Part shown: positions 1 to 32,940 of the stretch, piece by piece
How the letters are laid out: each line of letters begins with the position of its first letter
Numbering within the stretch: position 1 is the first letter of the stretch
Assembly (NCBI GenBank): GCA_030605565.1
Contig: JAUWIB010000065.1
Location: 1 to 32,940, forward strand
Direction: 5' to 3'
DNA length: 32,940 bases
From: a bacterium
GTDB taxonomy: Bacteria > Zixibacteria > MSB-5A5 > GN15 > FEB-12
Program-made: the position numbers and the translations under genes
Notes under the pieces: generated by a model
Seen by the model: the letters and a program-made list of their open reading frames with translations, nothing else
Told to the model about the DNA's origin: nothing
Databases searched by the model: none

Positions 1-512
1 CAGGCCTGCTCTCATGCCTCAAACATTTCCCCGGCTTAGGCGCGGCGGTGGCCGACCCCCACCGAGAGACGCCGGTAGTCGACTACGATGAACTCATCTG
101 GCGCCAGCGCGAGATGATCCCGTTCGCTGCCGGGATAGAACGCGGCGCCGATATGGTGATGACCACACATCTGCGCATGCAAGCATTTGGAGGCGAGATC
201 GTGACCGGCTCCAGGAAGATCATTGACTCGTTGCTTCGACAGATGCTCGCCTTTGATGGTCCCGTGATTACCGACGATCTGACTATGGAGGGCGCGGCGG
301 CTCTGGGCAATATCGGCGAACGAACGGTGGCCGCCTTCAACGCCGGTCATGACATCCTGCTGTTCGGCCGTGACTACGAGGCGGCTATGAGAGCCTACGA
401 TTTCTTCTGTGATGCGGTCAATCGTGGCGATGTCGACCGAAGACAACTGCAGGCGTCGCTAAGTCGTGTCTCGGGAATCAAGTTCAAGCTGGACAGATCC
501 ACCGTGCGTTAG
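1..512 (+). CDS. nagZ: Beta-N-acetylhexosaminidase NagZ (GH3), C-terminal part; 5' end outside window
   Basis: The reading frame is open from base 3 and ends with TAG at 510-512, so 169 C-terminal residues are visible and the start is missing. It begins with GLLSCLKHFPGLG, which matches the GH3/NagZ signature KHFPGHG with the final His replaced by Leu. The following DPH keeps the His that serves as general acid/base in NagZ, and TDDLTMEGA further on carries the expected nucleophile Asp. NagZ removes GlcNAc from GlcNAc-anhydroMurNAc products of peptidoglycan turnover. The next gene, 11 bp downstream, is anmK, which acts on the anhydroMurNAc released, so the two form a recycling pair. The family assignment is strong. 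Cellular location cannot be judged without the N-terminus. Confidence 0.88.
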   Translation, partial: GLLSCLKHFPGLGAAVADPHRETPVVDYDELIWRQREMIPFAAGIERGADMVMTTHLRMQAFGGEIVTGSRKIIDSLLRQMLAFDGPVITDDLTMEGAAALGNIGERTVAAFNAGHDILLFGRDYEAAMRAYDFFCDAVNRGDVDRRQLQASLSRVSGIKFKLDRSTVR

Positions 513-523
513 TTCTATGAAGG

Positions 524-1750
524 ATGTGTCTGCCCCGAATAGTCAACCGAAAGCAACTGACCCTACTGGGTCTGAACTCCGGAACCTCGGCCGACGGACT
601 GGACATGGCGGTGGTGAAGATTCGACGGTCGACTCGCGGTGTAAGTGTGAAATACCTGACCGGATACGAACGGAAGTTCAGCGGTGCGCTACGAGACTTG
701 GTACATCAAGTGGCCGACTCCGATATGGTAACGCTGGAAGAATTGATCGAACTAGACAACCTGCTGGGGAACTTTTTCGGTCGAACGGCGCGGTCGTTTA
801 TCGAGCGGCTGGAACGCCGGGGAATAGAGGTTGACGTGGTAGCCTCACACGGACAGACGGTACGTCACCGGCCAAAGAAAGTTCGACGGCTGGGCAAGTG
901 GATCCACGGAACGATGCAGTTGGGTTCGCTTGATCGCATCGCTGCGGCCACCGATCGAGTCACCGTGGGTGATTTTCGGCAGGCGGATATCGCCGTGGGA
1001 AACGAAGGCGCCCCCATCACCACCGGCGCCATGCTGCGACTGTTTGCAGACAAACAGCACTCGCGGTTGATGGTTAACATCGGCGGCATGGCCAACTACT
1101 TCTATTCCCCGGCCAAAGATTCTCCCCTGGAAATGTCCGCTGCCGACTGTGGACCGGGCAACAGCCTGTGCGATCTCCTGAGCAGCCGCCTGTTTTCACA
1201 ACCTCACGACTCCGGTGGGCGCATAGCCACGTCCGGTCATGTCAACGACGAGTTGCTCGCTCTCCTGACGGCGGACGATTTCTTTTCCGACCGGATGGTA
1301 TCCACCGGTAGGGAACGTTTCGGCACTGCCAAGGCCGATTCGATTATCGCCTTCGGCCGACAAAATAAAATCGTAGGCCCTGACCTGATGAGGACGGCGG
1401 CGGAACTGACAGTATGGAGTATCGTTCGCAAGCTGCAACCTCTGGTAAATGGCGACCACACTCTGACAAATTTGTATTTGACCGGCGGTGGGCGACGAAA
1501 CATCTTCTTTGTACGACGGCTTGGGCAACTCCTGCCTGAGTTGACAATTCGTTTGGCCGATGAACTCGGATGCGATGCTGACTTCATCGAAGCGGCTGCT
1601 TACGCCGTGATGGGCGAGGCTTGTCTTCGGAGTGAAGCGCTGCCGGCGAAAACAAACAAGCAGGCGAGTCGGACGCGACCCGTTTTGGGAAGAATCGCAC
1701 AGCCTCCCTACCGGGGTATCCGAGTGTCGGCGATAAGGCGAAGAGGATGA
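524..1750 (+). CDS. anmK: Anhydro-N-acetylmuramic acid kinase
   Basis: AnmK hydrolyses the 1,6-anhydro ring of anhydroMurNAc and phosphorylates it with ATP to MurNAc-6-phosphate, returning cell-wall sugar to metabolism. The 408-residue product is close to family length. It shows GLNSGTSADGLD near residues 16-27 (phosphate-binding loop), ASHGQTVRH, VNIGGMANYFY, DCGPGNSLCD, a TGGGRRN motif in the C-terminal ATPase-like lobe, and a terminal EAAAYAVMGE segment, all in the family order. The ATG at 524 is the only sensible start, and the conserved GTS loop begins about 20 residues later. The upstream Shine-Dalgarno is weak, so translation may be coupled to nagZ. The stop overlaps the start of the SpoIID gene by 4 bp (ATGA), which supports one operon. 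Confidence 0.93.
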   Translation: MCLPRIVNRKQLTLLGLNSGTSADGLDMAVVKIRRSTRGVSVKYLTGYERKFSGALRDLVHQVADSDMVTLEELIELDNLLGNFFGRTARSFIERLERRGIEVDVVASHGQTVRHRPKKVRRLGKWIHGTMQLGSLDRIAAATDRVTVGDFRQADIAVGNEGAPITTGAMLRLFADKQHSRLMVNIGGMANYFYSPAKDSPLEMSAADCGPGNSLCDLLSSRLFSQPHDSGGRIATSGHVNDELLALLTADDFFSDRMVSTGRERFGTAKADSIIAFGRQNKIVGPDLMRTAAELTVWSIVRKLQPLVNGDHTLTNLYLTGGGRRNIFFVRRLGQLLPELTIRLADELGCDADFIEAAAYAVMGEACLRSEALPAKTNKQASRTRPVLGRIAQPPYRGIRVSAIRRRG

Positions 1751-3012
1751 CCTTGAAAAGGATGGTTCGAATGATTGCCCGTATCGGAACAGCGGTGCTG
1801 GTTGTTGCTCTGGTCTTCAGTTGCGCTACCGTGCCCATATTGAGGGATGAGAGTTCGTCCAATGTTATGCGCGTGCCGTTCGTGCGGGTGTTGCTGGACG
1901 AGAGCCAGATGGAAATCACAATCCGGGCCGACCGCCAGTTCGCTATCGAGTGTCTTCAGGGCGGTCAGCAGGAAGTTTACTATTCCAACCAGCCGGTCAC
2001 TATTATCAACCAGCGACGGACGCTCACTGTTGAGGACCATAATGGCACCCCCCTGAGAGAGGGACTCGACGAGGTCAACATCATTCCCCGTGGCGCCGGC
2101 AATCGGCTGCAACTGGACCGCTATCGATACCGCGGCATTATGAAACTGTTGCCGACGGGACAAACGGTCCAGTTGATCAATATCGTGTATATGGAAGATT
2201 ACCTGCGCGGAGTGGTTCCACCCGAGATCGGAAATCGCACCGACAGTGAAATCGAGGCGGTCAAGGCTCAGGCGGTGGCGGCGCGCACCTATGCTCTGGC
2301 TCATCTGCAGCAGTATCCTGCTGAACAATACGATATGAAATCGAGTATCATGGATCAGATCTACCAGGGGATGACGGTAGAAAACAGACTGACCAATCGT
2401 TCTATCGATGCCACCGCCGGACAGGCGATCACTTTCGATGAAAAGTTCATTAACGCCTACTACCACTCCACCTGCGGCGGTATGACCGACGATATCGAAA
2501 GCGTCTGGGACCGCAAAGAGACGCCCTATCTAAAAGCTGTGGAAGACTCCGGCGCCTGCTCCTGGTCGAAGTACTACACCTGGCGCGAGGTCTTCACCGA
2601 GCAACAGTTGCGGGGACGGATTGAGCAGTATCTGTCCAGTGATCGCGGTCGTGATTTGGTGATCGGACGCATAACCGGTGTTGAATTGTCGGAGCGCACA
2701 CCCGGCGGAAGAGTGATGACACTTATCGTGAGAACGGCCAGGGACAATTACCGGTTCAAAAAGGATCGTATCAGGTGGGTAATCGGACGCACCTCCAATC
2801 CGGACTTGATCTTACCGTCGGATCGGTTCGACGTGGTGATTGGTCGCGATGCCTCCGGGCAACTCGCATCGGTCACCTTCAAAGGGCGGGGGTATGGACA
2901 CGGGGTCGGCATGTGCCAATGCGGCGCCATCGGGCTGGCCCGGCAAGGATGGTCGTTTGACAAAATCCTGAAACACTACTACACCGGTGTTGATGTAGGA
3001 AAGATATACTGA
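1747..3012 (+). CDS. SpoIID/LytB-domain lipoprotein (putative lytic transglycosylase)
   Basis: The 421-residue protein begins with basic residues and a hydrophobic stretch ending in VFSC, a plausible lipobox with Cys26, so it is probably a lipoprotein. A central region carries YLRGVVPPEIG (the Glu near residue 160 aligns with the catalytic Glu of SpoIID) and AVKAQAVAARTYA. These are followed by STCGGMTDD and, at the C-terminus, GRGYGHGVGMCQCGA and a GW..ILKHYYTG tail, all diagnostic of SpoIID/LytB. In Bacillus SpoIID cleaves peptide-stripped glycan strands and leaves anhydroMurNAc ends. No sporulation gene is nearby, and SpoIID-domain lipoproteins also occur in non-sporulating Gram-negatives. 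The 4-bp overlap with anmK and the nearby nagZ suggest that it produces the anhydro-sugars those enzymes recycle. That link is inference. Confidence 0.92.
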   Translation: MTLKRMVRMIARIGTAVLVVALVFSCATVPILRDESSSNVMRVPFVRVLLDESQMEITIRADRQFAIECLQGGQQEVYYSNQPVTIINQRRTLTVEDHNGTPLREGLDEVNIIPRGAGNRLQLDRYRYRGIMKLLPTGQTVQLINIVYMEDYLRGVVPPEIGNRTDSEIEAVKAQAVAARTYALAHLQQYPAEQYDMKSSIMDQIYQGMTVENRLTNRSIDATAGQAITFDEKFINAYYHSTCGGMTDDIESVWDRKETPYLKAVEDSGACSWSKYYTWREVFTEQQLRGRIEQYLSSDRGRDLVIGRITGVELSERTPGGRVMTLIVRTARDNYRFKKDRIRWVIGRTSNPDLILPSDRFDVVIGRDASGQLASVTFKGRGYGHGVGMCQCGAIGLARQGWSFDKILKHYYTGVDVGKIY

Positions 3013-3053
3013 GTCCACGTCGGATGGCACGACCGATAGTGGCGTCAGTGGGT

Positions 3054-4502
3054 ATGAAGATGCAGCGCTTATTGCTCTTGATTTTCTGTTTATTGGTCGG
3101 CGGCGTGAGCAACGCCGCTCAACACGCTTACACCGTAGGTCTCAGCGGCGGTCTGTCACGGTTGACCGGTGATGATGCCAACTATTTTCCGTTCCAGAGG
3201 AGCTATGGATTGGAATTCCAGTATCTTCTCAATGATTTCTGGCGGTTGCACTTCGATCTGTCACGCCACAGTATAAACAACGATACCCTGGGCTACGCCA
3301 AGCTTACGCTGGGTAGTAATTACCAGCACACCTCCGCACGGTTTATAGCCACCAGGCTGGGTGTCATGGCTGCTCGGCGCCTGTGGATGCAGGACTACAA
3401 ATGGCGCCTCTGGGCCGGGGTCGGGGGTGGGCTGATGGTCTGGAGGGTGTTGGACCCAAACACCGGCGGAAAACTACAGGTGCCCGGCGTCCACGATGCC
3501 ATAATTGACTTTGCCGCCACCGAACTGTTCGTGGGAGGGCAGACAACTTTGCAATGGGCGGTCAGCGAACGATGGTCATTCAACTGGCGTCTGCGGGCCG
3601 ACTACCTGATAGGGTTAGGAGCAGAGTTCTCCGATGAGGTCACATCGTCGCGCGGGAGGATCATGCCATCGGTAATGATCGCCGTGGGGTATTCATTCGG
3701 GCTATCGAAAGTCTCGTGGAGATCGGAGGAGAGTTGGTTGATCACACCCGGTGAGTTGCCGCCGGACCCGCCCGGTCAGGCTACCGATGGCGACGGCGAT
3801 GGTGTCCCTGATGAGTCCGATCGTTGTCCAGGCACACCATCCGGTTTGCAGGTTGATAGATTCGGTTGTGCCTCCGACTCCGACGGCGATGGGGTACCGG
3901 ACAACCTCGACGACTGCCCTCAGACCGGGTTTCGCGCCCGCAATTTCGTCGATATCCACGGCTGCCCGACTGATTCCGATTTCGACGGAGTCCCTGACTA
4001 CCTTGACAAGTGCCCCAACAATCCAGTGGGCGCAGCGGTCGATGACATCGGCTGCCCGCTCGACACCGACAGCGACGGAGTCCCGGACGGGCTGGACGAT
4101 TGCCCTAACACCCTCTATGGGGTGCAGGTTGATCCCAACGGTTGTATCGATCTCTCCATGTTGTCCGAGGCGATGGTACTGAACATCGACTACGTGCCCG
4201 GCTCGTTCGAGATTGATCCCCATAGTCGCGAGCGACTGAAGAAACTGGCCTTGATGCTCAGCTTTGTGCCGGCCGTCCGACTTGAAATCAACGGTTACAC
4301 CGACAACATCGGAACCGCCCTCTCCAACCGAGAGTTATCCCAAAAGCGCGCCAACCGCGTGCGTGATTTCCTGGTGACTCAGGGAATCAACCACAATCGC
4401 ATCAAAGTGTTCGGTCGGGGTGAAACCAGTTTTGTTGCCTCCAACCAGACCGCCAATGGAAGAGCCGCAAACCGAAGGATAGAAATCGTCTTTTTTGAAT
4501 AG
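3054..4502 (+). CDS. OmpA-family outer-membrane protein with thrombospondin type 3 repeats
   Basis: From ATG 3054 the product has a classic signal peptide (MKMQRLLLLIFCLLVGGVSNAA). An in-frame ATG at 3024 adds ten unhelpful residues, and neither start has a strong Shine-Dalgarno. About 200 residues of beta-rich sequence, probably a membrane beta-barrel, come next. Four Asp-rich thrombospondin type 3 repeats follow at about residues 245-362 (DGDGDGVPDESDRCP, DSDGDGVPDNLDDCP, DSDFDGVPDYLDKCP, DTDSDGVPDGLDDCP), which are expected to bind calcium. The last 110 residues form an OmpA/MotB-type peptidoglycan-binding domain with INGYTDNIG, LSQKRANRVRDFL and GRAANRRIEI. The protein likely ties the outer membrane to the wall. 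It follows the peptidoglycan genes in the same orientation. Confidence 0.9.
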   Translation: MKMQRLLLLIFCLLVGGVSNAAQHAYTVGLSGGLSRLTGDDANYFPFQRSYGLEFQYLLNDFWRLHFDLSRHSINNDTLGYAKLTLGSNYQHTSARFIATRLGVMAARRLWMQDYKWRLWAGVGGGLMVWRVLDPNTGGKLQVPGVHDAIIDFAATELFVGGQTTLQWAVSERWSFNWRLRADYLIGLGAEFSDEVTSSRGRIMPSVMIAVGYSFGLSKVSWRSEESWLITPGELPPDPPGQATDGDGDGVPDESDRCPGTPSGLQVDRFGCASDSDGDGVPDNLDDCPQTGFRARNFVDIHGCPTDSDFDGVPDYLDKCPNNPVGAAVDDIGCPLDTDSDGVPDGLDDCPNTLYGVQVDPNGCIDLSMLSEAMVLNIDYVPGSFEIDPHSRERLKKLALMLSFVPAVRLEINGYTDNIGTALSNRELSQKRANRVRDFLVTQGINHNRIKVFGRGETSFVASNQTANGRAANRRIEIVFFE

Positions 4503-4514
4503 TCAGAGCCAGTT

Positions 4515-5066
4515 ATGGAATGGGGATACCTTTTAGACAATCCACTTGACCAACGCCACACTGTTTACGCTGTGGTGGTGCTGCTACCCGAACGTCTGGA
4601 ACAAGCCGTGGCGCCGTTGCGTGAGCGGTACGATCCCCTTTACAACCTGATCAGTCCGCATATTACACTGATCTACCCGTTTGAGTCGGATCGACCGCTG
4701 GACGAATTGACGGCTATTATCCGTGCGGAAGCGGATGCGCTCGCACCGGTACCACTGAAGTTGAGCTCCATCGGTGATTTCTACCCCCGTATTCCAAAGA
4801 TTTATTGGAACGTAGAGAAAAACGACCAGTTTTGCGAACTCTACTACCGTCTCTATTCACGGCTGGGTGTCCCCATACCTTACAAGAATTATCAGCCTCA
4901 CGTAACCGTGGCGCGTGAGATATCGATGCACCGAGTGCTCCTGGTCAAGGAGAAGATTATCGACTATCTGCCGGATGAGTCGTTCGAGATCTCAGCCATC
5001 GACATGATTACGCCCTTGCCCGGCGGTAAGTGGGTTTCGGTGCGCACCTTCCCTTTGACGGAATAG
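4515..5066 (+). CDS. 2H phosphoesterase superfamily protein (2'-5' RNA ligase-like)
   Basis: The 183-residue protein carries the two signature motifs of the 2H superfamily: PHITLIYPF (His49, Thr51) and, about 80 residues later, QPHVTVAR (His129, Thr131). The paired HxT motifs form the active site of LigT, YjcG and cyclic-phosphodiesterase relatives, which act on 2',3'- or 2',5'-linked phosphoesters in RNA or nucleotides. The exact substrate cannot be read from the sequence. There is no signal peptide, so it should be cytoplasmic. It starts 12 bp after the OmpA gene and could share its transcript. The next gene is convergent. Confidence 0.82.
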   Translation: MEWGYLLDNPLDQRHTVYAVVVLLPERLEQAVAPLRERYDPLYNLISPHITLIYPFESDRPLDELTAIIRAEADALAPVPLKLSSIGDFYPRIPKIYWNVEKNDQFCELYYRLYSRLGVPIPYKNYQPHVTVAREISMHRVLLVKEKIIDYLPDESFEISAIDMITPLPGGKWVSVRTFPLTE

Positions 5067-5083
5067 CGCCCAGCCGGCGCCAC

Positions 5084-5114
5084 AAAAAAAGAAGCGACCG
5101 GGTGGGGTCGCTTC
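5084..5114 (-). terminator. Intrinsic terminator of the tetraheme cytochrome gene
   Basis: Perfect 9-bp arms (GAAGCGACC at 5091-5099 and its complement at 5106-5114) enclose a 6-base loop. On the minus strand the hairpin is followed by a run of seven T, read as AAAAAAA at 5084-5090 on the + strand. It lies just downstream of the minus-strand cytochrome stop. The + strand side has no T-run. Confidence 0.8.
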
Positions 5115-5137
5115 ACAAACAGTGGCACGCACGCGCC

Positions 5138-5689
5138 TTATTTTCCGCCTTCTTCCTTGGCTTCTTCCTTGGTTTTCACCGCGTGAACCTCTCCCTTGCG
5201 CTCGGCAAACTTGAACTCCTTGAAGTTCGCGTTACCTTCTTTGGTATGGCAGCGAACACAGTCCTTTTCCACCGGATGAATCAGCCCGGCTTCAATGGCC
5301 ATCTTTCTTTGCTTCTCAGGGTCAGCCGCCCATTTCTTTTTGTTCATTATCTTGGGAGACTTGAAGTCTTTGCCCGGACCATGACAGGCCTCGCACTCTA
5401 CGTTTTCAATAACAGTACCGTCGGCCAGCTTGCCGGTGATATGACATGTTACACATTCCGGCTTCTTCTGCTCCTCGGCCGACAGTTTGCCAAATGTCGT
5501 GGCGTGTTCGGTCTCCAACCAGGCGGCGTGAACATCATTGTGGCAAATCCCACATTTCTTGGCGCCCACATACTCATGGGTGGCTTCTTTCTTGGCCTCT
5601 TTCTTGGCCGCTTCCTCAGCCGGCAACGTACCGGTCAGGAGGAAGGCCAGTGAGGCGAAAAGGATGACAATGATTGAAAGTTTACGCAT
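5138..5689 (-). CDS. Secreted tetraheme c-type cytochrome (cytochrome c554-like)
   Basis: The 183-residue protein has a signal peptide (MRKLSIIVILFASLAFLLTG, cleavage likely before AEEAAKK) and a Lys/Ala/Glu-rich linker. Four CxxCH heme-binding motifs follow: CGICH (46-50), CVTCH (79-83), CEACH (99-103, followed by GPG) and CVRCH (144-148). The YVGAKKCGICH start with a CEACHGPG motif is typical of the cytochrome c554 / multiheme family. It probably works as a periplasmic electron carrier. No partner oxidase or reductase is visible, so donor and acceptor are unknown. The C-terminus is a charged Lys/Glu tail. A good Shine-Dalgarno (AAAGGA) sits 8-9 bases upstream of the ATG on the minus strand. 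It is a single gene, convergent with the 2H phosphoesterase and with its own terminator. Confidence 0.88.
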   Translation of the reverse strand: MRKLSIIVILFASLAFLLTGTLPAEEAAKKEAKKEATHEYVGAKKCGICHNDVHAAWLETEHATTFGKLSAEEQKKPECVTCHITGKLADGTVIENVECEACHGPGKDFKSPKIMNKKKWAADPEKQRKMAIEAGLIHPVEKDCVRCHTKEGNANFKEFKFAERKGEVHAVKTKEEAKEEGGK

Positions 5690-5747
5690 GCTTGTAATCC
5701 TTTCTGTCAGTTTTTCGTTTCATATTGGTTTATACATATACTTGAGC

Positions 5748-5775
5748 TATTTAGTCCTACTAAAACCGCTGCCAA
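5748..5775 (-). promoter_or_regulatory. Candidate sigma70-type promoter for the cytochrome gene
   Basis: On the minus strand TTGGCA (5770-5775) is followed after 16 bases by TAAATA (5748-5753), about 50 bases before the cytochrome start. The match is fair but short motifs in AT-rich DNA are common, so this is tentative. Confidence 0.3.
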
Positions 5776-5894
5776 GATATTTGGTGCGGCATCTCAGGTC
5801 AAGTCATTTGCGCCTCGGCAGGACAAAAAACCAGCCAAATCAAGAATTCGCTTGCCTCTGTTTGGAGAATTAGGTAGACTTCCAGCGAGGTAGT

Positions 5895-7106
5895 ATGAAA
5901 ATCCTGATTCTGACCCAACATTTTCCGCCTGAAAAAGGGGCGGTCAGGCGTCTTTATGAGTTCGCTCGGTATTTCGTTCAGAACGGTCTGGACGTGTCGG
6001 TGATGACCGCGATTCCCAATTATCCGGACGGGATCGTGCCGCCGGCCTATCGTGGCAAGTTCTTCTGCGCCGAAGAGATGGACGGAATCAAGGTGTACCG
6101 AAGCTGGGTCTTGCCGGCCTCCAATTCACAACCGACCAAAAGGATGGTCGGATTTATCACCTTTCTCATAACGACCCTGATAAACTCGTTCAGGGTCAAG
6201 ACTAAATTCGATCTCGTTCTGGCTTCGACACCACCGGTAACGACGCCGGTAGTGGGTTGGCTCCTGAGTAAAATCAACCGCTGTCCGTTTGTCATCGAAG
6301 TGCGTGACTTGCAGCCGGAGTCCGGTGAAGAGTTCGGTAATCTCAACCAATCGCTGTTTACGCGGACGGTTCGCAGGATCATCCATGCGCTCTACCATAA
6401 GGCGGACAGAATAGTCTCCGTTACCGACGGTATCTCGACTTATCTGGAGGCGATCGGAATCCCGCGAACCAGGATGGCCACTATCAAATCCGGGGTCGGG
6501 CGGGAATTTATCAACGCCGATTCCAATGGCATCCGCGGAAAGTTCGGCTGGGACGAGAAGTTCCTGGTTTTATACTCCGGCACGCTGGGTTGGGTGCGGC
6601 CGTTTGAGACGGTCATAGAAGCGGCCCGACAACTGGTCGATCAGCCGGATATCCACTTCGTTTTCCTGGGTGATGGACAGAAGAAGTCCGCGCTTGAAAA
6701 CATGGTGCGTGATTACGGACTTAAGAATGTCAGCCTGATAGGCATGCAGCCACTGGAAAATATCCCGTATTTCCTGAAGGCGGCCGACGTCTTGCTCGAA
6801 TGTCTCAAGGAAGTAAGTGTCGCTAAGATGGCTTTCCCCTCAAAAATGTTCGAGTACATGGCCTCCGGTCGGCCGGTGGTGTTTGGATCCCGCAAGGGTG
6901 AAGCTATCGACGAACTCAGGCTCGCCGGCGGCGCACTCACCTATCCGTCGGATTCACCGGAGGAGTTGCGGGATCTGATTCTGAAGCTGAAGAACGGCAC
7001 TATCGACCGCGAGGAACTTGGCGGCAAGTATCGCGATCATATCGTTGCGCACCATCAGCGTGAGTCCTGGGCGCAGCAGTATCTAACCTTTTTGAAACAT
7101 ATCTGA
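5895..7106 (+). CDS. Glycosyltransferase family 4 (WbuB-like)
   Basis: The 403-residue protein is a GT-B fold retaining glycosyltransferase. The N-terminal Rossmann domain opens with MKILILTQHFPPEKGAVRRL, followed by LASTPPVTTPVVGWLL and VIEVRDLQPES, which resemble WbuB-type enzymes of polysaccharide biosynthesis. The C-terminal nucleotide-sugar domain shows YSGTLGWVRPFETVIEAA, FVFLGDGQKK, NVSLIGMQP and PSKMFEYMASGRPVVFG. It has no signal peptide and should act at the cytoplasmic face of the inner membrane on a lipid-linked or nascent glycan. The sugar donor cannot be inferred. The GAGG in GCGAGGTAGTATG supports ATG 5895. It is isolated: no flippase, polymerase or other transferase lies next to it. 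Confidence 0.88.
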   Translation: MKILILTQHFPPEKGAVRRLYEFARYFVQNGLDVSVMTAIPNYPDGIVPPAYRGKFFCAEEMDGIKVYRSWVLPASNSQPTKRMVGFITFLITTLINSFRVKTKFDLVLASTPPVTTPVVGWLLSKINRCPFVIEVRDLQPESGEEFGNLNQSLFTRTVRRIIHALYHKADRIVSVTDGISTYLEAIGIPRTRMATIKSGVGREFINADSNGIRGKFGWDEKFLVLYSGTLGWVRPFETVIEAARQLVDQPDIHFVFLGDGQKKSALENMVRDYGLKNVSLIGMQPLENIPYFLKAADVLLECLKEVSVAKMAFPSKMFEYMASGRPVVFGSRKGEAIDELRLAGGALTYPSDSPEELRDLILKLKNGTIDREELGGKYRDHIVAHHQRESWAQQYLTFLKHI

Positions 7107-7113
7107 TTTTCTC

Positions 7114-7247
7114 GGGTGTCCACACCCAACGACTTCCCACATAGATCCCAAGCCGTACTGCAACCGATGTTTGAATTTTCGTGGTCGGTGTACGTCCTCG
7201 TGCGCCGACTCGAGGGAAGGTTTGTGCCCGACGGGTCTTCAGACCCG
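7114..7247 (+). repeat. Three intergenic hairpin repeats in the 311-bp gap before the VWA gene
   Basis: The gap 7107-7417 holds no convincing gene. Hairpin 1: GGGTG (7114-7118) and CACCC (7123-7127) around TCCA. Hairpin 2: GTCGGTG (7184-7190) and CGCCGAC (7203-7209) around the 12-base loop TACGTCCTCGTG. Hairpin 3: CGGGTC (7232-7237) and GACCCG (7242-7247) around TTCA. The same loops recur elsewhere in the window with different but still complementary stems, so they belong to a dispersed hairpin family. Confidence 0.7.
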
Positions 7248-7417
7248 GAGGTAAACCGCTGCCAGGCGCGGGACCTGAAGATCAACCCGCCCCGGCCAAT
7301 GAATACTGATGGCCGCAACTCCCAGACTAAACATTTCCGGGAAGAAAGACGTCTCTATGTTGTATCCCCTCCAGAAGACAGTTGTAATTCTCATACACCC
7401 ACTTAAGGAGGTGGATT

Positions 7418-9526
7418 ATGCAAACCAGAAAACTACTCCCGTATCTGCTGGTCGCATTTTCGATGGTCGGCGCAGCCATTATCATCAACGCCGCCGCGGT
7501 CGGGCAGATCAAAGGCACTATCACCGACAAAGAGACCGGCGAAGCGGTCCTCGGAGCTTCGGTGACAGTCGTCGGTACGAACTTTGGCGCCATGACGGAT
7601 CCCGATGGAAGGTATGTCGTACGTCGACTACAGCCGGGGACCTACACGGTAAAGATATCCCATCTGGAATTCAATACGGTGGAGGTGATCGAGGTTGTCG
7701 TCAAGCCGGACCTTGCGGCGGAGTTGTCCATTCAACTCGAGAAGAAGACAACCGATATCGGCAAGACTATTACGATATCGGGTCAGCGCGACATCATCGA
7801 TAAGTTCGAGGTATCCAACCAGATTTCCATCCACAAAGAGGCAATTGAGAAACAGTCGGTTACAACGGTTGACGAACTTCGTGGCCAGGTCGCCGGAGTT
7901 GTCACCAACCCATCGGGTGAGGTCTTCATCCGTGGCGGTCGCGCCGGCAGCGTACAGCACTACACCGACGCCGTACCGCCCAGCCAGTCGTCCGCCGACT
8001 GCTACGCTCCGAGTGTGCCAACCACAAAGAACACCCAACCGCTCAAGCGCCGGCGCCACATTCCCACACCAACGCCACCGCACCCCCGTTGCGGCACCGG
8101 CTATGATTGGCCCGTCCATGGGGGTTCCAATATCGTCAACGGTCAACCGTACGACGCCATGTTCTTTGAAAGCTACGGCGCCAATCCGTTCATCGATACT
8201 CAGAACGACCATCTCTCCACCTTCGCTATCGATGTCGACGATGCCTCCTACGTGCTGACCCGCTCCTATCTCGACCGCGGTCACCTCCCGCCCAGAGACG
8301 CCGTCCGTGTCGAGGAGTTCGTCAACCGTTTCGACTACAACTATCACCAGCCGAAACATGGCGAGGCCTTTTCCATTCAGATGGAGGGAGCATCATCGCA
8401 CTTCGGACAGAACTGCCAGCTACTGAGAATCGGTATCAAGGGCCGCGAACTCGATGCCGAAACCCGCAAACCGGCCAACCTCGTTTTCATTGTCGATGTC
8501 TCCGGTTCCATGGGTCAGGAGAATCGCCTGTCGATGGTCAAGCGCTCACTGGAATTACTGACCAACCAACTCATGTGGGGTGACCGTGTCGGTATCGTCA
8601 CCTACGGTTCGACCGGCCAGGTCGTTCTCGAGCCGACTCATGCACGGCGCCGCAGTCGCATCCAGGGCGCTATCCAGATGCTGTTTCCCGGTGGCTCAAC
8701 CTATGCCGAGAAAGGTATCCGGCTGGGTTACAAGATGGCTAACCGGATGTTCGAACCGGGTAAGATCAATCGCGTCATCTTCTGCTCCGACGGCGTGGCC
8801 AATGTCGGCCAGACCGGTCCGGATGAATTGGTGAAGATGATCAAGCGCTATGCCGACAAAGGCATCACCCTGACCACGGTCGGTTTCGGCATGGGCAACT
8901 ACAACGACGTGCTGATGGAGAAACTGGCCGACAACGGTAACGGACAGTACGCTTACATCGATAACATGGATGAAGCGCGTCGTCTGTTCGTTGACAAGCT
9001 GTCCGGCACCCTGCAGGTGATCGCGCGCGATGTCAAGATCCAGGTTGATTTCAATCCGGAGACAGTGCGCAGCTACCGCCTGCTCGGGTATGAAAACCGA
9101 GACGTGGCTGACCACAAGTTCCGCGACAATCGCGAGGACGGCGGCGAGATCGGGTCGGGTCATCAGGTGACAGCGCTGTATGAAGTGAACTTCACTCGTC
9201 ATCTCCGGCGCGGCAATATCGGCAATGTGCACGTCCGTTACAAAAACCCGGAGATGGACGAGGTCACAGAAATCAGCGCGCCGATCAAACGAGGAGTTTT
9301 CCGCAACCGGTTCGAGCGTGCGTCGGACGATTTCAAACTGGCCGCGGCCTCGGCGGAGTTCGCCGAGATCCTGCGTGGGTCCTATTGGGCGCGCGGGTCC
9401 AGTTTGAGCGATGTCCTGGCCCTGGTCAACGAGATCGGCTTCGAGAACTCATCCGATCAGATTGCCGAACTGATGGACCTCATCGGACGGGCCATGCAAT
9501 GCGGCGACGCCCTGGCTGAACGGTAA
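7418..9526 (+). CDS. Secreted fusion: carboxypeptidase-regulatory domain + partial TonB plug + YfbK-type VWA protein
   Basis: The 702-residue protein has a hydrophobic signal segment (residues about 8-28). A carboxypeptidase-regulatory-like beta-sandwich (GQIKGTITDKETGEAVLGAS...) follows. Then comes a stretch that looks like the start of a TonB-receptor plug (VDELRGQVAGVVTNPSG, VFIRGGRAGSV), which breaks off at HYTDAVPPSQ. A Pro/Thr/Arg-rich linker leads into a complete YfbK-like module: NPFIDTQNDHLSTFAIDVDDASY, a VWA domain with the metal site DVSGSMG at about residue 360, and a C-terminal DUF3520-like part (QVDFNPETVRSYRLLGYENR, GHQVTALYEV). The Shine-Dalgarno AAGGAGG is ideal. The VWA part probably mediates Mg-dependent protein interaction in the envelope; its partner is unknown. 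Related architectures exist in Bacteroidetes-type bacteria. Confidence 0.85.
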   Translation: MQTRKLLPYLLVAFSMVGAAIIINAAAVGQIKGTITDKETGEAVLGASVTVVGTNFGAMTDPDGRYVVRRLQPGTYTVKISHLEFNTVEVIEVVVKPDLAAELSIQLEKKTTDIGKTITISGQRDIIDKFEVSNQISIHKEAIEKQSVTTVDELRGQVAGVVTNPSGEVFIRGGRAGSVQHYTDAVPPSQSSADCYAPSVPTTKNTQPLKRRRHIPTPTPPHPRCGTGYDWPVHGGSNIVNGQPYDAMFFESYGANPFIDTQNDHLSTFAIDVDDASYVLTRSYLDRGHLPPRDAVRVEEFVNRFDYNYHQPKHGEAFSIQMEGASSHFGQNCQLLRIGIKGRELDAETRKPANLVFIVDVSGSMGQENRLSMVKRSLELLTNQLMWGDRVGIVTYGSTGQVVLEPTHARRRSRIQGAIQMLFPGGSTYAEKGIRLGYKMANRMFEPGKINRVIFCSDGVANVGQTGPDELVKMIKRYADKGITLTTVGFGMGNYNDVLMEKLADNGNGQYAYIDNMDEARRLFVDKLSGTLQVIARDVKIQVDFNPETVRSYRLLGYENRDVADHKFRDNREDGGEIGSGHQVTALYEVNFTRHLRRGNIGNVHVRYKNPEMDEVTEISAPIKRGVFRNRFERASDDFKLAAASAEFAEILRGSYWARGSSLSDVLALVNEIGFENSSDQIAELMDLIGRAMQCGDALAER

Positions 9527-9578
9527 CAAGTTACTTTTTCGCGCTACGCGGTGATAAATCACTTTTTCGCGCTACGCG
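9523..9578 (+). terminator. Tandem terminator-like hairpins with conserved tail TTTTTCGCGCTACGCG
   Basis: GTAAC (9523-9527) and GTTAC (9530-9534) around AA are followed by TTTTT. The hairpin overlaps the VWA stop codon and looks like a small intrinsic terminator. It is repeated 28 bp later as GTGAT (9551-9555) and ATCAC (9558-9562) around AA, again followed by TTTTTCGCGCTACGCG. The stems differ yet both pair perfectly, while the tail is identical. The stems are short for a terminator, so they may instead belong to the dispersed hairpin family. Confidence 0.5.
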
Positions 9579-9600
9579 CGCCTGCAACGAACAACTCTAC

Positions 9601-9815
9601 GTGCTGTCGGGTGTCTCTGCCCGACAGCATCACTATTATGCAGGCAGGAGTCGTCAGGCCGAGACACCTGACGGCACTCAAACATTGTTTCGTGCACGTT
9701 GTGGTGGTCGAGTCTTCAGACTCGGCCACTCTCAAATCACATGATGGGGTGGTGTCGGGCGACCCCGCCCGACGCCTGCTATGCAAGCCAAGGGCCGTCA
9801 GGCGAGTCGCCTGAC
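9601..9815 (+). repeat. Cluster of five intergenic hairpins
   Basis: Within 215 bp of the 387-bp gap 9527-9913 there are five near-perfect inverted repeats. They are GTGCTGTCGGG (9601-9611) with 9620-9630, CGTCAGG (9652-9658) with 9667-9673, GTGGTCGAGTC (9704-9714) with 9719-9729 around TTCA, GTCGGGC (9754-9760) with 9767-9773, and GTCAGGCGA (9797-9805) with 9807-9815. None is followed by a strong T-run and no gene is visible between them. Spacing is about 45-50 bp. Confidence 0.75.
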
Positions 9816-9913
9816 AGCACCCGAGAATTTGAGAAATTCATTGCGGTTAGCAGCAGCGGGCAGCATATTTCGTCAAATGGCGGTATTCTCAAAAACTAGC
9901 GGAATTCGGGCCA

Positions 9914-10516
9914 ATGACTGACCAAGAAATAAGATTTCTCATAGATCGTGGACACGAGGAAAGGTACTTGGAATACAAGGAGTCGGCACCTTGGGAGCAA
10001 TTAAAACATAAGGTAGCCAAAACGTGCCTTGCAATGGCTAATATCCGTGATGGGGGTACGATCATAATTGGGGTAGAGCAAGGCAGCACAGCCTGCAACC
10101 CTGTAGGAGTGAATTCAACGGACTTGGCGACTTACAATGAGGATGATGCACAGGACTTTGTTAACCGCTATGCAGATCCATACGTGAGACTCACCCTAGG
10201 TCAAATCGAACATCAAGGAAACGAATTTCTCTTCCTCCACATTCAAGAGTTTGAGAAGTTACCGGTGGTCTGTAAGCGGGACTATCCAAACGTACTGAAG
10301 TGTAGCGCCCTATACACCAGGCCTTACGGCGGTAGACCTCGCACCTGTTCAGTCCAGTCTCAGTCGGAGATGCGAGAAATGATTGATGTCGCGATCGAAA
10401 AGGGCTTGCGAGGGTTCTTGGCCACTGCCGGAAAAGCAGGGATTGTCTTAGGACTTCAATCTGATACCACTGATCCTGACCAAGAGGCATTTGATGAAGA
10501 ATTAGGAGAGCTTTAG
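9914..10516 (+). CDS. AlbA_2 (Schlafen-type) domain protein
   Basis: The first 60 residues match the AlbA_2 / divergent AAA-4 (Schlafen AlbA) family: an acidic stretch ERYLEYKES, then a helix with HKVAKTCLAMAN and RDGGTIIIGVEQ, the usual E...K...AxAN..GGxxxxGV pattern. The product is 200 residues, so it contains the AlbA_2 domain and a short tail but no long C-terminal helicase or wHTH part. Members bind nucleic acid or nucleotides and occur in regulators and in anti-phage systems. Codon use is more AT-rich than in the neighbouring VWA and nrdJ genes, suggesting acquisition. The next gene starts one base after its stop, so the two are co-translated. No strong Shine-Dalgarno precedes ATG 9914. 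Confidence 0.72.
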   Translation: MTDQEIRFLIDRGHEERYLEYKESAPWEQLKHKVAKTCLAMANIRDGGTIIIGVEQGSTACNPVGVNSTDLATYNEDDAQDFVNRYADPYVRLTLGQIEHQGNEFLFLHIQEFEKLPVVCKRDYPNVLKCSALYTRPYGGRPRTCSVQSQSEMREMIDVAIEKGLRGFLATAGKAGIVLGLQSDTTDPDQEAFDEELGEL

Positions 10517-10517
10517 A

Positions 10518-11249
10518 ATGCCCCATGGTATTGAGTTACTTGAAGACATTAGGTCGGGGCCACATATTCGTGTCAATATCCGTCCTTTGAAGTTTGATAA
10601 GACGCTAACTGGCTCAATTGGGGAGACTCAGCGAATTATTGAGGTCGCGCGTGTAATGTTCCGGGGGTGGGACTACCCTCACGTGGATGTGGAGAATCGC
10701 GCATCAACCGGTGATTACGTCCACAACTGGGTAGACTATGCTCATTTCAGAGAATACTGGCGATTCTACCGAAGCGGCCAGTTCGTACATCTCTTTGCCT
10801 TCCGAGAAGATGGTTATCGAGAGCAATGTGAGAGAGACGCGGGAATTCAAGGTGTGTGGCCCGAAGAGGGCCTATCAGTAACGGGGTATCTCGGTGTCAT
10901 CGCGACAATCTACTTGATCACCGAGATTCACGAGTTTGCTGCTCGACTCGCGAGAGGTGCTGGGTTTAGGGGTGGTGCTTGGGTCTCAATTGCTTTGCGA
11001 GATGTTGGCGGCCGGTTGTTGTATCTCGGGGGTGACCCGACGAGGATATTCACGGGTTGCTATCCCGCGGCCGAGGACCAGGTAACGTGGGAGAGATCCC
11101 ACGCTCTAGATGAACTGCTCGGGAATGCAGCAGGATTGGCAGTCGACGCTTGCGAGTACGTACTAAATGGATTCGGATGGCACCCGACAAACCTGCGAGA
11201 ATTCATTGCGCACGAGCAGCAGAAGCTGCTTGCGAAACAGGCCGATTGA
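10518..11249 (+). CDS. Unknown protein co-transcribed with the AlbA_2 gene
   Basis: I do not recognise this 243-residue protein. It has no signal peptide. The only strongly hydrophobic stretch is around GYLGVIATIYLITEIHEFAARL (about residues 117-138), which could be a buried helix or a single membrane segment. The middle holds an aromatic-rich stretch (HFREYWRFYRSGQFVHLFAF). The C-terminus is helical and basic. It starts one base after the AlbA_2 stop, with that gene's GGAGAG serving as ribosome-binding site, so the two very likely function together. It shares the AT-leaning base composition. A role in defence or stress signalling is possible from the AlbA_2 partner but nothing in the sequence proves it. 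Confidence 0.7.
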   Translation: MPHGIELLEDIRSGPHIRVNIRPLKFDKTLTGSIGETQRIIEVARVMFRGWDYPHVDVENRASTGDYVHNWVDYAHFREYWRFYRSGQFVHLFAFREDGYREQCERDAGIQGVWPEEGLSVTGYLGVIATIYLITEIHEFAARLARGAGFRGGAWVSIALRDVGGRLLYLGGDPTRIFTGCYPAAEDQVTWERSHALDELLGNAAGLAVDACEYVLNGFGWHPTNLREFIAHEQQKLLAKQAD

Positions 11250-11408
11250 GCACACTTACATTCCAACTATAGATAGCTGCGGGTAAAATGCAATCTTGCG
11301 ATCTGCGCACCTCCCCCTAGACCAGCCTCATGGCACAACGCGAGGCAGACGGGACGTCCACTTCGCTGTGATGAACCAACCGCGATAGCTACCAGTTCTC
11401 CCCCAATG

Positions 11409-11438
11409 AAAAACCCAGACAGGTGGTGCCTGCCTGGG
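11409..11438 (-). terminator. Minus-strand intrinsic terminator with no annotated gene in front of it
   Basis: Arms CCCAGACAGG (11414-11423) and CCTGCCTGGG (11429-11438) form a 10-bp stem (one G-U on the minus-strand RNA) with a 5-base loop. On the minus strand it is followed by TTTTTC. No credible minus-strand gene lies to its right up to nrdJ, so it may end an unannotated small RNA or be a relic. Confidence 0.5.
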
Positions 11439-11452
11439 CGGACGATATTAGG

Positions 11453-11757
11453 TAATCCACAGAAAGAGTAACACTTTCCGATTGCACTACCAAGGTAACA
11501 CTCTTGCAAATATTGTCAAGAGAAAAATGCCGATATTTCAAACTATTTTGCAGAATGCTCGGTGAAAAACCAAGATGGGAGCGAATTCCGGGCAATTCAC
11601 CGTTATCAGCACCCAATCGAGTGGTCCGGTCCAAAACAGCGCCTTGGCCCCAACTCGCTGTTATCCACAAAGATTGTGGATACGCTGTTGGCCGGTTGTT
11701 GAAAGCATGGGAATGTAATGCTAATCAAAGAGTTACGCTTTTCTTGGTTGTGGACAA
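11453..11757 (+). promoter_or_regulatory. Cluster of DnaA-box-like sites upstream of nrdJ
   Basis: The long gene-free stretch 11250-12134 holds one perfect DnaA box, TTATCCACA (11661-11669). A one-mismatch inverted partner TGTGGATAC (11675-11683) lies 5 bp away. Further one-mismatch boxes are TAATCCACA (11453-11461) and TGTGGACAA (11749-11757). AT-rich DNA and a perfect 15-bp palindrome TATAAGTGACTTATA (11805-11819) lie just downstream. DnaA is known to bind upstream of nrdAB in E. coli, so control of nrdJ is a reasonable reading. The 11749 box also sits in a small hairpin and may be unrelated. Confidence 0.45.
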
Positions 11758-11930
11758 CCGTCAGCCCGAGCAACCATGAACTGGGCCTCCTGTAATTAAC
11801 GCTATATAAGTGACTTATAGAAATCGATTTTTTCAGCAACAGGTCGAATAGCGGCCAACGGCAAATTCTCCGGGCGTGTAACCCAGGCTACAAGCCTGAG
11901 ACTCAGGCGTATACAGTTTACCGAAATAAA

Positions 11931-11977
11931 ACACTATTTTTAGTAGTATGAGACTTCCCGACTACTACATATTGTAC
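11931..11977 (+). promoter_or_regulatory. Candidate tandem NrdR boxes upstream of nrdJ
   Basis: Two imperfect 16-bp matches to the NrdR box (ACACWAWATMTWGTGT) start at 11931 (ACACTATTTTTAGTAG) and 11962 (CTACTACATATTGTAC), exactly 31 bp apart, the spacing expected for paired NrdR boxes on one DNA face. Individual matches are 12/16 and 11/16. TAGTAGT (11941-11947) and ACTACTA (11961-11967) also form an inverted repeat. A TATAAT at 12038-12043, with no clear -35, may be the nrdJ promoter. Confidence 0.38.
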
Positions 11978-12134
11978 CCGCAGCCGGAAATAGAGGGTTT
12001 GTAGCTCAGATAGCGGCTTTGGATATGATAAGATTATTATAATCTGTTAGGCAGCACTGGATTATCAGGATTTATCGCCTGGCCATGGATTGCCCGGTCC
12101 TGATATTTTTTTGCGCCTGTACTGGAGGCATAGA

Positions 12135-15100
12135 TTGAAGATAGACCGATATTTCACGCGCGAAGGGGAATCACCCTATTGCCGCCTCAATTTTGAGAAG
12201 CGTTCGTCAGAGATCAGAAACCCCGACGGTTCTTCGGTTTTCAAGCTTGATGATGTTGAAGTGCCGGCGGGATGGTCGCAGGTGGCCGTTGATATCCTGG
12301 CCCAGAAATATTTCCGCAAAGCCGGTGTGCCGCAGACCGATGAGCAGGGTCAGCCGCTTCTGGATGAACAGGGGAAGCCCCTGTTGGGGGGCGAAAAAGA
12401 TGCTCGACAGGTGTTTCATCGACTGGCCGGCTGTTGGCGGTACTGGGGCGAGAAGCACGGATTTTTCGAGAGTGAGCAGGACGCGCAGAGTTTCTATGAT
12501 GAGTTGTGCTATATGCTGGCCGACCAGGTGGCGGCGCCAAATTCGCCGCAGTGGTTTAACACCGGTCTGCATTTCGCATACGGCCTCGGTGGCGTATCCA
12601 ACGGTCACTTCTACGTCGACCCCAACTCGCAGACTCTGACCCGCGCCGCCAACGCCTATGAGCACCCACAGCCGCATGCCTGCTTTATTCAGTCGGTCTC
12701 CGATGATCTTGTCAACGACGGCGGCATTATGGATTTGTGGGTGCGTGAAGCTCGACTGTTCAAGTACGGCAGCGGTACCGGCACCAATTTCTCCAATCTG
12801 CGCGGTTCCGGTGAGCGGCTTTCCGGCGGCGGTCAATCATCCGGGTTGATGTCGTTTCTGCGTATCGGCGATCGTGCCGCCGGGGCTATCAAATCGGGCG
12901 GCACCACCCGGCGCGCGGCCAAGATGGTCTGTCTCGATTTGGATCACCCGGACATTGAAGAGTTTGTTGCCTGGAAAGTGGTCGAGGAACAGAAAGTGGC
13001 CGCCATGGTGGCCGGCTCGACTGCTATCCGACGTCAACTGCACGAGATTTTCGAGGCCACCCGCGTGGCCGGCGGCAACGGGGATGCGGTAGTCGAGACC
13101 GACCCGGCCAAAAACGATGCTCTGAAGAAGGCGATAGGCGCTGCCCGCCGCTACGCTGTACCTTCGGCATATATCAAGAAAATTCTTGAGTTGGCCACCC
13201 AGGGTGTCATGGAGATCGATTTCATTCAACTCGACACCAACTGGGAAGCCGATGCTTATATGACGGTGTCGGGACAAAACTCCAATAACTCGGTGCGAGT
13301 ACCCAATAAGTTCTTCGAGGCTCTCCAGGAGAAGGGCGATTGGGAACTCACACAGCGAACCGATGGGATCTCGACTCGGTCCATAAAGGCGTCTGAACTG
13401 TGGGACAAGATCTGTTACGCCGCCTGGTCATGCGCCGATCCCGGTGTGCAGTTCGACACTACCATAAACGAATGGCACACCTGCCCCAAGGACGGCCGCA
13501 TCAACGCCTCCAACCCCTGCTCGGAATACATGTTCCTGGACGACACCGCATGCAACCTGGCCTCGATAAATCTCGGCAAGTTCCTTCGCGACGACGGCTC
13601 TTTCGACATCGAGGGTTACATGCACACCATCCGTGTCTGGACGGTGGTGCTGGAGATTTCGGTATTGATGGCCTCATATCCCTCGCCTAACATTGCTCAG
13701 AAGAGTTTCGAGTTCCGCACCCTCGGCCTGGGTTACGCCAATCTCGGTTCGGTATTGATGCGGATGGGCATTCCTTACGAATCCTCGGAGGCCTATGCCT
13801 GGTGTAGTGCTCTGAGTTCGATGCTGAGCGGGCAGGCCTACCTGACATCGGCTGAGATGGCCAGGGAACTGGGACCGTTCAGCGCCTACTACCGCAACCG
13901 CGACATCATGCTGCGAGTGATTCGCAACCATCGCCGGGCTGCTTACAACGCCGACCCGTCGGAATATGAAGGCCTGACCGTCAAGCCGTCCGGCATGAAT
14001 CCGGCCTATCTCCCCGAGGCAATCGTGGAGGCAGCCCGGGTGGTCTGGGACCAGGCATTGGAACAAGGTGAGATTTATGGTTTCCGCAACGCCCAAGCCA
14101 CGACGGTAGCGCCAACCGGTACTATCGGTCTGGTGATGGACTGTGACACTACCGGTATCGAACCCGACTATGCACTGGTGAAATTCAAGAAGCTGGCCGG
14201 TGGTGGTTATTTCAAGATTATCAATAGTTCCATCCCGGTGGCGCTGCGACAGCTCGGCTACTCAGCGGCTGAGACCAAGGATATCATAACCTATGCCACC
14301 GGTCACAAGACGCTTCGGCAGGCGCCTTTTATCAACCACGAATCGCTCAAGGCCAAGGGGTTCGGCGATGAGGAGTTGGACAAGTTAGAGCAAACGCTTG
14401 CCGATGTCTTCGAGATAACGTTCGCCTTCAACCGTCATACCCTGGGTGAGGAGTTCCTGATCGACACCCTCGGTTTGTCGGAAGGCGCCCCCGATGCCTG
14501 GGATTTCAATCTCCTGCGCGAACTTGGCTTCACCAAAGATCAGATCGAGTCAGCCAACGAGTATTGCTGTGGTACTATGACACTCGAGGGCGCGCCGCAT
14601 ATTAAGGACGAGCACCTGCCGATTTTTGACTGCGCCAGTCGTTGCGGCAAAACCGGTGTTCGATTTATCAGCTATGAGGCACACATTCGGATGATGGGCG
14701 CGGCGCAGCCGTTTATCGCAGGCGCTATTTCCAAGACTATCAACATGCCGTCCGAGGCGACTATCGACGATGTTAAGAAGGCGTACCGCCTGGCCTGGGA
14801 GACTATGAACAAGTCTATCGCCATCTACCGCGATGGTTCCAAGTTGAGCCAGCCGCTCTCAGCTTCACTGCTCGATGAGGATGAAGAGGAACAGCCGGAG
14901 ACGCTGTCGGTGGGTCAAGTAGCCGAACAAGCCGCGCGCAAAGTGGTCTATCGGTATATCGCCAAACGGCGCAAACTGCCCAACCGACGTGGCGGCTACA
15001 CTCAAAAAGCGGTGGTTGGCGGACACAAGATCTATCTGCGCACCGGGGAGTACACCGACGGCTGCCTGGGTGAGATCTTTCTGGACATGCATCGCGAGGG

Positions 15101-15812
15101 CGCAGCCTTTCGCTCGCTGATGAACAGTTTCGCTATCGCTATCTCGCTCGGCCTTCAGCACGGAGTGCCGTTGGAGGAATTCGTCGACGCTTTCCTGTTC
15201 AGTCGCTTTGAACCGAACGGACTGGTGCGCGGCAACAAGTCGATCAAGATGTCAACTTCTATCATTGATTACATATTCCGTGAACTGGCAATAAGCTACC
15301 TTGGACGTAATGACCTGGTGCATGTCTCTGAAGAAGACCTGCGCGGGGACACCCTGGGTGATCCGAAGGATGGCTCGGTCGAATTCGAAGAAGAAGAGAC
15401 GGCCGATGCATCTATTACGGGAATGGTGACGACCGGAAGTCGCACCGCCCAGGATATCCACACCACCCACTTGCGGGTCCGTCTGGACGGCTCCGATAAC
15501 GGCGGCAATGGAAACGGGAACAGCCAAGGTAAGCAGGGACATCAAGGAGGAGGTAAAGCCGATGGTAAGCCGCTGGAGAATCAGGCTTCAGAGACGACAG
15601 CTGAAAAAGCGGAGGCTGTGCTTGAGTACGTTGCCGCGGCGGGGTCGACGACTGCCGACGAAGGCAGCCACAGACTCCACCACACCATCAGAGCAGCAAG
15701 AATAAAGGGGTATGAGGGAGACATGTGCGGCGAGTGCGGACAGTTCACGATGGTTCGTAACGGCACCTGTCTCAAGTGTGAAACCTGCGGCGCGACCTCG
15801 GGCTGCAGCTAA
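12135..15812 (+). CDS. nrdJ: Adenosylcobalamin-dependent (class II) ribonucleoside-diphosphate reductase
   Basis: NrdJ reduces ribonucleotides to deoxyribonucleotides using adenosylcobalamin, so it does not need oxygen. I place the start at TTG 12135: GGAGG lies six bases upstream and the product then begins [15 protein letters not shown]..., like family members. An upstream in-frame ATG at 12090 has no such support. The 1225-residue protein shows an N-terminal NSPQWFNTG motif, the active-site [21 protein letters not shown] region near residue 460, [42 protein letters not shown] and [17 protein letters not shown] domain ([13 protein letters not shown]) follows, then a Gly/Asn-rich linker. The Cys-rich tail (last 29 residues, CGECG..C.KCETCG..SGC) is the usual redox/zinc end. 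It is monocistronic with a long upstream control region. Confidence 0.93.
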
Positions 15813-15880
15813 GGCCGGACAAGCCGGTTTTCTCGCGCTTCGCGCGCTGCTCTACGGGACGCGAGCGATACATACTTCGT

Positions 15881-16014
15881 CCTGAGCGGAGTCGAAGGGC
15901 GAAATCATGTAGGTCGAAACCCCCTGTGGTTTCGCTGATTAAGGGGCAGACGAGGACGTCTGCCGCCCACGGTAAAGGGGACTTGACTGCGTCATGCTGA
16001 GCGGAGTCGATGGG
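15881..16014 (+). repeat. Dispersed intergenic repeats and hairpins after nrdJ
   Basis: The gap 15813-16340 has no gene. It contains two copies of the word TGAGCGGAGTCGA (15882-15899 and 15997-16014 regions), whose complement recurs at 19562-19588 and 21244-21270. It also holds the hairpins CGAAACC (15915-15921) with 15928-15934, and GGCAGAC (15945-15951) with GTCTGCC (15958-15964). The second, read on the minus strand, has the core ACGTCCTCGT also found at 7191 and 20294. Confidence 0.65.
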
Positions 16015-16089
16015 CGAGGTACCAATGGATGGAAAACAACGACTCTTTGTAGGGTCATTGGATGACCGACCCTGCTTAGGGATGAGCAC

Positions 16090-16131
16090 GGCGCCACTCG
16101 GTTTAAGTACTGGGTGGCGCCTTTGTTTGTG
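16090..16131 (+). terminator. Intrinsic terminator-like hairpin, + strand
   Basis: GGCGCCACTC (16090-16099) pairs with GGGTGGCGCC (16112-16121) through ten base pairs including one G-U. It is followed by TTTGTTTGTGTTT. It lies about 280 bp after nrdJ and could be the true end of that transcript. Confidence 0.55.
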
Positions 16132-16340
16132 TTTCAAGTTTGTTGCCGGCTGGGTGGCATGGTCAAACTTGTTTGGCCATGGACAGAAGAACAACCCGCC
16201 CCAAACAAGTTTGAGACGGCCACCCGGCGAATATCATGAAGTCACCACCTGCTCCGGCTGCAGTGACGTCAACGACCCAAGTATTGGGTCCAAGTCTGAA
16301 CGCGGTTTGATGCTGTCGGATCAGTCTATCAAACAACAGG

Positions 16341-17477
16341 TCATCGAGGCGTCAAGTCAATTGGCTCAAGGTCGCCCAGGACCTTGTTCCAGTCTATTGG
16401 CTTAAGGTCGCTCTGGAACTTGTTCCAATCTGTTGGCTTAAGGTCGCTCTGGAACTTGTTCCAGTCTATTGGCGTGTAAGGGTTTATGCCATGAACCTTT
16501 GACTTTCCGTCGTACGCATTGTTATCGTTGATCGTCTCAATCGTGGTGATTTTCCGCTCAATAGTGGTCTTGAATGGGCCAGCGACCAGTGCATGATGCT
16601 CCCCTCTTAGGTTCTCAGACAGGATTTCGTGAGTAACCGTGGTCTCAGAAAACTCTTCCACGAGCGTATTACCCTGTTGCCGCCATGTGTATGACGAGTA
16701 AGTCTCAGGCTTGGTGGACACATCCGGATTGCCGAATGGCGCGACAGAAATATAAAAAAGCTTGGAAGCACGCCACCCGTTCTTCAGATCCTCCAATGGT
16801 CGTAAACCTTTGTGAAACTCATATATTAGCCGAATGTCAGCAACCGTGAGCGCTAAGTCGATTGCCATGCCCACAATGCCTGCTCTCGGACCGACCATCT
16901 GCAGCACCACCCCCCTCATATTTCCGCTTATTGCATCCATAGCCTCATAAGCAAACGGGACCGGGTCAGGGGCAGCGTACGTACCTGTTGTGAGGAAGGC
17001 ATGCATCGAATGATGGTCGGTCGTGAATGCAGAAGAGTGTGGCTCCAGAGTCCAAGACGGGTTTACTGCGCTCATGTAACTGAGTGACGAAAGGAGCGGA
17101 TCATCGGGCCGGGAGTGTGGACTGTTGTAGTCGTGGGTCGAAGTACCAAAACACTCGAACGATGACGGGCTTGTGTAAGACCAATCGGCGGTTGGGTCCG
17201 CTGCCCAGCGGTGATGGGACCGCCACAACATCGGATCATCTACAAGGTGATGAGGACTCGAGGGGGAATATGTAGGGCTCGTCTGATGCTGGAGAGCACT
17301 TGGGGACGTATATGTGCTGAGTGCTTGCCTAACAGGATTCGTGTACGTCGCATAAGAAGGTGGGGGCATGTACTGATGGGATGTCAGTTGCGCGACCACG
17401 GTACCGGGCACCACGATAAGTGACAGCAGTATCGCTATGGACACCGCCAAGACAAAACTCTGCTTCGCTGATTTCAT
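16341..17477 (-). CDS. Secreted low-complexity protein with C-terminal tandem repeats
   Basis: The 378-residue product has a signal peptide (hydrophobic segment, VVPGTVVAQ, cleavage near residue 30). A strong Shine-Dalgarno AAAAGGAGT precedes its ATG, so it is probably real. Residues about 30-165 are rich in His, Ser, Pro, Tyr and Thr, with many HH and SP pairs and no recognisable fold. A middle section (about 170-240) contains a hydrophobic helix-like stretch (GIVGMAIDLALTVADIRLIYEF). A beta-like section with Thr/Glu/Ile alternation (TTVTHEIL, TTIERKITTIETI) follows. The C-terminus has three 12-residue repeats of the type IDWNKFQSDLKP. I do not recognise a family. It stands alone, divergent from pepF. 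Confidence 0.72.
   Translation of the reverse strand: MKSAKQSFVLAVSIAILLSLIVVPGTVVAQLTSHQYMPPPSYATYTNPVRQALSTYTSPSALQHQTSPTYSPSSPHHLVDDPMLWRSHHRWAADPTADWSYTSPSSFECFGTSTHDYNSPHSRPDDPLLSSLSYMSAVNPSWTLEPHSSAFTTDHHSMHAFLTTGTYAAPDPVPFAYEAMDAISGNMRGVVLQMVGPRAGIVGMAIDLALTVADIRLIYEFHKGLRPLEDLKNGWRASKLFYISVAPFGNPDVSTKPETYSSYTWRQQGNTLVEEFSETTVTHEILSENLRGEHHALVAGPFKTTIERKITTIETINDNNAYDGKSKVHGINPYTPIDWNKFQSDLKPTDWNKFQSDLKPIDWNKVLGDLEPIDLTPR
16363..16470 (-). repeat. Three 36-bp tandem repeats in the 3' end of the secreted-protein gene
   Basis: Units 16363-16398, 16399-16434 and 16435-16470 are in frame and encode 12-residue repeats (DWNKFQSDLKP type). The second and third units are nearly identical, while the unit nearest the stop has drifted. 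Recent in-frame expansion is likely. Confidence 0.85.
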
Positions 17478-17725
17478 AATGGACTCCTTTTCCTCTTATA
17501 TCTTAAACGGCTCGGTTCGTTGGAGGTTCCAATTCCGAGTGGATTTAAGCTAAAAACAAACCACCCCTTACTAGGGTATCCCACTCCACCCCAGCGGGCC
17601 GTGGGATCGGTCGTCTACCAGTATTCGCCTGAGTTCCCCCAATGAACCCAATCGGCACTTGATTGTTGCACGCTCAGGCTGTTTATTCCCGGAAGTTATT
17701 GTACGATTCGACAGAAAGGAACGAG

Positions 17726-19546
17726 ATGACCACCGAGACAAAAGCAGCACCCAAGAAGATACCGCAGCGTTCGGATATCGATGAGAAGTTGACCTGGAGT
17801 CTGGCCGACATCTACCGCTCCGACGAAGCGTGGGAAAAAGAGTTCAAGCATGCCAAAACGTTGATCGACAAAGCCGGTGAGTTCGCGGGCCAACTCGATC
17901 ATTCACCTCAGACATTGTACAACTGTCTCAAGGCGCGCAGCGATCTGGGGTTGATCTGTTCAAGTCTGTACCAGTACGCGCATCTCAACCGCGACCTGGA
18001 CAACCGGCAGTCGGAGTATCAGGCGATGAGTGACCGGGCGGCGAATCTTAATTCAGAAGCAGCAGCGGCTTTCTCCTATGTTGAGCCGGAGTTGCTTGCC
18101 ATAGATGAGGCTTGCCTCCTGGAGATGGCCGATCAGTTCGAGAAAACCGACGAGTACGATTTCTATGTCAAGGAACTGATCCGCAGCCGCAAACACGTGC
18201 GTTCGGAGGAAGTCGAGGAGTTGCTGGCGCAGTCGGCCGTCATGGCGCGTGGCGCGGAGTCGATTTTCACCATGCTCAACGATGCCGACCTCAAGTATCC
18301 GGCCATCAAAGATGAAGACGGCAACGATGTCACCCTCACCAAGCAGCGCTTTGCCAAGTTCATGGAGTCATCGGATCGACGCGTCCGCAAAGATGCGCAC
18401 GAGGCGTTTTACTCTGTCTACAAGGACCATCTGAACACTACCGGCGCCTCGCTGTCCAGTTCGGTCAACCGCGATGTTTTCTACAGTCGTGCTCGCCGAT
18501 TCGACAACTGTCTGCACGCCGCCCTTGATGGCGACAATATCCCGTCACAGGTATATCATTCACTGATCAAAACCACCGAGTCGCAACTGGACGGTCTGCA
18601 CCATTACGTCGCCTTGCGCAAGCGGCTGCTGAAGCTGGACGAAATCAAGATGTACGACCTGCTTTGCCCGCTCTTTCCTGAACGTGACTACGAAGTGCCT
18701 TACGACCAGGCTGTCCAGCAGACGATTGAGGCCCTGCAACCCCTTGGGGGCGATTACCTCAGCACCCTTAAGAGAGGGTTTGACTCGCGATGGGTCGATG
18801 TCCTTGAGACGGAGGGGAAGGGGAGCGGCGCTTACAGTTGGGGGAACTATCGGGTACATCCGTTCGTGTTGATGAACTACAATGACACCGTCGACAACAT
18901 GTTCACGCTCGCACACGAGTTGGGACACGCCCTGCACAGTTTCCACTCCAACAAGACACAGCCGTATCCCAAGGCTCAGTACTCGATATTTGTCGCCGAG
19001 GTGGCGTCCACGCTCAACGAGGGTCTACTGATGCAGCACCTTCTCTCGAAGGCAACCGACAAACTCGACAAGCTGTATCTCCTCAACCGCCACGTCGACA
19101 ATACGGTCGGTACTTATTTCAATCAGGTCATGTATGCGCACTTCGAACTGGAGATCCATGAACGGGTCGAGAGAGGTGAGGCGTTGTCACCGGACGCGCT
19201 CAATGAACTTTGGGGCCAACTTACGCAGAAGTATTTCGGTCCGGAGTTATCGCATGATGATTTAAGTGCTTTGAAGTGGAGTCGGGTCCCGCACTTCTAT
19301 TTGAATTTCTACGTCTTTCAGTACGCGACTTCGTACGCTGCCTCGCAGGCTATTCTGGATAAGTTCCTCGCTGGTGAAGAGGGGTTGGTCCAAAGATACC
19401 TGAAGCTGATCTCCTCGGGTGGTAACAATCACCCGATCGAGCAACTCAAGCAGTGCGGTGTCGATATGACCACGCCCGCGCCGGTCGAGGCCACGCTCAA
19501 ATTGTTCGCCGACCAGATAGACGAGATGGACAAGCTGACCTCCTGA
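17726..19546 (+). CDS. pepF: Oligoendopeptidase F (M3B family)
   Basis: The 606-residue metallopeptidase starts best at ATG 17726, preceded by GAAAGGA. An in-frame start at 17663 lacks a ribosome site and adds a tail foreign to the family. The N-terminal helical domain begins TWSLADIYRSDEAWE. The zinc site LAHELGHALHSFHS lies near residue 396 (HExxH), and the third ligand Glu is in VAEVASTLNEGLL. The C-terminal NHPIEQLKQCGVDMT is also characteristic. PepF cleaves short peptides in the cytoplasm as part of peptide turnover. It has no signal peptide and is a single gene with a divergent neighbour on the left. The intergenic region 17478-17725 shows only an inverted repeat ATCCCAC (17578-17584) / GTGGGAT (17601-17607). 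Confidence 0.93.
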   Translation: MTTETKAAPKKIPQRSDIDEKLTWSLADIYRSDEAWEKEFKHAKTLIDKAGEFAGQLDHSPQTLYNCLKARSDLGLICSSLYQYAHLNRDLDNRQSEYQAMSDRAANLNSEAAAAFSYVEPELLAIDEACLLEMADQFEKTDEYDFYVKELIRSRKHVRSEEVEELLAQSAVMARGAESIFTMLNDADLKYPAIKDEDGNDVTLTKQRFAKFMESSDRRVRKDAHEAFYSVYKDHLNTTGASLSSSVNRDVFYSRARRFDNCLHAALDGDNIPSQVYHSLIKTTESQLDGLHHYVALRKRLLKLDEIKMYDLLCPLFPERDYEVPYDQAVQQTIEALQPLGGDYLSTLKRGFDSRWVDVLETEGKGSGAYSWGNYRVHPFVLMNYNDTVDNMFTLAHELGHALHSFHSNKTQPYPKAQYSIFVAEVASTLNEGLLMQHLLSKATDKLDKLYLLNRHVDNTVGTYFNQVMYAHFELEIHERVERGEALSPDALNELWGQLTQKYFGPELSHDDLSALKWSRVPHFYLNFYVFQYATSYAASQAILDKFLAGEEGLVQRYLKLISSGGNNHPIEQLKQCGVDMTTPAPVEATLKLFADQIDEMDKLTS

Positions 19547-19561
19547 GGTAACGGATCATGC

Positions 19562-19659
19562 GCATGCTTCGACTTCGCTCAGCATGAGGTGTTGGCAAGT
19601 GTACACCTTGGACTTCCCCCTGAGCGCATATCACCTCACCCTGACCGGAGTCGAAGGGT
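19562..19659 (+). repeat. Two copies of a short dispersed repeat (TTCGACTTCGCTCAG type)
   Basis: GCATGCTTCGACTTCGCTCAG (19562-19582) forms a hairpin through its GCATGCT and AGCATG ends. A related inverted copy with CCGGAGTCGAAGGG lies at 19639-19659. The word also occurs at 15882, 15997 and 21247, always between genes. Confidence 0.6.
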
Positions 19660-19667
19660 AGTAAGGG

Positions 19668-19763
19668 CTTCGGTACCCCACCCAGAGCGTCAGCGTCGGG
19701 TGGGTTCTTTCTGATGTCACACCAATCCCACCTGCCGCTCCGCTGTAGGTGGAGTACCAGCGT
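19668..19763 (+). repeat. 96-bp direct repeat, left copy (before bacteriohemerythrin gene)
   Basis: This aligns without gaps to 20340-20435; differences are about a dozen and mostly transitions. It begins CTTCGGTACCCCACCC and includes the arms CCCACCC and GGGTGGG followed by TTCTTTCT, a terminator-like element. It ends GTACCAGCGT. The two copies bracket the bacteriohemerythrin gene. Confidence 0.85.
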
Positions 19764-19850
19764 ACTGACTTTTTTGTATTGACTACTCACCTGCCTTTTC
19801 ATAGAGTCTGGTATTGGAGAATGAAGTCCTTCATTTCGGAGCCGAGGATT

Positions 19851-20276
19851 ATGCCGACTCAGACGTTCCTTGAGTGGAAAGATCGTTACAGCGTTGGGAA
19901 CGACGAACTTGATCGCGACCACCAAAGTATCATCGCTATCATCAATGACCTGCACAATTCCATTCGGGATCAATCAACCCATGCGCAACTCAAAGAGATA
20001 CTTGACAGACTGTTCGATTACACTCAAACACATTTTGCGCGCGAAGAACGCCTTATGCAGGAATATGGGTACCCCGATCTGCCGAAACATCGTACCGTCC
20101 ATAGCCAATTGACCCAGAATACAAAAGAACTGCTGGCGCAATCCTTGCACGAGGAAAGCGGCACTGCATTGAAGGCCATGTCTTTCCTGAAGGACTGGTG
20201 GATAGACCACATCCTGATAATGGACTCGCGATACAAGCCATACATACTGAAAGAACCGACAACCGACCAACCGTAG
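19851..20276 (+). CDS. Bacteriohemerythrin
   Basis: A 141-residue four-helix di-iron oxygen-binding protein. All seven expected iron ligands are present in order: His24 (DRDHQS), His61 and Glu65 (THFAREE), His80 and His84 (PKHRTVH), His120 and Asp125 (DHILIMD). The motif EYGYPDLPKH and C-terminal FLKDWWIDHILIMDSRY are typical. The start at ATG 19851 gives the family's usual MPTQTFLEW; GAGGA lies four bases ahead. Upstream starts add about 34 unrelated residues. It may store or sense oxygen or deliver it to an enzyme. It lies between two 96-bp direct repeats. A weak promoter (TTGACT at 19779-19784 with TAGAGT 17 bp later) precedes it. Confidence 0.93.
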   Translation: MPTQTFLEWKDRYSVGNDELDRDHQSIIAIINDLHNSIRDQSTHAQLKEILDRLFDYTQTHFAREERLMQEYGYPDLPKHRTVHSQLTQNTKELLAQSLHEESGTALKAMSFLKDWWIDHILIMDSRYKPYILKEPTTDQP

Positions 20277-20286
20277 AGGCAGAGTG

Positions 20287-20312
20287 ACCGGCGTACGTCC
20301 TCGTGCGCCGGT
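20287..20312 (+). repeat. Hairpin with conserved 12-base loop
   Basis: ACCGGCG (20287-20293) pairs with CGCCGGT (20306-20312) around TACGTCCTCGTG. The loop is identical to that at 7191-7202, where the stem is GTCGGTG/CGCCGAC. The loop is kept while the stem changes and still pairs. Confidence 0.75.
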
Positions 20313-20339
20313 TGTTCGCTCCGAACGAGGCAGACGAGA

Positions 20340-20435
20340 CTTCGGCACCCCACCCGGAGCGCCGGCGTCGGGTGGGTTCTTTCTGATATCACACTAAACC
20401 CACCTGTCGCTCCGCTGTAGATAGGGTACCAGTGT
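20340..20435 (+). repeat. 96-bp direct repeat, right copy (after bacteriohemerythrin gene)
   Basis: This is the ungapped partner of 19668-19763. It contains CCCACCCG and CGGGTGGG arms followed by TTCTTTCT and may terminate the hemerythrin transcript. The rest of the gap 20436-20628 shows nothing recognisable. Confidence 0.85.
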
Positions 20436-20628
20436 CCGTTGTTGCAGCCATCATTCACCATGTGTCCACCTCAGTCCGGCCCGGAACTGGGTTCCAGCCG
20501 AGCCGAGGGGAGCAATTGTACGCAACATCGGATAGCGAAGATCGTACCTGGAGAAAACGAAGACAGTCTAGTCATGGTTTATTCTGTGTGGTCCACAAGC
20601 TGACCATCATGACAAGAGGAGGAATCCT

Positions 20629-21195
20629 GTGAAGTTCTCAGTTCAAGCCGTTGCAGTACATTTGACAGTTCTCTTCGCTCTCGCGGCCTCCGTTTGGTGC
20701 CAGGACGAACCAACCAGCATTCAAGACCGGCTGGCCGAATGGCGCCAGGGTGTCTGGATAACCACGTACACGATCTGGACGGACTCCCACTATTTCGTCG
20801 TTTCCTATGAAGGGAATTCGGTTTCCCCGAACATCTATGTTGGAGCCTCTCAGGTCCGTTTCCACAACAAAGGGATCGCGCGGCAACAGGTTCTCCGCCT
20901 CCGCGAAGCCCCCGGCGGCGACAGACAAATGTTCCGGGAAACCGCATTTCAGTCGGATCACAAAGAAGCACCGATGGTCTTTGACTCTTCTATGTTCAAG
21001 CCCGACGTCTGCAACATTATTGACGGTGTGATTTACGATGCGATTATAAAAGCCACCGACGAATACATCCTGCTGGCTACCTGCAACGGCGACAAAGTGA
21101 AAATGCTGGCCGATGGCGTCAGTGTATACATGCCGGCTGGTGGTGGAGAGTACTACTCATACCGGGTCGAGAAATTGTCAGGTAGAGCTGAGTAG
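20629..21195 (+). CDS. Small secreted protein of unknown function
   Basis: The 188-residue product starts at GTG 20629, preceded by AGAGGAGG with seven-base spacing, which is decisive for the start. It has an N-terminal signal peptide (about 23 residues, ending ASVWCQ). The mature part is rich in beta-type segments (GVWITTYTIWTDSHYFVVSYEG, EYILLATCNGDKVKMLADGVSVYMP) and has two Cys residues (CNIIDG, ATCNGD) that might form a disulfide. I do not recognise a family. A hairpin terminator follows. It sits alone between the hemerythrin and a minus-strand carbonic-anhydrase-like gene. Confidence 0.72.
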   Translation: MKFSVQAVAVHLTVLFALAASVWCQDEPTSIQDRLAEWRQGVWITTYTIWTDSHYFVVSYEGNSVSPNIYVGASQVRFHNKGIARQQVLRLREAPGGDRQMFRETAFQSDHKEAPMVFDSSMFKPDVCNIIDGVIYDAIIKATDEYILLATCNGDKVKMLADGVSVYMPAGGGEYYSYRVEKLSGRAE

Positions 21196-21218
21196 CGACA
21201 GGGATAGGTCCCGTGTCC

Positions 21219-21245
21219 GGCAGATGTCCACATCTGCCGTTTTCA
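21219..21245 (+). terminator. Intrinsic terminator-like hairpin after the small secreted protein gene
   Basis: GGCAGATG (21219-21226) and CATCTGCC (21231-21238) form a perfect 8-bp stem around TCCA, followed by GTTTTC. The TCCA loop also links it to the dispersed hairpin family at 7119, 7238 and 9715. Confidence 0.6.
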
Positions 21246-21350
21246 TGCTTCGACTCCGCTCAGCATGAGGTTGGGGAAACTCAGACTGAGACCATAAAGC
21301 GCGTAGCGCCTGAAACCCATTTATGGGTGATTTATCACCGCGTAGCACGA
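21244..21350 (+). repeat. Intergenic hairpin and dispersed-repeat block
   Basis: CATGCTTCGACTCCGCTCAG (21244-21263) is the dispersed repeat also seen at 19562. Beyond it CGCGTAGCGC (21300-21309) is followed by two overlapping hairpins: ACCCAT/ATGGGT (21315-21328) and GGTGAT/ATCACC (21326-21339). They share three bases, so only one can form at a time. On the minus strand this block matches 9543-9561, GCTACGCGGTGATAAATCA. Confidence 0.65.
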
Positions 21351-21366
21351 GAAACAGGCTTGCCTG

Positions 21367-21786
21367 TCAGTCCCTCGTGATGACCGCGAACTGTTCGACT
21401 TTCCAGTCTTTGTCGCTGATCCACAAACCGACGATATCGACATCGAGATCCCAGCCGCGAAGACATTCCATCCCCCGACGCAGTTGACCATAATGTTCGT
21501 CTTCAGAGACCGGGTTCCCGGCGCAATCGCCGTGCGCCACCAGCGCGACTACTTTCGAGCCGTGCTTCTCAACGGATATCTTCACGCGCTCTTTGATCGA
21601 CGGCAGTTTGTCCGGGTTTCTTTCAGCCACGAGTTTATCGGGACCGGGCTCGGTGATCATGTCGACATAGTCGGCCTCGCACTGTTCTTTGAGCCAGTTG
21701 ATCACCGGCAGTTGTACCCGGCCGTCCATGCAGTTGATCGCGGTGACGAATTTCGGTTCATTCAGGAGGTCATCGAGTGAGGTCAT
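21367..21786 (-). CDS. Short beta-carbonic-anhydrase-like protein
   Basis: The 139-residue protein keeps the zinc-site layout of beta-carbonic anhydrases in a minimal form: INCMDGR (Cys19, Asp21, Arg23) and HGDCAGNPV (His85, Cys88). Full-length enzymes are about 200 residues, so this belongs to the small carbonic-anhydrase-like group, whose activity is often untested. It has no signal peptide and should be cytoplasmic. AAAGG lies about six bases before ATG 21786 on the minus strand. It is divergent from the fic gene, with 413 bp between them. Confidence 0.75.
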   Translation of the reverse strand: MTSLDDLLNEPKFVTAINCMDGRVQLPVINWLKEQCEADYVDMITEPGPDKLVAERNPDKLPSIKERVKISVEKHGSKVVALVAHGDCAGNPVSEDEHYGQLRRGMECLRGWDLDVDIVGLWISDKDWKVEQFAVITRD

Positions 21787-21909
21787 GTTGGCCTTTCAGT
21801 TCAGTGGTTTTGCCTGCAAGAAAGGGGGGAAGGGGGCGAATGTCAACAAGACCATGCAAAGGCAAGCCGGATTGGGTGCGATCAGTTCCACTCAGGAGGC
21901 CCGAATGTG

Positions 21910-21935
21910 TTATACTTTTGCACACTTAAGTATAA
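21910..21935 (+). promoter_or_regulatory. Inverted repeat with overlapping TATAAT in the divergent region
   Basis: TTATACTT (21910-21917) and AAGTATAA (21928-21935) form a perfect 8-bp inverted repeat with a 10-bp spacer. A TATAAT overlaps its right arm (21931-21936) and another lies at 21962-21967. It could be an operator over a promoter in the region between the carbonic-anhydrase-like and fic genes. No convincing -35 is seen. Confidence 0.4.
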
Positions 21936-22074
21936 TAAGGGGTTGTGATATGTGAGGAAGGTATAATAGGATAATTTACTGTCTGACAAATGGTTATGTT
22001 ATAGAAATATCATTGACTGGCTCAATCTACTCTAAGTCAGGCAAATAGAGCCAATGTTCTTATTGACAGATAGT

Positions 22075-22163
22075 GCAATAAGGACGATACTTATTGCAGG
22101 GAAGTGGAGTTTGCTGCAATAAGAACTCGCGTTATTGCAGGATACGGCAGTAAAAGGCAATAA
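22075..22163 (+). promoter_or_regulatory. 41-bp-periodic operator array upstream of fic
   Basis: GCAATAA occurs at 22075, 22116 and 22157, exactly 41 bp apart. Its complement TTATTGC lies at 22091 and 22132. This gives two identical-geometry 23-bp inverted repeats (7-9-7) plus a third half-site ending 36 bp before the fic start. A further outward-facing TTATTG is at 22060. The 41-bp phasing equals about four helical turns. Autoregulation through the Fic protein's C-terminal winged helix is a natural guess. Confidence 0.7.
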
Positions 22164-22199
22164 CGAATCGTGTAATCGATTGTCATATAGGATTCGACG

Positions 22200-23366
22200 T
22201 TGGACATCAAGGCCTTCAGGAATAATGCACCAGGCGAGTGCATAAGTATCAGTGGCGGAAACTTCGCCTTTGTCCCGAATCCCCTGCCTCCCAACTTGGA
22301 CTACGATGCAAGGCTCCGACGGCTCTTGTCCCAGGCCGATTTATTAGTCGGTGAACTCTCTGGAATCGGTCGCGTCCTCAAAAACCCATATCTTCTTATT
22401 GGACCATACATTAGAAGAGAAGCCGTGTCGAGTTCACGAATAGAGGGAACTCAGTCGTCTCTTAACGATCTGTTTTTCTACGAGGCAATGCCATCAGCTA
22501 AGCCGAGGATCCCGGATGTGCGCGAGGTGATCAATTATGTGCGAGCCATGGAGATCGGCCTGGAATTACGGGAGAAACTCCCGATATCGGTCCGACTCAT
22601 ACGGCATCTACATCGTGTGCTTCTAGATAATGTGCGAGGGCAGTCTAGCAATCTCGGTCAAATACGTCGAGATCAGAATTGGATCGGACCCACGGGCTGC
22701 TCCATCTCGGAAGCCACTTTTATCCCACCACCACCGAGGCAGGTGCTGGATGCGCTTTCAAACTGGGAACGGTATTTGCATTCTGACCCAGAGGATCCAC
22801 CGTTGGTCCAATGCGCCTTAACTCACTATCAATTCGAGGCGATCCACCCTTTTCTGGATGGTAACGGCCGGATCGGACGTCTTCTCATCACATTGTTCTT
22901 GTGCGATAGAGGGATCCTCTCTCAACCACTGTTGTATCTCTCTGCTTTCTTTGAGAGATCTCGGGAGGAATACTATAGGAGGCTGATCACCGTTAGTCAG
23001 ACGGGTGATTGGTATGGCTGGCTGGACTTTTTCTTGCGTGGCGTCATAGCACAAGCCGGGCACGCTATTGCAGACTCTAAGAGGATATTAGCGTTACACG
23101 AGGTGTATCAGGAAAGAATCAGACAAACGAAAAGAGTGCCGGAAACCGCCCATCGACTGATCGATGAGATTTTCATTAGTCCGGTTGTTTCAATCTCGGG
23201 GCTCAGCAAGAAATGGGACGTTTCATTCAACGCTGTCAAAACTGGTGTAAAGCGATTGTTGGATGTCGGCATACTCCTCGATGTTGGTCAGGTCAGACGT
23301 GGGAAGCTCTACGTCGCACATGAACTAACGGAACTGCTGTCCGGAAGCAGTTCTCCCTCAAGGTGA
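22200..23366 (+). CDS. Fic-family protein with N-terminal inhibitory motif and C-terminal HTH
   Basis: The 388-residue protein begins at TTG 22200, with AGGA nine bases ahead; no ATG or GTG fits. The Fic N-terminal domain includes SSSRIEGTQSS near residues 76-84, the inhibitory [S/T]xxxE[G/N] helix found ahead of the active site in self-inhibited Fic enzymes. The catalytic motif HPFLDGNGRIGR is intact, with His near residue 216. The C-terminal about 70 residues (ISGLSKKWDVSFNAVKTGVKRLLDVGIL) form a winged helix-turn-helix. Fic enzymes usually transfer AMP to a hydroxyl side chain of a target protein; the target is unknown. Base composition is more AT-rich than ileS. The upstream 41-bp array suggests tight, probably self-, regulation. 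Confidence 0.9.
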   Translation: MDIKAFRNNAPGECISISGGNFAFVPNPLPPNLDYDARLRRLLSQADLLVGELSGIGRVLKNPYLLIGPYIRREAVSSSRIEGTQSSLNDLFFYEAMPSAKPRIPDVREVINYVRAMEIGLELREKLPISVRLIRHLHRVLLDNVRGQSSNLGQIRRDQNWIGPTGCSISEATFIPPPPRQVLDALSNWERYLHSDPEDPPLVQCALTHYQFEAIHPFLDGNGRIGRLLITLFLCDRGILSQPLLYLSAFFERSREEYYRRLITVSQTGDWYGWLDFFLRGVIAQAGHAIADSKRILALHEVYQERIRQTKRVPETAHRLIDEIFISPVVSISGLSKKWDVSFNAVKTGVKRLLDVGILLDVGQVRRGKLYVAHELTELLSGSSSPSR

Positions 23367-23439
23367 CCCCCAAGGTTCAAAAACCCTTTACATCGTTCGA
23401 TAATTCGGCTAAATTAGGCGGCTTTAGAGGAATACGACC

Positions 23440-26400
23440 ATGAAGTTTGACCTGCTGAAAGACGATTTCTCAATCCCCACCGCCGAGGAGAAGATCCTGG
23501 CGTTCTGGGACACACGCAGTGTGTTTCATCAGTGTAATGAACTGGCCAAGGATAAGCCGCACTTCGTCTTCTACGAGGGACCACCCACAGCCAACGGTGT
23601 GCCGGGCATTCACCATGTTATCTCGCGCACTATCAAGGATCTGATTTGCCGCTACAAATCGATGCAGGGATTCCGGGTCGACCGCAAGGGTGGCTGGGAT
23701 ACCCACGGTCTGCCGGTGGAAATCGAGGTTGAGAAACAACTCAAGCTCGAAAACAAAGCCCAGGTTCTCGATTACGGCGTGGCCGAGTTCAATCAGAAGT
23801 GTAGAGAGTCGGTGTTCAAGTACCTCGACCTGTGGAACAAAATCACCCGGCGCATGGGCTATTGGATCGATCTTGACGGTGCTTACGTAACACTCACCAA
23901 CGAGTACATCGAGTCGGTCTGGTGGATTCTCAAGAACTTCTTCGACCGCGACTTGATCTACAAAGGTTACAAAACCCTGCCCTTCTGTCCGCGCTGTGAG
24001 ACCGGTCTGTCCAGTCACGAAGTGGCGCAGGGGTACCAGTTGATCAAAGACCCGTCAATTTTCGTGAAAGTCAAAGCGGCCGATGAGGATTTCAGCTACC
24101 TCGTCTGGACGACTACACCATGGACGCTTCCGTCGAATGCCGCTCTTTGCATGCATCCCGAGGCCGATTACGTTTTGGTCGAGCATGAGGGTGAAAGACT
24201 GGTGCTGGCGGAAGCGTTAGTGGTGAAAGTTCTGGGTGAACAGAAAGAACCGCTTCAGCGCTTTAAGGGCGCCGATTTTCTGAAGCGTAAGTACACCCCG
24301 TTGTTTGACATATTTGCGGACAAAGCGGATAAGGCATTCTATGTCGTCAACGCCGACTTCGTCACTCTTGAAGACGGCACCGGTATTGTCCATATAGCGC
24401 CCGGCTTCGGAGCCGATGACTACGAGATCGGACAGAAGTACGGCCTGCCGGTGTTGCAGGCGATAGAGGCCAATGGCATCTTCAAGGAGTTCACCGGCAA
24501 ATACGCCGGGATGTTCATCAAAGACGCCGATCCGATCATTATCAAAGACCTCAAATCAGCCGGACGCTTGTTCAAAAAGGAGTTATACGAACATAACTAT
24601 CCGTTCTGCTGGCGCTGTGATTCCCCGCTGGTGTATATCGCGCGCCAGTCCTGGTATCTGAAAACGACACAGTTCAAGGATCAGTTGATCAAAAACAATA
24701 ACGCTATCAACTGGCACCCCGATGAAATTCGTAGCGGCCGTATGCTCGACTGGCTCGAGAACAACGTCGATTGGGCGCTCTCGCGCGAGCGGTTCTGGGG
24801 GACACCTATCCCGATCTGGGTCTGCGATGACGACAAGTGTGGGAAGATGCGGGCGGTTGGGTCCATCGAACAACTGCGCAAGGAAGCAAAAGAGCTGTCC
24901 GAACCGGTGGAACTGCACAAACCGATGATGGATGAGGTCAAGCTCACGTGTGAATGCGGTTCGGAAATGACCCGCATCTCGGAAGTGCTCGACTGCTGGT
25001 TTGATGCCGGCTCCATGCCGTATGCCCAGTGGCACTACCCGTTCGAGAACGAAGATGAGTTCAAGATAAAGTACCCGGCCGATTTCATCAGCGAGGCGGT
25101 CGATCAGACGCGTGGCTGGTTCTACTCTATGATAGCTATTTCGACCATCCTGTACGATCAGCCGCCGTTTAAGAACAACGTGGTGATGGAGTTCATTCTG
25201 GACAAAGAGGGCAAGAAAATGTCCAAGCATAAGGGGAACGTTACCGATCCATTCGAAACGATGGACCGATTCGGCGCCGACCCGACCCGCTGGTATCTTC
25301 TGGCCAACTCGGCTGTCTGGGTGCCGACCAAGTTCGACCCCGACGCCCTGGCCGAGGTAGTGCGCAAATACTTCGACACTCTGCGCAATACCTACTCGTT
25401 TTTTGCTCTCTACGCCAACATCGATGAAATCGTCGACAAAGCGGCCGAAACAGGTGTGTCGATCGAGACCTACCTTGACAAGAAAGCCGGTGAGCCTGAT
25501 CGGTTTGACCGCTGGATCATGTCGCGATACCAGAGCCTGGTCAAAGATGTTGCCGGCAATCTTGACAAATACGAGATCACCAGGCCGGTGCGCGCGATTC
25601 AGCATTTCGTTATCGAGGAGCTGTCCAACTGGTATGTGCGCAATAACCGGCGTCGTTTCTGGGCCAAAGCTGATGACCCCGCCAAGATGCGCGCCTACCT
25701 CACCTTATATCGCGTCTTGCTTGGTGTCTGCAAGCTGACGGCCCCGGTGACGCCGTTCACCAGCGAAATGCTGTTCAAAGAACTGATGGGGTCAGGCAAA
25801 GAAGCGCCGCTTTCAGTGCACATGACCTCGTTCCCCGAGCCGGATGAAGCCCTGATCGATCCGTCGTTGGAACAGACTATGGGAGTCATAGAGAAGATCG
25901 TTTCACTTGGACGCGCCGCTCGGTCACGCAAGAACCTCAAGGTGCGTCAGCCGCTGGCAGAGCTTCTGGTGACCCTCCCGAACCGAATGAGTTTCGACAA
26001 GCTGGAAGGGTTCCTCGATATTCTCAGAGACGAGTTGAATGTGAAGAAGGTCTCCGCCGCCGGTCGGCTCGATCAATATGTCAGCTATTCGGCAAAGCTG
26101 AACTTCAAAGCGGCCGGTCCGAGGCTGGGTGGGGATGTGAAAAAAGCGGCCGAACTGCTGAGCCGACTGACCTCAGATCAGGTTCGCGAGGGGGAACAAT
26201 CCGGTGAGTTTAAGATTGCCATCGATGGTCGAGAGATCGTACTTTCATCAGAAGAAGTCCATGTCGTCCGGATGGAAAAAGAAGGTTTCGCCGTGGAGTC
26301 GGACGGCGGTTTGTCGGTCGCCCTGGTAACAGAGTTGAGCGAGGAACTTTTGCAGGAAGGCTTTGCCCGCGAACTGGTCAACAAAATTCAGAACATGCGC

Positions 26401-26604
26401 AAGAGTTCTGGTTTTGAGGTGACCGACCGGATCAGGGTCACGATGGACTCGACCGAGCCGGTGAAGTTAGCCGCGCAAAAGCACGACGAGTTCATCCGTA
26501 GCGAGACCCTGGCCGATGAACTCAAGTTCTCTCAGGCTGCCGGTAACGCCAAAGAGTGGAACATTAACGGCGAGAAAACACTGATATCGGTCGTGAAAGT
26601 GTAG
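23440..26604 (+). CDS. ileS: Isoleucyl-tRNA synthetase (type 2)
   Basis: The 1054-residue protein charges tRNA-Ile. It has the class I signatures GPPTANGVPGIHHV (HIGH region, residues 47-60) and GKKMSKHKGN (KMSKS region near 590, with His in place of the last Ser). It also has WTTTPWTLPSNAAL of the editing domain and WALSRERFWGTPIPIW. The HHV and KMSKHKGN forms together with a long C-terminal extension place it in the eukaryote-like type 2 group, which is generally less sensitive to mupirocin. AGAGGAA precedes ATG 23440. The downstream dksA/traR-like and lspA genes follow closely and are probably in the same operon. Confidence 0.95.
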   Translation: MKFDLLKDDFSIPTAEEKILAFWDTRSVFHQCNELAKDKPHFVFYEGPPTANGVPGIHHVISRTIKDLICRYKSMQGFRVDRKGGWDTHGLPVEIEVEKQLKLENKAQVLDYGVAEFNQKCRESVFKYLDLWNKITRRMGYWIDLDGAYVTLTNEYIESVWWILKNFFDRDLIYKGYKTLPFCPRCETGLSSHEVAQGYQLIKDPSIFVKVKAADEDFSYLVWTTTPWTLPSNAALCMHPEADYVLVEHEGERLVLAEALVVKVLGEQKEPLQRFKGADFLKRKYTPLFDIFADKADKAFYVVNADFVTLEDGTGIVHIAPGFGADDYEIGQKYGLPVLQAIEANGIFKEFTGKYAGMFIKDADPIIIKDLKSAGRLFKKELYEHNYPFCWRCDSPLVYIARQSWYLKTTQFKDQLIKNNNAINWHPDEIRSGRMLDWLENNVDWALSRERFWGTPIPIWVCDDDKCGKMRAVGSIEQLRKEAKELSEPVELHKPMMDEVKLTCECGSEMTRISEVLDCWFDAGSMPYAQWHYPFENEDEFKIKYPADFISEAVDQTRGWFYSMIAISTILYDQPPFKNNVVMEFILDKEGKKMSKHKGNVTDPFETMDRFGADPTRWYLLANSAVWVPTKFDPDALAEVVRKYFDTLRNTYSFFALYANIDEIVDKAAETGVSIETYLDKKAGEPDRFDRWIMSRYQSLVKDVAGNLDKYEITRPVRAIQHFVIEELSNWYVRNNRRRFWAKADDPAKMRAYLTLYRVLLGVCKLTAPVTPFTSEMLFKELMGSGKEAPLSVHMTSFPEPDEALIDPSLEQTMGVIEKIVSLGRAARSRKNLKVRQPLAELLVTLPNRMSFDKLEGFLDILRDELNVKKVSAAGRLDQYVSYSAKLNFKAAGPRLGGDVKKAAELLSRLTSDQVREGEQSGEFKIAIDGREIVLSSEEVHVVRMEKEGFAVESDGGLSVALVTELSEELLQEGFARELVNKIQNMRKSSGFEVTDRIRVTMDSTEPVKLAAQKHDEFIRSETLADELKFSQAAGNAKEWNINGEKTLISVVKV

Positions 26605-26617
26605 ATCGGAGTATCCG

Positions 26618-27010
26618 ATGCGTAAGACCGAGTTGGAAAAATTCGAGAAGCTGCTGATGGCCAAGAAAAAGGCGCTTCTGAAGGAAATGGGGATATTGAT
26701 GGAGTCGCATATCTCTTCCACCATCAAAGACTCCACCGGCGATCTGTCGTCATACTCTTATCACATGGCGGATCAGGGAACCGATGCCATGGAGCGTGAA
26801 CTGGCCTTCATGTTTGCCTCCAAGTCCGGGCGGCTGGTTTACCACATCGAAGAGGCGCTGCGTCGCGTCAAAGACAACACTTACGGTAAGTGCCTTTCGT
26901 GCGGCAAGCAAATCAACAAGGAGCGACTCGATGCGGTACCCCATGCGCGGCTCTGTATTGAGTGCAAATCAACCGAAGAGGAAAAACGCTCTGGTCCCCA
27001 AAAGCGCTAA
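26618..27010 (+). CDS. TraR/DksA-family zinc-finger protein
   Basis: The 130-residue protein has a coiled-coil N-terminus, the acidic motif ADQGTDAMERE at its tip (Asp52, Asp56), and a four-Cys zinc finger (Cys92, Cys95, Cys113, Cys116; CLSCG...CIEC). DksA-type proteins reach into the RNA polymerase secondary channel and, often with ppGpp, adjust promoter activity. GGAG sits nine bases ahead of ATG 26618, which is 13 bp after ileS. The ileS-dksA/traR-lspA order is frequent in bacteria outside Proteobacteria. Whether it is a true DksA or another family member cannot be decided here. Confidence 0.88.
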   Translation: MRKTELEKFEKLLMAKKKALLKEMGILMESHISSTIKDSTGDLSSYSYHMADQGTDAMERELAFMFASKSGRLVYHIEEALRRVKDNTYGKCLSCGKQINKERLDAVPHARLCIECKSTEEEKRSGPQKR

Positions 27011-27539
27011 AAGTATCCTCTGGCCGATCGTCATTGTCCTCTCGGTTCTGCTTGCAGACCAGATTTCCAAGATTCTGGCGCTCCGATACCTCGCCGAAAC
27101 CGAATCGGTGGCTGTGCTGGGCCGTTTTCTCAAGTTTACCCTGGTCTACAACGAGGGGGGCGCCATGGGCACCAACCTCGGGTCCTCCACCTACTATCTG
27201 ATCGCTTCGATTCTGATTCTGCTCTTCGTCATGTACTACATCTACCTGGCGCGCCGCGACCGCACGCTGGCGTTCACGCTGTCGTTCGTGGCCGGTGGGG
27301 CGCTGGGGAACATCATCGATCGCATCCGTCTCGGCAAGGTAGTCGACTTCATCGATGTGGACATTCCCGACGTGAGCCTGTTCGGTCGTGAGTTGGAACG
27401 TTGGTGGACATTCAACATCGCCGACAGCGCCATCACCTGCGCGATCGTGGTGCTGTTGGTGCGGGTGGTCTTTGTGCGAGCGCAACCAGTCAAACCTGTC
27501 GAACATTCCGAGACCGCACCACATCCGCCGTCGTTCTAG
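26958..27539 (+). CDS. lspA: Signal peptidase II (lipoprotein signal peptidase)
   Basis: LspA removes signal peptides from lipoproteins in the inner membrane. The motifs are clear: LLADQISK in the first membrane helix, YNEGGAMG, GGALGNIIDRIRLGKVVDFIDV (one catalytic Asp) and WWTFNIADSAI (the second). Four membrane helices are visible. The start is uncertain: ATG 26943 and TTG 26958 lack ribosome sites, whereas CTG 26991 is preceded by GAAGAGGAA at a good distance and gives a normal N-terminus. All overlap the dksA-like gene, so translation is coupled. The product would process envelope lipoproteins such as the SpoIID protein at 1747. The last 52 bp of its conserved core are duplicated at 29556-29607. 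Confidence 0.9.
   Translation: MSANQPKRKNALVPKSAKSILWPIVIVLSVLLADQISKILALRYLAETESVAVLGRFLKFTLVYNEGGAMGTNLGSSTYYLIASILILLFVMYYIYLARRDRTLAFTLSFVAGGALGNIIDRIRLGKVVDFIDVDIPDVSLFGRELERWWTFNIADSAITCAIVVLLVRVVFVRAQPVKPVEHSETAPHPPSF
27428..27479 (+). repeat. 52-bp direct repeat, left copy (inside lspA 3' end)
   Basis: These 52 bases are identical to 29556-29607, starting CGCCATCACCTGCGCGATCG and ending GTCTTTGTGCGA. They encode the last membrane helix of LspA (AITCAIVVLLVRVVFVR). The match ends sharply on both sides at nucleotide level. The 2.1 kb between the copies contains the unknown membrane-protein genes. Confidence 0.95.
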
Positions 27540-27586
27540 ATGGGGGATAGTTTATGAACTATTCACCTATACCTTGGATGCCACGG

Positions 27587-27608
27587 AAAGCTAAAGACAG
27601 CTTTTTTT
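27587..27608 (+). terminator. Intrinsic terminator after lspA
   Basis: AAAGCT (27587-27592) pairs with AGCTTT (27599-27604) and runs straight into seven T (27602-27608). It would end the ileS-dksA-lspA transcript 50-70 bp after the lspA stop. Confidence 0.7.
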
Positions 27609-27741
27609 GCTTGCGAAGGACAGTTAGCACCATTATACTTGAAGTCCAATGCATAATAATGTGGGAACGAATGACTCAGACCTTTCTGTCTGGGGGTCGG
27701 AGGACATAGGACAACTAAGTCGCTGGAATGCCCCGGCTTCC

Positions 27742-27888
27742 TTATACATTGGCGGACTTACGGTCCTTCGAGGAAGTCCGCTGGCGTCTGGGATTTCGCA
27801 TATTGCGGATAAAGATCACAGCGACAACGGCGATCCCGACTGCATATGCTATCCCAAGCAGAATCTGGTCTATAGGAATGTCGGCCAT
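27742..27888 (-). CDS. 48-residue single-pass membrane ORF, similar to the N-terminus of the protein at 28575
   Basis: Read on the minus strand from ATG 27888 to TAA 27742, the product has one hydrophobic helix (DQILLGIAYAVGIAVVAVIF) and a basic tail (NPRRQRTSSKDRKS). This closely parallels the first 45 residues of the 28575-29522 protein (TLLAALYAGGIILVAVVYLR, NPRKQ, then Ser/Lys-rich). LL..AYA.GI..VAV...R...NPR.Q is shared. It could be a small membrane protein or the remnant of a paralogue. No Shine-Dalgarno is obvious. It lies within the segment bounded by the lspA repeats. Confidence 0.5.
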   Translation of the reverse strand: MADIPIDQILLGIAYAVGIAVVAVIFIRNMRNPRRQRTSSKDRKSANV

Positions 27889-28016
27889 AGTAGTTATATC
27901 GAATCTGTCGGCTTCAACCTTAGGGTTGAGGCGAAAATGTTGAATTCTTTAACAGGTGACCAACTCCTGAACGACACCGACCGGTGCACCTGCTGCTTCG
28001 GAAGGAATGTTCTGTA

Positions 28017-28505
28017 ATGCCCCCACCTATGCTTGCACCCGACGATCAGACCAAAGCGCGAGAACTTGTCTCCTATTTTGTAGTATTCTACGGTTTTGCC
28101 TTTATACTGATCTTCGGCAGGTCGGTTGAGCTTTTTCTTCAGTATCCGAATTTCTGGTATTTCGGCCCGCTTATCTGGGCCGGTATCGCTATCTTCTTTG
28201 GTGTGCATGCAGTGGCGCTGGTACGGATCCTGTTGCCGTACACTAAGTATGATCTGTTTGATGCCAAAGACTATCGTGATTGGTTTCGTCAACGGTTCTG
28301 GTCTTTTCTGTTCATCTTTCTGTCACACACCTATTGTGTCTTACTTCCTTTCGGCGCTCTTTACCTGTCCAAAAACAAGTACACGGAGATTGACGTCTCC
28401 GTGAATTATGCTGGGTATTTTTGGTTGGATTTTTTTATGCTAGGGGTGATCGCCCTGATGGGCAGATGGCATAAAGTCAGGCAGGATGAGGCAGAACTGA
28501 CATGA
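28017..28505 (+). CDS. Small multi-pass membrane protein of unknown function
   Basis: From ATG 28017 (GGAAGGA ten bases ahead) the product is 162 residues. It has about four membrane helices: SYFVVFYGFAFILIFGRSV, LIWAGIAIFFGVHAVALV, FWSFLFIFLSHTYCVLLPFG and FWLDFFMLGVIALMG. The loop between helices 2 and 3 is charged (YTKYDLFDAKDYRDWFRQR). I do not recognise a family. An in-frame ATG 33 bp earlier has no ribosome site. It precedes another unknown membrane-anchored protein by 69 bp in the same orientation, inside the segment bounded by the lspA 3' duplication. Base composition is more AT-rich than lspA. Confidence 0.68.
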   Translation: MPPPMLAPDDQTKARELVSYFVVFYGFAFILIFGRSVELFLQYPNFWYFGPLIWAGIAIFFGVHAVALVRILLPYTKYDLFDAKDYRDWFRQRFWSFLFIFLSHTYCVLLPFGALYLSKNKYTEIDVSVNYAGYFWLDFFMLGVIALMGRWHKVRQDEAELT

Positions 28506-28574
28506 GCACAATGGAAAATTGGTCTGGCCAACGGGAAGTTTTTTCCGTATCTTTAACCGGAAGGTTGTTTTGAC

Positions 28575-29522
28575 ATGAATCTTGAGAACACCTTGTTAGC
28601 CGCTCTTTACGCTGGCGGCATTATACTCGTCGCAGTAGTGTACTTGCGCACCGTTCTGAATCCACGGAAACAGCATAGACCGGTGCCGTCGTCAAGTCGT
28701 CCAAAGGCGTCATCTGGTGAGCCAGTGGCCAGCCCCGGCGACCTTCCCGGTAGTATATTTCTTGACTTAAAGGAAATCTATGATCTCTTGGCGGATCCGA
28801 AAAACCCTCAGGCCAGCCGTGCGACAGCAATCAGGAAAGCCCAGGACAAGCTTGGGAGCATTTCCGAAGGTCTTGTGGAGTTCCTGGCGAAGGACGGGCA
28901 CAATTCTCTTAGTTATGACCCAAAGGATACTTTGATCGTACAGAACGTTGCCGTCTGTCTCTACACATTTCTTGAGCAAATCAAGAACGAGCGGAGGCGT
29001 ACTACGCTCGAACCCACTTACCCGAAGGCTATATGGCGATTGGCCCGGGCAATCAACGGTTACTTTCAACATGATTTTGGCAGAGAACGCTTCATTCTCG
29101 ATCTGATCAGCTGCAAGGAGAGGATATACCTTTCACTTTACCGCAACTCCGAGTGGAATGAGGAGGTTACGGCCAAATTCGTTGCGGACTTTGCCCCGCC
29201 ACAACCTCGCCTGCGGACCAAGGAAGAAGTCGCTGCATATCTCCTTCAACTGGAGAGTTGTTGGCTTCATCAGGAGTGTGAACTGCGAAAGGTCAATCCC
29301 AAATACATCATACCGCTCTTCACAGTTAGAAACATCCTGCGTCATTGCGAAAGGAATTTCGAGAACGATACGAGTGCTCATGCCGTCGACCGCATCTCGA
29401 ACTATTTGGCGGACGGATCATTCAAGCAGCTTTGCTTCATGGGCCTCACTTACAATCCCAAAATGGTAGCAGATACCTACGGGGAAATATTCAGGACCTT
29501 GGACCGGATTGCGGCTGTTTAG
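28575..29522 (+). CDS. Membrane-anchored cytoplasmic protein of unknown function
   Basis: The 315-residue protein has one N-terminal membrane helix (residues about 7-26) followed by a basic NPRKQ stop-transfer stretch. A Ser/Pro/Lys-rich linker runs to about residue 58, and a soluble, mostly helical domain fills the rest (IFLDLKEIYDLLADPKN, RRTTLEPTYPKAIWRLARAING, SCWLHQECELRKVNPKYIIPLF). No catalytic motif or known domain is evident. By the positive-inside rule the domain should be cytoplasmic. GGAAGG lies about ten bases ahead of ATG 28575. It ends 33 bp before the duplicated lspA tail. Its N-terminus resembles the minus-strand ORF at 27742-27888, so this segment carries two copies of that membrane anchor. 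Confidence 0.7.
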   Translation: MNLENTLLAALYAGGIILVAVVYLRTVLNPRKQHRPVPSSSRPKASSGEPVASPGDLPGSIFLDLKEIYDLLADPKNPQASRATAIRKAQDKLGSISEGLVEFLAKDGHNSLSYDPKDTLIVQNVAVCLYTFLEQIKNERRRTTLEPTYPKAIWRLARAINGYFQHDFGRERFILDLISCKERIYLSLYRNSEWNEEVTAKFVADFAPPQPRLRTKEEVAAYLLQLESCWLHQECELRKVNPKYIIPLFTVRNILRHCERNFENDTSAHAVDRISNYLADGSFKQLCFMGLTYNPKMVADTYGEIFRTLDRIAAV

Positions 29523-29553
29523 TCTTTTCGACGCGGCCTCTCTCTCAAACCTT

Positions 29554-29655
29554 GACGCCATCACCTGCGCGATCGTGGTGCTGTTGGTGCGGGTGGTCTT
29601 TGTGCGACACCCCAAAGAAGTCGAATCAACGGAGACGTCACCCCGCCAATTCTAA
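29554..29655 (+). pseudogene. Duplicated 3' end of lspA with a divergent tail
   Basis: In frame, this stretch reads DAITCAIVVLLVRVVFVR and then HPKEVESTETSPRQF and stop (TAA 29653-29655). The first part is encoded by 52 bases identical to lspA. The tail is different DNA but aligns with the LspA tail (AQPVKPVEHSETAPHPPSF): V-E, E-T, P and a final F are shared. It is therefore a true, separately evolved lspA 3' end rather than a simple recent copy. The upstream part of lspA is missing; weak similarity (SLF at 29521) just before it may be chance. Confidence 0.85.
29556..29607 (+). repeat. 52-bp direct repeat, right copy
   Basis: Identical to 27428-27479 in lspA. It marks the right edge of the 2.1-kb segment carrying unknown membrane proteins. 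Confidence 0.95.
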
Positions 29656-29755
29656 CAAACTCCCAGCTTGCCATCGGGGACGCTATCAGCTATGTTCACA
29701 CGGCAAAGGCACGGAACAATTGTAGAATTATCTCATAGTCCAGTTTGGAGGATGT

Positions 29756-32071
29756 ATGTACAGAGCGGCCCGACTCTTGATCGCGACAGCACTGATTGTG
29801 TCGACAGTTTCCCCCGGCATTCTGAGTCAGACGGATTCGAAGCAGACCGAACCGACAGGGCGCATCAGCGGGCGCGTGGTGGATGGTTCGACCCAATCCC
29901 CGGTGATCGGCGCCAGCGTCCTGATAGCCGGCACTGAACGCGGCGCCGCCACCGACGATGACGGTAAATTCACAATCAAGAACATACCGGTCGGCAGCTA
30001 TGTGGTCGCGACACGGGCTGTCGGTTACGAGCCGCTGAGCAAGACTGATATCATCGTCCGGCCGGGAAGAATTACATACATTACATCCGAGCTTTCGGTC
30101 AGCGCCGTCCAGGTGTCGGACATCGTGGTGTCGGCAGGATATTTCGCTCAGGAGGACAGCAAACCGACCAGTTCCACGACCTTTTCGGGCGAGGAGATCC
30201 GGCGCGCGCCCGGCTCGGCCGGTGATGTCAGCCGCATTATCCACGCCTTGCCGAGCATCGCCAAGGTCGACGACCAAATCAACAGTCTGGTCGTTCGGGG
30301 TGGCAGCCCGTCCGAAAACGCCTTCTACCTCGACAATATCGAAATCCCGAATATTAACCACTACCCGTTGCAGGGAACCACGGGCGGACCGATCAGCCTG
30401 ATCAATGTCGACTTCCTGGATAAAGTAGAATTCTCGGCCGGTGGTTTTCCGTCCAAGTACGGCGATCGCCTGTCCTCGGTGATGGAGCTTACCTTCCGCG
30501 AAGGGAACCGCGAGGAGTTTGACGGCCAGATCGATTTCAATATGGCCGGTGTTGGAGTTGTTCTGGAAGGACCGCTCGCAGGTGGACGCGGTTCGTGGAT
30601 GTTCTCCGGTCGGCGCAGCTATTTGGATTTGTTGGTCGACGCTGTTGGCGTCGGCGTCGCTCCCAGGTATTCGGACTATCAAGGCAAGGTTGTCTACGAT
30701 CTGTCCTCGCGGAGCAAGCTCTCGATCCTGGGAATAGCCGGCGTGGACTACTTTTCCCTTGACAGCTCAACCGCCTGGGATGACTGCAATCAGTTCTATG
30801 GCGATTTCTCAGGCTATGAGCATGCCTTCGGAGCCAACTGGCGCTACCTGTGGGGTGGCAATGGCTACTCCAACACCTCGGTGAGCTACAATGCCATCAA
30901 ATACAAAGGAGACGTTCAGGAGACCAAAAACGGCCGCCATCTGTTCGACCAGAACTCGATTGAGTCCGGTATCAATATTCGCAATATCAACCACTTCCTT
31001 GCCGGCGATAAACATCAATTGGAGTTCGGATTCGATACCAAGTACCTGATGACTGACTTTGACTATCATCTTTACGACTACGTCAATTCCTTCGGTGATA
31101 CAATTCCAGCGCTCATATTGGACAAGTACACTGCGGCGCCGCTGGTGGGGGCGTTTGTCAGCCATATCTGGCAATGGCATCCCAAAATCACCACCACTAT
31201 AGGGCTGCGCTATGACTGGTTCGAATACAACGGGCATGCGCATCTTTCCCCCCGATTCTCGTTCAATTATAGATTCAATCCCCGAACTTCTCTCAGCGGC
31301 GCGGCTGGTGTCTATCGGCAGTTCCTGCCGCTGTCGCTGATGACGCAGCGCGATCAGTTCGTTGACCTGCCCGACCCCATCGCTTATCATGGCATTCTCG
31401 GCGTTAGCCATCTTCTTAGCGATGACACCAGGCTGACCGTCGAAACCTACTACAAGGGGTATGACAACTTCCCTCTCGATCCCGCCCAACCACAGATATT
31501 CCTGGCCGACGAACTCGGCTTTGCGCGCATGCTCGGCAACTTCGAGACGTTGAAAGCCGAAGGCAAAGCCTACGCCGCCGGGATCGAGGCGATCATTCAG
31601 AAAAAGCTGGTGGCAGGTGTCTACGGTTTGCTAGCCGGCTCCTATTCGCGGACGCGCTATCGCGGTTTGGATGGCATGTGGCGTGATCGTCTTTTTGACA
31701 ACAAGGTGAACTTCTCGGTTGAAGGGGGCTACAAGCCGAACAACAAATGGGAATACAGCCTGCGTTGGATATGCGCCGGCGGTCGCCCGCAGACGCCGCT
31801 TGATCTTGACAGGTCAAGGCTTCAGAATGTCAGTGTCCGCGACGCTTCCCGCGTCAACGAGGACCGGATACCGGCCTACCACTCGCTCAATCTGCGTATG
31901 GACCGACGCTACCACTTCAGGAATTCCAGCTTGATTGTCTTCTTCTCAATCTGGAATGCCTACAATCGCAAGAATGTCTCGACGTACTATTGGAACGAAG
32001 TGGAACGCAAAGAGGATGTCCTCTACCAATGGTCTATACTCCCAGTTCTCGGGCTGGAATACGAGTTCTAA
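29756..32071 (+). CDS. TonB-dependent receptor with N-terminal carboxypeptidase-regulatory domain
   Basis: The 771-residue outer-membrane protein has a signal peptide (LLIATALIVSTVSPGILSQ) and a carboxypeptidase-regulatory-like beta-sandwich (GRISGRVVDGSTQSPVIGAS..., about residues 38-120). A plug domain follows (GSAGDVSRIIHALPSIAKVDDQ, LVVRGGSPSENAFYLDNIEI). The remaining 550 residues form the beta-barrel, with alternating aromatic strands and a terminal Phe (LGLEYEF) for BAM recognition. Such receptors take up or export large substrates using TonB energy; the ligand cannot be deduced. GGAGG lies four bases ahead of ATG 29756. The methyltransferase-like gene starts two bases after its stop. 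Its N-terminal domain resembles that of the VWA fusion at 7418. Confidence 0.92.
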   Translation: MYRAARLLIATALIVSTVSPGILSQTDSKQTEPTGRISGRVVDGSTQSPVIGASVLIAGTERGAATDDDGKFTIKNIPVGSYVVATRAVGYEPLSKTDIIVRPGRITYITSELSVSAVQVSDIVVSAGYFAQEDSKPTSSTTFSGEEIRRAPGSAGDVSRIIHALPSIAKVDDQINSLVVRGGSPSENAFYLDNIEIPNINHYPLQGTTGGPISLINVDFLDKVEFSAGGFPSKYGDRLSSVMELTFREGNREEFDGQIDFNMAGVGVVLEGPLAGGRGSWMFSGRRSYLDLLVDAVGVGVAPRYSDYQGKVVYDLSSRSKLSILGIAGVDYFSLDSSTAWDDCNQFYGDFSGYEHAFGANWRYLWGGNGYSNTSVSYNAIKYKGDVQETKNGRHLFDQNSIESGINIRNINHFLAGDKHQLEFGFDTKYLMTDFDYHLYDYVNSFGDTIPALILDKYTAAPLVGAFVSHIWQWHPKITTTIGLRYDWFEYNGHAHLSPRFSFNYRFNPRTSLSGAAGVYRQFLPLSLMTQRDQFVDLPDPIAYHGILGVSHLLSDDTRLTVETYYKGYDNFPLDPAQPQIFLADELGFARMLGNFETLKAEGKAYAAGIEAIIQKKLVAGVYGLLAGSYSRTRYRGLDGMWRDRLFDNKVNFSVEGGYKPNNKWEYSLRWICAGGRPQTPLDLDRSRLQNVSVRDASRVNEDRIPAYHSLNLRMDRRYHFRNSSLIVFFSIWNAYNRKNVSTYYWNEVERKEDVLYQWSILPVLGLEYEF

Positions 32072-32073
32072 CA

Positions 32074-32655
32074 ATGAGCCTGAGTGACCGGATAATCGGT
32101 ATCATTCATCGCTGGGCAATGGGTCCGGCCACCCGGCGCTGGGCCGTCTCGGTGGTAGGGATGCTCACGTTCCTTGCTATGTGTGTCGTAGTTATTTGGA
32201 GCTCGACCAGAGTGGATGTCTTGATCGGCCTCAGAGTGACCGGCTTCTCCACGCTGCGGCAGATTCTCGGATGGCCCCTGTTGGCTTTTGGCTTCATACT
32301 TATACACTGGACACTAATCTTCTTCATCCGCGAACGAGGAACACCGTTCCCCATGAACCCGCCGCGCAATCTGATTACCAGCGGCCCATACGGTATCACT
32401 CGCAATCCGATGCTGGGTGGGGGGTTCATTTCGTTTTTCGGCATCGGTCTCTTGCTCGGGTCGACAACTCTCTTTCTGATAGCCACGCCTCTTCTTACAG
32501 TTTGCTTCACCGCCTTCGTAACACGTATTGAAGAGCCGGAACTTCGGATGCGCTTCGGTGACGAGTATATCGAGTATACGAAGCAGGTGCCGAGGTTCTT
32601 TCCGGGAACATGGCGGCAGCGCAGGGAAGGCTATAAAACGTGGCGCAAAAGGTGA
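32074..32655 (+). CDS. ICMT/PEMT-type membrane methyltransferase family protein
   Basis: From ATG 32074 the product is 193 residues with about four to five membrane helices. The C-terminal half shows the isoprenylcysteine/phospholipid methyltransferase signature: ITSGPYGITRNPMLGGG (SAM-binding GPY..xRNP) and RIEEPELRMRFGDEYIEYTKQVPRFFP. Members use S-adenosylmethionine to methylate lipids or prenylated groups. The bacterial substrate is usually unknown and none can be inferred here. It starts two bases after the TonB receptor stop, so translation is probably coupled; a start further upstream at 31990 would overlap the receptor by 82 bp and is unlikely. Confidence 0.85.
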   Translation: MSLSDRIIGIIHRWAMGPATRRWAVSVVGMLTFLAMCVVVIWSSTRVDVLIGLRVTGFSTLRQILGWPLLAFGFILIHWTLIFFIRERGTPFPMNPPRNLITSGPYGITRNPMLGGGFISFFGIGLLLGSTTLFLIATPLLTVCFTAFVTRIEEPELRMRFGDEYIEYTKQVPRFFPGTWRQRREGYKTWRKR

Positions 32656-32839
32656 TTGACACTTTCATTCAACGAGTTTAGTTTAGAGTGAGGTCTATAA
32701 TGCTGCGAACATTCGTAGTGAAGCGTATGCTATTCGCACGACAACCAGACGCACGATAGGAAACAAGCGTTGGCAAGCAAGGTAAGAACTCAGTTCCTTG
32801 ACGAACTAGTGGTGTGATGCATAAATAGTAGGCAGTATC

Positions 32840-32868
32840 TTGACTTCGGCGTTCCTCTGCCGTATTAT
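32840..32868 (+). promoter_or_regulatory. Strong sigma70-like promoter before the transposase-like gene
   Basis: TTGACT (32840-32845), a 17-base spacer and TATTAT (32863-32868) lie 20 bases before the ATG at 32888. The remainder of the gap 32656-32839 shows only an isolated TTGACA (32656-32661) and TATAAT (32696-32701), 34 bp apart and so not one promoter. Confidence 0.55.
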
Positions 32869-32887
32869 TGCGGTGGAGGTGTTTTAG

Positions 32888-32940
32888 ATGCGAGTAGCAC
32901 AGGATATCATACTTAGCAAAAAAGAACGGACAACCCTTCA
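32888..32940 (+). CDS. Start of a probable IS630-family transposase (truncated by window end)
   Basis: Only 17 codons are visible: MRVAQDIILSKKERTTL. This resembles the N-terminus of IS630-type transposases, which often begin RVA..I.L...ER..L before a helix-turn-helix. GGAGG lies eight to nine bases ahead and a good promoter lies upstream, so the gene looks intact at its start. The assignment rests on a short stretch and is tentative. The left end of the element should lie in the preceding 230 bp, but no terminal repeat can be proven without the right end. Confidence 0.5.
   Translation, partial: MRVAQDIILSKKERTTL

Follow-up and report, generated by a model that had tools for sequence, protein, structure and literature searches.

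The 3′ end of lspA in the bacterium examined here (Zixibacteria; contig JAUWIB010000065.1 of assembly GCA_030605565.1, positions 1 to 32,940, the whole stretch analysed and hereafter the window) has received a 2128-bp insertion, which encodes the last codons and the stop of the gene (27480–27539) and has left the original end of lspA displaced downstream. With moderate confidence, we read this segment as a small integrase-less mobile islet, similar to CIMEs, that would have been moved in trans and integrated at the lspA 3′ end. lspA is an essential gene and its product a conserved membrane protease. Its reading frame is intact here and the encoded body is 87.9–98.6% identical at the protein level to those of the two nearest loci, L004 and L003; the start codon is uncertain, with an in-frame ATG a few codons upstream. 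Coordinates of all features are collected in Table 1.

Table 1. Features of the lspA locus and of the insertion (positions in the window; G042 is the other genome of the phylum that carries genes S, M and H).
Feature	Position	Strand	Remarks
lspA (signal peptidase II)	26943..27539	+	Pfam Peptidase_A8, E 2.8e-34; orthologues in Zixiibacteriota
Left copy of 52-bp direct repeat (attL-like)	27428..27479	+	Inside lspA; exact repeat
Tail A, replacement lspA C-terminus AQPVKPVEHSETAPHPPSF* including stop	27480..27539	+	Part of the insert
Insertion, 2128 bp	27480..29607 (equivalently 27428-29555)	.	Segment missing from the empty site
Gene S, 48-aa single-TM protein	27742..27888	-	Divergent from gene M; probable gene
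Gene M, 162 aa, 3-4 hydrophobic segments (hydropathy)	28017..28505	+	G042 homologue 36% identical, E 2.2e-24
Gene H, 315 aa, N-terminal TM helix and helical cytoplasmic part	28575..29522	+	G042 homologue 29% identical, E 3e-33
Right copy of 52-bp direct repeat (attR-like)	29556..29607	+	Orthologous to L004 3615-3666, 47/52
Tail B, displaced original lspA C-terminus HPKEVESTETSPRQF*	29608..29655	+	Fragment severed from its gene
Receptor gene, outer-membrane receptor-like, 771 aa	29756..32071	+	lspA neighbour in the empty site

The repeat had been described in the initial annotation as 52 bases of the lspA 3′ end recurring exactly at 29556–29607, and it lies precisely there, 2128 bp start to start from the copy inside lspA. 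An exact 52-mer repeat at a distance of 2 kb has a probability of about 4^-52 per position pair, far beyond chance, and a genome-wide search with the right copy and its tail as query matched two places, both at this locus. The second copy had also been said to run on in frame into a different, still LspA-like tail. This reading held as well: tails A and B have V-E, E-T-A/S-P and the end in common, and their likeness is real and modest by shuffle tests (p ~0.006–0.01 for protein; p 0.0006, global, and 0.008, local, for DNA). A derivation of tail A from some lspA has moderate support at the level of sequence, and another lspA allele may have been its source. Tail A is missing at the corresponding place in L004 and L003, and none of the lspA loci searched carries it on a living gene. 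A mosaic lspA body was considered and rejected, since its identity to L003 and to L004 does not clearly switch ahead of the repeat.

The direction of the event can be read from 80 lspA loci that were compared with the window, the nearest two of which (L003 and L004) have ~89–91% DNA identity to it over ileS, a dksA/traR-like gene and lspA. L004 belongs to a congener of the window's bacterium (G006:C323 in the species set) and is an empty site: it holds a single copy of the repeat, its lspA ends in VRHPKEVESPETSPRQS*, and the receptor gene follows directly. Empty sites with such an HPKEVES-type tail had been predicted from the window alone, and L004 bears the prediction out. It aligns with positions 29556–29755 of the window over 200 bases without a gap, of which 47/52 are identical in the repeat, 44/48 between tail B and the functioning lspA tail of L004, and 89/100 in the intergenic part. 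Because L004 runs ungapped across the junction and has a tail-B-type end, the original lspA end is the one on the right, and what separates the two loci is a 2128-bp insertion in the window. The present lspA end was brought by the insert, and the original tail now lies downstream of it. A tandem duplication of lspA was rejected on the same comparison, the right copy and its tail being orthologous to the single lspA end of L004. The two copies of the repeat differ at 0/52 sites from each other, at 5/52 from L004, at 10/52 from L003 and at 16/52 from a further locus, L090; since the copies are identical while L004 differs at five sites, the insertion postdates the split from L004.

In L004 and G002/L091 the receptor gene stands directly behind lspA, with protein identities of 67% and 58%, respectively. 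L003 and L090 are without it and have an isoprenylcysteine-methyltransferase-like gene (named from sequence) instead; their lspA tails are different ones, weakly alike. The region downstream of lspA is thus variable within the genus and breaks near the same point.

GC content is ~0.47–0.50 in the insert and mostly ~0.52–0.60 in its flanks. Three likely genes, S, M and H, lie in it. A DNA-level comparison with 53 other family genomes matched the insert in none of them, and a full-length relative was found in none of the genomes, plasmids, phages and viral contigs searched. Its ~480-bp leader between lspA and gene M gave no Rfam match. Gene S has a counterpart in G042 at the same place and in the same orientation, an aligned 39-aa homologue with a common IRN motif, and the shared gene order speaks for S being a real gene. 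Gene M had no significant match in Pfam, PHROGs, PADLOC or NCBIfam. For gene H there are only hints of a HEPN/Abi link: Pfam HEPN_Swt1 matches with E 0.008, below the cut-off, the best PADLOC match has E 0.0095, the G042 homologue matches putAbiC with E 0.09, and where gene H has a HEPN-like RNxxxH, its G042 homologue has KNxxxH. None of the genes of the insert gave a family match above the cut-off, HEPN/Abi-type defence families in Pfam and PADLOC included, and the single-sequence AlphaFold model of gene H is all helical at low confidence (pLDDT 52), of insufficient quality for a structure search. The cargo may have a membrane-based function, possibly in defence. No integrase had been seen in the segment by the first reading either, and its ORFs indeed gave no recombinase match in Pfam, PHROGs and PADLOC, nor did M and H in NCBIfam; other mobility genes were likewise without a match among the ORFs tested.

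Of 132 genomes of the phylum, genes M and H occur together in two, and the set S-M-H in the same order in one other genome, G042, where the homologues of M and H also adjoin. Gene H was found in 0/395 and 0/396 sampled genomes of two other phyla and had no match in plasmids, phages or viral contigs, and gene M had none in plasmids. Matches of gene H in two further genomes (G001 and G059) were discarded as chance similarity to RelA/SpoT-like proteins. The cargo module appears to be new and rare.

The position of the module in G042 bears on how it moves. There it sits directly behind the 3′ end of tRNA-Glu(CTC) (L102 9584–9657, minus strand) and before a radical-SAM gene. A congener of that genome, G043, has the same tRNA-Glu with 153 bp of upstream flank at 96% identity. 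Within a few bases of the tRNA 3′ end the similarity breaks off, and the sequence of G043 then leads to the same radical-SAM gene (80% protein identity), with S, M, H and an extra 245-aa gene of G042 all missing. The simplest reading is that G042 gained ~3 kb at the tRNA 3′ end, with the caveat that the intergenic DNA of G042 and G043 diverges anyway. Near this tRNA, genes M and H were not found within the stretches fetched from three other genomes (G041, G044 and G045), and a search of G042 for a displaced tRNA fragment returned none.

In the scenario that we favour, a circular form of the islet would carry a 52-bp lspA-like attachment sequence and would recombine with the identical chromosomal sequence in the lspA 3′ end, so that the two repeats would be recombinase att sites. 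The gene would remain complete with a new C-terminus because the attachment sequence continues into the islet's own tail and stop codon, and the original tail would stay at the far end as a displaced half-site. The likeness of tail A to tail B fits an attP that includes part of some lspA. The recombinase would act in trans, its gene being encoded elsewhere or since lost, and the islet itself would belong to the decayed or non-autonomous integrative elements.

We favour this scenario because of the anatomy of the locus, with its restored target, displaced original and empty site, and because of the precedents among IMEs and CIMEs. Restored target, displaced original and empty site in a relative are the signature that defines integrated islands (PMC4383910), and at lspA, as in Islander-type tRNA islands, the target is restored by the insert, the displaced fragment lies at the other end and an empty site exists; Islander, however, needs both a tDNA target and the gene of a tyrosine integrase (PMC4383910), whereas the lspA insert lies in a protein gene and has no integrase. 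IMEs insert at the 3′ ends of tRNA and housekeeping genes and leave these genes intact (PMC5704250). Those at guaA, trmE, rpsI and rplL resemble our case in occupying a conserved protein-gene 3′ end that is restored by one repeat, but IMEs carry an integrase and mobilization functions (PMC5704250), and no integrase was seen in the lspA insert.

CIMEs keep attL and attR and have lost integration and transfer genes (PMC5704250), and their sizes start from 1.2 kb (1.2–13 kb class; PMC7563491). The lspA insert shares with them its direct-repeat flanks, one of which lies in a housekeeping-gene 3′ end, and, among the ORFs tested, the lack of integration and transfer genes. It is also small and carries cargo genes, as do the CIMEs at the 3′ ends of fda, rpsI, rpmG and rplL in Streptococcus salivarius (PMC7563491). 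Unlike CIMEs, it has no known integrase-bearing partner at lspA and only a putative descent from an ICE or IME; it replaces the coding tail with clearly different sequence, and it stands alone and not in tandem. In kind it is a known thing, an integrase-less integrated islet. As a target, lspA is mentioned neither in PMC5704250 nor in PMC7563491, and full-text literature searches gave no case.

Two other classes of mobile DNA were examined and set aside. The repeat is without the GTTRRRY/RYYYAAC core ends of an integron cassette (read by eye) and is ordinary lspA coding sequence. For a DDE transposon or IS, no terminal inverted repeats were reported, and a 52-bp duplication is far longer than their usual target duplication.

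In favour of the islet we count the exact repeats at both ends together with the ungapped empty site that has the tail of the displaced copy, and the placement of S-M-H at a tRNA-Glu 3′ end in G042 and its absence from G043. Against it stands, to begin with, the missing integrase, both in the insert and near lspA. The genome has four Phage_integrase matches, all on contigs other than that of the window. Two are phage-type tyrosine integrases (contigs C92 and C70) adjoining tRNA-Ser(CGA) and tRNA-Leu(TAA), not lspA, and the remaining two may be XerC/XerD. On the side of the islet, integrase genes at tRNA genes exist in this lineage, so that recombination of this kind does take place in it. The 52 bp hold no significant inverted-repeat core (shuffle fraction 0.26), which also counts against the islet, as does the missing tRNA fragment in G042. 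A search for elements elsewhere with the same 52-bp ends, suggested at the outset, failed to find a second one, there is no further att copy in the genome, and the other Zixiibacteriota lspA loci examined gave no convincing case of a duplicated 3′ end. It is also odd that attP should be identical to the host lspA over 52 bp and yet continue into a strongly diverged tail.

The last point leads to a second explanation, a serious rival that we regard as possible and hold tentatively. If the left copy is host DNA as far as a homologous crossover, the identity over 52 bp next to a diverged tail is accounted for more easily: DNA of a relative with lspA-tail A and native S-M-H would have been captured, either through homology-facilitated illegitimate recombination or when a circularised fragment underwent a single crossover. 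The final 52 bp of conserved lspA would thereby have been duplicated, and a dedicated recombinase would not have been needed. Such a capture would account for the diverged but lspA-like tail A and for the missing integrase and core site, and it agrees with the variable content downstream of lspA (L003, L090). Known products of this type likewise have foreign DNA at one homologous end and a short end duplication, which single crossovers leave when circles lack part of the homologous end; those duplications measured 109–950 bp on engineered substrates, whereas the lspA insert has 52 bp and no known donor locus (PMC3240628). A donor of the required form, lspA-tail A followed by the module, is absent from the 80 lspA loci and from 53 other genomes of the family, and the module of G042 lies behind a tRNA gene, not behind lspA. 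The illegitimate variant would call for one more join at the right junction, a non-homologous one 52 bp upstream. Of the first interpretation of this locus, then, the part stands in which an element entered the 3′ site of lspA with its own tail and displaced the original; its integrating-element mechanism is a putative one, no recombinase, no convincing core site and no second element with these ends having been found, and recombination between lspA alleles, offered there as the alternative, survives as a single crossover or homology-assisted capture.

A templated insertion or long target-site duplication seems unlikely to us. Break repair would have copied 2.1 kb of foreign DNA and resumed 52 bp upstream, both copies of the repeat being host-derived and tail A being the first codons of the copied DNA. 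The copies would be identical by construction, a run of ~20 codons to a stop is unremarkable and a recombinase is unnecessary, but the resemblance of tail A to an lspA tail (p ~0.0006–0.01) and the insertion of the same module at a classic integration target in G042 speak against it. An assembly artefact, with two strain variants fused in a metagenome-derived contig, is highly improbable even though the assembly comprises 152 contigs and the related genomes were assembled from metagenomes. On its element side the right junction offers an assembler no shared sequence by which to go astray, the displaced tail and the host receptor gene keep the collinearity seen in L004, and the genes of the module form a coherent set that is also conserved in G042.

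Returning to the integrase-less islet, a bolder extension is that an undescribed family of tiny three-gene membrane islets of this kind spreads among Zixibacteria at the 3′ ends of tRNA and protein genes with the help of recombinases in trans, swapping the tail of LspA as it goes; we put this forward as speculation and find it rather doubtful. Among the protein genes exploited by integrating elements, the lspA 3′ end is a seemingly unreported target; it is documented here together with a clean empty site, and in a phylum that is uncultured and little studied. A conserved membrane enzyme can thus receive a different C-terminus from an insertion while its gene stays whole, and S-M-H, a rare three-gene membrane module found at the 3′ ends of two different genes, is a starting point in the search for small defence or membrane-linked systems.

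Outside the window's genome, the S-M-H module, together with the gene of a predicted secreted protein of 245 aa, lies behind a tRNA gene in another genome of the phylum (see table), and in G043, a congener of that genome, the same place holds neither. Gene M also has a distant relative (21% identity, E 2e-5) in genome G114 (L103 8364-9723), flanked by uvrA-like and leuS-like genes and with a different partner gene.

Two tyrosine integrase loci of the window's own genome (see table) are probably integrated islands; a displaced tRNA end, sought at both within the fetched stretches, was not found.

Location of the module and integrase genes relative to tRNA genes
Feature	Location	tRNA context
Tyrosine integrase gene	L120 7351-8670 (G000:C92)	adjoins or overlaps tRNA-Ser(CGA)
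Tyrosine integrase gene	L121 7609-8652 (G000:C70)	adjoins or overlaps tRNA-Leu(TAA)
S-M-H module and 245-aa predicted secreted protein	L102 6558-9583 (G042:C230)	immediately behind tRNA-Glu(CTC)

Within ileS, a 150-bp stretch (window 24147-24296) is only 68-71% identical between the window and the relatives' loci L003 and L004, which are 86% alike there; the remainder of the gene is mostly about 83-96% identical. Local recombination in the window's lineage is possible, as is an alignment effect.

At least three arrangements occur 3′ of lspA within the genus (L003 4032-4205 and L090 2174-2330 versus window 27428-27539 and 29556-32101). In L003 and L090 there is no receptor gene; lspA has a different tail and is followed by what by sequence appears to be an isoprenylcysteine-methyltransferase-like gene. 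Breaks thus recur at the end of lspA, and the receptor gene may have come or gone at this breakpoint as well.
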